In this document: one piece after another, positions 1-64,000 of the stretch | How positions within the stretch are numbered: the stretch's first letter is position 1 | Layout: every line of letters starts with the position of its first letter | Assembly (NCBI RefSeq): GCF_028290435.1 | Contig: NZ_JAQGJV010000024.1 | Coordinates: 1 to 64,000 of the forward strand | Source of the DNA: Devosia sp. | GTDB lineage: Bacteria > Pseudomonadota > Alphaproteobacteria > Rhizobiales > Devosiaceae | DNA: 64,000 nucleotides | Direction of reading: 5' to 3' | Notes under the pieces: model-generated | What the model was told of the DNA's origin: nothing | Databases searched by the model: none | What the model saw: only the letters and a program-made list of their open reading frames with translations | Program-made: the position numbers and the translations under genes

Positions 1-1916
1 TACCACTGGAACGGATCATAGGGTGCCGGCGACGGGAACAGGTAAGCCTGCTTCAGCGTGTCCGGAATATTGTGCAGATTGTTCTTGGCCAGGTAGTAGC
101 CGTCGCCAGGCAGGTTGATGCCGATGACAGGGAAGTTCTCCTTGGCGATCGCCAGGATCTGCTTCATCAGCTCGCTGCGCTTGGCGGCGTCGCCCTCGGC
201 CCGCAGCTGGGTATAGAGGTCCATCTGCTTCTTGGCCCAATCGGCCGGCTCTTCGGCGATGTCGGGCGTGGTGCCGTTATACCAGGCCTGCCAGCGGAAG
301 GCCCAAACGCTTTCGGGGCTGTAGGGGAAGTAGTAGCGCGGCTCCTGCATGACCTCGAGGCCACCGTCGCCAGTCCATATCTGGGCGTCATAATCGCCAG
401 TCGGCCGCTTGTCGTAATAGAGCGTGCGGTCGATGCTGTTGATCTCGAGCTTGATGCCTGCCGCAGCGAGCTGCAATTGCATCATTTCGAGCATATCCAC
501 CCATTCCGGATGCAGCGCGGCGATGGTGTCCACAGTAACCACCAAAGGCGAGCCGTCGGGCATGGTATAAAAGCCATCGGCATTCTTGGCCCCGAGCCCA
601 GCCGCCTCGAAGCGCTTGGCAGCGTCCTCGAGATCGAGCGCGGTATATTGCGTGCTCATCTCTTCGTCATAGAACGGGGATTCGGGACGCGGCGCCACCT
701 GCGATGGCGTGCCCTGGCCGGTAAAGGCCACGTCGACGATTTCCTGGCGGTCGATAGCCTCGGAAATGCCGATGCGGAAATCCTTGTTGCCGAAAATGGC
801 CCGGCGCGCCGGATCGGGATGGTTCAGGTTGAACTGTAGCACCATGGAATTGGAGAACGAGGACACTTCCGTGCCCAAGTGATAGCCGCCCGCTTCCTGC
901 CCGTCGAAAAAGATCGGCTGGTTGATGATGGTGTTGATGTGGCGATCCTGGAAATCGATCTCGCCATTGAGCGCCATCAGCGTCAGCTCTTCGAGCGAGT
1001 CCGAAACGCGCATTTCGAGCGTGTCGATGTAGGGCAACTGGTTACCCGCGGTATCGACCTTCCAATAGTAGGGATTGCGCTCGAAGGTGACGCGGGCGCT
1101 GTCGCCCTTGAGCGGCTCCTTGACCATCCACGCATTCATGAAGGGCAATTCGGGATTGGCCCAGCGGATGGTTTCAGTCGCCCAGGAGCAGCGGTCCTGC
1201 ATATAGAGCTCCCAGGTGTCGAACCCAGCGGCCTTGGCATCAGCCGCGGCGTTCGGATTGGTCTTGGGATAGAACTGCCCGCAATAATCTTTGCTCAGCG
1301 ACACGATGGTCAGGCCGTTGACGCTGGCCAATTCGTCGAGCAGCACGCCATTGGGCTTTTCGAAGACGAATTTGAACGTGGTGTCGTCCACCACTTCGAT
1401 AGTGACGGGGTTCTGCGGGTTTTTCACGAAACCGCCGCCGCCCGCATAGGTCGCCTCATGCAGCAGGTCGACCGCGAAGGCGATGTCGGCGCTGGTGAAG
1501 GGCTTGCCGTTGTTCCACTTGAGCCCGGCGCGCAGGTGGAAGGTATAGGTCTTGGCGTCCTCGCTGATCTCCCAGCTTTCGGCCAGGTTGGGGATGACCT
1601 TGTTCCAGTCGCGGTCATAGCGGACTAGGCCATCATAGGCGATCGTGCGGGCGATCCAGGCATTGTCGCCGCCACCGCGCAGCCCCGAATGCCAGGTGCC
1701 GCCATATTTGCCGACGCTTTCCACCGGTGTCACCACCAGCGGATTGGTGGGCAGGCGTTCGGCGACCGGCGGCAGCGTGCCGTCCGCGACCAATGGATCG
1801 AGTATCGGCGATTGTTGCTGGCCCAGCGCTACGGTGCTCAGCATCAGAACGGCGGTGAGTGCGCCGGTAACGACGCGGCCGGCATATGCGCGTGGCCAAA
1901 GTCGGCTGTTCATCAT
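1..1916 (-). CDS. ABC transporter substrate-binding protein, peptide/nickel (SBP_bac_5) type, 3' end beyond window
   Basis: This is the periplasmic solute-binding component of an oligopeptide/nickel-type ABC importer. The minus-strand reading frame is open from the ATG at 1916 to the window edge (638 codons), so the gene is cut by the window but is near the usual family length. The N-terminus has a signal peptide (Arg-rich start, then a hydrophobic stretch to about residue 30). The body has family hallmarks such as GLKWNNGKPFTSADIAFAVDLL and, further on, FRIGISEAIDRQEIVD. A ribosome site (GAGGGAGAGG) lies 6 bases before the first of two adjacent ATGs, favouring 1916 over 1913. The permease and ATPase genes are presumably beyond the left edge. 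The ligand cannot be told from sequence. A LacI-family gene lies upstream on the same strand. Confidence 0.9.
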   Translation of the reverse strand, partial: MMNSRLWPRAYAGRVVTGALTAVLMLSTVALGQQQSPILDPLVADGTLPPVAERLPTNPLVVTPVESVGKYGGTWHSGLRGGGDNAWIARTIAYDGLVRYDRDWNKVIPNLAESWEISEDAKTYTFHLRAGLKWNNGKPFTSADIAFAVDLLHEATYAGGGGFVKNPQNPVTIEVVDDTTFKFVFEKPNGVLLDELASVNGLTIVSLSKDYCGQFYPKTNPNAAADAKAAGFDTWELYMQDRCSWATETIRWANPELPFMNAWMVKEPLKGDSARVTFERNPYYWKVDTAGNQLPYIDTLEMRVSDSLEELTLMALNGEIDFQDRHINTIINQPIFFDGQEAGGYHLGTEVSSFSNSMVLQFNLNHPDPARRAIFGNKDFRIGISEAIDRQEIVDVAFTGQGTPSQVAPRPESPFYDEEMSTQYTALDLEDAAKRFEAAGLGAKNADGFYTMPDGSPLVVTVDTIAALHPEWVDMLEMMQLQLAAAGIKLEINSIDRTLYYDKRPTGDYDAQIWTGDGGLEVMQEPRYYFPYSPESVWAFRWQAWYNGTTPDIAEEPADWAKKQMDLYTQLRAEGDAAKRSELMKQILAIAKENFPVIGINLPGDGYYLAKNNLHNIPDTLKQAYLFPSPAPYDPFQW

Positions 1917-1990
1917 GGAAATCCTCTCCCTCGTGGCCGTCTGTTCCCCGGCCCGGCGCCTTGTGGCACGCCGAGCAAGTTAGCCGCCAA

Positions 1991-2053
1991 TTTGCGCTTT
2001 CGCAAGTATTTTGCGCAAATCACGCAATTTACGCAAATTTGCATGATTTGCGT
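1991..2053. promoter_or_regulatory. Cluster of TTTGCG/CGCAAA operator-like half-sites upstream of the SBP gene
   Basis: Within about 60 bases there are repeated copies of one half-site in both orientations. They include a perfect 10-bp palindrome TTTGCGCAAA (2010-2019) and a perfect inverted repeat ACGCAAAT-N7-ATTTGCGT (2031-2053). The block lies 75-140 bases upstream of the SBP start. The octamer ATTTGCGT recurs at 3393-3400 upstream of the neighbouring LacI gene. Central-CpG palindromes are typical of LacI-family operators, so this is the likely target of that regulator; that link is inference. Confidence 0.55.
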
Positions 2054-2165
2054 TGAGGAGTCAGGAGGATAGGGTGTGGATGGGAATGGCGACGCGATAA
2101 AGAGAGATTCGGAAGGCGGAATTTTTGATCGGAATATTGAGCGGAAATCACCGTCTCCACGTTCG

Positions 2166-2301
2166 CGATGTCACCCCGGCGCAGACCGGGCCCATCTCGA
2201 TTTGGCCCCCTACCCGCAAGGTGGTTGTGAGGGTACTCGAGCTGGCGGCGTGACGATTGATCTTGAGATGGGCCCCGCCCTACGCCGCGGTGGCATCGAG
2301 T
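2166..2301. repeat. Palindromic intergenic repeat, family A, copy 1
   Basis: A region of about 135 bp whose ends are inverted copies of each other: GATGTCACCCCGGCGCAGAC near the left end, and the complement of a similar motif near the right end (GGGCCC and ATCTC motifs in both arms). A second copy is at 48219-48350 and a degenerate partial copy at 20846-20905. The rest of the 1917-2348 gap, apart from the half-site cluster, shows nothing gene-like. Confidence 0.7.
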
Positions 2302-2348
2302 GTATTTGACAGCCCAGGCAGAGTTCAGCTTTCGGCGAGGATAGTCCT

Positions 2349-3350
2349 CTAAACCGGAAACACCGTCTCCCCCGCCACGATCGACACCCCAACCTCAAGC
2401 TGCTGCACCGCCGCCTCGCCTTCCATATGCTGGGCCAGCAATCGCACCGCGCCCCGCCCGATGGCCTCCCGGTCGACGCGGACCGTGCTCAGCCGCGGGG
2501 TCGCCATGCCGGCGATTGGCAAGTCGTCAAACCCGATGATCGAGAAATTGGCCGGTAGTGAACTGTCGCTGCCATAAAGACCCTCCAGCATTTCCACGGC
2601 CGCGATGTCGTTCCAACTGAACAGCGCCGTCACATCGTGCTTGCCGGCCAGGATGTCGGCCAACAGGTCCGCGGTCGCCCGCTCCGCCGTGTTGACGATA
2701 CTGCCCACCGCTCCCGGCGTTGCCGCAATAGCTGCCTCGAAGCCGCGCTGCCGCTGCAAAATTGTGGGCCGATATTGGTGCGTATAGTGCAAAATGCGCC
2801 GATGCCCCGCGTCCAGCAGGCGCCGCGTCGCGAGGAATGCGCCGTAAAAATTGGCCGGCGCCACCGAACTGACCCGCATCTGCGGATCGCTGCCATTGAC
2901 CAGCACCACCGGCACATTGGCCTCGGCGCACCAGGCGGCCAGCCCGTCCCAGGCGTCAATCCCGGCCAGCAGCACGCCATTGGCATCGGCCTGCGCGATC
3001 TGGCGCTTGATCAGGTCGAGCGTCACCACCGACTCATTGACCAGCCGCACGTCCAGCATCATGCCGGCGTCGGCCGCCGCCGTCTTCATGCCTTCCAGGA
3101 TACCGAAATAGAACCCCGACAGCCCGCTGGTGGCGCTGCCCAGCGGAACCAGGGCCACGGCCCGCTTGTCAGCGGTGATCCCAACCGCATGCTTGCTTTT
3201 ATAACCAATGGTGCGCGCCATCCGCTGCACGTCGCGCCGCACCGCCGGGCTGATGCCGATCTCGTTGGCGAGCGCCCGCGAGACCGTGCTGACCGACACG
3301 CCCAGCCGCTCAGCTATATCTGCCTGGTTTGCACGCCGCGTCGGGGCCAT
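2349..3350 (-). CDS. LacI-family transcriptional regulator
   Basis: A 333-residue LacI/GalR repressor. It has an N-terminal helix-turn-helix (residues about 8-30, ADIAERLGVSVSTVSRAL), then a hinge and a periplasmic-binding-protein-like sensor domain (AVALVPLGSATSGLSGFYFGIL onward, ending with VSIVAGETVFPV). Length is normal for the family. It is transcribed on the same strand as the peptide-type substrate-binding gene, 430 bases upstream of it, and is its likely regulator. The shared half-sites at 1991-2053 and 3393-3400 support self-control and control of the transporter. The effector is unknown. Confidence 0.93.
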   Translation of the reverse strand: MAPTRRANQADIAERLGVSVSTVSRALANEIGISPAVRRDVQRMARTIGYKSKHAVGITADKRAVALVPLGSATSGLSGFYFGILEGMKTAAADAGMMLDVRLVNESVVTLDLIKRQIAQADANGVLLAGIDAWDGLAAWCAEANVPVVLVNGSDPQMRVSSVAPANFYGAFLATRRLLDAGHRRILHYTHQYRPTILQRQRGFEAAIAATPGAVGSIVNTAERATADLLADILAGKHDVTALFSWNDIAAVEMLEGLYGSDSSLPANFSIIGFDDLPIAGMATPRLSTVRVDREAIGRGAVRLLAQHMEGEAAVQQLEVGVSIVAGETVFPV

Positions 3351-3534
3351 TCACTCAACCTGTCCATTCCGAACAAATGCTGCTCTTGCAATATTTGCGT
3401 TTTTTGAGGTGTACAAGCGGAAATGCTTGGGTGGGGGCGGCTTGTCTTCGCTGGCGGAACCCCGGACTATGACTCAATAGACCGCCTGATCGCCTGCGAT
3501 TCTCGCGGAACAGCGCCCTGACCCCGTCCATCCA

Positions 3535-6500
3535 ATGATGCAAGATAACGCGATATCGCCCTCTACACCCAAAGCCGGCACACCAGCAGAAGTATTGATT
3601 CTTCGTCCGCGCGATGGCGGACACACGATTGCCCACCAACAGCCACTCAATGGAGAGGGCCAGCGGAGCATGCAACAGTGGAGCAGTGCTGAACGCGACG
3701 CACAGGCCATGCCGCCGGTCGACGCCGCCACGCGGGCGCGCTGGCGCGGCATGCTCGGCACGCTGGCCGAAACCATGGGCATGTGCGACGGGCGTATCTG
3801 GAGCCTGTCGGGCAACGAAGCCGAGGTCATCATCGCCTACGGATCACCCCTGCCCGGCGAAGGCATGCGGGTGGCCGTCAAGGGCTCGCGGCTGCTGTAT
3901 CAGGACGTGGTGCGGGAGCGCTCGACGCTGGACGTCGCCAGCCCTCAATGGTCGGGCAGTTCCGAGGCCGCCCAAGGCATCAAGGACTATCTGGGCCTAC
4001 CCATCACCTGGCCGAACGGCACCCTATTCGGGGTCATCGAGGTTCTGACGGCAGAACTGCGGCCGTTCACCTCGCTGCACCGGCGGCTGGCAACCCAGGT
4101 TCGCGACAATATCGATGACCATCTGCGCAACATCGCCGTCCTGGCCGAGCGCACCCGGATGGCGGGCGAAAGCCGGCGCCAACGCGAAATCGGCCTCTTG
4201 GCCGCCGACATAGTCGACTATGGCGCCTGGGACTATGAAATCGGCGCCGACCTGCTGCTGGGCGATGCTGGCTGGTATCGCCTGCTCGGGCTCGACGGCG
4301 CCGAGCCGCTCGCCTCCCTCGATGATTTCAAACGCCTCATCCACCCCGACGACAAGGCGCGCATCACCGATGCCAACCTGCTCGGGCTGACCGAGGATGC
4401 CGGCGGCGCAGCGTCCAGCGTGGTTTTCCGCCTGATGCGGGCCGATGGCGAGACCCGCTGGGTCCGCTCCTCGGCGCGGGTGCTGGATGGCGCGCCGGCG
4501 CGCACCGTCGGCGTGATGGTCGACGTCACCGATAGCCACATGACCGATGCGGCACTGCGCCAGGGCCGTGTGGCACTGCTCGAGGCCGAGGGCGTCATCA
4601 AGGACGTCCGCGAACGCCTGCAACTCGCCGCCGGAACCAGCGGGCTGGGCATTTGGGAATTCAATATCGATACCAGCACGCTGCAGGGCGACGCCAGCCT
4701 CTGCGCCATCTTCGGCGTCAAGGCCGGCAGCTTGACCGGCGCCAATGCGTTCCACAGTCGGGTGCATTCCAAGGACCGCCACCTGCTCGATTTCAAGGCC
4801 ATGGCACAGCGCATCCAGGAGCCGCGGGAGCTGGAATTCCGCGTCGTGCGCCCAACCGGAGAAATCCGCTGGGTCTCCTGCACCGTGCACCTGAGCGAGG
4901 CCAGTGCGTTATTGCCCAAGCGGTTGCGCGGCTTCGTGCTGGACGTGACCGAGGCGCAACGCGCCAATGAGGCGCTCAACCGCACCAAGGCGGCGCTGCA
5001 CGACACCGAAAAGCTGGTACGGCTGGCCAATTGGCGCTTCGACCGCGCCACCCAGCAGTTTTTCGCCTCCGACATGCTCTATGAGCTCAATGACAGCGAC
5101 CCCGACGCGCCGGCGCTGACCCAGGCGGACCTCGAACAATTGCTCTCGCCGCAATCCCAGGATGGCGCCACTAACGCGGTCCAGCATTGCCTCAAGACCG
5201 GCAAGCCCTATGCGCTGGATGTGCAATATCTGCGGCCTGACGGCACCAGTTTCCTCGCCAGCGTGCGCGGCCATGCCGAGCGCGACGCCGGGGGTGTCAT
5301 TATCGGGGTCGTCGGCACGTTGCAGGACATGTCGGAACGCGAAGAGGCCAGTGCGCGCGTCGCGGCCCTGGCGCAGGCCCTGCCGCTCGGCGCGATCTAC
5401 AGTTTCGAATGGACGGACGCTCATTTCATGCTGACCGATGCCAGTGCCGGCATCGAGGCCCTGATCGGCGTATCCGCCGAAACCTTGATGGCCGATCGCG
5501 ATGCCTTCCCCAAGACCATGGTCAAATCCGAGCGCCGCTTCTACTTGGCCGAATTCGAGCGCGCACGGCAGTCCGGCGAGGTGTTCGACTGCCGCTTCAA
5601 TATCGTGCGGCCCGATGGTACCACCGTCTGGCTGCATAGCCGCGCGGTGCCCCATATTCGCCCGGACGGCACCACCGGCTGGGATGGCGTGTTGCGCGAC
5701 ATCGCTACGGAACGCCAATCGAGCGACGCGCTGCGGCAGGCCGAGCAGAAGATGGTCGCCATGGAACAGGCCAAGGACGACCTGCTGGCCACCATGAGCC
5801 ACGAAGTCCGCACGCCGATGAACACCGTGGTCGGCATGACCCGGCTGGCGCTGCAGACCGAACTGGCGCCCAAGCAGCGGAACTACCTCGACAAGATCGA
5901 CACCGCCGCCAGGAGCCTGCAGGCGATCGTCAGCGACGTGCTGGATTTTTCCAGGATCGAGTCCGGACGGCTGGAGCTGGACGATAGCGCATTCACCCTT
6001 GAGGCGGTGCTGGATACCGTATCCGCCGCCACCGCGCCAAGGGCCGAGGAAAAGGGCCTCGAGCTCGCCTTTGCGGTCGACGCCGACGTGCCGCGCAGCC
6101 TGAAGGGCGATCAACAGCGGCTGTCCCAAGTGTTGGTCAACCTCGTCGCCAATGCCGTCAAGTTCACTGAAACCGGGGAAGTCGTGGTCTCGGTGGATCG
6201 CCTGCTCGGTGATGGTGGAACCCCGCTGCTGGAGTTCAGCATCCGCGACACCGGCATCGAGCTCGATGCCAACCAGATCGCCAGCCTGTTCCGCCCGTTC
6301 GAGCAGGCCGCGTCGCGCAGCTCACCGCGCCATGGCGGCAGCGGGCTGGGCCTGAGCGTCTGCAAGCGGCTGGTGGAACAGATGGGCGGCACGATGGACG
6401 TCCAAAGCCAGCCGGGGCGCGATACCACTTTCCGTTTCACCATCGCTCTGCGCCCGGTGGACGAAGCCATCGCGTCTCCCGCTTTGGCGCTGAGCAATCG

Positions 6501-7905
6501 CCACGTCCTCATCGTCGACGACAATGCCAGTGCCCGCACCATCCTGTCGGACATGCTGGATGAGTTGGGCATGACCCCGCAGACCGTGGCCTCGGGCAGT
6601 GATGCCCTCACCGCCCTGAACACAGCGGCCGAGGGGGCCGAGCCCTTCGATCTCGCGCTGATCGACTGGCGCATGGCCGGCATGGACGGGCTCGAACTGG
6701 CCCGCCGCCTGCGCGCCGACGTGGCGCTGAAAAATCTCCCCGTCGTCCTGATGGCGACCGGCTATGGCCGTGAGGACGTGTTGCGCCGGGTCGATCAGCT
6801 TGGCCTGCAGGGCCTCCTGGTCAAGCCGGTGACACAATCCATGATGCTCGACGTCATGGCGGATATTTTCTCGCCGGCCGGCACGGGCGCCCGCAATGGC
6901 CTGCAACCGGCCGACACCGCCGCCGCCCAGGACAAGGCTGCCCTGACCGACCGGCGCGTGCTGCTGGTGGACGACAATACCCCGACCCGCGAGGCCATCA
7001 CCGACCTCCTGGAATTGGCCGGGGTCACGGTCGACACCGCCGCCAGCGGCAGCGAGGCGCTCGAGCGGCTGGCCCGCCGCGCCTATGACGCCGTGCTGAT
7101 GGATATGGCGTTGTCCGACATGGCCGGGCGCGAAGTCACGCGCCGCATCCGCCGCAATCCGGCCTGGACGCGCCTGCCCATCATCGCGCTGACGGGCGAA
7201 GACGGTCTCGAAGACCGCGATACCGGGCGCGGGGCCGGCATGACCGCCCACATCGTCAAGCCGGTCGAGGAGACGCGGCTCTATCGCGTCCTGGCCGATA
7301 TCTTCGCCGGCACCAAGCCGGTCGCCTCCGTGGTGGCGCCCGATTTCGACACCGCCCTGCGCCGCCTCCACGGCGATGCGGACCGCCTCGAGCGCCTGAT
7401 GCGCGGCTTCGTGCGCGACTTCGCCGATATCCCCGCCAAGCTGGGCAATCTTATCGGCACCGACGACCTGCCCGAAACCGAAGCGCTGGCCCAACTGGTC
7501 AAGACCACCGCCGCCGCGCTGGAGGCACGCCAGCTCACGGCTGCCGCTACAGAACTGGAACAGGCGGCCCGCGACGGCGACCGCGATATCGACACGCTGG
7601 CGCTGGAATTCCGCCGGCATCTGCAAGCCGTGCTCGACACGATTGGCACCAAGCTGGCGCTCGACGCCCAGCCCCATTCGGGCGTCGAGCGCGAGACCGC
7701 CCTCGCCCTGATCGCCACCGTCGAGCCGCTGGTCGCCCGCGGTGACGATGCCGCCGATCCCATGCTGAAACAGCTCTCCGCACTGCTGGACGGACAGGCA
7801 GAAGCCGCCATGATCGACGCCGTCCGCAGCGCCTATGACGACGTGAAATTACCCGCCGCTTTGGCCGGCCTCGCCCGGCTCAAGGCCGGCCTCGTGCACG
7901 GGTAG
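3535..7905 (+). CDS. Soluble hybrid sensor histidine kinase (GAF-PAS-HisKA-HATPase-REC-REC-degenerate Hpt)
   Basis: A 1456-residue multidomain kinase with no membrane segment, so probably a cytoplasmic sensor. In order: a GAF-like domain (about 85-195); four PAS-type segments (about 215-335, 360-475, 490-605, 615-735), several with PAC-like RWV/WLH motifs; HisKA with the phospho-acceptor in SHEVRTP (H756); an HATPase with GGSGLGLSVCKRL; two receiver domains with phospho-acceptor Asp D1044 (ALIDWRMAG) and D1190 (VLMDMALSD); and a C-terminal helical Hpt-like region. The Hpt-like region has Gln at the position expected for the active His (Q1320, in AQLVKTTAAALEA). No strong ribosome site precedes the ATG at 3535. 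An ATG at 3670 (residue 46), preceded by GGAGAGGGCC, is an alternative start. No cognate regulator is adjacent. Confidence 0.92.
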   Translation: MMQDNAISPSTPKAGTPAEVLILRPRDGGHTIAHQQPLNGEGQRSMQQWSSAERDAQAMPPVDAATRARWRGMLGTLAETMGMCDGRIWSLSGNEAEVIIAYGSPLPGEGMRVAVKGSRLLYQDVVRERSTLDVASPQWSGSSEAAQGIKDYLGLPITWPNGTLFGVIEVLTAELRPFTSLHRRLATQVRDNIDDHLRNIAVLAERTRMAGESRRQREIGLLAADIVDYGAWDYEIGADLLLGDAGWYRLLGLDGAEPLASLDDFKRLIHPDDKARITDANLLGLTEDAGGAASSVVFRLMRADGETRWVRSSARVLDGAPARTVGVMVDVTDSHMTDAALRQGRVALLEAEGVIKDVRERLQLAAGTSGLGIWEFNIDTSTLQGDASLCAIFGVKAGSLTGANAFHSRVHSKDRHLLDFKAMAQRIQEPRELEFRVVRPTGEIRWVSCTVHLSEASALLPKRLRGFVLDVTEAQRANEALNRTKAALHDTEKLVRLANWRFDRATQQFFASDMLYELNDSDPDAPALTQADLEQLLSPQSQDGATNAVQHCLKTGKPYALDVQYLRPDGTSFLASVRGHAERDAGGVIIGVVGTLQDMSEREEASARVAALAQALPLGAIYSFEWTDAHFMLTDASAGIEALIGVSAETLMADRDAFPKTMVKSERRFYLAEFERARQSGEVFDCRFNIVRPDGTTVWLHSRAVPHIRPDGTTGWDGVLRDIATERQSSDALRQAEQKMVAMEQAKDDLLATMSHEVRTPMNTVVGMTRLALQTELAPKQRNYLDKIDTAARSLQAIVSDVLDFSRIESGRLELDDSAFTLEAVLDTVSAATAPRAEEKGLELAFAVDADVPRSLKGDQQRLSQVLVNLVANAVKFTETGEVVVSVDRLLGDGGTPLLEFSIRDTGIELDANQIASLFRPFEQAASRSSPRHGGSGLGLSVCKRLVEQMGGTMDVQSQPGRDTTFRFTIALRPVDEAIASPALALSNRHVLIVDDNASARTILSDMLDELGMTPQTVASGSDALTALNTAAEGAEPFDLALIDWRMAGMDGLELARRLRADVALKNLPVVLMATGYGREDVLRRVDQLGLQGLLVKPVTQSMMLDVMADIFSPAGTGARNGLQPADTAAAQDKAALTDRRVLLVDDNTPTREAITDLLELAGVTVDTAASGSEALERLARRAYDAVLMDMALSDMAGREVTRRIRRNPAWTRLPIIALTGEDGLEDRDTGRGAGMTAHIVKPVEETRLYRVLADIFAGTKPVASVVAPDFDTALRRLHGDADRLERLMRGFVRDFADIPAKLGNLIGTDDLPETEALAQLVKTTAAALEARQLTAAATELEQAARDGDRDIDTLALEFRRHLQAVLDTIGTKLALDAQPHSGVERETALALIATVEPLVARGDDAADPMLKQLSALLDGQAEAAMIDAVRSAYDDVKLPAALAGLARLKAGLVHG

Positions 7906-7932
7906 GGTAGCCGGCGTTCACAGCCGTAACTC

Positions 7933-7951
7933 CCCCACCCGCCGGGTGGGG
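7933..7951. terminator. Short GC hairpin between convergent genes
   Basis: CCCCACCC-GCC-GGGTGGGG forms a perfect 8-bp stem with a 3-base loop, between the convergent kinase and cytochrome genes. There is no T-run, so it may be a repeat element or a rho-type transcript end rather than a classic intrinsic terminator. Confidence 0.4.
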
Positions 7952-7992
7952 AAGCGAAGCGGCCGCTGTGCCGCCACCCGCCACGCTGCCAA

Positions 7993-9336
7993 TTACCGCA
8001 TATTGAGAACAATCACGTGGTCGCTGGTGGGATCGGTATCCTCACGCAGCTTGGCGACCTCCGCCGCCGTCACCGCCGGCGCATCATTCCCCCAGCTCGA
8101 GCGAATGAAGGTGGCGATCTCGGCGATCTGATCGTCGCGCAGCAACACCCGGAACGGGGTCATGCGGTAGGAGTCCGGAACCCCGTCCACCACCATGCGC
8201 CCAGCCCCGTTGAGCAGGATATTGATGATCGACTCCGCATTCTGCCCGATCACCGTCGGGTTGCCCGCCAGTGGCGGCTGCAAGGCGCCACGTCCCAGCC
8301 CGTCGCGTCCATGACAGTTCGAACACTGCGTTAGGTACAGCGACGAGCCCGGCGCCGTCATGTCATTGCCAGCAAACGCCACCTTGGTGGCATCGTCATA
8401 GGTCCACTGCGGATCGGCCCCGCGCGGCGGCAGCGATTTCAGATAAACCGCGATGGACTTGAGATCCTCATCGGTCATGAACTGCGTGCTGTTGTTGAAC
8501 GCCTCCAGCATGGTGCCGAACACGGTGGCATGCTTGTTGCGGCCGGTCTTGAGCAGTTGCACGATATCGTCCTCGCTCCAGCGCCCCAGGCCCGTCGCCT
8601 GATTGCCGCGCAGGTTGGAGGCATGCCAGCCATCGAGCAAAGCGCCTGACAGATACGCATCGCTGCTCTCGTCCAGCGCCACTTCCTGGATCGCCAGACC
8701 ACGTTCGGTATGGCAACTGCCGCAATGGCCTGCGCCCTGCACGAGGTACGCACCACGGTTCCATTCCGCGCTTTGCTCCGGCTTATTCTCATAAACCTTG
8801 GTCGGCGCGAAAACGACGTTCCAGAACGCCAGCGGCCAGCGCATGTTGAGAGGGAACGGAATGCCGGTTTCCTGGTTCGGCTTGGCCACCGGCTCCACGG
8901 CGAACATGAAGTAATCGTAGAGCTTCTTGATGTCCTCGTCGGTCATCTTGGAATAGGAAGGATAAGGCATTGACGGATAGAGGCGATGCCCATCCTTGGC
9001 GACGCCACGACGCACCGCATTGTCGAAATCGGCCAGCGTGTAATTGCCGATGCCGGTTGCCTTGTCGGGGGTGATATTGGTCGCATACATCACGCCCAGC
9101 GGGCTGCCCATCGGCAGGCCCCCGGCGAACGGCGCCTCCCCTGGCAGCGAATGGCAGGCCACGCAATCGGCCAGCCGAGCCACGTAGCTGGCCTCTTCAA
9201 CCGGATATTGCGGCGCGGTAACCGCCGCGACCCCATCGAACGGGCTGGACGGCCGCTGGTTGAGCAGGAACGCCAGGCCCACAAACAGCACGATGCCGAC
9301 GACAATAATAATGCCGATAATACGCAGGATTTTCAC
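7993..9336 (-). CDS. Membrane-anchored triheme cytochrome c subunit of molybdenum dehydrogenase
   Basis: A 447-residue c-type cytochrome with an N-terminal hydrophobic anchor or signal (residues about 2-26) and three CxxCH heme-binding motifs at 58-62 (CVACH), 205-209 (CGSCH) and 338-342 (CSNCH). This is the layout of the triheme electron-transfer subunits that accompany membrane-bound alcohol or aldehyde dehydrogenases. It lies directly downstream of the Mo subunit and 2Fe-2S subunit genes on the same strand. It therefore probably takes electrons from the 2Fe-2S subunit to the respiratory chain at the periplasmic face. The gap to the Mo subunit gene is 67 bases. Confidence 0.93.
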   Translation of the reverse strand: MKILRIIGIIIVVGIVLFVGLAFLLNQRPSSPFDGVAAVTAPQYPVEEASYVARLADCVACHSLPGEAPFAGGLPMGSPLGVMYATNITPDKATGIGNYTLADFDNAVRRGVAKDGHRLYPSMPYPSYSKMTDEDIKKLYDYFMFAVEPVAKPNQETGIPFPLNMRWPLAFWNVVFAPTKVYENKPEQSAEWNRGAYLVQGAGHCGSCHTERGLAIQEVALDESSDAYLSGALLDGWHASNLRGNQATGLGRWSEDDIVQLLKTGRNKHATVFGTMLEAFNNSTQFMTDEDLKSIAVYLKSLPPRGADPQWTYDDATKVAFAGNDMTAPGSSLYLTQCSNCHGRDGLGRGALQPPLAGNPTVIGQNAESIINILLNGAGRMVVDGVPDSYRMTPFRVLLRDDQIAEIATFIRSSWGNDAPAVTAAEVAKLREDTDPTSDHVIVLNMR

Positions 9337-9403
9337 GGTATCCCCTTCGCCGTGATGAAAACCAAACCGGCGGCCGCCCAGGCCGCCGGCATCTATCGCA
9401 AGC

Positions 9404-11656
9404 TTAGGACCAGCTCATGTCCTGCGTCCGGAACGGCATCTGGCGAATGCGCTTGCCGGTCGCCGCGAAGATGGCATTGCCCACTGCCGGCCCGATCACG
9501 CCCGCCGGCGGCTCGCCGATTTCGTTGAAACGCGGATTATCGCTGAGGCCGCCGAAATGTACGTTGATCTGCGCCGGCATGTCGGCCATGCGCAGCATCG
9601 GATATTCGTCGAAATTGCCCTCGACGATCTGGCCGTCCTTGATGTTCAGCCCTTCATTGACCGCCATGTTCAGCCCGAACATGGTGCCGCCCTCAAGCTC
9701 GGTGCGCACCGCGTCCTCGTTGACGATGCGGCCGGTATCGAAGGCCAGGTCGATCTGCAAAATCTTGAGCACGCCTTCCTTGCTAACCTCGACCTTGGCG
9801 ACCGTCGCCACCGTCGTGCCGGCGTCGGCCTTGCCGCCCATGCCCCAATTGGCGATGGCCACGCCACGGCCCTGCCCCTTGGGCAAAGCCTCACCCCAAC
9901 CGGACTTGGCCTTGACCTCGTTGAGGCACTTGGCCCAGCCGATATCGGCCCATTTGCCGAAAATATTCAGCCGGTATTCCATCGGATCGATGCCCGCCGC
10001 CACCGCGCATTCATCGAGGAAAGTCTCGACGAAGAAGGCGTTGGAATTGTAGCCGGGACCGCGATACGGGCCGGTCAGGATATGGAACGGAACCGTCTGC
10101 GACTCGATCTGCACATTGGGCAGCATCGAGGTGATGGCGGTATCGTTGATGCCCGAGACGAAGAAGCCCGGACCACCCGAAACCCGGCCCTGCAGCGCCG
10201 TCGGATATCCATCATCGCCCAGCGCCGCCCACAGACGCCCAGCCATCAACGGACGATAACGCCCCTGACGCGTAGCCTCCTCACGTGACCAGATCACATG
10301 CACTGGTCGGCCGGGGAAGTGCTTGGCGACCGCGACAACCATGCGCGCATCGTCGGAGAACACGCGCCGCCCGAACCCGCCACCCACGAAGGTCTGGTGG
10401 AAGAACACGTTTTCGGGCTTAACCCCGGTCTCGTCGGCCGCCACCATATAGGCCATCTGCGAATGCTGCGACGGATGCCAGAAATCCACCCGCTCGGGCG
10501 TGACCATGGCCGTGCCGTTGAGCGGCTCCATCGGTGCCTGCTCGCAATAGGGAGTCAGATAAGTCCCCTCGACGGTCTTCTTGGCGGCCTTGAACACCCC
10601 CTCGAAATCGCCGGTGCTGACTTCCACCTTCTCGCCCGGCTTGTCGAGCGCCGCGATGGCCGCGTCGTTCATCTGCTGGGTGGTTTTCCACTGCGCGCCC
10701 GGGCCGTCATCCCACTCTACCGGCAGCGCATCGAGCGCCGTGCGCGCCTGCCAATAATGCTCGGCGATCACCGCCACTGCATGCTGGGCCGTCGACACGC
10801 CAAACGGGAATGGCGGCTTGAGATCGGTGGGAACATTGTCACCCGGCTTGACCGCAACCACGGCCAGCACGCCCGGCATGGACTTGACCGCATCGGCGTC
10901 AAAGCTTTTGAGCGTGCCGCCCATCACCGGCGACTGGCGCAATGCGGCATAGACCATATTGGGCTGAATGACGTCGACGCCATAGATCAGGCTGCCATTG
11001 ACGATCTCGGGAAGCTGCACCTTGCCCGGGTGTTTCTTGCCCAGAAACACCCATTGCGAACGGTCCTTGGGCTTGGGCTCCTCGGCCAGCTGAATGGCGG
11101 CGGCGGCCGTTACGAACTCGCCGAAGCCACCCGACTTGCCCGAAGCATGCTTCAGCATGCCTTCGGTGATGGTGATTTCACTAGCCGGAACGCTCCAAGC
11201 AGCAGCAGCAGCAGCCCTGAGCCGCTCACGCGCACTGGCTGCAACCTGCAGATACGTGTCCATGCGCGCCGGACCGGTCGAACGGCCGCTGAAATAGGCC
11301 AAAGCACCGCCGACCTTGGGGCCCGAATAGACATTCTCCTCCAGATAGTCGCGATTGGTGGAGGCGTATTGCGGCTTGATCTGGTCCCAGACCGGATCGA
11401 GCTCTTCCTTGATATAAGCGGCAATCTGGGTGAGCGTGCCGTTGCCGATATCCACCGCCGTAGCGCGTACGATGACGCTGCCATCGGCATTGATGGTCAG
11501 CCAGGGGGTGAATTCAGCGCTGCCCGTCGTATTGGGCAGGTCCCATGGACTGACATCGACCGTGGCTGCCTGGGCGCGCGTGCCGATAACCAGGGCGCCG
11601 CCCAAAGCCAGCGAAGAGATGATAAAATTGCGCCGCGTCGTCTTGATCTCGTTCAT
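9404..11656 (-). CDS. Xanthine dehydrogenase-family molybdopterin-binding subunit, Tat-exported
   Basis: A 750-residue large subunit of the isoquinoline 1-oxidoreductase/aldehyde oxidase branch of the xanthine oxidase family. The N-terminus carries a Tat signal (RRNFIISSLALGG, twin Arg at residues 8-9), so the folded Mo enzyme is exported. The C-terminal region has GEPPAGVIGPAVGNAI, which includes the conserved catalytic Glu region of the family. It is 10 bases downstream of the 2Fe-2S subunit gene and upstream of the triheme cytochrome, giving a three-part periplasmic dehydrogenase. The substrate, probably an aldehyde or N-heterocycle, cannot be read from the sequence. Confidence 0.94.
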   Translation of the reverse strand: MNEIKTTRRNFIISSLALGGALVIGTRAQAATVDVSPWDLPNTTGSAEFTPWLTINADGSVIVRATAVDIGNGTLTQIAAYIKEELDPVWDQIKPQYASTNRDYLEENVYSGPKVGGALAYFSGRSTGPARMDTYLQVAASARERLRAAAAAAWSVPASEITITEGMLKHASGKSGGFGEFVTAAAAIQLAEEPKPKDRSQWVFLGKKHPGKVQLPEIVNGSLIYGVDVIQPNMVYAALRQSPVMGGTLKSFDADAVKSMPGVLAVVAVKPGDNVPTDLKPPFPFGVSTAQHAVAVIAEHYWQARTALDALPVEWDDGPGAQWKTTQQMNDAAIAALDKPGEKVEVSTGDFEGVFKAAKKTVEGTYLTPYCEQAPMEPLNGTAMVTPERVDFWHPSQHSQMAYMVAADETGVKPENVFFHQTFVGGGFGRRVFSDDARMVVAVAKHFPGRPVHVIWSREEATRQGRYRPLMAGRLWAALGDDGYPTALQGRVSGGPGFFVSGINDTAITSMLPNVQIESQTVPFHILTGPYRGPGYNSNAFFVETFLDECAVAAGIDPMEYRLNIFGKWADIGWAKCLNEVKAKSGWGEALPKGQGRGVAIANWGMGGKADAGTTVATVAKVEVSKEGVLKILQIDLAFDTGRIVNEDAVRTELEGGTMFGLNMAVNEGLNIKDGQIVEGNFDEYPMLRMADMPAQINVHFGGLSDNPRFNEIGEPPAGVIGPAVGNAIFAATGKRIRQMPFRTQDMSWS

Positions 11657-11666
11657 GATCGCACCC

Positions 11667-12125
11667 TCAAGCTTTCATCATGTCGGCGGCCTTGTGGATG
11701 GCCGCCCGGACGCGCGTATAGGTGCCGCACCGGCAGATATTGGACACGTACTGGTCGATATCCTCGTCCGTCGGGTTGGGGATTTCCTCCAGCAGCGCCG
11801 CCGCTGCCATCAGCATGCCCGACTGGCAATAGCCGCATTGCGGCACGTTGAATTCCACCCACAGCTTCTGCAGCGGATGGCTGGAATCGGGGCTCAGGCC
11901 CTCGATCGTGGTGATCTTGACGCCCTCGGCGGCTTCCAGCGGAAACTGGCAGGAGCGCGTCGCCACGCCGTCGATATGCACGGTACAGGCGCCGCATTGG
12001 GCAATGCCGCAGCCGAACTTGGTTCCGGTCATCCCCAGATGGTCACGCAAGACCCACAGCAGCGGGGTCTGCGGATCGGCGTCGACCTCGGTCGCCTTAC
12101 CGTTGATCATCAAATTTACAGCCAT
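11667..12125 (-). CDS. 2Fe-2S subunit of molybdenum dehydrogenase
   Basis: A 152-residue subunit with both clusters typical of xanthine oxidase-family small subunits: the plant-type 2Fe-2S Cys set C39, C44, C47, C59 ([16 protein letters not shown]) and the helical-domain set C97, C100, C131, C133 (QCGYCQSG and CRCGTY). I chose the ATG at 12125 because GAGGAGG sits about 6 bases upstream. A longer in-frame reading from 12224 lacks such a site and adds unrelated residues. There is no signal peptide, so it is probably carried across the membrane with the Tat-tagged Mo subunit. It is the first gene of the minus-strand operon. Confidence 0.95.
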
Positions 12126-12174
12126 AAAAACCTCCTCAACAGGCAAACATCGCAGGTCATACTTTGTTCGAAGC

Positions 12175-12195
12175 TTAGAACCATTCTTAGAACCA
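12175..12195. repeat. Tandem TTAGAACCA direct repeat in divergent promoter region
   Basis: TTAGAACCA occurs twice with a 12-base period (12175-12183 and 12187-12195), in the AT-rich gap between the molybdenum dehydrogenase and sulfur-oxidation operons. It is about 50 bases upstream of the 2Fe-2S gene start and could be a regulator site. Confidence 0.4.
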
Positions 12196-12298
12196 ATCCA
12201 GATTAGGGTCCCTTGATTTACCAATAAGCGTCAGTGGGAATGGCCCTCTTTGCAGATGATGACTTGGGGAGTAGACTGCGTTATTGATTGAATACTTT

Positions 12299-12322
12299 CG
12301 ATATGTTCATCCGAATATATCG
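12299..12322. promoter_or_regulatory. 24-bp palindrome, probable operator of the sulfur-oxidation operon
   Basis: CGATAT-N12-ATATCG, with a further TTC/GAA match inside the spacer (9 of 12 positions pair). It lies about 80 bases upstream of the first cytochrome start in a locally AT-rich 278-base gap. It resembles the AT-rich palindromes used by small winged-helix (ArsR-type) repressors of sulfur genes, but no regulator gene is adjacent, so the protein is unknown. Confidence 0.45.
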
Positions 12323-12403
12323 GTCTTTGAGCAACAGTCATAAGCCCTGGCGTCCCCAATCGCATTTGGGCTAGGGTTTCGCTGCCTCGGGAGGGGCATC
12401 GGT

Positions 12404-12718
12404 ATGCGCATAGCCTTGATAGCTCTGATTTTTATGGCGCCTTTGTCGTTGGGGGCGCTTCCCGCCAGCGCGCAGGAAACCTCCCCCGGCGGACAATTGG
12501 CGCAGGCCTGCACCAGTTGTCATGGCCTGCAGGGTCGCAGCCTCGGCGCTGTGCCCAGTCTGGCCGGACGACCCGCGGCGGACCTGGTGGCCTTGCTCAA
12601 AACCTTCCGCGACGCCCCCAACGAAGCCACCATCATGAACCGCATTACCCGCGGCTATACCGACGACGAGATCGCCGCTTTGGCCGCCTATTTCAGCGCC
12701 ATGAGCCCCACACCATGA
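12404..12718 (+). CDS. Monoheme cytochrome c, FccA/SoxE-like subunit of flavocytochrome c sulfide dehydrogenase
   Basis: A 104-residue periplasmic cytochrome with a cleavable signal peptide (cut near ASA-QE, residue 24) and one heme motif CTSCH at 36-40. The C-terminal segment (TRGYTDDEIAALAAYFSAM) is the usual class I cytochrome c helix. Its stop codon overlaps the start of the flavoprotein gene (ATGA), so the two are translationally coupled, as expected for the cytochrome and flavin subunits of one sulfide dehydrogenase. It is the first gene of the plus-strand sox operon. Confidence 0.9.
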   Translation: MRIALIALIFMAPLSLGALPASAQETSPGGQLAQACTSCHGLQGRSLGAVPSLAGRPAADLVALLKTFRDAPNEATIMNRITRGYTDDEIAALAAYFSAMSPTP

Positions 12719-13989
12719 TCAAATTATCGCGCCGCGATTTCGTTGCCGCAGCCGCTGCCGGTCTTGCCGCGCCCCTGCTGATGTCCGGCCCCGCCCGCGC
12801 CGCTACGGCCGCCAAGGTGGTGGTTATCGGCGGGGGCTTTGGTGGCGCCTCGATCGCCCGCTATCTGCGCCGCAACAGTCCCGACCTGTCGGTGACCCTG
12901 GTCGAGCGCGACAAGCAGTTCACCACCTGCCCGTTCAGCAACGGCGTCATCGGCGGGCTGTGGTCCATTGCCGACGTCACCTTCACCTATGACGGCATCG
13001 CTGCTGCCGGCGTCACCGTGGTGCACGATACCGCCACTACCATCGACGCCGACAAGAAGACCGTCGCCCTGGCTGGCGGCACAGTGCTGGATTACGATTA
13101 CCTGGTGGTGTCCCCCGGCATTCAATTCGTCTGGGACAGCATCGAGGGCTACAGCGCCGAGGCCGCCGAGATCATGCCGCATGCCTGGCAGGCCGGCCCG
13201 CAGACCACATTGCTGCGCAACCAGCTCGAAGCCATGGACGATGGCGGCCTCGTGGTGATCGGCGTGCCGGCCGTGCCGTTCCGCTGCCCACCCGGCCCCT
13301 ATGAGCGCGCCACCCTCATCGCCAATTACCTGACCCAGAGCAAACCCAAGTCGAAGATCATGATCCTCGACGCCAATGAGAGTTTTGCCAAGCAGCCTCT
13401 GTTCGAGGAAGCCTGGAAGAACCTTTATCCGGGCATGGTGGAATGGATTCCCGGCTCGCAATCCGGCATCGTCATGTCGGTGGATACGTCGACCATGACC
13501 GTCTCCACCAGCTTTGACGATTACCAGCCGGCCGTCGCCAATATCATTCCGGCCCAGCGCGCCGGCCAGATCGCCATCGACGCTGGCCTCGACGCCGGTC
13601 AGGGGTTTTGCGCGATCAATCCGGCGACCTTCGAATCCACCGTCCACAAGGGCATCTATGTGCTCGGTGACGCCACCATTGCCGGCGCCATGCCGAAATC
13701 GGGGTTCAGCGCCAACAATCAGGCCAAGGCCTGCGGCGCAGCGATCCTGGCCGATATCGCGGGAACCGAGTTCACCCCGGCCAAGTTGATCAATGTCTGC
13801 TACAGCTTCGCCAAGGCCGACTATGCCTTCGAGGTGGTCGACGTGTTCGAAGTGGCGGGCGACACCATCAATCTGGTGTTCGACGACAACCGGTTCACCC
13901 CCGAGGGCGCATCGGACGAGGTTCACCAAAGCGAGGCGAAATACGCCCATTCATGGTACGAGAACATCACCGCCGAAATGTTCGGCTAG
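12715..13989 (+). CDS. fccB: Flavocytochrome c sulfide dehydrogenase flavoprotein (FccB/SoxF)
   Basis: A 424-residue FAD protein that oxidises sulfide to sulfur and passes electrons to the adjacent cytochrome. The start at 12715 overlaps the cytochrome stop; a longer in-frame reading would run into the cytochrome gene. It has a Tat signal (SRRDFVAAAAAG), a Rossmann FAD motif (VVVIGGGFGGASIA), a Cys in TTCPFSNGVIGG (C72) matching the covalent FAD attachment site of the family, and the redox cysteines in FRCPPGPYER (C191) and NVCYSF (C362). The C-terminal part matches the flavocytochrome-c-specific domain. Confidence 0.93.
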   Translation: MIKLSRRDFVAAAAAGLAAPLLMSGPARAATAAKVVVIGGGFGGASIARYLRRNSPDLSVTLVERDKQFTTCPFSNGVIGGLWSIADVTFTYDGIAAAGVTVVHDTATTIDADKKTVALAGGTVLDYDYLVVSPGIQFVWDSIEGYSAEAAEIMPHAWQAGPQTTLLRNQLEAMDDGGLVVIGVPAVPFRCPPGPYERATLIANYLTQSKPKSKIMILDANESFAKQPLFEEAWKNLYPGMVEWIPGSQSGIVMSVDTSTMTVSTSFDDYQPAVANIIPAQRAGQIAIDAGLDAGQGFCAINPATFESTVHKGIYVLGDATIAGAMPKSGFSANNQAKACGAAILADIAGTEFTPAKLINVCYSFAKADYAFEVVDVFEVAGDTINLVFDDNRFTPEGASDEVHQSEAKYAHSWYENITAEMFG

Positions 13990-14402
13990 CCGCCATGCTG
14001 GCGGCCATGCTGCTGGCGCCCGGCGTGGCGCTGGCACAGGCCGGCATAACCCAGCCGCTGACCGATGTGCCCGGCGACGTCGCGCGCGGCAAGGCTGTGG
14101 CGGTCAATTCGGACCTGGGCAATTGCTCGATCTGCCACCACATTCCGGTGGCCGAAATCCCCGATGGGGCCAATGGCGATATCGGGCCACCGCTGGATGG
14201 CGTCGGCTCAAGGCTCACCGCCGCCGAACTGCGCCAGCGCATCGTCAATCCCAAGGCACTCGATCCCGATACGCTGATGCCGGCCTATTTCACCACCGAG
14301 GGTCTGACCCGAGTGCAGACGCAATATGCCGGCAAGACCATTCTGAGCGCCCAGCAGGTGGAAGATTTGATCGCCTTCCTGCTGACCCTGAAAGGCAATT
14401 GA
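13953..14402 (+). CDS. soxX: SoxX, monoheme cytochrome c of the SoxAX complex
   Basis: A 149-residue exported cytochrome with one heme motif CSICH (residues 58-62) and a downstream Met in DTLMPAY that can be the axial ligand. This is the normal SoxX layout. With SoxA it would couple thiosulfate to the SoxY carrier in the periplasm. The frame overlaps the 3' end of fccB. An ATG at 13995 (residue 15) gives a conventional signal peptide (LAAMLLAPGVALAQA) and could be the true start, just after the fccB stop. Confidence 0.93.
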   Translation: MVREHHRRNVRLAAMLAAMLLAPGVALAQAGITQPLTDVPGDVARGKAVAVNSDLGNCSICHHIPVAEIPDGANGDIGPPLDGVGSRLTAAELRQRIVNPKALDPDTLMPAYFTTEGLTRVQTQYAGKTILSAQQVEDLIAFLLTLKGN

Positions 14403-14403
14403 G

Positions 14404-14880
14404 ATGATGGAATACGACAATAGCGCGAACTGGAGCCGCCGCGGCGTTCTCGCCGGCATCGGCGCCGGCGTCATGCTATTGGCCATGCCGGTGCGCGCCG
14501 ACGACGCCAGCGTCGCCCAGGCCATCAGCGACACCTTTGGCGATACCCCGCGCCAGGATGGCAAGATCGCGCTCAAGCTGCCGCCCCTCGCCGAAACCGG
14601 CAATACCGTGCCGCTGACCGTGACCGTCGACAGCCCCATGAGCGACACCGAGCGGGTCAAGCGCGTCGTCGTCTTCGCCAATCGCAATCCGCGCCCGCTG
14701 ATCGCTGCCATGATGTTCGGCCCCAAGGCGGCGACCGCCGAATTCAGCACCAATATGCGCCTCAGTGGCACACAGGACGTCATCGCCATGGCCGAACTCA
14801 GTGATGGCACGATCTGGCAGGCGCAGGTGCGCGTGCTGGTCACCGTCGGCGCCTGCGACAGCCTGCAATTGCGGTATTAG
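14404..14880 (+). CDS. soxY: SoxY sulfur carrier protein with atypical C-terminus
   Basis: A 158-residue SoxY with a Tat-type leader (SRRGVLAGIGAG) and the SoxY fold (VPLTVTVDSPM, VKRVVVFANRNPRPLIAAMMFGP). In well-studied SoxY proteins the sulfur substrate is bound to a Cys in a C-terminal GGCGG arm. Here the protein ends VTVGACDSLQLRY: the Cys (C151) is kept, the flanking glycines are partly replaced, and seven more residues follow. The codons are unambiguous and no simple frameshift restores the motif. It starts 2 bases after the soxX stop codon. Confidence 0.9.
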   Translation: MMEYDNSANWSRRGVLAGIGAGVMLLAMPVRADDASVAQAISDTFGDTPRQDGKIALKLPPLAETGNTVPLTVTVDSPMSDTERVKRVVVFANRNPRPLIAAMMFGPKAATAEFSTNMRLSGTQDVIAMAELSDGTIWQAQVRVLVTVGACDSLQLRY

Positions 14881-14889
14881 GAGACACCC

Positions 14890-15210
14890 ATGCCCAATAC
14901 CCGCATCCGCGTTCCCAAAACCGCCAAGGCCGGCGATGCCGTGGAAATCCGCGCCATCATCCAGCACCCGATGGAAAACGGCTTCCGGCTCGATAGCCAG
15001 GGCACTGCCATTCCGGTGGAGATCATCACCGATTTCTCCTGTTCCTATGACGGCGGCCAAGTGTTCAGCGTCAAGCTGGAGCCGGGCCTCTCGGCCAATC
15101 CGTATTTCTCATTCTTCCTCAAGGCGACCACATCCGGCCCGGTGGATTTCCGCTGGGTCGATCAGGACGGCACGATAACCACTGCCACCGAGCAGCTCGA
15201 AGTGACATGA
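14890..15210 (+). CDS. soxZ: SoxZ, partner of the SoxY sulfur carrier
   Basis: A 106-residue SoxZ (RIRVPKTAKAGDAVEIRAII, FYF-like SANPYFSFFLKA), of normal length. It has no signal peptide and would be exported as a heterodimer with Tat-tagged SoxY. A GGAG ribosome site precedes the ATG. The stop overlaps the soxA start (ATGA), coupling the two genes. Confidence 0.95.
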   Translation: MPNTRIRVPKTAKAGDAVEIRAIIQHPMENGFRLDSQGTAIPVEIITDFSCSYDGGQVFSVKLEPGLSANPYFSFFLKATTSGPVDFRWVDQDGTITTATEQLEVT

Positions 15211-15995
15211 ACCGCGCCCTCGTCGCCATCATGGCTTGTGCCGGCATCGTGGCGACCTTCGCCGCGGTGTTCGCGGCCGACCAGGTGCCGGCGCAAAAGC
15301 CCATTTCGGGCTATGACTTCATGACCACCGAAGTCCAGCAATTGCAGGACGACGATTTCGCCAATCCCGGCCTGCTCTGGGTTGAGGAAGGCCAGACCAT
15401 CTGGGACGACACCAAGGTCGCCTCCGGCAAATCCTGCGCCAGTTGCCACGGCGATGCCACCACCGCCATGCGCGGCGTCGCCACCCGCTATCCCGCTTAT
15501 TCGGCCGAAGCCGGCCACGTCATCAACCTCGAACAGCAGATCAACCAATGCCGCCGTGAGCGCCAGGGCGAGCCCGATTTCCCCTACGAATCCGAACCCC
15601 TGCTCTCGATCACAGCGTTCGTTTCCACGCAGTCCAAGGGCCTACCACAGTCCGTGGCGATCGTCGGCCCGGCCGCCGAAAGCTTCGAACGCGGCAAGGC
15701 CTTCTTCTACCAGCGCCGCGGCCAGCTCAACCTCTCCTGCGCCAATTGCCACGAGCAACACGCCGGCGACCACCTGCGCGGCGAATCCATCAGCCAGGGC
15801 CAGCTCAACGGCTTCCCCATCTACCGCGCCCTCTGGCAAACCATGGGCTCCACCAACCGCATGTTTGCCTGGTGCAACGAAGCTGTACGGGCCGAGCCCT
15901 ATCCAGCGGGATCGCAGGAGTACGTCGACCTGGAACTTTTCGAACGCTGGCGCGGCCAAGGACTGAACATCGAAACGCCCGCGGTTCGCCGCTAG
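15207..15995 (+). CDS. soxA: SoxA, diheme cytochrome c of the SoxAX complex
   Basis: A 262-residue periplasmic cytochrome with a signal peptide (residues 1-23) and two heme motifs, CASCH (77-81) and CANCH (178-182). It also has the conserved C-terminal Cys in MFAWCNEAVRAEPY (C223), which in SoxA ligates the catalytic heme and carries the persulfide. It is the last gene of the operon. The next gene is convergent, and neither soxB nor soxCD follows. Confidence 0.95.
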   Translation: MNRALVAIMACAGIVATFAAVFAADQVPAQKPISGYDFMTTEVQQLQDDDFANPGLLWVEEGQTIWDDTKVASGKSCASCHGDATTAMRGVATRYPAYSAEAGHVINLEQQINQCRRERQGEPDFPYESEPLLSITAFVSTQSKGLPQSVAIVGPAAESFERGKAFFYQRRGQLNLSCANCHEQHAGDHLRGESISQGQLNGFPIYRALWQTMGSTNRMFAWCNEAVRAEPYPAGSQEYVDLELFERWRGQGLNIETPAVRR

Positions 15996-16573
15996 CCCAG
16001 ATTGGCAAAATCCCCCGGCGTATCGAAATCCGCCAGTACGTCTGCGGGCGCGTCGATCAAATACGCCCCTGCCAGCAACGACCGCGCGCCCTTATCCCCC
16101 TCAAGCCGCGTTAGCGCATCGAAATGAACCGGCGCAAAAGCCGCCGGTGGACTGGGTTGCCCCGCTGGCAAACGCGACGCAACGACGCTCACATTATTGC
16201 CAAGTGCGCCAACCACAGCCTCTAAATGCGCCACAGTGACGAACGGCATATCAGCTAGGCACACCATAATGGCCTGCGGGTTCCGCCGCATGAATGCCGT
16301 CACGCCCAAGGCCAGCGACGATGCCTGCCCCCGCCCGCTATCGGGATTGACCACGACCTCAAAGCCCCTGCCCGCGAACTCGGCCTGCAAAACCGCATCA
16401 CCCTGCCGGCACACCACGAGCTTATGGGCAAACGCCGCGCCCGCGACCGTATCGGCAAAATGCAGCGCCAGCGGCTTGCCCCGCAGCGGCGCCATCAGCT
16501 TGCTGCCCTCTCCGAACCGCTGCGACAGCCCGGCCGCCAGCACCAGCAGCGCCGTGCCGCCCAGCTCGACCAC
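15992..16573 (-). CDS. MobA-like nucleotidyltransferase (molybdenum cofactor nucleotidylation)
   Basis: A 193-residue NTP-transferase of the MobA/MocA type, with the N-terminal signature LVLAAGLSQRFGEGSKLMAPLRGKPL and LADMPFV in the middle. Such proteins add CMP or GMP to molybdopterin; the CMP form (MocA-like) is common with xanthine oxidase-family enzymes. The start is GTG, one base overlapping the xdhC stop (TAGTG), so the pair is coupled. It probably makes the cofactor for the Mo dehydrogenase at 9404-12125. Its 3' end overlaps the convergent soxA end by 4 bases. Confidence 0.85.
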   Translation of the reverse strand: MVELGGTALLVLAAGLSQRFGEGSKLMAPLRGKPLALHFADTVAGAAFAHKLVVCRQGDAVLQAEFAGRGFEVVVNPDSGRGQASSLALGVTAFMRRNPQAIMVCLADMPFVTVAHLEAVVGALGNNVSVVASRLPAGQPSPPAAFAPVHFDALTRLEGDKGARSLLAGAYLIDAPADVLADFDTPGDFANLG

Positions 16574-17628
16574 TAGCCGTCCAGCCGCATGCGCGCATCG
16601 GTGATTTCCGCCAGCACCGACAGCGCCAACGACGACGACGTCCGCGTTGGGCCAAAAAACCCGATCGGCCCATGCAGGCGCTCGATCCGCTCATCGGCCA
16701 CGCCCGCCGAATGCAGCCGCGTCACCCGCGCCGCATGCGTGCGCCTGCTCCCCAGCGCGCCGATATAGAACGGGTCGTAGCTCAGCGCGCTCTCCATCAA
16801 CCGGCTTTCCTTGAACCGGTCATGCAAGAGGAAAATCACCGCCGTATAGGGATCGACCGGCAGCGCCGGCATGGTGGCGCCATTGAGCACCGTCACCTCC
16901 GCCCCCACCTGTCCCGCGGCAGCCGAGCCCGCATCGGCGGTCATATAAGCGCACACCGGCAGTCCCGCCGCACGGCCCAGCCGAGCCACGGCCACCAGTT
17001 CGGGGCCCTCCCCGATCAGGATCAGCTTGGTCAGCGGATGATAATGCCGCACAAAATCAAAACCCTGCCATTCGCTCCGATCGCGATTGCCGGACCCTGC
17101 CAGATAATGCGCAGTGCCCGTCCCCGGATTCAACGCCACCGAAAACGCCGTCCGCGCAGCCAGCTGAGACAGCGCAAGATCAACCAGTTCAACCTTGGGC
17201 CGCACATGCACATGCACATCGATGCTACCCCCACAGGGCAGCTTGATATCGAGGAACGGCGAGCCGGTGCCGAAGCGCAGCACCTCGTCCTTGTTGGCGC
17301 CGATAGCGCGGATCGCCTCGCCGGCCACCGCCGCCTCGACGCAGCCGCCCGACACATAGCCGCAATAGCGGCCATCGGCCAACACAGCCATTTGCGCCCC
17401 GAGCGCTCGCGGCGCCCCGCCCGATATTTCGATAATCGTCAGCAGCGCGCCCGCAATGCCCTGCGCCCGCCCCATATCGAGTAATTGAAACACCGATGCC
17501 GGATCGTCCGGGTCGAGCCCCACATCATAGGGCACGCCAATTTCGGCCTCCTGCCGCAGGGCCTCGAGACCGGGTCCACCTTGACGGCCCGCCGGAGCAG
17601 TTTCGCGCTGGGTCAGGATATCGGACAT
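16573..17628 (-). CDS. XdhC-family molybdenum enzyme maturation protein
   Basis: A 351-residue XdhC/CoxI protein. The N-terminal XdhC_CoxI segment has GAPRALGAQMAVLADG and GYVSGGCVEAAV (about 70-105). A Rossmann-like C-terminal domain follows (LILIGEGPELVAVARLGRAAGLPVCAYM, FFLLHD-like VIFLLHDR, YIGALGSRRTHAARV). XdhC proteins bind and sulfurate the Mo cofactor and insert it in xanthine oxidase-family enzymes. Together with the MobA-like gene it forms a two-gene maturation unit, separated from the enzyme genes by the sox operon. Confidence 0.92.
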   Translation of the reverse strand: MSDILTQRETAPAGRQGGPGLEALRQEAEIGVPYDVGLDPDDPASVFQLLDMGRAQGIAGALLTIIEISGGAPRALGAQMAVLADGRYCGYVSGGCVEAAVAGEAIRAIGANKDEVLRFGTGSPFLDIKLPCGGSIDVHVHVRPKVELVDLALSQLAARTAFSVALNPGTGTAHYLAGSGNRDRSEWQGFDFVRHYHPLTKLILIGEGPELVAVARLGRAAGLPVCAYMTADAGSAAAGQVGAEVTVLNGATMPALPVDPYTAVIFLLHDRFKESRLMESALSYDPFYIGALGSRRTHAARVTRLHSAGVADERIERLHGPIGFFGPTRTSSSLALSVLAEITDARMRLDG

Positions 17629-17797
17629 CCTCTATTGGTAAGCCGAGCGTGCCGCGTTGGAAAGATCACCGACCTGCCATTTGCCAATGATCAATATTCG
17701 ATTTGCACCAGCAGGATGAATGCGGCCGCACCAACGAAATCAGGGCACGCCACATTGGCGCGCCCTGACAAAATCCCTCGAAGTCCGGCGCTATGCC

Positions 17798-18790
17798 TTA
17801 CTTCTGGATGCAGGTGTCGACGGTGTCCTTGGTGCATTCATCAAGGCCGGTGAACACCGGATCTTCGACCGGCTTGCCTTCGATCAGGTCGATCATCACC
17901 GATGGGGCCTTGTAGCCCATTTCGAACGGACGCTGGCCGACGAGCGCGGTCACGAGACCTTCCTTGGCGATGGCAACTTCGTCGCCGATCGTATCGGCAG
18001 CGCCGATGGCGAAGTCGTTGCTGGCGATCCGGTCAGCCAAGGGCTTGAACAGGTCGCGGTAGGGCTGCGGCGCCCCAAACAGCGGCCAGCCGCCCATGAT
18101 GCCGAAAGCATCGAGGTCGGGATTGGCCGCCAGGATATCGCTCATGGCCTGAACGCCCTTGGCGCCATCGTCATTGGTGAACACCGGGCAACCGGCAACT
18201 TCAGTCCAGCCGCCTTCGCCAGCCAGAGCCGCAAGGCCCTTCTGGCCGGTCAGGGCGTCGCGCATGCCCTGGGCGCGCTGCAGGATATTGTCGGCAGCAG
18301 CATTGCCTTCAATGGTACAGATCGTGCCGCCGGTCGGCTTGGCGGCCTTGATGTATTCGCCGATCTTCTGGCCCATCAGGTAGTTGTCGGTGCCGAGATA
18401 CGTCTTGCGCAGGGCGACATCGGCCTTGGTCAGGTCGGCGTCGAGCGTCATGACCGGAATAGTCGGGGCGGCGCTCTTGAGCGTATTGGCGATCAAGGGG
18501 GCATTGGAGGGCGAGATGGCGACGGCCGCCGTATCAGGCTTGCTCAGAATGTCCTGCAGGATCTGGGCTTCGCCGGCTTCATCGGATGTCGATGCGGGGC
18601 CGGTATAGAAGCACTCATATTCGCTGTCGGTGTTTTCCGAATTCCACTTCAGGCAGCCCTGGTGGATGGCTTCGAAGAACGGATTGTCGAGGCCCTTGAC
18701 CACAATGACCAATTGCTTCTTGGCGGCGAAGGCCTGGCTGCCGCTCAGGGCGAGCGCGGCCACGGCCATAAATAGAACGATCTTTTTCAT
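17798..18790 (-). CDS. Sugar ABC transporter substrate-binding protein (periplasmic_binding type, RbsB/FrcB-like)
   Basis: A 330-residue periplasmic binding protein with a classical signal peptide (MKKIVLFMAVAALALSGSQAFA). It has the ribose-binding-protein fold (LVIVVKGLDNPFFEAIHQG, AVAISPSNAPLI, PVMTLDADL, TICTIEGN). It is divergent from the ATPase and permease genes across a 272-base promoter region, completing a three-part sugar importer. The neighbouring tetronate catabolic genes make a C4 acid sugar or its precursor a candidate ligand. Confidence 0.92.
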   Translation of the reverse strand: MKKIVLFMAVAALALSGSQAFAAKKQLVIVVKGLDNPFFEAIHQGCLKWNSENTDSEYECFYTGPASTSDEAGEAQILQDILSKPDTAAVAISPSNAPLIANTLKSAAPTIPVMTLDADLTKADVALRKTYLGTDNYLMGQKIGEYIKAAKPTGGTICTIEGNAAADNILQRAQGMRDALTGQKGLAALAGEGGWTEVAGCPVFTNDDGAKGVQAMSDILAANPDLDAFGIMGGWPLFGAPQPYRDLFKPLADRIASNDFAIGAADTIGDEVAIAKEGLVTALVGQRPFEMGYKAPSVMIDLIEGKPVEDPVFTGLDECTKDTVDTCIQK

Positions 18791-19062
18791 GTTTCCTCCC
18801 GATGATTGGCAGAAACCGTCCGCGGAACGAAAATATTCGTCTTCGCGGCCTCCTCGGTCTCCGGCGCACAGCTAATATCGCCCCGCTATCGCCGTCAACG
18901 AAACAATGACTTTATTTCCTAACCGTTAAGTTGACGCCCGCTAGCTCCTTTGCATAAGCTGGGCAACGTCTTCGTCCTGGGAGGAGAAGCCGGACAGCTT
19001 AGTCGCCTGCCAAACCCGCCGTCTTGAGCGGGATCGGTGGCGTGCGCGCAGAGGAATACAGA

Positions 19063-19803
19063 GTGGCGATACTGGAACTGGCAAACGTCTCCAAGCATTT
19101 CGGCGCCATCCAGGCGGTTAACGACGTGTCGTTTTCGCTGGAGGCGGGCGAGGTCGTCGGCCTGATGGGCGATAACGGGGCCGGCAAATCCACCCTGGTC
19201 AAAATGATCGCCGGCAATTTCTCGCCGAGCGAAGGCACCATGCGCATGGACGGCCAACCGCTCAACATGCACCGCCCCGTCGATGCGCGCCGCCATGGCA
19301 TCGAAATCGTCCACCAGGACCTGGCGCTGTGCAACAACCTGACGGCCGCCGCCAATGTGTTCCTCGGGCGCGAAGTGCATCGCTGGTTCGGCCCGCTGCG
19401 CGTCCTCGACTATTCCCGCATGTACAAACGCTCCGCTGAAATCTTCGCGGAATTGAAATCGGAAACAAGGCCGCGCGACCTGATCAAGAGCATGTCCGGC
19501 GGCCAGCGCCAGGCAGTCGCCATCGCCCGCACCAGACTCTCCGACGCCAAGGTCGTGCTGATGGACGAGCCCACCGCCGCCATCTCGGTGCGCCAGGTGG
19601 CCGAAGTGCTCAACCTGATCCGTCGGCTGCGCGACCAGGGCGTCACCGTGGTGTTGATCAGCCACCGCATGCCCGACGTGTTCGACGTCGCCGACCGGGT
19701 CATCGTGCTACGGCGCGGACGCATGGTGGCGGATCGCAGAATTGCCGAAAGTTCACCCGAAGAGGTCACCGGCCTCATCACTGGCGCAATAGAACGGGTC
19801 TAG
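19063..19803 (+). CDS. Sugar ABC transporter ATP-binding protein
   Basis: A 246-residue single-domain ATPase with Walker A GDNGAGKST, signature MSGGQRQAVAIART and Walker B VVLMDEPTA, followed by a switch His (ISHRM). It resembles FrcA-type half-size sugar ATPases rather than the double-domain RbsA. I chose the GTG at 19063 because GAGGA lies about 7 bases upstream; a longer TTG start at 19024 is possible. The permease gene starts 5 bases after the stop. Confidence 0.92.
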   Translation: MAILELANVSKHFGAIQAVNDVSFSLEAGEVVGLMGDNGAGKSTLVKMIAGNFSPSEGTMRMDGQPLNMHRPVDARRHGIEIVHQDLALCNNLTAAANVFLGREVHRWFGPLRVLDYSRMYKRSAEIFAELKSETRPRDLIKSMSGGQRQAVAIARTRLSDAKVVLMDEPTAAISVRQVAEVLNLIRRLRDQGVTVVLISHRMPDVFDVADRVIVLRRGRMVADRRIAESSPEEVTGLITGAIERV

Positions 19804-19807
19804 GCAC

Positions 19808-20806
19808 ATGACAATCACACTCGATCAGACAATCGCGCAAAAGACCCATACGCCGCTGGCCTTGTTGCTAAGAAGCCAGGTGTTCTGGGTCTTCGTCGCC
19901 ATCGTCGCGGCCTGCATTTTCCTGTCCTTCGCGACGGACTCGTTCGCCACCTCCAAGAACATCTTCAACATCACCCGCAACGTCACCTTCACCGCCATCA
20001 TCGCGCTGGGCATGACCATGGTGATCATCATCGGCGGCATCGACCTGTCGGTGGGTTCGGTGCTGTGCCTCTCCTCGATGATGCTGGCCATCACGATGCA
20101 TGCCGGCTACGGGCTGGAAATCGGCATTACCGTCGCCATCGTCACCTCGCTGGCGGTGGGCGCTTTCAACGGGGTGTTGATCGCCTACCTGGGCTTTCCG
20201 CCCTTCGTGGTCACGCTGGGCATGCTGTCGATCGCGCGCAGCCTCGCCATGGTGGCGTCCAACAATACCGTGGTGTTCGAATTCGGCCCCGATCATGCGC
20301 GCCTGCTCGACCTGGGCGGCGGCGCCTGGCTGTTCGGCATCGCCAATCCGGTCCTGTACATGATCGCGCTGGCCATCATCGTCGGCTTCATCCTGCGCTG
20401 GACCAAGTTTGGCCGCCATCTCTACGCCATTGGCGGCAATGAAAGCGCCGCGATCCTGACCGGCGTGCCAGTACGGCTGATCAAGGTGGCGGTCTATATG
20501 ATCTCGGCCCTGTCGGCGGGCATTGCCGGCATCATCCAGACCGGCTGGCTGGGTGCCGTCACCACCAATATCGGCACCGGCATGGAGTTGCAGGTCATCG
20601 CCGCAGCCGTCATCGGCGGCGCCAGCCTCGTCGGCGGCGTCGGCACCGCCATCGGCGCCCTGATCGGCGCGGCGCTGATCGAAATTATCCGCAACAGCCT
20701 GGGCCTTTTGGGCATCAACGCCTTCTGGCAAGGCGCCTTCATCGGCGGCTGCATCATCATCGCCGTAGCCTTCGAACGGGTCCGGCAACTACGCTCGTCG
20801 GAATAG
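19808..20806 (+). CDS. Sugar ABC transporter permease (RbsC/FrcC-like)
   Basis: A 332-residue inner-membrane permease with about eight to ten hydrophobic segments. It has the branched-chain/ribose permease signature (IALGMTMVIIIGGIDLSVGSV, GAFNGVLIAYLGFPPFVVTLGM, YAIGGNESAAILTGVPV). It forms an operon with the ATPase just upstream and would pair with the divergent binding protein. Confidence 0.94.
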   Translation: MTITLDQTIAQKTHTPLALLLRSQVFWVFVAIVAACIFLSFATDSFATSKNIFNITRNVTFTAIIALGMTMVIIIGGIDLSVGSVLCLSSMMLAITMHAGYGLEIGITVAIVTSLAVGAFNGVLIAYLGFPPFVVTLGMLSIARSLAMVASNNTVVFEFGPDHARLLDLGGGAWLFGIANPVLYMIALAIIVGFILRWTKFGRHLYAIGGNESAAILTGVPVRLIKVAVYMISALSAGIAGIIQTGWLGAVTTNIGTGMELQVIAAAVIGGASLVGGVGTAIGALIGAALIEIIRNSLGLLGINAFWQGAFIGGCIIIAVAFERVRQLRSSE

Positions 20807-20845
20807 GCCGCGGGCGTCGGTGCCTGCTACGTCACCCTCCCCACC

Positions 20846-20905
20846 CACGGTCACCCCGGCGCAAGCCGGAGCCATCCCGAGATCGCGTCAAGCGCCGCCA
20901 GATCG
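20846..20905. repeat. Palindromic intergenic repeat, family A, partial copy 3
   Basis: GTCACCCCGGCGCAAGCCGG followed by CATCCCGAGATCGCGTCAAG and GCGCCGCCAGAT is closely similar to the left half of the copy at 48219-48350. The inverted right half is missing. It lies between the convergent permease and class II aldolase genes. Confidence 0.6.
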
Positions 20906-20929
20906 CACCGACAACGCTTCCGTTGTCGC

Positions 20930-21586
20930 CTATTTGAGATTGTAGCGCTGCCGCAATTCGTCCGCCTGTTCCGGCGTCAACGGCCTGATGGGCATGCCGC
21001 GCAGCATGAGGAACAGCTTGGCCGTTTCCTCCAGTTCCTCGGTGGCATATTGGGCATTGGCCAGCGTCGTGCCGGCCACCACCGGTCCGTGATTGGCCAG
21101 CAGCACTGCATGATGCGCGCCCGCCAGCTTGCCCACCGCCCGCGCCAGGCTAGGATCCCCCGGCGGCAGATACGGCACCAGCGGCAACCGCCCCACCCGC
21201 ATCACATAATACGCCGTCAGCGGCGGCAGCAGATCATCCGGATCGAGCCCCTCGATCACACTCACCGCCACCGAATGGGTCGAATGCAAGTGCACCACCG
21301 CGCCCGCATCCGCGCGCTCGCCATACATGGCCAGATGCAGCACCGCCTCCTTGGTGGGCTGCCCGCCGCCGATATGCTGGCCCTGCGCATCGAACCGCGA
21401 CAGTTGCGCCGGATCGAGTTCCCCCATTGAGACATTTGTCGGCGTCATCAGCCAGCCGCCATCGCCCAGTTTGACACTGATATTGCCGGTCGAGCCAAAA
21501 GTCAGCCCCCGCTCAAACAGCGATTTGCCGACCTTGGCAATCTCCTCGCGCACCAGGTTTTCCGCATGGCGGATCGAGTCAGTCAT
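20930..21586 (-). CDS. otnC: Class II aldolase-family protein, probable 3-oxo-tetronate 4-phosphate decarboxylase
   Basis: A 218-residue class II aldolase/adducin-fold enzyme with an active-site Glu in GGGQPTKEAVLHLAMY, and metal-binding His residues in VVHLHSTHS and ANHGPV. Next to an OtnK kinase it matches OtnC, which decarboxylates 3-oxo-tetronate 4-phosphate to dihydroxyacetone phosphate. It overlaps the kinase gene by 8 bases, indicating coupling. A fuculose-phosphate aldolase would be the alternative from sequence alone. Confidence 0.85.
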   Translation of the reverse strand: MTDSIRHAENLVREEIAKVGKSLFERGLTFGSTGNISVKLGDGGWLMTPTNVSMGELDPAQLSRFDAQGQHIGGGQPTKEAVLHLAMYGERADAGAVVHLHSTHSVAVSVIEGLDPDDLLPPLTAYYVMRVGRLPLVPYLPPGDPSLARAVGKLAGAHHAVLLANHGPVVAGTTLANAQYATEELEETAKLFLMLRGMPIRPLTPEQADELRQRYNLK

Positions 21587-22847
21587 CGAGCATATCCCAT
21601 GCGGTCACAAAGAAATCCGGAGCACCAAAATTGCCCGATTTGAGCGCCAGCGCCAGATCGGCCCCACCTACGCTACGCGTCCACGGCACGCCGGGCGCAA
21701 TCTCCGGCCCGATCTGCAACGCCCGCGCCCCCAGCGCCTCCACCACCGCCCCGGAAGTTTCGCCACCCGCCACGATGAACCGGGAGAATCCTCGGTCCCT
21801 CAAAATCACGCTGACCTCCGCCAACAGATGCTCCACCAGCGTCCCCGCGCGGTCGCGACCCAATTGCTGCTGCACCGCCTTGACCGCCTCGGCATCGGCT
21901 GTGGAATAGACCAGCGGCGGCTGCCCACCGGCGCTAGCGATAACCCACTCCGCAATGGCCGCCGCAGTCTGCGTGTTGGACGCGATGTCCAAGGGCACGA
22001 TCCGCAGCGCCGGGCACCCCGCCGCGATGGCGGCTGCGACCTGCCCCTGCGTGGCCACCGAGCACGATCCCGCCAAAACGACAGCTCGTCCTGCAGGCGC
22101 CGCCATCCGCACCGGCAACTGCGTGGTGCCAATCCGGCCCTGCTTCCGGAAATTGTCCGGCAGCCCCATCGCAATGCCCGAGCCGCCTGTAATCAGCCGC
22201 GCATCCTCCAGCGCCGCGCCGAGCACCCGCAAGTCCTCGTCCCGCACCGCATCGGCAATCATCAGTCGATGCCCCGATTGCCGCGCCGCCTCCAGCGCCG
22301 CCCGCACCGCATCCGCACCCTGCTCGATCACCGCCAGCGGCACCAACCCCACCTTGCCCTGCGACTGCCGCTGCAGCACCCGCACCAGATTGGCATCATG
22401 CATCGGCGTCAGCGGATGATCCTTCATCGGCGACTCCGACAGCAGAACCTGCCCCACAAACAGATGCCCCATATAGATCGACCGCCCCGCCGCCGGAAAT
22501 GCCGAACACGCCACCGCAATCGGCGCCTCCAACAGCTCCAACAGCGCCTCCGCCACCGGCCCGATATTGCCCTCGTCGGTAGAATCGAAGGTCGAGCAAT
22601 ATTTGAAAACGATCTGCTCCACCCCGCCCGCCAGCAGCGCCCGCGCCGAAGCCAGCGACAACTCCACGGCCTCGCCCGCCGCGATAGTGCGCGATTTCAG
22701 CGCCACCACCACCGCCTCCGCATCACCAAAATCGGCGCCCTCCGGCGGCACGCCGATATACTGCACCGTCTTCATGCCGTTACGCGCCAGCATCAGCGCC
22801 AGGTCGGTAGCCCCGGTCAAATCGTCCGCGATAGCTCCAAGCAGCAT
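21579..22847 (-). CDS. otnK: Four-carbon acid sugar kinase (DUF1537 family)
   Basis: A 422-residue kinase of the DUF1537 family, with the N-terminal GAIADDLTGATDLALMLARNGM and the C-terminal nucleotide-binding IVAGGETSGAVVEALG and GPEIAPGVPW motifs. OtnK enzymes phosphorylate 3-oxo-tetronate at C4 using ATP. It is the middle gene of a lacI-otnK-otnC minus-strand operon, 17 bases after the regulator. Confidence 0.9.
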   Translation of the reverse strand: MLLGAIADDLTGATDLALMLARNGMKTVQYIGVPPEGADFGDAEAVVVALKSRTIAAGEAVELSLASARALLAGGVEQIVFKYCSTFDSTDEGNIGPVAEALLELLEAPIAVACSAFPAAGRSIYMGHLFVGQVLLSESPMKDHPLTPMHDANLVRVLQRQSQGKVGLVPLAVIEQGADAVRAALEAARQSGHRLMIADAVRDEDLRVLGAALEDARLITGGSGIAMGLPDNFRKQGRIGTTQLPVRMAAPAGRAVVLAGSCSVATQGQVAAAIAAGCPALRIVPLDIASNTQTAAAIAEWVIASAGGQPPLVYSTADAEAVKAVQQQLGRDRAGTLVEHLLAEVSVILRDRGFSRFIVAGGETSGAVVEALGARALQIGPEIAPGVPWTRSVGGADLALALKSGNFGAPDFFVTAWDMLDD

Positions 22848-22864
22848 GCTTAAAATCCCAAAAA

Positions 22865-23887
22865 TCAGGCAGTCGCGCCCGTAATGATCTCATAGCCGGT
22901 ATCGATGATTTCGCGCGTTTCCGGCCGCTCGCGCTGCCCCAGCAGCTTCTCGATCGCCGTCTTGCCGATCAAAAACCTATTGGAGCGCACCGTGGACAGC
23001 GGCGTCGGCAGCGCCTGCCCGACGTCCAGCCCATTGAACCCGAACAGCGCCAAATCCTGCTTCGGCTTGATGCCCGCGCCCAGGCAATGAAACACGCCAC
23101 CCGTCGCCATGTCGTCATTGGAAAACACCACGACATCGAGGTCGCGCCGCCGCGCCAAAATCTGCGCCAGCATATCGCGCCCCGCCCCGATCGAACTCGG
23201 CCCCTCGAACCGGCAGGTCTCCACTAGCTCCACCTTGGCCTCGCCCAGCGCCGCCACCAGCCCGTCATGGCGCAGCCTGGCGCGATGATCGCTCGTCCAG
23301 TCATGCCCCACATAACCAAACCGCCGATACCCACGCCCCAGCAGATACTGCCCCGTATCAAACCCCGCCTGCCGGTGCGACAAGCCCACCGCCAGATCAA
23401 TGGGCTGGCTGTCGATTTCCATCACCTCGGCAATGCGTACGCCACTGCCCACCAGCATCGCGCGCGCCATATCGGTATGGTCCAGCCCGGCAATCACCAT
23501 CGCCTCGGGCTTCCACGCCAGCAACGAGGCGATCAACTCCTGCTCGGTATCGAGGTCATAATCGCTCACCGCGATCACCGCCTGAAACCCTGTCCCCTCC
23601 AGCGCCGAACGAATACCGCCCAGCACTTCGGGAAACACGATATTGGTCAACGACGGCACGATGACCCCCACCAGCTTGGAGCCCGACGACGCCAGCCCGC
23701 CAGCCAGCCGGTTGGGCACATAGCCCGTCTCGCGCACCGCCGCCATCACTCGCTCACGCGTGTCCGCGCCGATCGGCCCATGATTGCGCAGGATGCGCGA
23801 CACGGTTATTTCGCTGACCTGCGCCAGCAGCGCCACATCGGCCAGCGTCACCCCGCGTTGTCGTCCTGCCAGCCGTTTGGCGCCCAT
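22865..23887 (-). CDS. LacI-family regulator of the tetronate genes
   Basis: A 340-residue LacI/GalR protein with an N-terminal helix-turn-helix (VTLADVALLAQVSEITVSRILRN) and a sensor domain (KLVGVIVPSLTNIVFPEVLGGI). It is the first gene of the operon with otnK and otnC, and divergent from the ltnD-like gene. The AGCGCT-centred site at 23956-23969 in the 147-base gap is a likely operator for both directions. Confidence 0.92.
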   Translation of the reverse strand: MGAKRLAGRQRGVTLADVALLAQVSEITVSRILRNHGPIGADTRERVMAAVRETGYVPNRLAGGLASSGSKLVGVIVPSLTNIVFPEVLGGIRSALEGTGFQAVIAVSDYDLDTEQELIASLLAWKPEAMVIAGLDHTDMARAMLVGSGVRIAEVMEIDSQPIDLAVGLSHRQAGFDTGQYLLGRGYRRFGYVGHDWTSDHRARLRHDGLVAALGEAKVELVETCRFEGPSSIGAGRDMLAQILARRRDLDVVVFSNDDMATGGVFHCLGAGIKPKQDLALFGFNGLDVGQALPTPLSTVRSNRFLIGKTAIEKLLGQRERPETREIIDTGYEIITGATA

Positions 23888-23955
23888 GGCTTTAAGTCTG
23901 TCCTCGGCAAAATTGTTGACTTGGCGGGCCGAGCGTGGTCATGATCGCCGCCAAA

Positions 23956-23969
23956 TGACAGCGCTAACA
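23956..23969. promoter_or_regulatory. Candidate LacI-type operator
   Basis: TGACAGCGCTAACA, an imperfect palindrome around AGCGCT (10 of 14 positions symmetric), close to the common LacI-family form TGTTAGCGCTAACA. It lies between the divergent regulator and dehydrogenase starts. Confidence 0.45.
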
Positions 23970-24034
23970 TAAACGCCAAACCAATCGACCGCAACCGCTT
24001 ATGCGGCCTCGTTCGCAGCAAAAGGACACCGGGC

Positions 24035-24940
24035 ATGACCGCCACTATCGCCGTAATCGGCCTGGGCTCGATGGGCTTGGGCATGGCCAAATCTCTGCTC
24101 CGCGCGGGCCACACCGTGAGCGGTTATGACCCCACAGCCACAGCAGTGACCGCCCTTGCAGCCGAAGGCGGCCGCGCCGCAACCGACCCCGCCGACGCCA
24201 CCCGCGATGCCACCATCGCCGTGGTCGTCGTCGTCAACGCCGCCCAAACCGAAACCGTGCTGTTCGGCACTGACGGCATCGTGGCGACCATGGCGCCCGG
24301 CAGCGTCATCATCTCCTGCGCCACCATGGCGCCCGCCGCCGCCAAGGCCTTCGGCGCCCGCTGCGCCGAACGCGGCCTGCTTTATCTCGACGCCCCCATG
24401 AGCGGCGGCGCCGCCCGCGCCAATACCGGCGAACTCACCTTCATGGCCTCCGGCACGCCCGAGGCTTTCGCCGCCGCCCGTCCCGCCCTCGATGTGATGG
24501 CTGGCAAGGTTTACGAGCTGGGCGACGAGGCCGGCATCGGCGCCTCCTTTAAAATCGTCAATCAGCTCCTCGCCGGTGTGCACATCGCCGCCGCCTGCGA
24601 GGCCATCACCTTCGCCAGCAAGCTCGGGCTGGATATCGCCAAGGTCTATGAGGTCATCACCGCCTCGGCCGGCAATTCCTGGATGTTCGAAAACCGCGTG
24701 CCGCACATTCTCGATGGCGATTACGCGCCCAAGAGCGCCGTCAATATCTTCACCAAGGATCTCGGCATCGTCAGCGATATCGGCCGCGCCGAAACCTTCC
24801 CGCTGCCCATCGCCGCTTCGGCCTTGCAACTGTTCCTGGCGACCGCCGCCGCCGGCATGGGGCGCGACGACGACGCCTCCCCGGCCCGCCTCATTGCCCA
24901 GATCACCGGCGTGGACTTACCCGCCGCCAAAACCAACTGA
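24035..24940 (+). CDS. ltnD: L-threonate/tetronate dehydrogenase-like 3-hydroxyisobutyrate dehydrogenase-family enzyme
   Basis: A 301-residue NAD(P)-dependent beta-hydroxyacid dehydrogenase. It has an N-terminal Rossmann motif (VIGLGSMGLGMAKSLLRAG), the substrate motif DAPMSGGAARANTGELTFMASG and the catalytic Lys in FKIVNQLLAG. With OtnK and OtnC it matches LtnD, which oxidises L-threonate to 2-oxo-tetronate. The exact substrate is inferred from context. It starts the plus-strand half of the divergent tetronate locus. Confidence 0.82.
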   Translation: MTATIAVIGLGSMGLGMAKSLLRAGHTVSGYDPTATAVTALAAEGGRAATDPADATRDATIAVVVVVNAAQTETVLFGTDGIVATMAPGSVIISCATMAPAAAKAFGARCAERGLLYLDAPMSGGAARANTGELTFMASGTPEAFAAARPALDVMAGKVYELGDEAGIGASFKIVNQLLAGVHIAAACEAITFASKLGLDIAKVYEVITASAGNSWMFENRVPHILDGDYAPKSAVNIFTKDLGIVSDIGRAETFPLPIAASALQLFLATAAAGMGRDDDASPARLIAQITGVDLPAAKTN

Positions 24941-24956
24941 CTATCGGAGATCTTTC

Positions 24957-25847
24957 ATGACCAAGCGCATCGTCTTCACCGGCGGCAGCGGCAAAGCCGG
25001 CCGCCATGTCGTGCCCTACCTGCTCGACAAGGGCCACAAAGTGCTCAATCTCGATCTGGTCCCCTTCAACCACCCCGGCGTCAACACGCTAGTGACCGAC
25101 CTCACCGATAGCGGCCAAACCTTCAACGCTCTTTCCATGCATTTCGGCCTTGAGGAATTCGCCACCGGCATCGGTCCCGCCCCCATTGACGCCGTGGTGC
25201 ATTTCGCCGCCGTCCCCCGCGTGCTGCTGCGCCCCGATAACACCACCTTCACCGCTAACGTCACCTCGACCTACAACGTGCTCGAAGCCGCCGTGAAGCT
25301 GGGCATCAAGAAGGTCATCATTGCCTCCAGCGAAACCACCTATGGCGTCTGCTTTGCCGAGGGCGACAAGGACTTTCATAGCTTCCCGCTCGAGGAAGAC
25401 TATGACAGCGACCCGATGGACTCCTACGGCCTCAGCAAAGTCGTCAACGAAAAGACCGCCCGCGCCTTCGCCATGCGCAGCGGCATCGACGTCTATGCCC
25501 TGCGCATCGGCAACGTTATCGAGCCGCACGAATACACCATGTTTCCCGGCTTCCTCGCGGATCCGGCGTCGCGCAAGCGCAATGCCTGGAGCTATATCGA
25601 CGCCCGCGATCTCGGCCAGATTGTCGATCTCTGCATCGCCAAGGATGGCCTCGGCTATCAGGTGTTCAACGCCGTGAATGACCAGATCACCGCCAACGCG
25701 CCGACCGAGGGCTTCCTCAAGCAATGGGCCCCCAATTCGCCGATCACCCGTGCCATGGGCGAATATGAAGCACCCATCTCCAACCGCAAAATCCGCGACG
25801 TGCTCGGCTTCAAGGAACAGCACAACTGGCGACAATACGTGGCTTGA
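24957..25847 (+). CDS. NAD-dependent epimerase/dehydratase-family (SDR) protein in tetronate operon
   Basis: A 296-residue extended-SDR enzyme. It has an NAD-binding GGSGKAGRHVVPYL near the N-terminus, a Ser in IIASSETTYG and the catalytic YGLSK pair (Tyr and Lys). The start at 24957 has GGAG upstream. A longer open frame upstream overlaps the dehydrogenase gene and is not real. It is 16 bases downstream of the ltnD-like gene. It may oxidise or epimerise an acid sugar that feeds the same pathway; D-erythronate dehydrogenase is a possibility, but I cannot assign it. Confidence 0.85.
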   Translation: MTKRIVFTGGSGKAGRHVVPYLLDKGHKVLNLDLVPFNHPGVNTLVTDLTDSGQTFNALSMHFGLEEFATGIGPAPIDAVVHFAAVPRVLLRPDNTTFTANVTSTYNVLEAAVKLGIKKVIIASSETTYGVCFAEGDKDFHSFPLEEDYDSDPMDSYGLSKVVNEKTARAFAMRSGIDVYALRIGNVIEPHEYTMFPGFLADPASRKRNAWSYIDARDLGQIVDLCIAKDGLGYQVFNAVNDQITANAPTEGFLKQWAPNSPITRAMGEYEAPISNRKIRDVLGFKEQHNWRQYVA

Positions 25848-25878
25848 TCGCCGGACGGTCAGTAGCTAGATTACTCTG

Positions 25879-26868
25879 ATGCTTGACCATTCGTCCGCCC
25901 CGTATTTGCCGTCCGCTGTCCCCATGGATGCGCTGAGCGAAGTCCTGCAGGACTTCCGCCTAAGCGGCGTCAGCTATGGGCGCTGCGAGTTGCAGCATCC
26001 ATGGGGCATTGGTTTTGCCGAACAGCCGCTTCTGCGCTTTCACTTTGTCAGCAAGGGTCCGTGCTGGATTCACACCGATGAATTTGGCTGGCAGGAGTTG
26101 AACGACGGCGATCTGGTACTGCTGCCGCAGGGCAATGCCCACCGCCTGGCCAGCGCCCCCGATGTTGCGGGCGACACGCTCAAGAGCTGCCAGGTGACCC
26201 GCTTCGGCGGCAATGTCTGCGAGATGGTGCAGGACGGCCCCGGGCCCACGAGCACTCTGTTTGTCGGCTCGATGGCGCTGGGCGCCCGCGCACTGCATCC
26301 GCTGATCAGCCTGATGCCCTCGATCATCAAGAGCCGCGACATAGCCGCTAACGATCCTATGGTCGGCCCTTTGCTGGCCGCCATGACCGCGGAAGCCGCG
26401 CAGCCCCGCATGGGTGGCGCCACCATTCTGTCGCGCATGGCAGATTTGCTGACCGCGCGGCTGATCCGCTGTTGGGTCGATTGCACCAGTTCTTCGACCA
26501 CCGGCTGGCTGGCCGCCATCCGCGACGTCCATGTGGGCCGGGCTCTGGCCGCCATGCATCGCGATCCCGGCAACAACTGGACGGTGGAAAGCCTCGCTGG
26601 CGTCGCCGGGCAATCACGCTCCGTCTTCGCCGAACGCTTCAGCGCGCTGCTGGGCGAAGGCGCCGCCCATTACCTGACGCGCTGGCGAATGCAATTGGCC
26701 CAGGAATGGCTCGGCCAGAGCGGCACGGCGGTGGCCGAAGTCGCCGCCCGGCTGGGATACGAATCCGAAGCCTCCTTCGCCCGCGCCTTCAAGCGCACCA
26801 CCGGGACCTCGCCCGGCGCGGTCCGGCGCGAACCTTCCGGACAAACGGTCATAGAATTCGGACTTTAA
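25879..26868 (+). CDS. AraC-family transcriptional regulator with N-terminal cupin
   Basis: A 329-residue regulator. It has an N-terminal cupin-like sensor domain (LLRFHFVSKGPCWIHTDEFGWQ; WQELNDGDLVLLPQGNAH) and a C-terminal double helix-turn-helix (about 225-315: VESLAGVAGQSRSVFAERF; VAEVAARLGYESEASFARAF). The next gene on the same strand is an MFS exporter 60 bases downstream, a common AraC-exporter pairing; the palindrome before that gene could be its site. Confidence 0.92.
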   Translation: MLDHSSAPYLPSAVPMDALSEVLQDFRLSGVSYGRCELQHPWGIGFAEQPLLRFHFVSKGPCWIHTDEFGWQELNDGDLVLLPQGNAHRLASAPDVAGDTLKSCQVTRFGGNVCEMVQDGPGPTSTLFVGSMALGARALHPLISLMPSIIKSRDIAANDPMVGPLLAAMTAEAAQPRMGGATILSRMADLLTARLIRCWVDCTSSSTTGWLAAIRDVHVGRALAAMHRDPGNNWTVESLAGVAGQSRSVFAERFSALLGEGAAHYLTRWRMQLAQEWLGQSGTAVAEVAARLGYESEASFARAFKRTTGTSPGAVRREPSGQTVIEFGL

Positions 26869-26904
26869 GATACATATCGTCCGACAAAGCTCGTTTATGA
26901 AAGC

Positions 26905-26921
26905 CCTCCAAACGTTGGAGG
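26905..26921 (+). promoter_or_regulatory. Hairpin or palindrome sequestering the MFS gene ribosome site
   Basis: CCTCCAA-ACG-TTGGAGG is a perfect 7-bp inverted repeat. Its right arm is the only good ribosome site (GGAGG, 7 bases before the ATG at 26929). In RNA the site would be paired; in DNA it could be an operator. Confidence 0.5.
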
Positions 26922-26928
26922 CTCTTCT

Positions 26929-28122
26929 ATGACTGACACAACACTTCCGCTGGACGGCGCGGCCTCTGCCGACGACCACTGGAGCACCAGCACCAAGCTC
27001 GCCGTCGTCTCCATGGCGGTCGCCACCTTCGCGCTGGTTTCGGCCGAGTTCCTGCCCGCTGGCCTGCTCACCCCGATGGCCGCCGATCTCGGCATCAGCG
27101 AAGGCACCGCCGGACAAGTGGTCACCGCCACCGCCAGCGTTGGCGCGGTCGCCGCGCTATTCGCCAACGTCGCCATCGGCAAGCTGAACCGCAAGACCGT
27201 ACTGGTCGGCCTTAGCGCCCTCGCCATCATTTCCAATATTGTCGCCGCCACGGCGACTGACTTCTGGATTTTACTCCTCGGCCGCGCCGGTCTCGGTATT
27301 GCCTTGGCATCCTTCTGGTCACTGTCCGCCGCCGTCGTGGCACGGCTGGTCGGCGTCGGCTCGCTGGGCCGGGGCATGTCCATCATCTTTGTCGGCGTAT
27401 CGCTCGCCACCATCGCCGCGCCCTCGATCGGCGCCGTGGTCAGTGACTGGTTCGGCTGGCGCACCGCGATGGCCGCAACGGCGGGCGCGGCAGCCATCGC
27501 CATGCTGCTGCAAGTGGTCAGCCTGCCCACTCTCCCCGCTGACAAAGCCACCAGCCTCGGCGAAATCTTCGGGCTGATGCGGCGGCGTGGCGTCCAGCTC
27601 GGCATGCTCGCCGTGCTGCTGCTGGTCACCGGGCATTTTGCCGGCTTCGTCTATGTCCGCGCCTTCCTTGAACAGGTCACGCAGCTTCCCACCACATCCG
27701 TCGCCTGGGCATTGCTGGGCTATGGCGTCGCCAGCGTCATCGGCAATATCGCTGGTGGCCGCATGGCCGATGCCAATGTGCGCGTCGGTCTGGTGGTCAC
27801 CGGCGTCACCCTGGCTGCAGCAACGTTAGCCCTGCTGCTCTGGGGCACGCATAGCGGCACCGCCTTCAGCTTCGTCGCCCTCTGGGGCTTCGCCTTCGGC
27901 ACCGCGCCCATCGTGCTGCAGACCAATCTGTCACGCGCCGCGCTCGATGCGCTGGAAGCCTCCGGCAGCCTGATGGTGGTCTGCTTCCAGGTCGCTATCG
28001 CCGTGGGTGCAATGATCGGCGGCTACATCGTGGACGGCTATTCCGTCATCGGCACGGTGGCATTCGCCGCGATCATGGCCGCCCTGACCATGGTTCTGGC
28101 CCTGTTCCAGCCCCGCAAATAA
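26929..28122 (+). CDS. MFS transporter, DHA1-type sugar/drug efflux family
   Basis: A 397-residue inner-membrane major facilitator with about twelve hydrophobic segments. Residues 25-45 begin the first membrane helix (LAVVSMAVATFALVSAEFLPAG), typical of the arabinose/purine exporter (AraJ/NepI-like) group. The A-motif-like GKLNRKTVLVGLSAL follows helix 2. It is probably a proton-driven efflux pump controlled by the upstream AraC regulator. The substrate is unknown. Confidence 0.92.
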   Translation: MTDTTLPLDGAASADDHWSTSTKLAVVSMAVATFALVSAEFLPAGLLTPMAADLGISEGTAGQVVTATASVGAVAALFANVAIGKLNRKTVLVGLSALAIISNIVAATATDFWILLLGRAGLGIALASFWSLSAAVVARLVGVGSLGRGMSIIFVGVSLATIAAPSIGAVVSDWFGWRTAMAATAGAAAIAMLLQVVSLPTLPADKATSLGEIFGLMRRRGVQLGMLAVLLLVTGHFAGFVYVRAFLEQVTQLPTTSVAWALLGYGVASVIGNIAGGRMADANVRVGLVVTGVTLAAATLALLLWGTHSGTAFSFVALWGFAFGTAPIVLQTNLSRAALDALEASGSLMVVCFQVAIAVGAMIGGYIVDGYSVIGTVAFAAIMAALTMVLALFQPRK

Positions 28123-28162
28123 GCAAATTGCCGGCAGCGTCACCGCCGCCGGCACATCATTC

Positions 28163-28837
28163 CTACGCCGCCAACTTCAGCACTTGCGCGTCATTGTTGC
28201 GCAACCGCGTCAGATGCAGTTCCACGAAATTGTCCGGCACCGCCGCCTTGACGCTCGGCCGCACCGCCAGCGCCTGGCGCCAAACCGACAGCTTGGGGAA
28301 CCCGTCGAACAGCCCCGTATGCACCACCGTCTCCAGCGCGTCGAGCTGCCGGAACGCCGGTGCGAACACCGTATCCACATAGCTCAACTGCTCGCCCGCG
28401 AAGAACGGCCCGGTCACCGTATCCTCCAGCCGCTTGAACTTTGCCAGCACGCCCTGCCGCGCCGCGTCCAGTTCGGTCACATCCTTGGCGCTGTTGAACT
28501 TGAAAATATCGCCCAGCAGCTGCGAGCCATATTCCATCCACGACCGGTGCTGCGCCCGCTCCAGCGGATCCGCCGGATGCAGCTTCACGCCCGCAGCCGT
28601 TTCCTCGAGATACTCCAGAATAACCGCGCTTTCGAACACGATGGCGGGCTCATGCCCGTCGCGCTCGACCTTGAGCACCGGCACCTTGCCCAGCGGCGAC
28701 AGCGCCAGGAACCAGTCGGGCTTGTTGGCCAGGTCGATATAGGTCACGTCGAAATCGACGCCCTTCTCCTTGAGCGCGATAACGGCGCGCTGCACGAACG
28801 GACAGGTCGGAAAGCTGATGAGAGTAAGTTTAGCCAT
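28163..28837 (-). CDS. Glutathione S-transferase-family protein
   Basis: A 224-residue GST with an N-terminal thioredoxin fold (LTLISFPTCPFVQRAVIALKEKG, containing a CPF active-site motif; LGKVPVL cis-Pro loop; VFESAVILEYLEE) and an all-helical C-terminal domain. The Cys-Pro-Phe motif suggests an omega-like or beta-like enzyme with thiol transferase activity. It is convergent with the MFS gene and divergent from nasT. Confidence 0.92.
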   Translation of the reverse strand: MAKLTLISFPTCPFVQRAVIALKEKGVDFDVTYIDLANKPDWFLALSPLGKVPVLKVERDGHEPAIVFESAVILEYLEETAAGVKLHPADPLERAQHRSWMEYGSQLLGDIFKFNSAKDVTELDAARQGVLAKFKRLEDTVTGPFFAGEQLSYVDTVFAPAFRQLDALETVVHTGLFDGFPKLSVWRQALAVRPSVKAAVPDNFVELHLTRLRNNDAQVLKLAA

Positions 28838-29043
28838 AATAGCCCTTTGGAGACGAAGAGGGAGAGGGCCGCAAGGCTACCAGTTCCGCCGCTCCGCCCG
28901 AAGGCATGGCCATGCGTTATTCGGTGCCTTTACGTAACCAACTTCCATTTCAGTACCGCTTGGCAAAATGAACCTGCTCCCCTGCAGACGACGCATGCAC
29001 AACCGCCCCTTGCTTGTTGCCACCGCTCAGCCAGAATGCCCTC

Positions 29044-29634
29044 GTGAACCAGCCCGACCTGTCCATTCTGATCATCGACGACAACCGCATCCGCGCTTCG
29101 ATCATCGAGGAAGGCCTGCGCGAGGCTGGCTATAGCCGGGTCGCCGTGGTGATCGATATCGACGCCGTCGCGCGCGTGGTCGAGCAGGTCGCCCCCGACG
29201 TCGTCATGATCGATCTCGAAAATCCCAACCGCGATCGCCTTGAACATTTTTTCTCCCTGTCCCGCGCGCTCGAGCGCCCCATCGCCATGTTCGTCGACCG
29301 CTCCGACACTTCCTCCATCGAGGCGGCGGTCGCGGCGGGCGTGTCGGCCTACATCGTCGATGGTCTGCGCAAGGAGCGCGTCAAGCCGATCCTCGATATG
29401 GCAATCAGCCGCTTCAACGCCTTCTCGGCCCTCAAGCGCGAATTGCGCGAGGCCCGCAGCGAGTTGGAAGACCGCAAGGTCATCGAGCAGGCCAAGGGCA
29501 TCCTGATGCGCTCGCGCAATATCAGCGAGGCCGAGGCCCATGCTTTGCTGCGCACGACGGCGATGAACCAGAACAAGCGCATGGCCGATATCGCCCAAAG
29601 CCTGATTACCGCCGCCGGTCTGCTGGAGCCTTGA
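29044..29634 (+). CDS. nasT: NasT, ANTAR-domain response regulator/antiterminator
   Basis: A 196-residue RNA-binding regulator. It has an N-terminal receiver domain (SILIIDDNRIRASIIEEGL; VVMIDLENPNRD), a coiled-coil linker and a C-terminal ANTAR domain (VIEQAKGILMRSRNISEAEAHALLRTTAMNQNKRMADIAQSLI). I chose the GTG at 29044 because the family typically begins N-Q-P-D-L there; an upstream TTG at 29014 is less likely. NasT binds paired six-base-loop hairpins in leader RNAs and prevents termination. It is followed by nasS after 1 base. The nirC leader carries the expected target. Confidence 0.93.
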   Translation: MNQPDLSILIIDDNRIRASIIEEGLREAGYSRVAVVIDIDAVARVVEQVAPDVVMIDLENPNRDRLEHFFSLSRALERPIAMFVDRSDTSSIEAAVAAGVSAYIVDGLRKERVKPILDMAISRFNAFSALKRELREARSELEDRKVIEQAKGILMRSRNISEAEAHALLRTTAMNQNKRMADIAQSLITAAGLLEP

Positions 29635-29635
29635 G

Positions 29636-30820
29636 ATGAGCCACACCATCATCACCGCCGGCTTCATGCCGCTGACCGATAGCATGCTGCTGGTGGTCGC
29701 CGAACAACAGGGTTTTGCCGCCGCCGAGGGCCTGTCGCTGCGCCTTATGCGCGAAACCTCCTGGGCCAATATTCGCGACCGCGTCGGCGTCGGCCATTTC
29801 GATGTCGCCCACATGCTCGCGCCCATGCCGGTCGCCGCCAATCTCGGCCTGTCGCCGCTGCCGGTGCCCTTCATCGCGCCGATGGCGCTCGGTCATGGCG
29901 GCAATGCGGTCACCGTCAGCCTCGATCTGTGGTCGCGGATGCTCGCGCATGGCGCCACCGACGACCTTGATCCCGCCACAACCGGGCTCGCCCTCGCCGC
30001 GACTGTCCGCGCCTCGGCCAAGCGCCTGCGTTTCGGGGTCGTGCATCAGGACTCCTCGCACAATTACGAGTTGCGCTATTGGCTGGCCGCCAGCGGTGTC
30101 ACCCCCGATCGTGACGTGGAAATCGTCGTCCTTCCACCGCCTTTGCTGCCCGATGCGCTGGCCTCCGGCGCCATCGACGGCTACTGCGTCGGCGAGCCCT
30201 GGGGCGGCGTGGCCGTCCGCGCCGGAACTGCGCGCATCGTCACCACAAAATCGCGCATCTGGCGCTCCAGCCCCGACAAGGTCCTCGGCATGCGCGCCGC
30301 CTGGGCCGAGGCCAATCCAGATACATTGGCTGCGCTGATCCGCGCCCTGCACCAAGCCGCCCTCTGGTCCAGCAACCCCGCCAACCTGCCCGAAGCTGCG
30401 CGGATCATGGCCCAGCCGCAATTTCTCGACCAGCCAGCCGATCTGATTGCCGGCGCCCTCACCGGCCACCTCGCCATCGGCGCCGATGCCTCCCGCCAGG
30501 TCGAGCGCTTCTACGTGCCGTACGCTGGCGCCGCCAATTTCCCCTGGAAAAGCCACGCCGCGTGGTTCTACGCGCAGATGGTCCGCTGGGGCCAGGTGCA
30601 GGCCAACCCAGAAAACCTGGCGCTGGCCGCCGCGTCATTCCGCCCCGATCTCTACCGCGCTGCCCTCGCGCCGCTGGGCGTTCCGGTGCCTCAGGACGAC
30701 TACAAGATCGATGGCCTGATCACCGAGCCCACTGAGCTGGCCACCCCCGCTGGCCCCCTGCTGCAATTCCCCGACGGCTTCTTCGATGGCGCCCGCTTCG
30801 ACTGGTCCGCACTGCTTTAG
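29636..30820 (+). CDS. nasS: NasS, nitrate/nitrite sensor (NrtA-like binding protein without signal peptide)
   Basis: A 394-residue protein of the NrtA/CmpA solute-binding family (ITAGFMPLTDSMLLVVAEQQGFAAAEGL; GGNAVTVS; GYCVGEPWGGVA). It starts directly with the mature fold and has no signal peptide, so it is cytoplasmic. In NasST systems NasS holds NasT inactive until nitrate or nitrite binds. No transporter genes for it are adjacent, consistent with a sensor role. Confidence 0.92.
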   Translation: MSHTIITAGFMPLTDSMLLVVAEQQGFAAAEGLSLRLMRETSWANIRDRVGVGHFDVAHMLAPMPVAANLGLSPLPVPFIAPMALGHGGNAVTVSLDLWSRMLAHGATDDLDPATTGLALAATVRASAKRLRFGVVHQDSSHNYELRYWLAASGVTPDRDVEIVVLPPPLLPDALASGAIDGYCVGEPWGGVAVRAGTARIVTTKSRIWRSSPDKVLGMRAAWAEANPDTLAALIRALHQAALWSSNPANLPEAARIMAQPQFLDQPADLIAGALTGHLAIGADASRQVERFYVPYAGAANFPWKSHAAWFYAQMVRWGQVQANPENLALAAASFRPDLYRAALAPLGVPVPQDDYKIDGLITEPTELATPAGPLLQFPDGFFDGARFDWSALL

Positions 30821-30870
30821 CTGCGCCCAACTTCAAGTGACGCACGATCCCGGAGAGCCCCCGATCCCCC

Positions 30871-30975
30871 CTCCCCCTTGAGGGGAGGGCCGGGGTGGGG
30901 GTGGCTCGCCACCAGAGTGGAGCTCCACTCCCGCTCAACCTTCCCCCCCACCCTAACCCTCCCCTCAAGGGGGAG
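30871..30975. repeat. Palindromic intergenic repeat, family B, copy 1
   Basis: Arms at 30871-30901 and 30943-30975 are inverted copies (CTCCCCCTTGAGGGGAGGG in one arm, its complement in the other). A perfect 16-bp palindrome GAGTGGAGCTCCACTC sits at the centre (30915-30930). It resembles the element at 57433-57544. It could also end the nasTS transcript. Confidence 0.75.
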
Positions 30976-31191
30976 GGAACGCCCCCGGTGGCCCCGAACT
31001 GTTGTGCAAAACCCAAATGTCGATTGATCTCCCAACGCCTGTTTCCACCCGCCCGAGACATTGCCTACAATATAATCACACAGCCATATCGATCAATTTA
31101 TAACCCATATGCCGCCCATTTGTGCGCACGCGCACCCATCCCGCGCCGCACCAAATCCCCTAACCCACTGGTAAACCTAACCCCTCCCAAC

Positions 31192-31207
31192 TGGCACGTC
31201 CCTTGCA
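31192..31207 (+). promoter_or_regulatory. Sigma-54 promoter of the nirC operon
   Basis: TGGCACGTCCCTTGCA matches the sigma-54 consensus TGGCAC-N5-TTGCW exactly, with the -24 GG at 31193-31194 and the -12 GC at 31205-31206. A transcript would start near 31218, about 140 bases upstream of nirC and just ahead of the leader hairpins. Sigma-54 control of nitrogen genes usually means NtrC activation; no NtrC gene is in the window. Confidence 0.85.
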
Positions 31208-31241
31208 ACATCCAATCCGAAGCGAGCAATCGCATCATTTT

Positions 31242-31280
31242 GGCGTCCAATGACGGGCGCCGCAGATAGGCAAGGCTGCC
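31242..31280 (+). ncRNA. ANTAR-target two-hairpin leader RNA
   Basis: Hairpin 1: 31242-31248 pairs with 31255-31261 (7 bp) around the six-base loop AATGAC. Hairpin 2: 31269-31271 pairs with 31278-31280 around the six-base loop AAGGCT. Both loops have A at position 1 and G at position 4, the hallmark of ANTAR protein targets, and a 7-base linker joins them. The second stem is short (3 bp), so its exact extent is less certain. Confidence 0.75.
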
Positions 31281-31336
31281 AACAGGATTCCCCCGGCTCG
31301 TCCCGGCGGTTTTCCCGTTGGCGGCCTTTTCGTTTT
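31274..31336 (+). terminator. Regulated intrinsic terminator in the nirC leader
   Basis: 31274-31286 (GGCTGCCAACAGG) pairs with 31314-31326 (CCCGTTGGCGGCC) at 12 of 13 positions, followed by TTTTCGTTTT. The 5' arm covers the loop and 3' side of ANTAR hairpin 2, so the two structures exclude each other. NasT binding should favour the hairpins and allow read-through to nirC. Confidence 0.8.
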
Positions 31337-31360
31337 GGCTCAACGCAACAGGGGACGACA

Positions 31361-32170
31361 ATGTATCAATCCACCATCGACCAGTTCGCCGACACCGCCG
31401 CCGCAAAAGTCCGTGCCATTCGCGATAATCCCGTTGGCTTCATGATCGGCTCAGCCATGGCCGGCGCCTATGTGGGCCTCGCCATCATCCTCATTTTCAG
31501 CCTCGGCCAATTGGTCGATGCCTCCATTCGCCCGCTGGTCATGGGCGCCAGCTTCGGCATCGCCCTGTCGCTGGTCATCTTTGCCGGTGCCGAACTGTTC
31601 ACCGGCCACACCATGATCATGACCATCGGCGTCCTGCGCGGCACCGTGCCCATGTCGGGCCTCGGCCGCTCCTGGGTCATGACCTGGGTCGGCAACCTGA
31701 TCGGCTCGGTTCTCGTAGCGGCCCTCTTCATCATGGGCGGTGGCGGCCAAATCCTCAAAACCGGCGCCGACATGATCTTCGTCACCGCCGCCGCCAAAAT
31801 GCACGCCGCCCCGCTCGAACTGATCGCCCGCGGCATTCTCTGCAACTGGCTCGTGTGCCTGGCCATCTGGAGCGCCGCCCGCGCCAAGGATGATGCCGGC
31901 AAGGCTATTCTGATTTTCTGGTGCCTGTTCGCCTTCATCGCCAGCGGCTACGAACACTCGGTCGCCAATATGACCGTCTTCGCCATCGCCCTCTTGGCCC
32001 CTCATCCCGATACCGTCACCCTGGGCGGCGCCATCTATAATCTGGGCTACGTCACGCTGGGCAATGTGATTGCCGGCGTGGTTTTCATGGGCGGCGCCTA
32101 TTGGCTGGCCAATGGCAAGCAGGCCCGCCTGCCCAGCGCCGTCCCCGCAGCCACCGTCGCGGCGGAGTAA
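31361..32170 (+). CDS. nirC: NirC-like nitrite/formate transporter
   Basis: A 269-residue inner-membrane channel of the formate/nitrite transporter family, with about six membrane segments and family motifs (GAELFTGHTMIM; GNLIGSVLVAALF; ASGYEHSVANM; GNVIAGVVFMGGAYWL). The ATG at 31361 has AGGGGA upstream; an earlier in-frame start would lie inside the leader terminator and is rejected. It would import nitrite for the reductase encoded 6 bases downstream. Confidence 0.93.
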   Translation: MYQSTIDQFADTAAAKVRAIRDNPVGFMIGSAMAGAYVGLAIILIFSLGQLVDASIRPLVMGASFGIALSLVIFAGAELFTGHTMIMTIGVLRGTVPMSGLGRSWVMTWVGNLIGSVLVAALFIMGGGGQILKTGADMIFVTAAAKMHAAPLELIARGILCNWLVCLAIWSAARAKDDAGKAILIFWCLFAFIASGYEHSVANMTVFAIALLAPHPDTVTLGGAIYNLGYVTLGNVIAGVVFMGGAYWLANGKQARLPSAVPAATVAAE

Positions 32171-32176
32171 GCCCAA

Positions 32177-33928
32177 ATGGACAGCGATTTCAGCCCCGAG
32201 CAGCGCCGTTATCTCGAAGGCCTCGTTGCGGGCATGAACGCGGCCCGTTCGGCCGGAGGTGGCGCGGCCGCCCCGGCCGAACCGGTCGGCCCCGATGCGC
32301 CCCACCTCAAGGCCATGGCGCGCACCGAGGCCGAGGGACGTACGCTGGTCGATCAGGAAAACTTCAAGCGCGACGAACACCCCCACGATGCCTATGCCCG
32401 CATGAAGGCGCAGGCGCAAAGCGGGCAATATCCCAAGCCGCAGGACAATTTCCGCTGGCGCTTCCACGGCCTGTTCTATGTGGCGCCCAACCAGAATTCC
32501 TATATGTGCCGCCTGCGCCTGCCCAATGGCATTCTCAATCATTGGCAATTGGCCGGCCTCGCCATGCTCGCCACCACCCATGGCGGCGGCTATTCCCACA
32601 TCACCACCCGCGCCAATTTCCAGATTCGCGAAATTCCCGCCGAAAAAGCCGTCAGCCTGATCGAAGCCATTCAGGACCTCGGCCTCCACACCAAAGGCTC
32701 CGGCGCCGACAATATCCGCAATGTCACCGGCACCCCGACCGCCGGCGTCGATCCCCAGGAATTGCTCGACACCCGCCCCTATGCGCGGGAATGGGCCTAT
32801 CACGTGCTCAACAACCGCACGCTGCATGGCCTGCCGCGCAAGTTCAACGTCGCCTTCGACGGCGCCGGCAAGATCGCGGCGCTGGAAGACACCAATGATA
32901 TCGGCTTTCAGGCCGTCGAGGTCGTCGACGGCGGCGGGGTCGAGCCCGGCGTCTGGTTCCGCCTCGCGCTGGGCGGCATCACCGGCCACCAGGATTTTGC
33001 CCGCCCCACCGGCGTCTATCTCAAGCCCGCCGATGCCACCCGCGTCGCCGACGCCATCGTGCGCGTCTTCATCGACCATGGCGACCGCACCGATCGCACC
33101 AAGGCCCGTCTCAAATACCTGCTCGACGCCTGGGGCTTTGAAAAATTCCTCGCCGCCGTCGAGGACACGCTCGGCACGCCGCTGACCCGCATCGCCGACG
33201 ACCTGGTCAAGGATCGCGCACAGCCCGACCGCCTCGCCCATATCGGCGTGCATGCCCAACGACAGAGCGGCCTCAACTGGATCGGTGTCGTGCTGCCCAG
33301 CGGCAAGCTCACCGCCATCCAGATGCGCGGCCTCGCCGAAATCGCTGCCGAATTTGGCGATGGCGATATCCGCCTCACCGTCTGGCAGAACCTGCTGCTG
33401 TCGGGTGTCCCCGATGCCCACGTCGCCGATGCCGTCGCGGCCATCGACGTGCTGGGCCTCGCCACCACCGCCACCCCAATCCGCGCCGGCCTCGTCTCCT
33501 GCACCGGCAATACCGGCTGCAAGTTCGCCGCCTCCAACACCAAGGGCACCGCCGAATTGATCGCTACCCAGGTCGAGGCGCGCCTCACCATGGACCAGCC
33601 GGTCAATATCCACCTCACCGGCTGCCACCATTCCTGCGCCCAGCACTATATCGGCGATATCGGCCTAGTCGCCTGCAAGATCACCCCGGGCGAGGACCAG
33701 GAGCCCATCGAAGGTTTTCACATCTATATCGGCGGCGGCAGCGGCGCCGATGCCAAGATCGGCCGCGAAATCTTCCGCGATATCCCCAATGAGCAATGCC
33801 CCAGCGCGGTCGAAAGCCTGCTCGGCGCCTACCTCAAGCACCGCGACCACGATGCCGAAAGCTTCTTTGCCTTCGCCAATCGCCACGATATCGCCACCCT
33901 CAAAACTCTCGCCAGCGAGCCTGCCTGA
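32177..33928 (+). CDS. nirA: Siroheme nitrite/sulfite reductase, probably assimilatory nitrite reductase (NirA-like)
   Basis: A 583-residue siroheme and 4Fe-4S enzyme with two ferredoxin-like half-domains. Cluster ligands are visible as SCTGNTGC (Cys-x5-Cys) and GCHHSC (Cys-x3-Cys) near residues 440-485. Substrate-side Arg/Lys residues lie in THGGGYSHITTRANFQ and VRNVTGTP-like NIRNVTGTP. Placement between nirC and a flavoprotein, behind a NasT leader, argues for nitrite reduction to ammonia. Sulfite reduction is the alternative by family. Confidence 0.9.
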   Translation: MDSDFSPEQRRYLEGLVAGMNAARSAGGGAAAPAEPVGPDAPHLKAMARTEAEGRTLVDQENFKRDEHPHDAYARMKAQAQSGQYPKPQDNFRWRFHGLFYVAPNQNSYMCRLRLPNGILNHWQLAGLAMLATTHGGGYSHITTRANFQIREIPAEKAVSLIEAIQDLGLHTKGSGADNIRNVTGTPTAGVDPQELLDTRPYAREWAYHVLNNRTLHGLPRKFNVAFDGAGKIAALEDTNDIGFQAVEVVDGGGVEPGVWFRLALGGITGHQDFARPTGVYLKPADATRVADAIVRVFIDHGDRTDRTKARLKYLLDAWGFEKFLAAVEDTLGTPLTRIADDLVKDRAQPDRLAHIGVHAQRQSGLNWIGVVLPSGKLTAIQMRGLAEIAAEFGDGDIRLTVWQNLLLSGVPDAHVADAVAAIDVLGLATTATPIRAGLVSCTGNTGCKFAASNTKGTAELIATQVEARLTMDQPVNIHLTGCHHSCAQHYIGDIGLVACKITPGEDQEPIEGFHIYIGGGSGADAKIGREIFRDIPNEQCPSAVESLLGAYLKHRDHDAESFFAFANRHDIATLKTLASEPA

Positions 33929-35490
33929 TGAGCATCCACGTCTCTGCCCCCATCGAGATCATCCCCGCCAGCGCGCCGTTCAGCGAACTCCAGCGCAAAT
34001 GGCTCAATGGCTTCTTCTTCGAAACCCTGCTGAAGTCCCAGCCTCCGATCGCCGAAGTGTCGGCGCCGAAAGAGGACACCAGCACGCCCTGGAAGGACCC
34101 GTCCCTGCCCATCGACGAGCGCATGGCCATGGCCGCGCCGCGCCCGCTCAAGCAGCGCATGATGGCCGCCATGGCCCAGCAGGATTGCGGCCAGTGCGGC
34201 TATAGCTGCGCCAACTACGCCAGTGCCATCACCGAACAGGCCGAACCGCGCCTCAATCTCTGCGTCCCCGGCGGCAAGGCCACCGCCCGCATGCTCAAAA
34301 CCCTCGTCGAAGAAATGGGCGGCGGTGTGCTCGATCCCGAAGAGGCCAAGCCCGTCAAGCCCGAGGCCACGACCCTACCCGGCCGCTCCCGCACCCATCC
34401 GGTCGCCGCCCGCCTCCTCTCGCGCCGCCGCCTCAACGGCGAAGGCTCGGAAAAGACCACCATGCATGTCGAAATCGACCTGTCGGCCTCGGCGCTGGAT
34501 TACGAGGCCGGCGACAGCCTCGGCGTCTTCGCCAAGAACCCGTCCGAGCTCGCCGACTCCATCCTTGCCGCGCTCGATATCCCTCCCGATTTCCCCATCG
34601 CCGACCGCACCCTCCGCGAGGTGCTGATCGAGGACACTTCGCTGGGCCTGGCGCCCGACTCCCTGTTCACCTTCATTTCCCACCTCACCGGCGGCGAGCG
34701 CCGGAAGAAGGCCCAAGCCCTGGCCCGCGGCGAAGACCCCGATGGCGATATCGCCACCCTCGACGTCCTCGCCGCCCTGCAAAAGTTCCCCGGCATCCAC
34801 CCCGATCCCGAAGCCCTCATCGAAGTGCTCGAGCCGATGCAGCCGCGCCTCTATTCGATCTCGTCCTCGCCCAAGACCGTCCCCGGCCAGGTCACCCTCA
34901 CCATTGACGTCGTCCGCTACGACATCGCCGACCGCACCCGCCACGGCTGTGCCTCCACCTTCCTCGGCCACCGCGCCGATGCCGGCCAAGACGTCCTGGT
35001 CTATGTGCAAAAGGCGCACGGCTTCGCCCTGCCCGCCGACCCGAGCACCCCGATCATCATGGTCGGCCCCGGCACCGGCATCGCCCCGTTCAGATCGTTC
35101 CTCGAGGAGCGTCAGGCGATCAATGCGCCGGGCAAAGCCTGGCTGTTTTACGGCCACCAGCGCGAAGCGACCGATTTCTTCTATTCCGACGAGCTGGAAG
35201 CGATGAAGAAATCCAGCATGCTGGCAAATTTGTCCCTCGCCTGGTCCCGCGACGGCACCCAAAAAACCTATGTCCAACACAAGATGATCGAAGCCGGCGC
35301 CGAGCTCTACCAATGGCTCACCGCCGGCGCCCACTTCTACATCTGCGGCGACGCCAGGCGCATGGCCAAGGACGTCGAAGTGGCGCTGACTACGATCGTC
35401 ATGACCCATGGCGGCCTCGACGACCAACAAGCCAAGACCTTCGTCACCGACCTCAAGAAAACACAACGTTATCAAAGCGATGTCTATTAG
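33928..35490 (+). CDS. NADPH flavoprotein (CysJ-like, no FMN domain) with N-terminal Fe-S domain
   Basis: A 520-residue electron-donor subunit. Residues 87-112 carry an Fe-S domain motif (CGQCGYSC, then C112 in LCVPGG) like that of RnfB-type FeS domains. The rest is the FAD/NADPH reductase half of sulfite reductase flavoproteins (EAGDSLGVFAKN; RLYSISSSP for FAD; MVGPGTGIAPFRSFLEER for NADPH; YICGDARRMAKDV). The flavodoxin-like FMN domain of CysJ is absent, so the Fe-S cluster may replace FMN in passing electrons to NirA. The start overlaps the nirA stop by one base (TGATG), hence coupled. Confidence 0.9.
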   Translation: MSIHVSAPIEIIPASAPFSELQRKWLNGFFFETLLKSQPPIAEVSAPKEDTSTPWKDPSLPIDERMAMAAPRPLKQRMMAAMAQQDCGQCGYSCANYASAITEQAEPRLNLCVPGGKATARMLKTLVEEMGGGVLDPEEAKPVKPEATTLPGRSRTHPVAARLLSRRRLNGEGSEKTTMHVEIDLSASALDYEAGDSLGVFAKNPSELADSILAALDIPPDFPIADRTLREVLIEDTSLGLAPDSLFTFISHLTGGERRKKAQALARGEDPDGDIATLDVLAALQKFPGIHPDPEALIEVLEPMQPRLYSISSSPKTVPGQVTLTIDVVRYDIADRTRHGCASTFLGHRADAGQDVLVYVQKAHGFALPADPSTPIIMVGPGTGIAPFRSFLEERQAINAPGKAWLFYGHQREATDFFYSDELEAMKKSSMLANLSLAWSRDGTQKTYVQHKMIEAGAELYQWLTAGAHFYICGDARRMAKDVEVALTTIVMTHGGLDDQQAKTFVTDLKKTQRYQSDVY

Positions 35491-35525
35491 GAGCGGGTGT
35501 CCCTTACTCAGACCCGGGGTCTACA

Positions 35526-36083
35526 TCAGCCCGCCGAAACGAGGCCGCTCAGAAATTCCTGGCTAGTGATGACACTGGCCCGGCGGAGCAGGATTTTTTC
35601 CATCAGCACGCGATGCACTTCGGCGTCGTTGTCGGCGCAGCAGTCGGACAGGATGGTGATCTCGTAATCCATGTCAGCCGCCATGCCGGTGGTCGACAGG
35701 ATCACCCCGCTGGTCGAAATGCCCGCCAGCACGATGTGATTAACCCCATGCGCCTTGAGGATAGTCGCCAGATCCGTGGTTCCGAAGGCGGAGACTCGGC
35801 GCTTGGTAACGACGGCTTCCTCCTGGAGGGGCTTGAGCGCGTCGATGACCGTTGGATTGACGAAGCGTCCCGATGCCTTCGCAGCGGAAAAGCTCTTGTT
35901 GCTGGCTCCAACCTCGGGATAGCCGGGGCGAAAGCCCACCACGACGAACACCACCAGCATGCCGGCGCTACGCGCGGCGGCGAGCACCTCAGCGACCCGC
36001 GGAACAAGGGTGGCGTCGGCAATACCGGCGACGATCTCATCTTGGAAATCCATGACGAGGAGAGCCGAGGGCTGGGTTTTCAA
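35526..36083 (-). CDS. Isochorismatase-like hydrolase-fold protein without the catalytic Cys
   Basis: A 185-residue isochorismatase-fold protein. The Asp (LLVMDFQDEIV) and Lys (VVTKRRVSAF) of the usual triad are present, but the nucleophile loop reads GISTSGVILSTT, with Val where cysteine hydrolases have Cys. It may act like the non-cysteine branch or have another role. The start is TTG at 36083, overlapping the flavin reductase stop in the form TTGA; a longer upstream frame overlaps that gene and is not used. Confidence 0.82.
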   Translation of the reverse strand: MKTQPSALLVMDFQDEIVAGIADATLVPRVAEVLAAARSAGMLVVFVVVGFRPGYPEVGASNKSFSAAKASGRFVNPTVIDALKPLQEEAVVTKRRVSAFGTTDLATILKAHGVNHIVLAGISTSGVILSTTGMAADMDYEITILSDCCADNDAEVHRVLMEKILLRRASVITSQEFLSGLVSAG

Positions 36084-36580
36084 AGCGTTTTTCCCTTGTA
36101 GGAGACCAATGGGGCAGCGCCTTCGGTGGCGCTGAAATCCACGAGGTGCCCGATCACGATCAGCGTGCCGAACCGCTCGATGGTTTCTTCCACCTGGCAA
36201 TCGATCACGCCGGACGCGCCGACCAGTATAGGTGCACCAGTCACCAGCTTCGTCCAACTACCGAGCTGGAACCGCTCGGCACCTTTGAGGTCGCCCTTGC
36301 CGCCGAACGGTCCGGCGAGCTCTGCTTGCTCGGTGCTCAGATAATTGATGGCGAAATGACCCGCCTCAAGAATGGTCGCCAGCGCCGAAGTTTTCTTGTC
36401 GACCGAAATCATCATCATCGGCGGTTCGGCACACAGATGGGTCGCCGATAACGCCAGAAACCCGCGCGGTCCGTCCCCCGCCTCTGCGGTCACGATGGCG
36501 GTGCCGACGGCTCGCAGGCCGACAGCTTGCCAGAAGGTGCGAATGTCGATGACCCGTTCGGGCGCAGCAACGTCAGACAT
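36080..36580 (-). CDS. Flavin reductase-family (FMN-binding split-barrel) protein
   Basis: A 166-residue flavin reductase-like domain protein (TFWQAVGLRAVGTAIVTAEAGDGPRGFLALSATHLCAEPPMMMISVDKKTSA; AGHFAINYLS). Such proteins reduce FMN or FAD with NAD(P)H, often for a partner monooxygenase. It is translationally coupled to the isochorismatase-like gene. No monooxygenase is next to it, and the upstream DNA is a scar region. Confidence 0.85.
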   Translation of the reverse strand: MSDVAAPERVIDIRTFWQAVGLRAVGTAIVTAEAGDGPRGFLALSATHLCAEPPMMMISVDKKTSALATILEAGHFAINYLSTEQAELAGPFGGKGDLKGAERFQLGSWTKLVTGAPILVGASGVIDCQVEETIERFGTLIVIGHLVDFSATEGAAPLVSYKGKTL

Positions 36581-36583
36581 GTG

Positions 36584-36975
36584 AGGTACTCTTTATGGGT
36601 TGGACAGTCGGCAGCACCGCCGCCGAATCCAGCATATCAGGCAGTGCTTTGGGTCCAAAGCCTGAACGCCGACAAGCGCGGTCCCATGCGCCGCGGACCT
36701 GTGTGCTCATGTCGATCGCTTGGCCGCTCAAGCGGCTGAGGATCAGCCAAAAACGGCCACACCGGTGCTCAGTCGTTGCAGGACTCCCGTCAGGGCGACG
36801 GCCATGATCAAGCCAATGCCTAGGGCCGCGACGCCCAGCCAGAGCCCGAGTTTGCCGAGAGTGGGCCGCAGCAGGGCGGACGCTGCCTGCTCAATTCCGC
36901 CGTCGTTGACGAGACGGCGGAGGCACGCCAGGTGACGATCGACGACGACTAGCAGGCCGGCGATGGCCACAAATA
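36584..36975. other. Gene-poor scar region upstream of the adh fragment
   Basis: About 390 bases with no recognisable intact gene. A minus-strand reading frame (36743-36970, GTG start) encodes a short hydrophobic segment (KLGLWLGVAALGIGLIMAVALTGVLQ) and could be a membrane-protein remnant; I do not recognise it. Homology to alcohol dehydrogenase begins abruptly at about 36976. Confidence 0.35.
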
Positions 36976-37422
36976 AAGGAACTGGGCGCTGATCACGTGG
37001 TCAACCATCGCGAGCCGCTGGTCGAGCAGGTGCGGGCCCTGGGGCTCAAATATGTCGATCACATCGCCATCTTCAACGACATGCGGCACAGGGCAGCCGC
37101 AGTGGAGCTGATCCGGCCACAGGGTGGAATTGTGGCGATCGATGATACGCATCTGCCGATGCCGATGGGCGAACTCAAGACCAAGGCCGCAAGCCTGCAT
37201 TGGGAACTGATGTTTACCCGATCCATGTTCGCAACGCCGGACATGAGCAAACAGCACGAATTGCTCAGCTTTGTGGCCGATGAGATCGACGCGGGACGAA
37301 TTCGCACCACCCTCGCCGAAGTTCTGTCGCCAATCAACGCCGCCAATATGCGCGAGGCCCATCGGCTGGTCGAAACCGGCGCCGCCCGCGGCAAGATCGT
37401 CGTCGCCGATTTCCCGGCATGA
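36976..37422 (+). pseudogene. 5'-truncated zinc-type alcohol dehydrogenase (C-terminal part only)
   Basis: About 148 codons matching the C-terminal part of zinc-binding medium-chain dehydrogenases: KELGADHVVNHREPL at the Rossmann end, then IRPQGGIVAI, LHWELMFTRSMF and the closing HRLVETGAARGKIVV. The catalytic zinc-binding half and the nucleotide-binding start (about 190 residues) are missing upstream. A GTG at 36997 could start translation, but the product would lack the active site. It is probably a deletion remnant. Confidence 0.75.
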
Positions 37423-37515
37423 AGCTCCGACGTTGTGGAGAGCGCCGGTCAGATTGCGAACGGCGCTTCTCACTCGGAAATCGATGACTTACGTAGCCGT
37501 TTGGCTCTCCAACTG

Positions 37516-38586
37516 CTAGGCGCCGATACGCTTGCCCGAGACCCTGTCGAACACATGCGCACGGCTCACGTCCGGACGGACGTGGAACGTGGCATTGAGG
37601 GCAATATCGGGGCGGTCGCGGAACACGCCGATCAGCAATTGCTTGCCGACGCGCAACTGGACGTGGGTATCGGCGCCGGTGGGCTCGATCATGAAGGCCT
37701 CGGCGGGTAGCCCGGCGGGGTCGAGATAGATGTGTTCGGGGCGAATACCGAGTTGAACTGGCGTTCCGGCTTTCACATTGACGTTCGACGGCAGTGGCCA
37801 AATGGCTCCGTCATCTGCTTGCAGCACGAGCTGATTGTTCTGGGTTTGCACGACGCCGTCGATGAGGTTCACTGAGGGCGAACCAATGAACGAGGCGACA
37901 AAGCTGTTGGCCGGCGTATCGTAGATTTCGAGCGGCGTGCCTATCTGCTCGATCACCCCGGCCCGCATCACCACGATCCGGTCGCCCATGGTCATAGCTT
38001 CCATCTGGTCGTGCGTCACATAGATCATCGTTGCGCCAAGCCGCTGGTGCAGCGCCTTGATCTCGCCGCGCATCTGCACGCGCAGCTTGGCGTCGAGATT
38101 GCTGAGCGGCTCATCGAACAGGAAAACCTGCGGGTTGCGCACGATGGCGCGGCCCATGGCAACGCGCTGGCGCTGCCCGCCGGAAAGCTGGCGCGGATAG
38201 CGATCCAGCAGCGTCGACAGATCCAGGATCTCGGCCGCGCGATTGACCATCTGCTCGATCTCGTCCTTGCTGCGCCGCGCCAGCTTGAGCGAAAACGCCA
38301 TATTGGCGCGCACCGTCATGTGCGGATACAGCGCGTAGCTCTGGAACACCATGGCGATGTCGCGCTCCTTGGGCTCGAGGTCGTTGACCACCCGATCGCC
38401 GATTTCGATGTCACCGTCGCTGATGCTTTCCAGCCCCGCGATCATGCGCAGCAACGTGGACTTGCCGCAGCCGGACGGGCCGACCAGCACGACAAATTCG
38501 CCATCCGCCACGGATGCGGAAACGCCGTGCAGCACTTCGAGGTGGCCGTAGTTCTTGACGACATCGGTGATTGTTACATTGGCCAT
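37516..38586 (-). CDS. Carbohydrate ABC transporter ATP-binding protein (UgpC/MalK type)
   Basis: A 356-residue ATPase with Walker [10 protein letters not shown], signature [15 protein letters not shown], Walker [13 protein letters not shown] and the C-terminal regulatory OB-type domain of the MalK group ([12 protein letters not shown]). It is the last gene of the fucoside operon, 36 bases after the permease. It energises the CUT1 importer. Confidence 0.95.
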
Positions 38587-38622
38587 TTCGGGTTCCCCTG
38601 CGAGGTTTTGTCGGACGGTCGC

Positions 38623-39483
38623 CTAGCGACCGCCCATGCCGGCGTTCAGCGAAATGCTGTTGTAGATGAGCTTTTGCAGCACGACGGCGAGGATGACGCC
38701 CGGGATCATCGACAGCGTGGCACCGGCCATGATGTAGTTCCAGGCCGTGGTCTGCTGCGTCTGGAACAGGGTCAGGCCAACCGGCAGCGTCGCATTGTCG
38801 GCGCCGGTCATCACGATCAGCGGCCACAGGAAGTTGTTCCACTGCGCGATGAACGTGAACAGCGACAACAGGCCGATAGCCGGCATGGAGAGCGGGATGA
38901 TGATGCTGATCAGAATGCGCAGCCGCGATGCTCCATCGATGCGCGCCGCTTCCTCCAGTTCCAGCGGAATGGACAGGAAGAACTGGCGCAGTAGGAACGA
39001 GCCGAACGTGCCGAACGCCACCGGCAGGATGACGCCCTGGAAGGTGTTGATCATGCCCAGCTTGTTGACGATCAGGAAAAGCGGGATGATCAGCATGATC
39101 CCCGGCACCATCAGCGTCGCCAGATACGCCATCAGCAGTTTATCGCGACCGGGAAATTTTAGCCGTGCGAAGGCGTAGCCCGACAGGCACGACACCAGCA
39201 CGGTGATCACGGTCACGCTGACCGAAATAATCACGCTGTTGAGGAAGAATCGGCCGAACGGCAGCGTCGTCCAGGCTTTGGCGAAGTTGTCCCACTCGAA
39301 CACGGCGGGGAGGATGCGCACCGGGATGGCCAGCACTTCGGCATTGCTGCGCACCGCATTGGACACCATCCAGAAGAACGGGAACAGGAACAGCAGCGCC
39401 ACCAGCGCCAGCGCGCCGTGATTGAGAATATCGAGCGCCAGCGTGCGGCGGGCGTTCGCCTTGGCCTTGGTTTTAGTTGTCAT
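38623..39483 (-). CDS. Carbohydrate ABC transporter permease (MalG type)
   Basis: A 286-residue CUT1 inner-membrane permease with six predicted segments and the EAA loop EEAARIDGASRLRILISIIIP. It starts MTTKTKAKANARRTLALDIL and overlaps the end of the upstream permease gene by 11 bases, so it is coupled. Confidence 0.95.
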   Translation of the reverse strand: MTTKTKAKANARRTLALDILNHGALALVALLFLFPFFWMVSNAVRSNAEVLAIPVRILPAVFEWDNFAKAWTTLPFGRFFLNSVIISVSVTVITVLVSCLSGYAFARLKFPGRDKLLMAYLATLMVPGIMLIIPLFLIVNKLGMINTFQGVILPVAFGTFGSFLLRQFFLSIPLELEEAARIDGASRLRILISIIIPLSMPAIGLLSLFTFIAQWNNFLWPLIVMTGADNATLPVGLTLFQTQQTTAWNYIMAGATLSMIPGVILAVVLQKLIYNSISLNAGMGGR

Positions 39484-40405
39484 AATGCACCCACTTGCGC
39501 TGGAGCCAGAACTGGAACGCGGTGAGCGCCATGATCATGGCGAACATGACCCAGGCAATGGACGAGGCGTAGCCCATCTGGAAATTCTGAAAGCCCTTCT
39601 GGAAGATCGAATAGCCCAGCGTCGCCGTCGCCGAACCCGGCCCGCCGCGTGTCATAACGTAGATCTGGTCGAACACCTGGAGCGAGGTGATCGCCGTCAT
39701 CACCGTGCCGAAGAACAGCGTCGGCGAGATCAGCGGCAGGCGAATTTTCCAGAACCGGTCCCAGGCCGAAGCGCCATCGATACGGGCGGCTTCCATATAG
39801 CTTGCCGGCACCATGTCGAGCGCGGCGTTGAACAGCACCGTATTGTAGCCGACCCCGGCCCAGAGCGAGACGATGATCACCGCCTGCATGGCCAGTTTCT
39901 GGTCGGTCAGAAGATTTGGCAGGTGGATGGCGAGCGAGCCCGTGACGAAGTCGAAGAAGCCACCGGGCGCAAAGATCAGCATCCAGACGATGGCGACAGC
40001 GATGCCTGGGGTGAAGGTTGGGAGGAAAAAAATCACCCGGAACCATCGCTGTCCCATCTTGAGGCTGGATATCCAAACCGCCAGCCCCAATGAGATAATG
40101 ATGTTCAGCACCAGATATTCGAAGGTGAAGAACAAGGTGTTGCGCACCACCGGCCAGAACTGCGGGTCGGCGGTGAACAGCTTTATGTAATTGGCGAAGC
40201 CGACGAACTGAGGCTGCCCCAGCAGCTTCCAATTGGTGAAGCTGAGAACCACCGATGCAATGATGGGCACGACCAGAAACAGCGTAACGCCGATCAGGCT
40301 TGGCAGCAGGAAGAAGAACGCCGTTCTTCCCTCGCCCCGGTCCAGCCGGTTTTTACGCTTTCTGGTCACCGCCCTGGTGGCGGCGATTCGTTCGACGACA
40401 GCCAT
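39473..40405 (-). CDS. Carbohydrate ABC transporter permease (MalF type)
   Basis: A 310-residue CUT1 permease with the EAA motif MEAARIDGASAWDRFWKIRLP and about six membrane segments, beginning FFFLLPSLIGVTLFLVVPIIASVV. It partners with the following MalG-type gene. It is separated from the binding-protein gene by 86 bases containing a stable hairpin. Confidence 0.95.
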   Translation of the reverse strand: MAVVERIAATRAVTRKRKNRLDRGEGRTAFFFLLPSLIGVTLFLVVPIIASVVLSFTNWKLLGQPQFVGFANYIKLFTADPQFWPVVRNTLFFTFEYLVLNIIISLGLAVWISSLKMGQRWFRVIFFLPTFTPGIAVAIVWMLIFAPGGFFDFVTGSLAIHLPNLLTDQKLAMQAVIIVSLWAGVGYNTVLFNAALDMVPASYMEAARIDGASAWDRFWKIRLPLISPTLFFGTVMTAITSLQVFDQIYVMTRGGPGSATATLGYSIFQKGFQNFQMGYASSIAWVMFAMIMALTAFQFWLQRKWVHYDN

Positions 40406-40455
40406 CGGACTTTCCCTTCTGGCGACAGTTCAGCACGTCTGAATGTCAGGATGAC

Positions 40456-40479
40456 GCCTGGCCGGTTGCCCGGCCAGGC
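40456..40479 (-). terminator. Stable hairpin between binding-protein and permease genes
   Basis: GCCTGGCCGG and CCGGCCAGGC form a perfect 10-bp stem around a 4-base loop, just after the binding-protein stop codon. There is no T-run. As in other import operons, it probably protects the binding-protein mRNA or partially ends transcription, giving more binding protein than permease. Confidence 0.65.
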
Positions 40480-40491
40480 ACAGTAAGGGCT

Positions 40492-41709
40492 TTAGGGGAG
40501 CTGGCTCTGGATGTCGGCCAGCACGCCGTCAGTGGTGTTGTCGCCGTTCAGGGCCAGCGGCATATACTGGGTGATCAGGTTCTCGAACTCGTTCCAGGTG
40601 TCGTTGAGGCGGAAAGGGGTGGCGTGCGCGAACGAGTATTCCAGCGTTTCGCGGGTGCCCTTCACGTCCTTGGCTGCCACATCATACCAGAAATGCTGCT
40701 CAGCCAGGCGACCGGGCAGCGCACGGCCGGCGGATGCGAGGATTTCAGCGGCCTTCGGTCCGGTCAGAACCTGGAGCGCCTTATAGGCTTCCTCCTTGTG
40801 CTGGCCGGCAGCGGCGATGCCGAAGCCGGAACCGGCGGTGATGAAGCGGGAAGGGCCATCGCCGCGTGGCAGGGGCGCAATGCCCATTTCGAAGCTGGCG
40901 CCCTTGGCGGCCGAGATCATCGACCATGGACCGTCAATATACATCGCCGCATTGCCCGATGCGAACCGGCCACTGGCCTGCACCGCACTGGCGCCCGAAG
41001 CAAACACCGGCGAGGCCTTGTCGACGGCGGTCAGGTCGACATACTTGCCCACAGCGGCGGTATAGCCGGCATTGGTCAGATCGAACTGGTTGGAATCGTT
41101 GAAGTACTCAGCGCCCATGGCGACCGGGCCGGCAATGTAATCGAACGCCTGGGTGGCGTAGCCAAACTTGTCGCCTGAGGTCAGCTTGTCGGCTGCAGCC
41201 TTGAAGTCGTCAAAGGTCCAGTCCATCGCCGGCTCGGCGAGGCCCGCGGCCTTGAACATGTCGCGGTTGTAGAACACCAGCCACGGACCGACGTCGTAGG
41301 GCAGACCGTAAACGGCACCGTCATGGGACAACCCGCTGACGATGGATGGCTCGAAGGCTTTGATGTCAAACGAGTCCGTCGCGAAATGGGCGTCGAGCGG
41401 TTCCAGAATGGAATAGAAGCTCGGCATGCGCATGGACTGCATGGCGACGATATCGCCAATCTCGCCCGATGACGCCAGCACCGGCAGGCGCGTCCAGTAG
41501 TCGGTCCAGCCCGAAATCTGCGGGGTCACCTTGATATTGGGATATTCCTGGGTGACCAGATCGGCGAGGCTCTGCCACAGCGCCTGATCGCTTTGGTCGC
41601 CCCACATCTGCCAGGTGAGATTGACCGGGGCGTCCTGCGCCTGCACCTGCATGGCGAAGGCAGAGGTTCCCACCAAAGCGGCAGTTGCCAGAATAAGAGA
41701 CAGTTTCAC
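40492..41709 (-). CDS. Extracellular solute-binding protein, family 1 (CUT1 sugar importer)
   Basis: A 405-residue periplasmic binding protein with a signal peptide (MKLSLILATAALVGTSAFAMQVQA) and the family 1 fold (VNLTWQMWGDQSDQALWQSLADLVTQEYPNIKV; VYGLPYDVGPWLVFYNRDMFKAAGL). By context it binds a fucose-containing oligosaccharide or L-fucose. A 116-base gap separates it from the upstream NTase-fold gene. Confidence 0.93.
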   Translation of the reverse strand: MKLSLILATAALVGTSAFAMQVQAQDAPVNLTWQMWGDQSDQALWQSLADLVTQEYPNIKVTPQISGWTDYWTRLPVLASSGEIGDIVAMQSMRMPSFYSILEPLDAHFATDSFDIKAFEPSIVSGLSHDGAVYGLPYDVGPWLVFYNRDMFKAAGLAEPAMDWTFDDFKAAADKLTSGDKFGYATQAFDYIAGPVAMGAEYFNDSNQFDLTNAGYTAAVGKYVDLTAVDKASPVFASGASAVQASGRFASGNAAMYIDGPWSMISAAKGASFEMGIAPLPRGDGPSRFITAGSGFGIAAAGQHKEEAYKALQVLTGPKAAEILASAGRALPGRLAEQHFWYDVAAKDVKGTRETLEYSFAHATPFRLNDTWNEFENLITQYMPLALNGDNTTDGVLADIQSQLP

Positions 41710-41825
41710 GATAGTTCCTCCTCAGTGACTATGATGGTGTCGATGTTTGTGTAGGCACGGTGTAAACGTCTGCTCCTCTGCCCGCCGGACCATGCTCCTC
41801 AACATGGCGACGATGGCTGGCCGGA

Positions 41826-42611
41826 TTATTCGGCTGTCAGGACCTCCAGGTCGGCGATCACGTCGATCAGCGCATGGCGCTGTCGCTGCCAGCATTCGGT
41901 GTCATGACCGGGCTCCAGAATGGCGGTCATGCGCCCAATGAAATCGGGCGGCAGAAGGGCGAGATCCTTGGCAATCGCCAGGTTCCAGCCATCGCCCGGG
42001 TAGTAGGTCCGGTTGACGGCGAACACGACCTGAAGGATCGCATTCGCCAGCTTGCCGGTGAGGCCGACCAGAAACACCAGATCGCGCCGCATCACCTTGC
42101 TGGCGTAGTGATAGTCACTCGCCCAGTAGCGCAGCACTTCGAGGTGCTGGCTGATCAGCGATGTCCGCAGCGCGTCCGGATAGACGGCCAACTGGTCCTT
42201 CCAGCCCGCGAGAATGCCCTGCGGATCGACGATGATCTGCTGGTGGGCGAGATCGGTGGGCAGGTGATAACCCCAGATCGTCCACTCATAGGTCTTGGTC
42301 TGGCCCTTTCCGGCAATCCACGCATCGAGGTCGGCCTGCACGCTCGCATAGCTGCGCGCCCACACGCCATCGAGGCGCAGTCCCTTGGCTTCCCAGCCTT
42401 GCAGCGCGGCATCGAACTGACGCCACGCGCTGGTTTGCTGCAAAACCGGCCCCTGGTAGCGGTCGCTATAGACGCGAAAATCGAAATCCGACTGCGCGTC
42501 CGAGCGCTGCTTGGCGCGCGAGCCGCCAAGCGACACCGCGCCATTCCCGTCCTCGGCCAGATTGGCGATGAGGGGAGTCATGCTGGCAAACAGGTCTTGC
42601 TCGATGCTCAT
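41826..42611 (-). CDS. Nucleotidyltransferase-fold protein (DUF4037-like) in the fucoside operon
   Basis: A 261-residue protein with the pol-beta-type nucleotidyltransferase motif SLGGSRAKQRSDAQSDFDFRVY (GGS, then SDFD) near residues 27-48, and a helical C-terminal part with YWASDYHYASKVMRRDLVFLVG. The motif suggests transfer of a nucleotide to a small molecule or RNA. The substrate is unknown. It begins 12 bases after the alpha-L-fucosidase stop, so it belongs to the same transcript, an unusual partner for glycoside import. Confidence 0.75.
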   Translation of the reverse strand: MSIEQDLFASMTPLIANLAEDGNGAVSLGGSRAKQRSDAQSDFDFRVYSDRYQGPVLQQTSAWRQFDAALQGWEAKGLRLDGVWARSYASVQADLDAWIAGKGQTKTYEWTIWGYHLPTDLAHQQIIVDPQGILAGWKDQLAVYPDALRTSLISQHLEVLRYWASDYHYASKVMRRDLVFLVGLTGKLANAILQVVFAVNRTYYPGDGWNLAIAKDLALLPPDFIGRMTAILEPGHDTECWQRQRHALIDVIADLEVLTAE

Positions 42612-42622
42612 CGCGACACCGA

Positions 42623-43945
42623 TCAGTCCTTGAGGAACAGCTCGATAACCGGCACGACGACGTTCGGCTTGATCACCGGCAGCTCGAGCGTGAGAATGCC
42701 ATTGCCCACCGCGACGCCGATATTGGAGTCGACTTCGGCCTCGGGATCGAGCCAGTGAATCTCGCTGGCATCATGCAGGAACTGCGCGTACTTCACCTTG
42801 CCGCCCAGTCCATCGATATGGATGTGGCGGAACGGCCAGGTCTGCACATGCAGGTAGAGGCGATTGCCCACCTGGGTGAATTTGCAGCCATTGGGTGCAA
42901 CAAAATTGGATGCCCCTGCCCCATAAATGGCGCGCTGGTTGACAGCCATCCAATCGCGATAGACGCCCAGCGCATCCTCGGCCCGCACATCGAACGTGCC
43001 GCGTCCGGTGGGACCGACGTTCATCAGCAGGTTGCCGCCGAGCGAGACCGTATCGATCAACAGGTTGATCAGCTGCCCCGCATCTTTCCAGGTCGTCTCG
43101 TCGCGGTGATAGCCCCACGAGCCGCTGAAGGTGTGGCAGACTTCCCAGCGAACCGGCTTGCCCTGTGCGGTCGGCGCCACGCGCGGTGTGTACTGCTCCG
43201 GGGTCGCCAGATCCTTGGGATGGTTGCCATCGGTGGGCAGGTCGAGGCGGTCGCCGACGATGATATTGGGCTGTAGCTTGCGCACCAGACCGATCAGGTC
43301 TTCGCTTTCCCAATCGTTGCGGCCCTTGCCGGGCATGCCGCGATATTCGCGATTGGGATAGCTGAAATCGAACCAGATGACTGCGATTTCGCCAAACCCG
43401 GTCAGCAGCTCAGTGACCTGATTGCGCATGTATTCGGCATATTTGCGCACGTCGCGCGACTTGTTGATCTCGATCGCGTCGGGATGGTTACGCTGGGGAT
43501 GAATGGCATCGATGGGGAATTCCTCATGATGCCAGTCGATCACCGAATAGTAGAAGCCGACCCTAAGCCCCTCGGCGCGGAACGCTTCGACATAGGTCTT
43601 GAGCAGGTCCCGGCCATAGGGCGTGTTGGTCGCCTTGTAGTCGGTGAACTTGCTGTCCCACAGGCAGAAGCCCTCGTGGTGCTTGGCGGTCAGCACCACA
43701 TATTTCATGCCCGCTTCCCTGGCGCGGCGCGCCCATTCGCGCGGGTCATAGAGGTCGGGGTTGAAGTTCTCGAAATACTTGGCGTAGTCCTCGTCCGAAA
43801 TCTCTTCGCGGTGCTTCAGCCACTCATGGCGCGCGCCCTGCGCATACAAACCGAAGTGAATGAACATGCCGAAACGGTCTTCGGTGAACCAGGCCTTGCC
43901 ACTCGAACCGTCGATACGGCCGGCGTTTCCCACAGCGCTATCCAT
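42623..43945 (-). CDS. Alpha-L-fucosidase, GH29
   Basis: A 440-residue GH29 enzyme that releases L-fucose from glycans or glycosides. Family motifs include FGMFIHFGLYAQGARHEW, MKYVVLTAKHHEGFCLWDSKFTDY and the nucleophile Asp in EIAVIWFDFSYPN. There is no signal peptide, so it acts in the cytoplasm on imported fucosides. I chose the ATG at 43945, preceded by GGAGG 5 bases upstream; a frame extension to 43978 lacks a ribosome site. It is the first gene of the operon, behind palindromic operators. Confidence 0.95.
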   Translation of the reverse strand: MDSAVGNAGRIDGSSGKAWFTEDRFGMFIHFGLYAQGARHEWLKHREEISDEDYAKYFENFNPDLYDPREWARRAREAGMKYVVLTAKHHEGFCLWDSKFTDYKATNTPYGRDLLKTYVEAFRAEGLRVGFYYSVIDWHHEEFPIDAIHPQRNHPDAIEINKSRDVRKYAEYMRNQVTELLTGFGEIAVIWFDFSYPNREYRGMPGKGRNDWESEDLIGLVRKLQPNIIVGDRLDLPTDGNHPKDLATPEQYTPRVAPTAQGKPVRWEVCHTFSGSWGYHRDETTWKDAGQLINLLIDTVSLGGNLLMNVGPTGRGTFDVRAEDALGVYRDWMAVNQRAIYGAGASNFVAPNGCKFTQVGNRLYLHVQTWPFRHIHIDGLGGKVKYAQFLHDASEIHWLDPEAEVDSNIGVAVGNGILTLELPVIKPNVVVPVIELFLKD

Positions 43946-43979
43946 TGTTTCCTCCATCTGCCGGTTTCGCATCTTCATA

Positions 43980-43995
43980 ATCGAACCGGTTCGAT
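43980..43995. promoter_or_regulatory. LacI-type operator of the fucoside operon
   Basis: ATCGAACCGGTTCGAT is a perfect 16-bp palindrome with a central CpG, 35 bases upstream of the fucosidase ATG. Similar sites are GTCAAGTCGGTTTCGAC at about 44023-44039 and GAAGCGGTTC at 44146-44155, next to the LacI start. They are the probable operators of the divergent LacI gene. Confidence 0.75.
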
Positions 43996-44145
43996 ATCAA
44001 ACTGATTTAGGATGCGATCCGAGTCAAGTCGGTTTCGACAGCTGTGATCATTTCGAGAATTGCCTTGCAGAATGCCGCACGAATGCTCATCATTCGGCAC
44101 TTCCCAACAGGCAAGCGTACGTATTCGCCGACGCCAGAATTTATA

Positions 44146-44155
44146 GAAGCGGTTC
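44146..44155. promoter_or_regulatory. Second fucoside operator, at the LacI gene start
   Basis: GAAGCGGTTC matches GAACCGGTTC at 9 of 10 positions and lies 10 bases before the LacI start codon, suggesting negative autoregulation. Confidence 0.5.
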
Positions 44156-44164
44156 GACACAGTA

Positions 44165-45172
44165 ATGGCTACCATCCGCGATGTTGCCAAACTCGCCGAC
44201 GTCTCGGTGTCGACTGTGTCGCTGGCTCTGAGCAATCCCGGCCGCGTCAGCCAGAAGACGCTGGAGCGCATCCGCGAGGCGGTGCAGACCGTGGGCTATG
44301 TGGTTGACCCGCTGGCACAAAGTCTGGCGCGCGGGCGCAGCCGCATGATCGGCCTTGTGGTCGGCAATGTGGGTAATCCGTTCTTTGGCGACATTCGCCG
44401 CGAGCTCGAAAACTACGCCATCGAGCACGACCATTTCGTGCTGATCACCGACTCATCGGGCAAGCCGGATCGCGAACGCGCGCTGGTCGAGCACCTGTCC
44501 GGCCTCAAGGTCGCCGGGCTCGCTCTGGCCCCGTCCGGGTATGATCAAGCCTATGTGGATTTCGTGCAAAACATCAAAATGCCGACGGTGTGCTTTGACC
44601 AAAAGGTCGCCGGCATCGACCGCGACTTCGTCGGCTCCGACAACCGACTGGCCGGCGCCATGCTGACCGAACACCTGCTGCAACTCGGCCACCGCCGCAT
44701 CGCCTTCATCGCCGGCCCAAAACACATGCACACCGCCTCCGAGCGCCTGCGCGGCTTCATGGACACGATGGGCAGCGCTGGCGTCGAGGTGAACCCCAAT
44801 TTCATCGTCGATGGCCAGTTCACGCGAAGCGCCGGTTACGAGGCAGCCATGCGCCTTCTGGTCCAGCCCGAACGCCCCACCGCCATTATCGGCGCCAACA
44901 ACGCCGTGGCGCTCGCGGCTCTGCAGGCCATGCAGGAATTGGGCTTCAACTGCCCGGACGACATCTCATTGGCGATGATTGATGACGTGCAATGGAGCAG
45001 CGTGATCACGCCGCGCATCACCATGGTGATCCAGGACACGTTGAAGCTCGGCGGCATCATCGCCCGTCGCATCCTGCACCGCATCATGAGCCCGGAAGGC
45101 GCCGCCGACCCGGCACAGGACTTTGTGCTATCGCCCAAGTTCGTACCCGGCAATTCCTGCAAGAAGCTCTGA
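44165..45172 (+). CDS. LacI-family regulator of the fucoside operon
   Basis: A 335-residue LacI/GalR protein with a helix-turn-helix (ATIRDVAKLADVSVSTVSLALSNPGRVSQKT) and sensor domain (MIGLVVGNVGNPFFGDIRREL; HRRIAFIAGP). It is divergent from the alpha-L-fucosidase gene. GAACCGGTTC-type sites flank both starts. The inducer is probably a fucoside or L-fucose, by context only. Confidence 0.94.
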   Translation: MATIRDVAKLADVSVSTVSLALSNPGRVSQKTLERIREAVQTVGYVVDPLAQSLARGRSRMIGLVVGNVGNPFFGDIRRELENYAIEHDHFVLITDSSGKPDRERALVEHLSGLKVAGLALAPSGYDQAYVDFVQNIKMPTVCFDQKVAGIDRDFVGSDNRLAGAMLTEHLLQLGHRRIAFIAGPKHMHTASERLRGFMDTMGSAGVEVNPNFIVDGQFTRSAGYEAAMRLLVQPERPTAIIGANNAVALAALQAMQELGFNCPDDISLAMIDDVQWSSVITPRITMVIQDTLKLGGIIARRILHRIMSPEGAADPAQDFVLSPKFVPGNSCKKL

Positions 45173-45197
45173 GCGTCAGCGAACCTGTACAAAAACA

Positions 45198-45224
45198 AAA
45201 AACCCCCGGTTTCCCGAGGGTTTT
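45198..45224. terminator. Bidirectional intrinsic terminator
   Basis: AAAACCCCCGG and CCGAGGGTTTT pair around a short TTTC loop, with an A-run on one side and a T-run on the other. It sits between the LacI gene (plus) and the 3' end of tRNA-Met (minus), serving both. Confidence 0.8.
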
Positions 45225-45227
45225 GAA

Positions 45228-45304
45228 TGGTAGCGAAGCCCAGATTTGAACTGGGGACACACGGATTATGATTCCGCTGCTCTAACCAACTGAGCTACTC
45301 CGCT
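45228..45304 (-). tRNA. tRNA-Met (anticodon CAU)
   Basis: On the minus strand a full cloverleaf is readable: acceptor AGCGGAG/CTTCGCT, D-arm GCTC...GAGC, anticodon stem GCGGA/TCCGT with loop ATCATAA (anticodon CAT), T-arm CCCAG-TTCAAAT-CTGGG, discriminator A and encoded CCA. The 77-base length is normal. The sequence resembles rhizobial elongator tRNA-Met rather than the lysidine tRNA-Ile, but the latter cannot be fully excluded. Confidence 0.95.
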
Positions 45305-45405
45305 CCAGGAACCTGTTTCGGCGAGCCGAACGGTCGAGCGCCTAGAGTGCGCGCCGACTTCTTAAATTTGTGATGCGGCACTGTCAAGCGCAAGGCGTGG
45401 CCTGT

Positions 45406-46860
45406 TCAATTGTTTAAGGTATGCCAGTGATCACGCACGAGGGCTAGGTCCTGCTCAAATTTTGCCTGCTCCACAGCAGCCAGGTTTCGATCCGGGATGC
45501 GCAGCAGGTAGGACGGGTGGTTGGTGACGAACAATACCGTGCGGTCCTCCATGGCGATCGGCGCGCCGCGCAGTTTGGATATAGTGGCGGTCTTGCCCAG
45601 AATGCTCGTTGCGGCCGTGGCGCCAAGGGCAACGATCACCTTGGGTTTGACGAAGGCCCGTTCCAGATTAAGCCAGAATTTACAAGCTGTTACCTCCCCG
45701 GCGTCGGGGCGCCGGTGAATGCGTTTCTTGCCGCGCGGCTCGAATTTGAAGTGCTTGACGGCATTGGTGACGTAGACGCGGGAGCGGTCGATGCCGACCT
45801 TTTCCACCGCAGCGTCGAACACCTTGCCGGCTGGGCCGACGAAGGGTTTGCCGGCCAGATCCTCCTGATCGCCCGGCTGCTCTCCGACAAACATGATGTC
45901 GGCGTTTTCGGGGCCTTCGCCAAACACCGCCTGCGTGGCGTGCTCGTAGAGAGGACAGCGTTGGCAGCCCTGCACTGCGGCACGGGCGTCGGCGAGGCTC
46001 GTGATCTCAGATTGTTGTTCTTTATCAATGGCCTGCCGCTCTGCACGCTTGAGGTGGTGCGATGGCGGCTGGCTGGCTGTGCGTTCGATCATGGCTTGCT
46101 CCGCTTCCTTGGCGCCTCGGATCAGAGCAGGAATGAGTTCGGCTTCGGGGAGGTTGCGCCAGTATTTGACCGCCATTTCCGATTTCATCATCGCCACCTT
46201 CAGGCGGGCGGGGTTGAAGATGGAGGCGAAGTAGGTTTTCCAATCCTCCTCCACGGCATCATCGGGCGGCACATCGGCCTTGGTGCCGCCGTCGCCGAAG
46301 GCCAGGGTTTCCCCATCCCAATAGGCGGAACTGTACGGCGTAACGATCGCCCACATCATGCCGGTGAACCGGCGCTCGAAAAATGGCGCAGTCATTTCAA
46401 GCACATAGTGATCGGGTTCGAACCAGGCGGCGAACCGTTCGAGGCCTGAATCATCGACTATCGACTTGAACCGGATGAAGGCTTTCATCTTGTGGCTCTC
46501 GCGCCGAACGGCACTTTCCATCCGGGTCAGCCGGACGATGTCGGGGTGAGATGCGACCTCGATAATCCCGCGATCGGCTTGCAGGCGCCAGAGCAGACGG
46601 TAGAGCAGGTCGAACCGCTCTGGATCGCTATGGCATACCGCCGTGCGCGCCAGCGCCATGAAGGCTGGCGGGACGGCGCCGACGGGGTGGTTTTTACCAG
46701 CATGCTGGATTTCTTGCTCAGTTTGCTCGAACAGGCCGGGCTCCGACTTCGGATCACGCCAGATGACCTCTTCGGGCGACACACCTCCCCGCAGCAATTC
46801 GCGCGCTTGACCGCGCCATTCGTCAAAATCGTTCAGCGATTGCAGGATGACGGTTCGCAT
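45406..46860 (-). CDS. udgX: DUF4130-UdgX fusion: uracil-DNA binding/glycosylase protein
   Basis: A 484-residue fusion. Residues about 1-250 are a DUF4130-type domain; residues about 290-484 are a UdgX-family uracil-DNA glycosylase fold with CQRCPLY (C299, C302), GEQPGDQEDLAGKPFVGPAGK, the UdgX-specific loop KKRIH (378-382, whose His forms a covalent bond to the abasic site in studied members) and NHPSYLLR. The start overlaps the radical SAM stop by one base (TGATG). It is probably part of a two-gene DNA base-damage system. Confidence 0.92.
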   Translation of the reverse strand: MRTVILQSLNDFDEWRGQARELLRGGVSPEEVIWRDPKSEPGLFEQTEQEIQHAGKNHPVGAVPPAFMALARTAVCHSDPERFDLLYRLLWRLQADRGIIEVASHPDIVRLTRMESAVRRESHKMKAFIRFKSIVDDSGLERFAAWFEPDHYVLEMTAPFFERRFTGMMWAIVTPYSSAYWDGETLAFGDGGTKADVPPDDAVEEDWKTYFASIFNPARLKVAMMKSEMAVKYWRNLPEAELIPALIRGAKEAEQAMIERTASQPPSHHLKRAERQAIDKEQQSEITSLADARAAVQGCQRCPLYEHATQAVFGEGPENADIMFVGEQPGDQEDLAGKPFVGPAGKVFDAAVEKVGIDRSRVYVTNAVKHFKFEPRGKKRIHRRPDAGEVTACKFWLNLERAFVKPKVIVALGATAATSILGKTATISKLRGAPIAMEDRTVLFVTNHPSYLLRIPDRNLAAVEQAKFEQDLALVRDHWHTLNN

Positions 46861-48095
46861 CAGAACAGTCTCAACTGTTCCGGCTGCGGTTCAAGCCTGG
46901 CGCGCAGTTTGTGATCGTCGGTCAAGCCCCCCGGCGTCCAGTCCACGGTTTCGACGAAGGGGCGGACCTTGTCGATCGAGCCGGCGATGAGTGCCAGATC
47001 GTCCAGGCGTAAACTGTGATGGCGGCGCGTGGCGATGATGCGCTCGACGCTGCGAGTGCCGAGACCCGGAACGCGCAGCAGCAGTTCCTTATCGGCGCGG
47101 TTGATGTCGACCGGAAATTTTTGGCGCTGTGTGAGTGCCCAGGCCAGTTTTGGATCGATGGCGAGATCGAGCAGGCCATCGCTGCCGCCGGAGACAATTT
47201 CGGGCACGTCGAAGCCATAAAAGCGGATCAGCCAATCGGCCTGATAAAGGCGATGCTCGCGCATCAGTGGCGGGGCCTTGAGCGGCAGGCGGGCGCTGCT
47301 GTCGGGAATGGGCGAGAACGCCGAATAATAGACGCGGCGCAATTTGTAGCCGGAATAGAGCCCAGCGGCGCGGGTCAGGATGGCGTTGTCGTCGGCCTTA
47401 TCGGCACCGACGATCATCTGCGTCGATTGGCCGGCGGGTGCGAACTTGGCGGGTTGGGCCTTGGCCTTCCTGTCCGGCTTGGCCTCGGCCAGCTTGCCGC
47501 GGATATTGGCCATGGCGGTGCGGATTTCGCCCGGGCGCTTTTCAGGAGCGAAGGTTTCGAGCCCCACATCGGTGGGCATTTCGATATTGGTGGAGAGCCG
47601 GTCGGCCCAACGGCCGGCTTCCGCGAGGATTTCCGGGGCGGCATTGGGGATGACCTTGAGGTGGATATAGCCCCCGAAGCTGTGGTCCTGCCGCAGGCTA
47701 CGGGCGACGCGGACCAGTTCCTCCATCGTGTAGTCGGGCGAGCGGATGATGCCGGAGGACAGGAACAGGCCCTCGATATAGTTGCGCTTGTAGAAATCCA
47801 ACGTCAGCCGAACCACTTCCTCGACGCTGAACCGGGCGCGCTCGACATTGGAGGACGAGCGATTGACGCAATAGACGCAATCGTAGACGCAAAAATTGGT
47901 CAGCAGTATCTTGAGCAGCGAGATGCAGCGACCGTCGGGCGCATAGGAGTGGCAGATGCCGCTGCCCTCGGTCGAGCCGATGCCACCGCTCTGGCGGCTG
48001 TCGCGCTTTTCCGTGCCGCTCGAGGCGCAGGACGCATCGTATTTCGCGGCGTCGGACAGCACGGCCAGTTTGCGGCGAAGCGTGAGCGCAGCCAT
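46860..48095 (-). CDS. Putative DNA modification/repair radical SAM protein
   Basis: A 411-residue radical SAM enzyme with the cluster motif CVYDCVYC, preceded by SLLKILLTNF. It has further conserved Cys residues near the N-terminus (YDASCASSG; GSGICHSYAPDGRC) and a C-terminal helix-hairpin-helix DNA-binding motif (LLLRVPGLGTRSVERIIATRR). It consistently pairs with DUF4130/UdgX proteins in bacteria. I chose the ATG at 48095; a GTG at 48116 is possible. The reaction is unknown. Confidence 0.9.
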   Translation of the reverse strand: MAALTLRRKLAVLSDAAKYDASCASSGTEKRDSRQSGGIGSTEGSGICHSYAPDGRCISLLKILLTNFCVYDCVYCVNRSSSNVERARFSVEEVVRLTLDFYKRNYIEGLFLSSGIIRSPDYTMEELVRVARSLRQDHSFGGYIHLKVIPNAAPEILAEAGRWADRLSTNIEMPTDVGLETFAPEKRPGEIRTAMANIRGKLAEAKPDRKAKAQPAKFAPAGQSTQMIVGADKADDNAILTRAAGLYSGYKLRRVYYSAFSPIPDSSARLPLKAPPLMREHRLYQADWLIRFYGFDVPEIVSGGSDGLLDLAIDPKLAWALTQRQKFPVDINRADKELLLRVPGLGTRSVERIIATRRHHSLRLDDLALIAGSIDKVRPFVETVDWTPGGLTDDHKLRARLEPQPEQLRLF

Positions 48096-48218
48096 ATCAG
48101 TTCCCGGTTTGTTCACGACTAGTCATAGCGTGAGTCAACGTGGCGCGCATTGCAAAATGACACGTGTCGGCGGATTGTGATGTGGAAGAGCGAATTGCCG
48201 CTGAACCCAGCCCAAACT

Positions 48219-48350
48219 GGATGTCACCCCGGCGCAGGCCGGGGCCCAGCCCGAGATCGATCAACGCGCCGCCAGATGGCGGGACGACCTTGCGGCTGCG
48301 TGGCGGCATCTCAAGATGGGCCCAGGCCTTCGCCGGGGTAACATCGAGTT
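48219..48350. repeat. Palindromic intergenic repeat, family A, copy 2
   Basis: The left end GGATGTCACCCCGGCGCAGG and the right end, whose complement reads CTCGATGTTACCCCGGCGAA, are near-perfect inverted copies. It is the most intact of three copies. It fills much of the 398-base gap between the radical SAM and dioxygenase genes (48096-48493); nothing else is seen in that gap. Confidence 0.75.
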
Positions 48351-48493
48351 TGTGGAGGCTTCTGATGCCCAGCACTGCACGCATGAGCGTTCAACAATCA
48401 GCAACAGCTCGTTGCAATTAGCCTGCTTCTGCTACCTGCGCCGTTGACCTACATCTTGGGCAACGACGCCAAGCGCCAATTCAGGAGACCGAC

Positions 48494-49444
48494 ATGACCT
48501 TGCAACTCTCAGGCATCCATCACCTCACCGCCGTCACCGCCGATGCTCCCCGGAACCTCAAGTTCTACACCCAGACCCTGGGCATGCGGCTGATCAAGAA
48601 GACCGTCAATCAGGACCAGACCGAGGCCTATCACCTGTTCTATGGTGATGGCGTTGCCTCGCCCGGCGCCGACCTGACCTTTTTCGATTTCGACGCGGCC
48701 CGCGAAAAGCGCGGCAACCACACCGTCAGCCGCACTGGCCTGCGGGTCGATAGCGAGGACACTCTGAACTGGTGGAAGAACCACCTGCAGAGCAACAATG
48801 TGGGCACCAGCGCCATAAAGGAGCGGGCCGGTCATTTGTCGCTCGACTTCGAGGATTTCGAAGGCCAGCGCTTCCGTATGGTCACCGATGGGGTCAATAC
48901 GGTCATTCCCTGGGCCAAGTCCCCGGTGCCGGCTGACAAGCAGATCATTGGCCTGGGTCCAATTACCCTGGCGGTGCCGGCTCTGGAGCGCACCGAGGTG
49001 GTGCTGACCCAGGTAATGAACATGCGCAAGGTGCGCACCTATCCGGCCACCAGCACACTGGGTGAAACCCATGTGTTCGAGATGGGCGAAGGCGGCCCTG
49101 CTGCCGAGGTCCATGTCGTGGTCGACCCGACCCAGCCGGCGGCCCGTCCGGGCGCTGGTGGCGTGCATCACGTGGCCTTCCGCACCCCGGACCAGGATAG
49201 CCTGCGCCAGTGGATCGCCCGCGTCAGCCAGGCTGGGCTGCGCTCCAGTGGGGAGGTCGAACGGTTCTATTTCACCTCGCTCTACTTCCGCGAGCCCAAT
49301 GGCATCCTGTTCGAAATCGCCACCGACGTGCCCGGCTTCGCGGCCGACGAGCCGATGGAGAGCCTGGGCGAAAAGCTGTCGCTGCCGCCATTTTTGGAGA
49401 GCAGGCGCGCCAGCATCGAGGCTAACCTCAAGCCGCTCGACTAG
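48494..49444 (+). CDS. VOC-family ring-cleaving dioxygenase (MhqO-like)
   Basis: A 316-residue protein of two vicinal-oxygen-chelate modules. The first begins LSGIHHLTAVTADAPRNLKFYTQTLGMRLIKKTVNQ and the second LGPITLAVPALERTEVVLTQVM, with metal ligands expected from HHLT, VHHVAFRT and an EIATD Glu. It is close to the MhqO-type dioxygenases that act on quinone- or catechol-like compounds. CAGGAGA precedes the ATG. It stands alone. Confidence 0.9.
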   Translation: MTLQLSGIHHLTAVTADAPRNLKFYTQTLGMRLIKKTVNQDQTEAYHLFYGDGVASPGADLTFFDFDAAREKRGNHTVSRTGLRVDSEDTLNWWKNHLQSNNVGTSAIKERAGHLSLDFEDFEGQRFRMVTDGVNTVIPWAKSPVPADKQIIGLGPITLAVPALERTEVVLTQVMNMRKVRTYPATSTLGETHVFEMGEGGPAAEVHVVVDPTQPAARPGAGGVHHVAFRTPDQDSLRQWIARVSQAGLRSSGEVERFYFTSLYFREPNGILFEIATDVPGFAADEPMESLGEKLSLPPFLESRRASIEANLKPLD

Positions 49445-49544
49445 ACTGCTGGAAAAGATCGTTGCAAACTGTGGCCGTCGGGAAACTCCCGGCGGCCAAT
49501 TGCCGTTCTTTCACCGTTAATTAGCGTTTCCGGCCGGTAGATTG

Positions 49545-50537
49545 ATGTTTCCGCCGGTTGGTCCAAGAAGTTTTCAGCCTATGCCAAACGACGATCCGAT
49601 CTCTCCGCAAATTTTGTCGGACATGCTGATGCGCATGTTCGAGTTCGCGCCCGTGGCGATGACCATCACCACCAGCGACGTCGCCAATTCGCGCTACGTC
49701 AAGGTCAACGACGCCTATCTGAGGCTGACCGGGCTCAAATGGGACGATATCCGTGATCGGGAACTGACCTCGTCGGGAGCCGCCATCAACAGTCCGGCCC
49801 GCGACGAGCGCCGGCGGCTGCTCGATGTGGAGGGCGCCTATCAATCCCAGGAAGTCGACATCAAGCGTGCCGACGGCACGGTCATTCCAACCCTGATCTC
49901 GGCGCAGCGCACCGAGGTGGGCGACCGCTCCTATGACATCGAGATCCTGATCGATATCTCGGCGCGAGCCAGCCTGCAGCGCGAACTCGACCAGGCCTTG
50001 ATCAAGGCAGCGCGCACCGATGCGCTGACGGGCCTGCCCAACCGGTCCGCCTATGACGCCTACATCGCTGCCTGCATCGACCAGGAGGACCATTCGAGGA
50101 CCGCCCTGATGCTGGCCTTCATCGACCTCAACAGCTTCAAGCGCATCAACGATACGCTGGGCCATGCCATTGGCGACAAGGTGCTCCAGACCGTGGCGCA
50201 GCGCTTGCGCGACGGCTGCCGCGCCGGCGATTTCGTGGCGCGGCTGGGTGGGGACGAGTTCATCGTCGTGCTACCTATTCCCCAGGAAAACCTGGCGGCG
50301 GCATTTCCGGCGTTTCAGCGCATGATGGAAGCCGTCTTCACGCCGATGGACCTGGAAGGGCGGCGCCTGAACATCGGCGCCGCGATCGGCACGGCATGCC
50401 TCGACATCAAGACCGACACGGCCGAGACCCTGCTCAACCGCGCCGACCAGTGCATGTATGAGGCCAAATCGACCGGCGGCATGCTCCACATCGTCGTGGA
50501 CGATTTCCTGCGTTCGCTTCGTCGGCCGGACAAATAA
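49545..50537 (+). CDS. Diguanylate cyclase with N-terminal PAS domain
   Basis: A 330-residue soluble PAS-GGDEF protein. The PAS domain spans about 20-150 (MFEFAPVAMTITT; GAYQSQEVDIKRADGTVIP) and the GGDEF domain about 155-315. The active motif RLGGDEF is intact, and an inhibitory RxxD site (RAGD) lies five residues upstream, so c-di-GMP synthesis with product feedback is expected. Start choice is uncertain (49545 or ATG at 49581), as neither has a strong ribosome site. No EAL domain is present. Confidence 0.92.
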   Translation: MFPPVGPRSFQPMPNDDPISPQILSDMLMRMFEFAPVAMTITTSDVANSRYVKVNDAYLRLTGLKWDDIRDRELTSSGAAINSPARDERRRLLDVEGAYQSQEVDIKRADGTVIPTLISAQRTEVGDRSYDIEILIDISARASLQRELDQALIKAARTDALTGLPNRSAYDAYIAACIDQEDHSRTALMLAFIDLNSFKRINDTLGHAIGDKVLQTVAQRLRDGCRAGDFVARLGGDEFIVVLPIPQENLAAAFPAFQRMMEAVFTPMDLEGRRLNIGAAIGTACLDIKTDTAETLLNRADQCMYEAKSTGGMLHIVVDDFLRSLRRPDK

Positions 50538-50592
50538 ACGATGATGGCCCCCGGTTTGCACCGAGGGCACCTGCTCATGCTGAAGCGGCGGC

Positions 50593-52809
50593 CTATGGGG
50601 CGGCTGGTGCATCCGGCTTGGCCTGCGTGGCCGTATCGGGCTTCAGCAGCGACGCGGTCTTGATCAACCCCATGAATTCGGCGCGATAGCCGCTGGCATC
50701 GGCACCGCGGCCGGTCTGGGCCAGCATGGCGATATCGCTCCAGCTCATTGACCCGCCGTAGTTGGAGCCCTTGAGCTTCTGCCCGAAGGCGGCGACGGCG
50801 GCGGCGAACTTCATGTCGGGGCTGACCGCATCGATATTGCCATAGACCACGCTAGGCGTGACCGGGACTTCGAGCAGCTGGCTGACATCCTCGTTCGGCA
50901 GCTTGTAGCGCATCTTGAGGAAGGCGATTTCGGTCGGCGCGTTCGTCGTTGCCACCGCCGCAGGGTCGGCCGCCGGCTGGGTGTCGTAGCGCAGCGGATC
51001 GACCAGGTTGGCGCCGGAGCCGGCCGGGGTGATCTCGTAGATCGCGGTGACGGTGTGGCCCGCGCCGATATCGCCGGCATCGACCGTGTCGTTGTTGAAA
51101 TCCTCGCGGTTGAGGGCGCGGGTTTCGTAGCCGATCAGCCGGTATTCGGAGACCATGGCGGGATTGAACTCGACCTGGATTTTGACGTCCTTGGCGATCA
51201 TGTCGAGCGTCGAGCCACCCTCCTCCACCAGCACCTTCTGGGCCTCGCGGAAATTGTCGATATAGGCGGCATTGCCATTGCCGTTCTGGGCCAGCGCCTG
51301 CATCGTCGCGTCATCGAGATTGCCGCGGCCGAAGCCAAGTACGGAGAGGGTGACGCCCTTGTCGCGCTTGGATTTGATGAAGGTTTCAAGATCATCAGGA
51401 TTGTCGATGCCGACGTTGAAATCGCCATCGGTGGCCAGGATCACGCGGTTGGTGCCATCGGTGACCTTGGCCTGTTCGGCCAGCTGATAGGCCAGCTCGA
51501 TGCCCTCGGCACCGGCCGTGCTGCCGCCGGCTGCGAGATTATCCAGCGCGGCCAGGATCTTGGCCTTGTCATCAGCCTTGGTGGGCTCCAGCACCACGCC
51601 GGCCGAACCCGCATAGGCTACGATCGAGACCGTGTCCTTGGCGGAAAGCTGATCGACCAGCAGCGCAAAGGCGCGCTTCAGCAGCGGCAGCTTGTTGGGC
51701 TCATCCATCGAGCCGGAGGTATCGATGAGGAAGACGAGGTTGCTCGGCTTGTCCTCGCCGGCTGGGGGCACGTAGCCCTTGATGCCGATATGGAGGAGCT
51801 GCGTCTTGGGATTCCAGGGGGTGTGGAACACCGCCATGGTGGGCTTGAACGGCACCGCGGCGCTATCGGCCGGGGCGTAGTCATAGGGGAAATAGTTGAT
51901 CAACTCTTCCAGCCGCACCGCGTCGGGCTCGGGCACATAGCCGTCGTCGAGCATGGAGCGGACGTAGGAATAGCTGGCGGTGTCAACATCGATCGAGAAG
52001 GTCGAGACCGGCTCGTCGGCCACCACCTTGAGGCGCGATTCATCGAATTGGGTGAACTCGTCGCCGCTCGGCTCGGTCGCGATCTGCGCGGGCATGGCGT
52101 AGAAATCGCCTTCGGGCGCAACGATGCCGGCCGACGGGGCCGCGCGGGTCTGCATGCGGCTGAGCGATCCGCCCACGACCGAGGCTGGCGGCGGCGCCAT
52201 TTCGTTTTCGCTAGCCAGCATGTTGGCCTGCCCCGACGCTGCGCTATCCTGTGCCATGGGCTCAGGCTGCACCATGGGCGGCTTGGCAGGCACCGCTTCC
52301 GCCTTGGGCGCTGCCGTCGGAGTGGCGGGCGTCTGGGCAACGGGCGCCGTGGTAGTGAGCTCCGCCGGAGTATCCGTGCGCTCGTCGTTGGGCTGCTTCG
52401 TCGCGACCGGGTTGGTCTCTGTCGGCAGCGTCGTCGGCGGCGGCGTCAGTTTCGGGACCGCATCGGCCACGGGGTTGGTATCGACCGGCACGCGATCAGC
52501 CGGGCTCATCGCGGTGGAATTGTAGAGCTGATAGCCGAGCGGCAGTAGCAGCAGAGCAATCGCGGCGGTACCGATGGGGAGACGCATGTCCATGATCGAT
52601 TTCCCTTTCAAGGAAGTGATGATGGAACTGAGACGGCTGGGCCGGCGAACTCCTTGGGTCGCGGTTGAAGTATTTTTTGCGGTTTCGGTTTTGGCGGCTT
52701 CGAATGCCATCATGCTGGCCGCCAGCGCGCGCTTTTTCGCGGCGTCGGACGGGGCCGGTGCCTTGATGTCTTTCAGCGCTTTGAAGCCGTCGTTCATGTC
52801 ATTGCTCAT
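50593..52809 (-). CDS. VWA-domain membrane protein (YfbK/DUF3520 type), partner of ECF sigma factor
   Basis: A 738-residue protein. Residues 1-70 are hydrophilic; a membrane segment follows (about 76-94, IGTAAIALLLLPLGYQLY), then a Pro/Thr/Ala-rich linker (100-230). A von Willebrand-type domain follows with the MIDAS motif LVFLIDTSGSMDEPNK, and a C-terminal DUF3520-like region. The start overlaps the ECF sigma factor stop (ATGA). The N-terminal cytoplasmic part (APAPSDAAKKRALAASMMAFEAA) could bind the sigma factor, anti-sigma style, with the VWA domain as a periplasmic sensor; this is inference. Confidence 0.9.
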   Translation of the reverse strand: MSNDMNDGFKALKDIKAPAPSDAAKKRALAASMMAFEAAKTETAKNTSTATQGVRRPSRLSSIITSLKGKSIMDMRLPIGTAAIALLLLPLGYQLYNSTAMSPADRVPVDTNPVADAVPKLTPPPTTLPTETNPVATKQPNDERTDTPAELTTTAPVAQTPATPTAAPKAEAVPAKPPMVQPEPMAQDSAASGQANMLASENEMAPPPASVVGGSLSRMQTRAAPSAGIVAPEGDFYAMPAQIATEPSGDEFTQFDESRLKVVADEPVSTFSIDVDTASYSYVRSMLDDGYVPEPDAVRLEELINYFPYDYAPADSAAVPFKPTMAVFHTPWNPKTQLLHIGIKGYVPPAGEDKPSNLVFLIDTSGSMDEPNKLPLLKRAFALLVDQLSAKDTVSIVAYAGSAGVVLEPTKADDKAKILAALDNLAAGGSTAGAEGIELAYQLAEQAKVTDGTNRVILATDGDFNVGIDNPDDLETFIKSKRDKGVTLSVLGFGRGNLDDATMQALAQNGNGNAAYIDNFREAQKVLVEEGGSTLDMIAKDVKIQVEFNPAMVSEYRLIGYETRALNREDFNNDTVDAGDIGAGHTVTAIYEITPAGSGANLVDPLRYDTQPAADPAAVATTNAPTEIAFLKMRYKLPNEDVSQLLEVPVTPSVVYGNIDAVSPDMKFAAAVAAFGQKLKGSNYGGSMSWSDIAMLAQTGRGADASGYRAEFMGLIKTASLLKPDTATQAKPDAPAAP

Positions 52810-53375
52810 AACAAACCCCTCAGGGTCTTTTTCGCCTCGTGAATGTGCCAGGAGACGGTTGCTTCCTTGCAGCCCATGATTTCGCCTGCCGCTGCGTGGC
52901 TCAGCTCTTCGGCATAAACCAAGAGGACTGCATCGCGTTGCTGCTCCGGCAGGCGGCGCACCGCGTCCCAGAGCTGGCGGCTGGTTGCCGCTTCTTCTTG
53001 GTCGGGCGGGGTGTCCTCGGGGCTCACTTCCGCCAGGGCGTCATTGCCTCTATTGGCCCGGCCGCGGGCCCGCTGCATGTCGCGCACGGCGTTCAGCGTG
53101 ATCCGGTAGAGCCAGCTTCCGAACGCCGAGCGTCCGTCGAAGCTCTTGATGACGCTGCCAAGCTTGACGCAGACGTCCTGCGCTATGTCCTCGGCATCGC
53201 TGCGATGGCCGCTCCACTTGTAGGCAGTGCGATAGATCAGGTCGTAGTGGGCCTCGATCAAGGCGGCGAAGGCCTCGCTGTCGCCCTTTTGCGCACGCGC
53301 CACCAGCGCCCGAACCTGTGTCGCGGCGTCGGCGATCGGTGGTGCGGCAGACAGTCCCATCACCTCGGCATACAC
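52806..53375 (-). CDS. ECF-type RNA polymerase sigma factor
   Basis: A 189-residue sigma-70 family ECF factor with region 2 (AHYDLIYRTAYKWSGHRSDAEDIAQDVCVKL) and region 4 (LPEQQRDAVLLVYAEELSHAAAGEIMGCKEATVSWHIHEAKKTLRGLL). It is the first gene of a two-gene operon with the VWA membrane protein, a likely regulator of it. No conventional anti-sigma gene is adjacent. Confidence 0.93.
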   Translation of the reverse strand: MYAEVMGLSAAPPIADAATQVRALVARAQKGDSEAFAALIEAHYDLIYRTAYKWSGHRSDAEDIAQDVCVKLGSVIKSFDGRSAFGSWLYRITLNAVRDMQRARGRANRGNDALAEVSPEDTPPDQEEAATSRQLWDAVRRLPEQQRDAVLLVYAEELSHAAAGEIMGCKEATVSWHIHEAKKTLRGLL

Positions 53376-53469
53376 TCTGCTGGCCTTAACCTAGCGTCCC
53401 TTATAGTGCTAAGACGCCGGGGCTCACCCATTCCTTGGGTGCATTCCAAAGATTTATTGAGGCACCGCC

Positions 53470-53679
53470 ATGAGCCCCCTGAACAGCAATCGCCTCGTCC
53501 TGCTGATTTTCATCGTGCTGGGGATCATCACCATCGGCGCCACGCTGGTGTCGAACTTCGGCATGTGGGGCTATTACGACCGCACCGAGGCCGAGCAGCA
53601 CATCGCCCCCGAGGATGCGATCCCGCTGCCCAAGCCGATGCCGGGCCAGGAAGTCCCGGCTCCGGCGCCAGCGCAGTAG
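53470..53679 (+). CDS. Small single-pass membrane protein, function unknown
   Basis: A 69-residue protein with one membrane segment (residues about 9-31, LVLLIFIVLGIITIGATLVSNFG) and a Pro-rich tail (LPKPMPGQEVPAPAPAQ). A weak GAGGCACC ribosome site precedes the ATG. Codon use is like its neighbours. It lies between the ECF sigma gene (divergent) and mnmA (convergent). I do not recognise a family. Confidence 0.7.
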   Translation: MSPLNSNRLVLLIFIVLGIITIGATLVSNFGMWGYYDRTEAEQHIAPEDAIPLPKPMPGQEVPAPAPAQ

Positions 53680-53681
53680 CT

Positions 53682-54833
53682 TTAGGCTGCGAAAACCTGC
53701 GGCACGGCTTCGGCGATGAAGCCGCCGCCCCAGACTTCGGATGTGGCGCTGTCATCGGCGTAGAACACGCAGGCCTGGCCGGGCGAGATGCCGTATTCGC
53801 CCGAGACCAGCGTCACGAACACATCGCCATCGCGCTGCTGGATTACGGCCGGCTGTGGGCCGCGGGTGGAGCGCACTTTGACCTCGAGCGGCGCGCCATT
53901 GCCGGAGGAGAGTTCGGCGAGTGGCGTTCCGCCGAGCCAGTTCACATCGCGCAGACGCACGGTGTGGGTCTTGAGCGCTTCGCGCGGGCCGACGATGACG
54001 CGGCCGGTCTTGTGCTCAAGCTTGATGACGTAGAGCGGTTCGGCCGCCGCCACGCCCAGGCCCTTGCGCTGGCCGATGGTGTAATTGACGATGCCCTCGT
54101 GGGTGCCGAGGACGCGGCCATCGAGATGGACGATCTCGCCGGTCGCCACGGCTTCGGGATGCATCTTGCGGATGATATCGGCATACTTGCCCTGCGGCAC
54201 GAAGCAGATGTCCTGGCTGTCGTGCTTTTCGGCGATCTCGAGGCCCATTTCACGGGCGAGTTCGCGAACTTCGGCCTTGCCCATGCCGCCCAGTGGGAAG
54301 CGCAGGTAATCGAGCTGGTCCTGGGTGGTGGCGAACAGGAAATAGGTCTGGTCGCGCTCGGCATCGACCGGGCGGAACAACTGGCGGCGGCCATCCTCGC
54401 CAAGCTTGGACTGCACGTAATGGCCGGTGGCCAGCGCATCGGCGCCAAGATCCTGTGCCACCGCCATCAGGTCGACGAACTTGACGCTCTGGTTGCAGGC
54501 AATGCACGGCACCGGCGTTTCGCCCTGCTGATAGGCATTGGCGAAGGGCTGCATCACCGCCTTCTTGAAACGCTCCTCATAGTCGAGCACGTAATGGGGA
54601 ATGCCCAAAGTGGCCGCAACGCGACGCGCATCGTGGATGTCCTGCCCGGCGCAGCAGGCGCCTTTGCGAAACGTGGCTTCGCCGTGATCGTAAAGCTGGA
54701 GCGTCACCCCCACCACGTCATAGCCCTGGCGGGCCAAAAGGCCGGCGACGACCGAAGAATCCACGCCCCCCGACATCGCGACGACGACGCGCGTGTCTTC
54801 GGGACGCTTGGCAATATCAAGCGAGTTCAACAT
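53682..54833 (-). CDS. mnmA: tRNA 2-thiouridine synthase MnmA
   Basis: A 383-residue enzyme that thiolates U34 of tRNA-Lys, Glu and Gln. It has the PP-loop ATPase motif [18 protein letters not shown], the catalytic Cys region [13 protein letters not shown], the second Cys in [11 protein letters not shown] and the C-terminal YADD region. Length is normal. It is monocistronic here and essential-type housekeeping. Confidence 0.96.
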
Positions 54834-55042
54834 TTTCCTGTATGTATCCGGTTGGGTTCAAGGGCCAGCGGATAGCTGTGGCGGCGCTTTTACGCTTTTC
54901 GCCCGTCCCCCGCAACCACCCGGCAGCTTTTGCCGCAAGGCCAACATTTGCTGCCGCGTCCAACGCGACCTGCGGCTGCGCCTATCGCGCGCCTGTTCAA
55001 CAAACCACTGATAATGAACCGAATTTCTGAGGTCGACCGACT

Positions 55043-55058
55043 TGGCAAGGCGCTTGCA
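55043..55058 (+). promoter_or_regulatory. Sigma-54 promoter of fliK-flgD
   Basis: TGGCAAGGCGCTTGCA fits TGGCAC-N5-TTGCW, with -24 GG and -12 GC correctly spaced. Transcription would begin near 55069, 28 bases before the fliK GTG. FlbD, encoded at 63139, is the expected activator. Confidence 0.8.
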
Positions 55059-55096
55059 TTGTCTGGTTTGGATTAGTCTCAGTAAAGGCCGCTATC

Positions 55097-56650
55097 GTGG
55101 CAAGTCATCTCACCGTTACCACCGCTGCCAATCCCGGGGTCGCCGTCAAAGGCCTCAATGCGCAGGCCAGCGCCAGTGCGCCTGCCAACGACGTGTTCGC
55201 CGCGCTGCTGGGCAATAATGCGGCGGTCGAGGCAACCAACGAGCCGGCCAAGACCGCCACGGTAGCGCTCGCTGCCGGCGGCCTGGTCGAACTGGCTCTC
55301 GGCCAGGACGGCGGCACTGGTGAAAAACCCGACGAAACCCCCGATCCCGTCGCCGTGCCCGTCGACGCGGTGGTGCCGATCCAGCAGCCCGTATCGCCCC
55401 AAACCCTGCTGGCCGGGATCATCGATGGCCTGACCGCCTTGCGCGCCGCCGCGCAGAACGGGCAAGTGCCCTCGGCCGACGATCTAGCCAAGCTCAACAA
55501 GAGCCTCGAAGCCCTGGCCGGTGCCTTGGGCCTGTCGCTCGACGACCTGCCCAGCATGGACGATTTGGCCGCGATGGCAGCCAAGCCGCTGACGCCCGGC
55601 GCCACACCGGAAGATCAGTTGATCGCCACGCTGGCTCCCCTGACCCAGGGTGTGCTGGCCGACGCCACCAAAACCGCCGCCACCGATCCGGCCGCGGCTG
55701 ACCAGCTCCAGGCAATCGGCGACAAGCTTGCAGCCCTGCTGAAGGGTCTGAGCGGCGGCGCCGTCGACCTCGACGCCATGGCGGGCAATGATGAGAAGGC
55801 CCCGCTCGGGCCTGAGCTGCAGGCGGCTCTCGATCGCCTGCTCAAGCCCGCCGCCGCCACCATCGCGGCAGCCAGCACAACGCAAGTGTTCACGGCGCCC
55901 AAGCTCGAAATCACCGAGCCAACCTTGGCCGGCAAGCCAGCGGATGCAACCGCGACGACAGACGCGCCCGACACTTCGGCCACGCCAGTATCAACCAAGA
56001 CCATCGATCCGGTGGTCAAGGCCGATGCGGACACCGCCCAAGCTCAGGATCAGCGCGGCAAGCTCAAAGACGCCAAGCTCGACGCCGTCGTGGCCGCCAG
56101 CGCCAAGGCCGCCGATACGGCGCCCGATGTCACCACCGTACCAACCACCATCCACACCGCAACGCGCATCGAGGCAACGCCCGGTCCGCGTCCGGTGATC
56201 GCCGGCTACCAGACCAGCCAGCAGCAGCTCAACCTGCCCCAGATCGCGTTCGAACTGGTGCGCCAGGTCAATGATGGCAATTCGCGCTTCCAGATGCGGC
56301 TCGATCCGCCCGAACTGGGCAAGATCGACGTGCGGCTCGATATCGACCGCACCGGACAGGTTACCGCCCGCCTCACAGTGGAAAAGGCCGAAACGCTCGA
56401 CCTGATGCAGCGCGACCAGCGGGGCCTGGAAAAGGCCTTGCAGCAGGCCGGCCTCGACAGCTCCAAGACCAATCTCGAATTTTCGCTGAAGCAAAACCCC
56501 TTCGCCGGCAACCAGCAGGGCCAGGACCGCGGTGGGAGCCAGCCAACCTTTGGCGGCGATAGCGTGGCCGAAGCTGATGAGGCGCCGGCCCCCCAGATCA
56601 ACCTCTACCGCGCGAGCCTGTCGGCAAGCGGCGTCAACATTATCGCCTAG
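55097..56650 (+). CDS. fliK: Flagellar hook-length control protein FliK
   Basis: A 517-residue Ala/Thr/Asp-rich protein with a low-complexity N-terminal half and a C-terminal Flg_hook domain (about 380-465: FELVRQVNDGNSRFQMRLDPPELGKIDVRLDIDRTGQVTARLTVEK). FliK sets hook length and triggers the export switch. It starts with GTG after AAAGG. flgD follows after 9 bases. A sigma-54 promoter precedes it. Confidence 0.9.
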   Translation: MASHLTVTTAANPGVAVKGLNAQASASAPANDVFAALLGNNAAVEATNEPAKTATVALAAGGLVELALGQDGGTGEKPDETPDPVAVPVDAVVPIQQPVSPQTLLAGIIDGLTALRAAAQNGQVPSADDLAKLNKSLEALAGALGLSLDDLPSMDDLAAMAAKPLTPGATPEDQLIATLAPLTQGVLADATKTAATDPAAADQLQAIGDKLAALLKGLSGGAVDLDAMAGNDEKAPLGPELQAALDRLLKPAAATIAAASTTQVFTAPKLEITEPTLAGKPADATATTDAPDTSATPVSTKTIDPVVKADADTAQAQDQRGKLKDAKLDAVVAASAKAADTAPDVTTVPTTIHTATRIEATPGPRPVIAGYQTSQQQLNLPQIAFELVRQVNDGNSRFQMRLDPPELGKIDVRLDIDRTGQVTARLTVEKAETLDLMQRDQRGLEKALQQAGLDSSKTNLEFSLKQNPFAGNQQGQDRGGSQPTFGGDSVAEADEAPAPQINLYRASLSASGVNIIA

Positions 56651-56659
56651 GAGCACACC

Positions 56660-57346
56660 ATGGCAGTCAGTCCCATCGCCGGCAGCAGCGGCACCAATCC
56701 CAACGCCCCTGCAGTCGCGTCGCGCGCCGGCATCGCCGACAATTTCGACACCTTCCTGAACATCCTCACCACCCAGCTGAAAAACCAGAACCCACTGGAC
56801 CCGATGGACACCAACCAATTCACCCAGCAATTGGTGCAGTTCACCGGCGTCGAGCAGCAGCTCAAGTCCAACACCTATCTTGAGGCGTTGATGAACGCGA
56901 GCCAGAGCTCGAACAAGACTGATGCCGTCTCCTACATCGGCAAGGAAGTAACGGCCTCGGGCACCACCGCCACGCTCAAGGCCGGCGGCGCCTCCTGGGC
57001 GTACAATGCCGCGGCTAACGCATCCGATGCCAAGGTCACCATCAAGAACGCGGCGGGCCAGGTGGTCTATTCGGAAAGCGGTTCGCTCAATGCCGGCCCC
57101 GGAAACTTCCTGTGGGACGGCGTCGGCTCGGACGGCCAGACCAAGCCGGACGGCGTCTATACAATCACCATCGATGGCAAGAACCTGAACGGCGCCAACG
57201 TTGCCGTCAACACCTCCACCGTGGGCGTCGTCTCGGCCGTGGACTTCTCCGGCGCCGAACCGATCCTGACCGTCGGCTCCTCCAAGATCCGCCTGTCGGA
57301 CGTGACTGCCGTCAAGATTCCGACTGCCACGCCACCGACGACCTGA
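56660..57346 (+). CDS. flgD: Flagellar hook assembly protein FlgD
   Basis: A 228-residue hook-capping protein. Its N-terminal FlgD motif (DNFDTFLNILTTQLKNQNPLDPMDTNQFTQQLVQFTGVEQQLKSN) is canonical, followed by a tudor/FlgD Ig-like region (VVYSESGSLNAGPGNFLWDGVGSDGQTKPDGVYTITI). It is in an operon with fliK and is followed by a strong terminator. Confidence 0.95.
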   Translation: MAVSPIAGSSGTNPNAPAVASRAGIADNFDTFLNILTTQLKNQNPLDPMDTNQFTQQLVQFTGVEQQLKSNTYLEALMNASQSSNKTDAVSYIGKEVTASGTTATLKAGGASWAYNAAANASDAKVTIKNAAGQVVYSESGSLNAGPGNFLWDGVGSDGQTKPDGVYTITIDGKNLNGANVAVNTSTVGVVSAVDFSGAEPILTVGSSKIRLSDVTAVKIPTATPPTT

Positions 57347-57366
57347 GCCGACGGGGCTTGAGACTG

Positions 57367-57393
57367 AAGGGCGCCCTGAGGGGCGCCCTTTTT
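57367..57393 (+). terminator. Intrinsic terminator of fliK-flgD
   Basis: AAGGGCGCCC and GGGCGCCCTT form a perfect 10-bp stem around TGAG, then a T-run, 21 bases after the flgD stop. Confidence 0.9.
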
Positions 57394-57432
57394 GTTGGGT
57401 GCAGCGGCTTTTCCTAAGACCGGGCCAGACGT

Positions 57433-57544
57433 CACCCCCTCCCAGCCTCCCCCATCAAGGGGGGGTCTGCCGGTGGTTGGGACTCGATCCAGTTTAACGA
57501 GTGGAGAGAAACCTCCCCCTTGATGGGGAAGGTAGGAGGGGGTG
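57433..57544. repeat. Palindromic intergenic repeat, family B, copy 2
   Basis: Arms at 57433-57466 and 57511-57544 are near-perfect inverted copies sharing CTCCCCCTTGATGGGGA with the element at 30871-30975. The rest of the 57347-57715 gap, apart from the terminator, shows no gene. Confidence 0.75.
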
Positions 57545-57715
57545 TTCTGAGGGCCCCTATCTATCGGGTGAAGGGCAATTGACCACCCCTGCGCTCCGAT
57601 TCATCCCCCTGAAATCCCAGATCATTCTTAACCTGTTGTAAGTTTCCCCTTAGTCGAATTTTAAGGGCAGTGCCGTAGTCTTCAGCCTATATGGTCAGGT
57701 TGAGTAGAGAGTAAA

Positions 57716-57994
57716 ATGACCGTACAAATGCGACCTCGCGTTAAGTACGTTATCGGGCCGGACGGAAGTCCGCTCACGATCGCAGATCTGCCCCCGAAGA
57801 ATACTCGGCGGTGGGTCATTCGACGAAAAGCCGAAGTCGTCGCTGCTGTGCGCGGCGGGCTGCTCAGCCTCGAAGAGGCCTGCGCTCGCTACACATTGAG
57901 CGTCGATGAATTTCTCAACTGGCAGGCTGCCATCGACAAGCACGGTCTTGCCGGTTTGCGCACCACCTGGATCCAGCACTATCGAGAAGGCTGA
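57716..57994 (+). CDS. sciP: SciP-type CtrA inhibitor (DUF1153)
   Basis: A 92-residue DUF1153 protein (RPRVKYVIGPDGSPLTIADLPPKNTRRWVIRRKAEVVAAVRGGLLSLEEACARYTLSVDEFLNWQAAIDKHGLAGLRTTWIQHYR), with a helix-turn-helix in the middle. In Caulobacter SciP binds CtrA and represses CtrA-controlled genes, many of them flagellar. Its place beside flagellar genes fits that role. It is monocistronic with a terminator at 58023. Confidence 0.92.
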   Translation: MTVQMRPRVKYVIGPDGSPLTIADLPPKNTRRWVIRRKAEVVAAVRGGLLSLEEACARYTLSVDEFLNWQAAIDKHGLAGLRTTWIQHYREG

Positions 57995-58022
57995 GCCAAA
58001 GGCTCATCCCAGAAATTCAAAG

Positions 58023-58053
58023 CCCGCCCTGGCAGAACGCCTGGGCGGGTTTT
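58023..58053 (+). terminator. Intrinsic terminator of sciP
   Basis: CCCGCCC (58023-58029) pairs with GGGCGGG (58043-58049), with inner GGC/GCC pairs and a following TTTTG. Confidence 0.88.
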
Positions 58054-58079
58054 GCTGTTTTGCGGGGTACGAATAGCCT

Positions 58080-58604
58080 TCAGTCGGACCACTGAATCTT
58101 TTTGCCACGAAGGCCATTGGTATCATCCCACCATTGTAGCTGGGCCGACCACGCTATGCTGCTGACAATTGGCTCAACGGTATCATGCAGAGCAGTTATG
58201 ACTGCGTTGCAATCTGAAAGCAGCGGGACGTGTAAATTGTAGCCGCTAGGATATCTGAAGTCATATTTGGAGTTCATCTCGGCCAGAGTTCGAACAAATG
58301 GCTCCAATAGACCGACGATAGGCAAACCCAATTTAGCCGACCGTTCCCACAATTTAACTAGATCATGCCGTAACTCATGTCCGGATAGCTCTTTCTTTGT
58401 GGTCCCATTAGCCACGAGGAATGACTTCAGTAGCAACTCAGTGGCGTGGACCGCTAAGAAGTAGTTGGGGTAGGGGTACTTGGCCAAATCGGGCCCGCCG
58501 CTGAGCGTCCGGAATGCATCAAGATACTCTTTGGCGCGTTTGAGCAGCTCTCCCGCGTAAATGCCCAGCGGCTCAGGCATCTCTACTGTTTCGACTTCTG
58601 CCAC
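58080..58604 (-). CDS. Hypothetical helical protein, HEPN-like, low GC
   Basis: A 174-residue mostly helical protein (YFLAVHATELLLKSFLVANG; GHELRHDLVKLWERSAKLG) reminiscent of HEPN-type proteins, though I see no clear RNase R-x4-H motif. Its base composition (near 50% GC by eye) is clearly lower than the flagellar genes around it, suggesting recent acquisition. No toxin partner is adjacent. It ends just before the sciP terminator. Confidence 0.7.
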   Translation of the reverse strand: MAEVETVEMPEPLGIYAGELLKRAKEYLDAFRTLSGGPDLAKYPYPNYFLAVHATELLLKSFLVANGTTKKELSGHELRHDLVKLWERSAKLGLPIVGLLEPFVRTLAEMNSKYDFRYPSGYNLHVPLLSDCNAVITALHDTVEPIVSSIAWSAQLQWWDDTNGLRGKKIQWSD

Positions 58605-58614
58605 GACTCCCCCC

Positions 58615-59244
58615 CTAAGGCGTCCCTGCCCCCATCCAGTCCTTCGCGGCCTTCCGCTCCTTGACCCGCTCGTAATATTCCGTCACCGCGGGCAGTGCGA
58701 TCGTCTTGTCGAACGGCGTCAGCATCCAGCGGTGCACCGACAGGCCGATGGCGATATCGGCCACCGTGAATGTGGGCCCAGCGACAAAACCCTCGCCCTG
58801 GGCCAGATGCGCCTCCAAGAGCTGCATCTTGATGCCCCATTTGCCGATCGAGTCGGCAATTTTAGCCTGGTCGTCATAGCCCGGCGTGTGGCGGACCAGC
58901 GCATTGACCGCATAGCCCCAGGGCGGGTTGAGTTCGGTGGCCTGCCAGCCCAGCCATTGATAGACCCGGGCCCGCATATGGGGCGCGGCGATCCACAGCG
59001 TCTCCTGCCCGTAAAGCTCGGCCAGATAGAGCAGGATCGCATTGCTTTCCCAGAGCACGAAATCGCCGTCCAGGATCACCGGCACCTGCCCGTTTGGGTT
59101 GAGCGCCAAGTATTCCGGCACGTTTGGGTCGCGCACGGGCAGGCCCCAATCCTCGCGCTCATAGGCCAGCCCGATCTCGCCCAAGGCCCACAAAACCTTG
59201 CGCACATTGATCGAGGTCACGCGGCCCAGCACTCGCAACGTCAT
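58615..59244 (-). CDS. Glutathione S-transferase-family protein
   Basis: A 209-residue GST with an N-terminal thioredoxin fold (LRVLGRVTSINVRKVLWALGEIGLAYERED; NPNGQVPVILDGDFVLWESNAILLYLAELYG) and a helical C-terminal domain. The active Ser/Thr region is RVTSINV. It is unrelated in function to the flanking flagellar genes and reads away from fliF. Confidence 0.92.
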   Translation of the reverse strand: MTLRVLGRVTSINVRKVLWALGEIGLAYEREDWGLPVRDPNVPEYLALNPNGQVPVILDGDFVLWESNAILLYLAELYGQETLWIAAPHMRARVYQWLGWQATELNPPWGYAVNALVRHTPGYDDQAKIADSIGKWGIKMQLLEAHLAQGEGFVAGPTFTVADIAIGLSVHRWMLTPFDKTIALPAVTEYYERVKERKAAKDWMGAGTP

Positions 59245-59308
59245 ATCTTCATCCTTCTCTCACTCTACCCGGCAGTTTTTGCCGGAATTTGCAAACTGCC
59301 ACAGAACG

Positions 59309-59323
59309 TTAAGACAATGTTTA
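59309..59323 (+). promoter_or_regulatory. Candidate CtrA site upstream of fliF
   Basis: TTAAGACAATGTTTA matches TTAA-N7-TTAA at 7 of 8 positions, 81 bases upstream of the fliF start in an AT-rich gap. CtrA control of early flagellar genes is established in Caulobacter and its relatives; the assignment here is inference. Confidence 0.5.
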
Positions 59324-59403
59324 CCATTCACTAGGTAATTTTTGCCTAACGGCGGATTTGCGCATTCGCGTCGAAAACGTCTGTTCGGAATCGAGTATTC
59401 GGC

Positions 59404-61041
59404 TTGGAAAATATAACCAATCTCATCAACCGCATCGGCCTGCCCCGGCTCGCCGCCATGGCCGTTGTAGCAGCCCTCATGCTCGGTTTCTTCGGCTTTC
59501 TGGTGATGCGGGCCTCCACCCCCACCCTGGCCCCGCTTTACACCGGCCTGTCGCTCGAAGATTCTTCGGCCATCGTCACCGAATTGCAAACCCTCAATGT
59601 GCCGTTCGAACTGCGCGGCGAGGGCGACACCATTTTGGTGCCACGCGACCAGATCACCACGCTGCGCATGAACCTGGCCGGCTCGGGCCTGCCCACCAAG
59701 GGCCAGGTTGGCTACGAGATTTTCGACCAGCAGGGCACGCTGGGCGCCACCAGCTTCGTGCAGAACATCAACAATGTCCGCGCGCTGGAAGGCGAACTGG
59801 CCCGCACCATCGGCTCGCTGGCCCGCATCAAGAGCACTCGCGTGCATCTGGTGCTGCCCGAGCGCCAGCTGTTCAGCCGCACCACCAAGGAGCCATCGGC
59901 CTCCATCGTGGTGGGCGTGCGCGGTGAATTGTCGGCTGGCGAAATTCGCGCCATCCAGCATCTCGTGGCTTCCGCCATCGAGGGCATGAGCCCCAACCGC
60001 GTCTCCATCGTCGACGATGCCGGCACGCTGCTCGCCTCGGGCACGGAAGACGGCGACGGTGCGCTCTCCGGGGAGGCAGCTGAAAAGACCCTGGGCTACG
60101 AAACCCGCGTCCGCACCCGCGTCGAGGACATGCTGGCCAATGTGGTCGGCGCCGGCCGGGCCCGCGTCGAGGTTACCGCCGAGATCGATTTCAACCGCTC
60201 CACCGTCACCTCGGAATCCTTCGATCCCGAAAGCCAGGTGGTGCGTTCGACCCAGACCAGCGAAAGCGAAAACCTGGCCAATGGCACTGATGGCCAGGTC
60301 AGCGTCGCTAACGAGCTGCCCGGCGCCAGCGCCACTCCGGCCGCTGCCGGCGCCACCGAAAAGGGCACGAGTTCGCAGGAAGTCGTCAATTACGAGATTT
60401 CCAAGAAGACCGAAACCGCCGTCACCGAAGCGGGCAATATCAAGCGCCTGTCGGTCGCCGTGGTGGTCGATGGCGTCTATTCCACCGACGCTTCGGGCAA
60501 CCCGGTTTATACGCCGCGCACCCCGGACGAAATCGCCCAGCTTCTGACCCTCGTCCGCTCGGCGGTCGGCTATTCCGAAGCGCGTGGCGACAGCGTCGAA
60601 GTGGTCAACATGCAGTTCGCCGATCGGCCTGCCGTGGCTGGCGACGGTACCGACGCCAAATCCGGTCTCTTCGACTTCACCCGCGACGACATCATGAACG
60701 GCGCCCAGATGGCCGTGACCCTCTTGATCGCGCTGGCCCTGGTGTTCTTCGTGATGCGTCCGCTGCTCAAGAAGGCGCTGGCCAGCGAAAAGATTGAGCC
60801 TCTGGCTCTGCCTTCGGGCGCCGAGCTGGGTGGCCAGGCCATGCTGACCGCCGGTGGCCATCTGGTGCCGGTCGAGAGCTTCGACGACGAGGCGCGCGAC
60901 AAGACCCCCGCCTGGGTCGCCAATGCCAAGTCGATGGGCGAAGCCCAGCTCAATACCCTTCGTACCGTCGGTACGCTGGTCGAGGAAAACCCCAAGCAGG
61001 CCGCATTGATCGTGCGTGGCTGGCTGAGTAACGCAGCGTAA
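59404..61041 (+). CDS. fliF: Flagellar MS-ring protein FliF
   Basis: A 545-residue membrane ring protein with two membrane segments (about 18-36 and 433-452) and YscJ-type domains between them (PLYTGLSLEDSSAIVTELQTLNVPFELRGEGDTILVPRDQI; MNLAGSGLPTKGQVGYEIFD; GELARTIGSLARIKSTRVHLVLPERQLF). The start is TTG at 59404; no ATG gives the full N-terminal part. The C-terminal tail ends with the FliG-binding region (ALIVRGWLSNAA). fliG follows 2 bases after the stop codon. Confidence 0.96.
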   Translation: MENITNLINRIGLPRLAAMAVVAALMLGFFGFLVMRASTPTLAPLYTGLSLEDSSAIVTELQTLNVPFELRGEGDTILVPRDQITTLRMNLAGSGLPTKGQVGYEIFDQQGTLGATSFVQNINNVRALEGELARTIGSLARIKSTRVHLVLPERQLFSRTTKEPSASIVVGVRGELSAGEIRAIQHLVASAIEGMSPNRVSIVDDAGTLLASGTEDGDGALSGEAAEKTLGYETRVRTRVEDMLANVVGAGRARVEVTAEIDFNRSTVTSESFDPESQVVRSTQTSESENLANGTDGQVSVANELPGASATPAAAGATEKGTSSQEVVNYEISKKTETAVTEAGNIKRLSVAVVVDGVYSTDASGNPVYTPRTPDEIAQLLTLVRSAVGYSEARGDSVEVVNMQFADRPAVAGDGTDAKSGLFDFTRDDIMNGAQMAVTLLIALALVFFVMRPLLKKALASEKIEPLALPSGAELGGQAMLTAGGHLVPVESFDDEARDKTPAWVANAKSMGEAQLNTLRTVGTLVEENPKQAALIVRGWLSNAA

Positions 61042-61043
61042 CC

Positions 61044-62123
61044 ATGGCTCTTGTATCCCAATCCGGCAACGCAATCGAAGTCGCCAAGCCGTCAGGCCAG
61101 CTCGTGCTGGGTGGCGACGCCAAGCAGCGCGTCCTCACCGGCGATGAAAAGGCCGCCGCCCTGCTGCTGGCGCTGGGCCCCGAATACGGCAAGCCCATTT
61201 TTGCCGAACTCGACGAACTCGAGATCAAGGCGCTGTCGCGCGCCATGGTGACCCTGGGGCCCATCACCCAGGAAATGCTCGACGACCTGATGATCGAGTT
61301 CGTCACGGTGATTTCCTCGAACGGCAACCTGTCGGGCAATTCCGACAGTACCGAGCGCCTGCTGCTGTCGTTCCTGCCGCCCGAGCGGGTGGATTCCATC
61401 ATGGCCGAAATCCGTGGCCCGGCCGGCCGCGACATGTGGGAAAAGCTCTCCCACGTGCCCGAAGACGTGCTCGCCACCTACCTCAAGAACGAATATCCCC
61501 AGACCATCGCCGTGGTGCTGTCCAAGATCGCCACCGAGCATGCCAGCAGGGTGCTGGCCGTGCTGCCCGAAGAGCTGGCCATGGACGTGGTCCAGCGCAT
61601 GCTCGGGCTCGATCCGATCCAGAAGGAAATCCTGGAAAAGATCGAGAGCACGCTGCGTATCGAATTCATGTCGACACTCAGCCACACCACGCGCCGCGAC
61701 AGCCACGAACAGATGGCCGAAATCTTCAACTCCTTCGATCGCCAGACCGAAGCGCGCTTCCTCACGACGCTGGAAGAGAACAATCGCGAGGATGCCGAGC
61801 GCATCAAGGCGCTGATGTTCACCTTCGAGGACCTCGGCCGGCTCGAACCCTCCGCCATCCAGACGCTGCTGCAGCGCATGGAAAAGAAGGAACTGGCCCT
61901 CGCCCTCAAAGGTGCCAACGAGGCGGTCAAGGATTTCTTCTTCGCCAACATGTCGGCCCGTTCGGCCAAGCTGTTGCGCGACGATATGGAAGCCATGGGC
62001 GCGGTGCGCCTCAAGGACGTGGACGAGGCGCAGGGCCGCATGGTCTCGACCGCCAAGGACCTCGCAGCCAAGGGCGAGATCGTCATCATGAAATCCAAGT
62101 CCGACGATCAGATGGTGGCTTAA
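61044..62123 (+). CDS. fliG: Flagellar motor switch protein FliG
   Basis: A 359-residue switch protein. It has FliG N, M and C domains, with KAAALLLALGPEYGKPIFAELDELEIKALSRAM in the N part, the EHPQ-like loop replaced by LKNEYPQTIAVVLSKI in the M part, and the C-terminal torque helix region (MFTFEDLGRLEPSAIQTLLQRM; MSARSAKLLRDDMEAMG). Charged residues contact the stator. It is within the fliFGHN-flbD operon. Confidence 0.96.
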   Translation: MALVSQSGNAIEVAKPSGQLVLGGDAKQRVLTGDEKAAALLLALGPEYGKPIFAELDELEIKALSRAMVTLGPITQEMLDDLMIEFVTVISSNGNLSGNSDSTERLLLSFLPPERVDSIMAEIRGPAGRDMWEKLSHVPEDVLATYLKNEYPQTIAVVLSKIATEHASRVLAVLPEELAMDVVQRMLGLDPIQKEILEKIESTLRIEFMSTLSHTTRRDSHEQMAEIFNSFDRQTEARFLTTLEENNREDAERIKALMFTFEDLGRLEPSAIQTLLQRMEKKELALALKGANEAVKDFFFANMSARSAKLLRDDMEAMGAVRLKDVDEAQGRMVSTAKDLAAKGEIVIMKSKSDDQMVA

Positions 62124-62126
62124 AGC

Positions 62127-62780
62127 ATGGCACAACCCGCCCGCTTCACCTTCGATCTCGACCTCGCCAGCCGCCCGGCTGCGCCCAAGCTGGTGCACCA
62201 GCCCATGGTGCCCGAGGACCTGGTTGCCCAATTGATGGCCCAGGCCCGCGAAGAGGCCTATGCCGAAGGCATCGCCGCCGGCGAGCGCAACGCTACCGCC
62301 TATTCGGCCCAGACCATGGCGACCGCCGCCACGGCGCTGGCCGCCCGCACCGCCGAAATGGTTGCTTCGCTCGATGACGCCAACGCGGCCAATTTGCGCG
62401 AGTCGGTCGAACTGGCCGCCAGCATCGGCCGCAAGCTCGCCATGCACCTGCTGGCGCGTTATCCGGCGGTCGAACTCGACGCGCTGATCGCCGAATGCAT
62501 GGCCAGCCTCGAGCACGTCCCCCATCTGGTCATCCGCTGCAATCCCGACATCGCCGACAGCGTCCGCGATATCGCCACCGGCCACATGTCCAGTTCCGGC
62601 TTTGCGGGCCGCCTGGTGGTGCTCGGCGACCCCGATATCCGGCTTGGCGATGGCCGGCTCGAATGGGTCGAAGGGGGCCTCGTGCGCGACATCAATGCGA
62701 TCTCCAAGCAGATCGACAACAAGATTTCAGCCTACCTCGCCGCCCGTAGCGGCCAAAGCCAAGAGGACGAACACCCATGA
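62127..62780 (+). CDS. fliH: Flagellar assembly protein FliH-like
   Basis: A 217-residue protein with a charged/Ala-rich helical middle (LMAQAREEAYAEGIAAGERNATAYSAQTM, the FliH coiled region) and a C-terminal FliH/V-ATPase-E-like domain (VVLGDPDIRLGDGRLEWVEGGLVRD). It would tether the FliI ATPase to the export gate or C-ring; fliI is not in this window. It overlaps fliN (ATGA). Confidence 0.88.
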   Translation: MAQPARFTFDLDLASRPAAPKLVHQPMVPEDLVAQLMAQAREEAYAEGIAAGERNATAYSAQTMATAATALAARTAEMVASLDDANAANLRESVELAASIGRKLAMHLLARYPAVELDALIAECMASLEHVPHLVIRCNPDIADSVRDIATGHMSSSGFAGRLVVLGDPDIRLGDGRLEWVEGGLVRDINAISKQIDNKISAYLAARSGQSQEDEHP

Positions 62781-63127
62781 GTGCTGATGTTCCAGACGAC
62801 GATATCACCACCGCCGACACGACAAGCTTCGAGGAAATGAACGCGCCCGCCGCCGGCGGGGAATTCAGCGGCTATATCGAACGCACTGCCGCCGATCTCG
62901 AAGCCGTCTTCGACGTGCCGGTGCGCATTTCGGTCGTCCTCGGCCGCACCAAGATGCCGGTGTCCCAACTGCTGAAGCTGGATACCGGCACCATCATCGA
63001 ACTCGACCGCCAAGTGGGGGAAGCCGTCGAGATTTTCATCAATGATCGCCTGGTGGCGCGCGGAGAAATCGTGCTGGTGGAAAACCGGCTCGGCGTCACG
63101 ATGACCGAGATCATCAAGCCGCAATAG
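62777..63127 (+). CDS. fliN: Flagellar motor switch protein FliN
   Basis: A 116-residue C-ring protein with a SpoA domain (DLEAVFDVPVRISVVLGRTKMPVSQLLKLDTGTIIELDRQVGEAVEIFINDRLVARGEIVLVENRLGVTMTEII), preceded by a short acidic N-terminus. Length is normal. It is coupled to fliH by a 4-base overlap. Confidence 0.95.
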   Translation: MSADVPDDDITTADTTSFEEMNAPAAGGEFSGYIERTAADLEAVFDVPVRISVVLGRTKMPVSQLLKLDTGTIIELDRQVGEAVEIFINDRLVARGEIVLVENRLGVTMTEIIKPQ

Positions 63128-63138
63128 GAGGAGCTGTT

Positions 63139-64000
63139 ATGAGACTATTGATCGTCGGAGCCCTCGAAGGCCAACTCAGCGAAGCCACCAAGCTCGCCAT
63201 GCAGGGCGGCGCCAAGGTTGCCCACGCCCCATCCATCGAAATCGCGCTGGCATCGCTGCGCGCCGGGCGTGGTGCCGATCTGTTGCTGGTCGATGTCATG
63301 ATGGACATTGCCGGGCTGATCGCGGGCCTGGAAGCCGAGCGCATCTCCATCCCCCTCGTCGCCTGTGGCGTCGAGACCAATGCGGCCGCCGCCGTCAACG
63401 CCATCCGGGCCGGCGCCAAGGAATATATCCCGCTGCCGCCCGATGCCGAGTTGATCGCTGCCGTGATCGCCGCCGTCGCCCGCGACGCCACCGATTTCCT
63501 GTTCCGCGACCCGGCCATGGAGCGCGTCGTGCGCATGGCCGACCAGATCGCCGGCTCCGATGCCTCGATCCTCATCACCGGCGAAAGCGGCACCGGCAAG
63601 GAAGTCATCGCCAAATACGTCCACTCCCGCAGCAAGCGCGCCAACAAGCCGTTCATCTCGATCAACTGCGCCGCAATTCCCGAAGCGCTGCTCGAAAGCG
63701 AACTGTTCGGCCATGAAAAGGGTGCCTTCACGGGCGCCGTCGCCCGCCGCATCGGCAAGTTCGAAGAGGCCAATGGCGGCACGCTGCTGCTCGACGAGAT
63801 CTCCGAAATGGATTTCCGCCTGCAGGCCAAGCTGCTGCGCGCCATTCAGGAACGCCTGATCGACCGCGTGGGCGGGGCCAAGCCCGTGCCGGTTGATATC
63901 CGGATCCTCGCCACCTCCAACCGCAATCTCAACGACGCGGTGCGTGGCGGCACGTTCCGTGAGGACCTGCTGTTCCGCCTCAACGTCGTCAACCTGAAGC
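63139..64000 (+). CDS. flbD: FlbD, sigma-54-dependent flagellar regulator (3' end beyond window)
   Basis: The first 287 codons of an NtrC-like activator. It has an N-terminal receiver-like domain (about 1-120) with a degenerate acidic pocket (LLVDVMMDIAGL), and an AAA+ domain with Walker A GESGTGKE, the sigma-54-contacting GAFTGA loop (ELFGHEKGAFTGAVAR) and Walker B GGTLLLDEI. FlbD activates sigma-54 class III/IV flagellar genes such as fliK-flgD (promoter at 55043). GGAGGAG lies 6 bases before the ATG. Confidence 0.95.
   Translation, partial: MRLLIVGALEGQLSEATKLAMQGGAKVAHAPSIEIALASLRAGRGADLLLVDVMMDIAGLIAGLEAERISIPLVACGVETNAAAAVNAIRAGAKEYIPLPPDAELIAAVIAAVARDATDFLFRDPAMERVVRMADQIAGSDASILITGESGTGKEVIAKYVHSRSKRANKPFISINCAAIPEALLESELFGHEKGAFTGAVARRIGKFEEANGGTLLLDEISEMDFRLQAKLLRAIQERLIDRVGGAKPVPVDIRILATSNRNLNDAVRGGTFREDLLFRLNVVNLK

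Follow-up and report, generated by a model that had tools for sequence, protein, structure and literature searches.

A probable NasT-dependent antitermination leader before a nirC-nirA-flavoprotein operon in Devosia sp. and its family across the genus

The nirC gene of Devosia sp. is preceded by a leader that, as judged from its sequence, very probably acts as a NasT-dependent (ANTAR) transcription antitermination leader (Table 1). The leader lies in the 64,000-nucleotide stretch of contig NZ_JAQGJV010000024.1 that was analyzed, here called the window. It belongs to a clean, checkable NasT leader family that serves the whole genus, comprising 84 leaders with one signature and, in 80 of them, one promoter class.

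Table 1. Features of the nasT-nasS-nirC locus (positions in the window)
Feature	Position	Strand	Basis or remark
nasT, receiver and ANTAR domains	29014-29634	+	Pfam ANTAR, 73.6 bits; Response_reg, 41.5 bits
nasS, NrtA-like oxyanion-binding sensor	29636-30820	+	Pfam NMT1_2, 226.3 bits
sigma-54 (-24/-12) promoter, TGGCACGTCCCTTGCA (to 31207) / TGGCACGTCCCTTGC (to 31206)	31192-31207	+	Pattern fit, 0 mismatches
Small 5' hairpin P0, GCGA-GCAA-TCGC, not ANTAR-type	31222-31233	+	Fold prediction
ANTAR hairpin P1, TGGCGTCC-AATGAC-GGGCGCCG, 8 pairs, loop A1 and G4	31241-31262	+	
ANTAR hairpin P2, GGC-AAGGCT-GCC, just 3 pairs, loop A1 and G4	31269-31280	+	
Intrinsic terminator	31272-31336	+	5' arm overlapping P2
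nirC, formate/nitrite-family channel	31361-32170	+	NCBIfam NirC, 308.5 bits (cut-off, 293)
nirA-family siroheme nitrite reductase	32177-33928	+	NCBIfam NF007126, 955.4 bits (cut-off, 523)
CysJ-like flavoprotein	33928-35490	+	NCBIfam NF004859, 765.8 bits (cut-off, 432)

The initial annotation of this DNA had proposed a promoter, two hairpins, and an overlapping terminator followed by nirC, and all of these elements proved to be in place. The nasT-nasS pair, which had been put about 370 bases upstream, is separated from the promoter by 371 bases (nasS stop at 30820 to 31192), and the nirC ATG is at 31361. A search of the window for sigma-54-type sites that tolerated one mismatch returned two sites, versus 1.06 expected by chance, and the site at 31192 was the sole exact one. 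P1 and P2 are joined by a 6-nt linker, CAGATA; the linkers in the printed rows of relatives ranged from 0 to 10 nt, many of them below 5. The terminator pairs AAGGCTGCCAACAGG (31272 to 31286) with CCCGTTGGCGGCCTT (31314 to 31328) with one internal mismatch, and the first two T's of its T-rich tail, TTTTCGTTTT (31327 to 31336), belong to the stem. The 5' arm of the terminator is built from the loop and 3' arm of P2, and because it begins inside the P2 loop, P2 and the terminator are mutually exclusive. Thus, two hairpins of at least three pairs, hexaloops with A1 and G4, a short linker, and an overlap of P2 with the terminator, which are the features of ANTAR dual-hairpin RNAs, were all found; the accessible part of the source for this definition gives a linker of 5 to 12 nt for the E. 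faecalis eut set (PMC3369931). In a raw count, some hairpin was also predicted between the sigma-54 box and P1, as P0 is here, in 74 of 80 genus leaders.

The region from 31213 to 31335 was predicted to fold as P1 plus the terminator (-58 kcal/mol; z, -4.64), and none of 200 shuffles equaled it. The leader truncated before the 3' arm of the terminator folded as P1 plus a P2-like hairpin, with four pairs and a 4-base loop versus the expected three pairs and 6-base loop. In the mechanism that we propose, sigma-54 RNA polymerase would start at about 31217, and by default the transcript would fold the terminator (31272 to 31328) and stop before nirC. NasS would hold NasT until nitrite (or nitrate) was bound to NasS and NasT was released. 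Two ANTAR domains would then clamp P1 and P2, P2 would sequester the 5' arm of the terminator, and transcription would proceed into nirC-nirA-flavoprotein, with nitrite being imported and then reduced to ammonium.

The motif is rare outside its expected setting. A combined finder that demands P1, P2, and the overlapping terminator in that order, and that requires G as base 4 of either loop and A as base 1 of the P2 loop, recognized a single place when both strands of the entire window were searched. The use of nirC as an anchor for the comparison with relatives was abandoned: the best 80 of 406 confirmed NirC relatives were mostly distant, and within those best 80 a NasS/NasT match accompanied only a close relative (L001), whose NirC is 96% identical to that of the window, and L008, in which the match was NasS-like (30%). 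Because few NirC relatives had such a match, nasTS was taken as the anchor instead. The nasTS set had 80 regions, 40 from the genus and 40 from the order (the order list held the 137 matching genomes of 297); two of the genus regions, which had no NasS (L157 and L186), were then set aside. The finder was applied to 79 regions downstream of nasS, namely the window and 78 relatives hand-picked from the genus and order lists, and 61 of them carried the motif. In the controls it was found in 1 of 790 dinucleotide-shuffled 700-nt regions, in none of the 79 reverse strands, and in none of 79 nasS-internal stretches. Four of the 18 motifless loci showed the core of P1 or P2 when searched less strictly, two had passed an earlier scan, and three (L152, L159, and L182) belong to genomes with leaders elsewhere. 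General-purpose searches did not report the leader: in an Rfam search of the window a tRNA alone reached threshold, with no family at the leader, and at an E value of ≤5 the stretch from 31100 to 31400 gave just four weak matches, including the narK RNA RF03032 at 14.5 bits. A simple promoter and terminator scan, which was limited to loops of 3 to 8 bases and does not cover sigma-54 promoters or long terminators, reported no terminator.

The initial annotation had named conserved pairing and conserved loop bases among relatives as a test of the switch, and this test, when run, did not refute it. In the full set of 61 leaders, which make up 60 distinct rows, the pairs of P1 and P2 were formed in 95.8% of cells and those of P1 and the terminator in 93.7%, percentages that, like the conservation of the loops, are partly due to selection because the finder required pairing and loop bases. 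Covariation was 0.204 versus 0.135 in shuffled alignments for P1 plus P2 and 0.338 versus 0.184 for P1 plus the terminator, although kinship between rows can beat shuffles without any structure. For P1 plus the terminator, 13 of the 21 pairs changed on both sides, none of 500 shuffles matched on all five measures, and covariation in slid versions of the structure was never above 0.094. P2 is nearly invariant, with one of its three pairs varying, and the covariation sits in P1 and the terminator. Alignment A1, from which the covariance model was built, holds 47 of the 61 leaders; most of the 14 omitted are near kept rows, and L198, which has a divergent P2 loop, was omitted though not close to any of them. 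The 47-row set agreed with the full set (0.402 versus 0.192 for P1 plus the terminator; 0.268 versus 0.145 for P1 plus P2). P1 was trimmed one base short for L149 in both alignments (A1 and A2) and for L151 in A2 as well.

The proposed A1 and G4 bases of the two loops fared differently. In the 47 rows, G4 of the P1 loop was present in all 47, base 1 of that loop was A in 39 and G in 8, and both A1 and G4 of the P2 loop were present in 47 of 47. Among 84 genus leaders, G4 was kept in every P1 and every P2 loop, but base 1 of the P1 loop was A in 77 and G in 7. Those seven leaders, which retain G4, put the A1 rule to a natural test.

The covariance model was run over 75 genus genomes, and matches with an E value below 1e-6 were considered strong sites. 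There were 84 such sites in 53 genomes, including one in the Devosia sp. genome itself at 77.4 bits. NasT was recognized in 52 of the 75 genomes, all of which had at least one leader, and one genome alone (G072) had a leader without a NasT match. The gene behind each leader was classified by the nearest tblastn match to a fixed reference protein set. The nearest matched gene was always one for nitrate or nitrite assimilation, starting no more than 143 nt past the leader end in 84 of 84 cases: nirB (33 leaders), nrtA (32, with 17 and 15 of two types), narK (11), cysG (3), nasA (3), and nirC (2). As regards these names, the NirB and CysG references exceed NCBIfam cut-offs, and the NarK reference, at 213.9 bits, is under its own cut-off of 311.7 bits. 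Of the two NrtA types, one has a reference that matches chains of NrtA and NrtC with solved structures; the other, like NasA, was named by operon position and sequence, with no NCBIfam family certifying either. For the 61 leaders adjoining nasS, the nearest match was nrtA in 43, narK in 10, nirB in 3, nirC in 2, and cysG in 2, and there was none behind L198, a short locus. The nirC locus is not treated as unique, a view that was considered and dropped; a close nirC (E value of ≤1e-20) was found in 2 of the 75 genomes, and more distant nirC matches lie behind nirB at other leaders.

The association with NasT bears on which protein operates the leader. The genome encodes a second protein with an ANTAR domain (G000:C59), and ANTAR loops are generic, but it is very unlikely that this protein controls nirC. 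Its ANTAR score is lower (44.3 bits), it adjoins genes that by eye resemble an amide-type ABC transporter, and the leader tracks NasT in both directions, with every NasT genome having a leader and 52 of the 53 leader genomes having NasT. The start codon of nasT is uncertain, many homologs aligning from about residue 12; solved relatives of NasT are 6wsh, 1s8n, and 4akk.

The promoter class is as regular as the leader. A TGGC-N8-TGC box, counted within 150 nt upstream of P1, stood 30 to 64 nt before P1 in 80 of the 84 leaders, versus 46 of 1,680 shuffled upstream regions. The four leaders without it were the nirB leader of G072 and three directly before nasA (in G073, G032, and G033). Because the leaders before nasA lack a box, they may be second attenuators in a longer transcript. 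A block, CTCCCAAGAC, was seen between the box and P1 in 35 of the 80 box-bearing leaders (23 before nrtA, 6 before narK, and 6 before nirB).

The initial annotation also stated that nitrogen limitation starts transcription, and here the evidence fell short. The genome has rpoN and the GG-N10-GC box is present at 31192, yet the best NtrC-like site upstream of nirC in the window has 3 mismatches in 10, which is the chance level. Because of those three mismatches, nitrogen limitation as the signal that starts nirC transcription is proposed by analogy with related systems. In the wider set, NtrC-like palindromes (TGCAC-N7-GTGCA with at most two mismatches) were found upstream of 28 of the 61 leaders, the window being one of the 61, versus 72 of 610 single-base shuffles.

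The genes behind the leader are consistent with nitrite import and reduction. The flavoprotein has FAD and NAD domains above cut-off and an N-terminal FeS domain just below it (20.7 bits; cut-off, 23), and it is presumed to be the electron donor of NirA. NCBIfam names it sulfite reductase subunit alpha, a name that would fit an operon encoding a sulfite reductase with the leader as a hitchhiker. That reading is highly improbable. The score of the reductase for the NirA family is 955 bits, nirC heads the operon, and for sulfite the genome has another siroheme reductase at its disposal (G000:C24, with a NirA score of 209 bits). Furthermore, in two other loci of the order, L203 and L206, the same kind of leader is found with a NarK-like gene, relatives of NirA (63%) and the flavoprotein (56%), and then NasA (62 and 66%).

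The initial annotation had noted that the locus has no nitrate reductase gene, and no recognizable NasA-type nitrate reductase was found in the genome: a NasA protein query gave no matches at an E value of ≤1e-30. The genome also yielded no NrtA besides NasS (E value of ≤1e-25), no NarK-grade match, and no NirB. The survey for nitrate reductases covered molybdopterin proteins bearing PF00384, of which the three of this genome and the extra ones of G058 and G040 were named individually. The three are NuoG, a YdeP-like protein, and a formate dehydrogenase-like protein, none of them NasA-like. For NasC the YdeP-like protein scored 119.7 bits and the formate dehydrogenase-like protein 174.6 bits (C33 and C94), versus 398.5 bits for the reference NasA, and the nasA-bearing genomes G023 and G050 also encode proteins comparable in size and PF00384 score. 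The reference NasA itself is under both NCBIfam cut-offs (398.5 bits for NasC and 449.2 bits for formate dehydrogenase alpha), and therefore a score below a nitrate reductase cut-off is weak evidence on its own. The extra molybdopterin protein of G040 is S/N-oxide reductase-like. In G058, a close relative, the extra molybdopterin oxidoreductase (L329; G058:C36) is below the cut-off of every one of the 25 families listed of 38, and its C-terminal part matches flavohemoprotein-type reductases. Because of this reductase-like C terminus, the lack of a nitrate reductase in G058 is less sure.

The nitrite-only arrangement is not a peculiarity of one locus. The NasA query matched 36 of the 75 genus genomes (E value of ≤1e-30), and 18 of the 52 NasT genomes, including those of this Devosia sp. 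and G058, gave no match. Completeness is at least 90% for 16 of the 18, and in all 16 a leader precedes nirB (14 genomes) or nirC (2 genomes); in the two less complete genomes it precedes cysG (G057) or nrtA (G049). A NasS query recovered NasS in 16 of the 18 nasA-less genomes and a further NrtA-like match in G049 only; in the controls G023 and G050, the same query also recovered both types of NrtA-like protein. For the NarK family, the 18 genomes gave no match stronger than an E value of 4.7e-9, versus about 1e-63 in three NarK-bearing controls. The two genomes without NasS, G013 and G038 (L186 and L157), possess NasT and a leader before nirB, but a search of each genome gave no match to NasS (E value of ≤1e-25). 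They might represent natural losses of nasS that leave NasT always active.

On the NasS tree (80 rows, one being NrtA), the window has G058 as its sister, and the two form the outer branch of a group with 34 other genus rows (36 rows; support, 100/98). The possibility that nasTS was imported with a foreign operon was dropped on this grouping. Because NasS lies within the genus clade, the module looks native and the cargo different. The nasA-minus label, assigned to eight rows, requires five changes on the tree, at least four of them by well-supported branches. Thus, the NasS tree does not trace the lack of nasA to one event.

Nitrite is likely the inducer at the nirC leader. The switch probably answers to nitrite because it also guards nitrite-reducing genes in relatives without a recognizable nitrate reductase. 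If "tuned to nitrite," as the initial annotation put it, means a change in the sensor, no such change was seen at the residues that could be placed. NrtA contacts nitrate through Trp102, Gln155, His196, Gly240, and Lys269, according to the available part of PMC13204499. Four of these five were placed in NasS by spacing, the Gln155 counterpart being the one that was not, and the W, H, G, and K are conserved in 99 to 100% of 79 NasS rows; the H-G-K distances (44 and 29) equal those in NrtA. PDB relatives of NasS are the NrtC C-domain and NrtA (2g29), and no signal peptide was obvious by eye.

The conserved contacts, which are kept in nasA-less rows too, could also serve a switch of the same design whose signal is nitrate, with ambient nitrate being read as a sign of nearby nitrite from neighbors. 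As far as the available text of PMC3795266 goes, either ion, nitrate or nitrite, dissociates the NasS-NasT complex of Paracoccus, and the nasA leader is a binding target of NasT. A nitrate signal is nevertheless rather unlikely. Because no NasA-type nitrate reductase, NrtA, or NarK was recognized in the genome, cytoplasmic nitrate would have neither a use nor a recognized importer, and NasS is retained in most of the nasA-less genomes. We therefore favor nitrite and propose, tentatively, that in nasA-less members of the genus NasS-NasT, a system known for responding to nitrate, may have become a nitrite switch running on nitrite alone. Under this proposal, several separate branches would be without nitrate reductase, NarK, and the transport protein that binds nitrate, and the sensor, antiterminator, and leader would have been kept before genes for nitrite import and reduction. 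The nasA-less genomes with a surviving sensor are natural cases in which nitrite alone as a sufficient NasS signal is directly testable, and they avoid the usual problem of nitrate being converted to nitrite in the cell.

NasT leaders before nirBD and nirA have published precedents in the available portions of PMC12830290, a review, and of PMC6759348, and the accessible part of PMC3369931 already describes ANTAR motifs upstream of genes for nitrite reductases and nitrite transporters. As described in the available part of PMC12830290, the Pseudomonas nalA/nirBD leader shares with the Devosia leader a sigma-54 promoter, NasT antitermination, and a siroheme nitrite reductase as cargo. However, the Pseudomonas leader is NtrC started, whereas an NtrC site was not found at Devosia nirC, and its cargo is nirBD rather than nirC-nirA-flavoprotein in a genome without a recognizable NasA-type nitrate reductase. 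In Bradyrhizobium diazoefficiens, an assimilatory nirA (bll4571) likewise has a leader with a NasT-type hairpin, and expression of this gene is down in a nasT mutant; unlike Devosia sp., B. diazoefficiens has the nitrate reductase genes nap and nasC, and the available text describes no nirC-first operon (PMC6759348). In Paracoccus denitrificans, nasTS is directly upstream of a nasA leader with hairpins, but the cargo, nasABGHC, includes a nitrate reductase, according to the portions available (PMC3795266, PMC5424462). The EutV, NasR, and AmiR RNAs share the two short hairpins, the A1/G4 hexaloops, and the overlap of the second hairpin with the terminator, whereas their sensors and cargo differ from those of Devosia, as far as the accessible text goes (PMC3369931). 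NasS-NasT in organisms without a nitrate reductase was not found in an open-access literature search of limited extent. The part worth following is thus the genus-wide set of nitrite-only leaders.

Two further features were noted near the leaders. Between nasS and the sigma-54 promoter of the window lies a C-/G-rich inverted repeat (30869 to 30901 and 30945 to 30977) with arms of 33 nt each that are 91% complementary, and its 20-base core recurs nowhere else in the window even when three mismatches are allowed. In 8 of the 61 leaders (L195, L201, L202, L203, L206, L215, L222, and L226), a third hairpin with an A1/G4 hexaloop, for example GGCCC-AAAGAT-GGGCC, precedes P1, possibly making up a NasT site of three hairpins; this third hairpin had been mistaken for P1 in L215 and L222 by an earlier scan.
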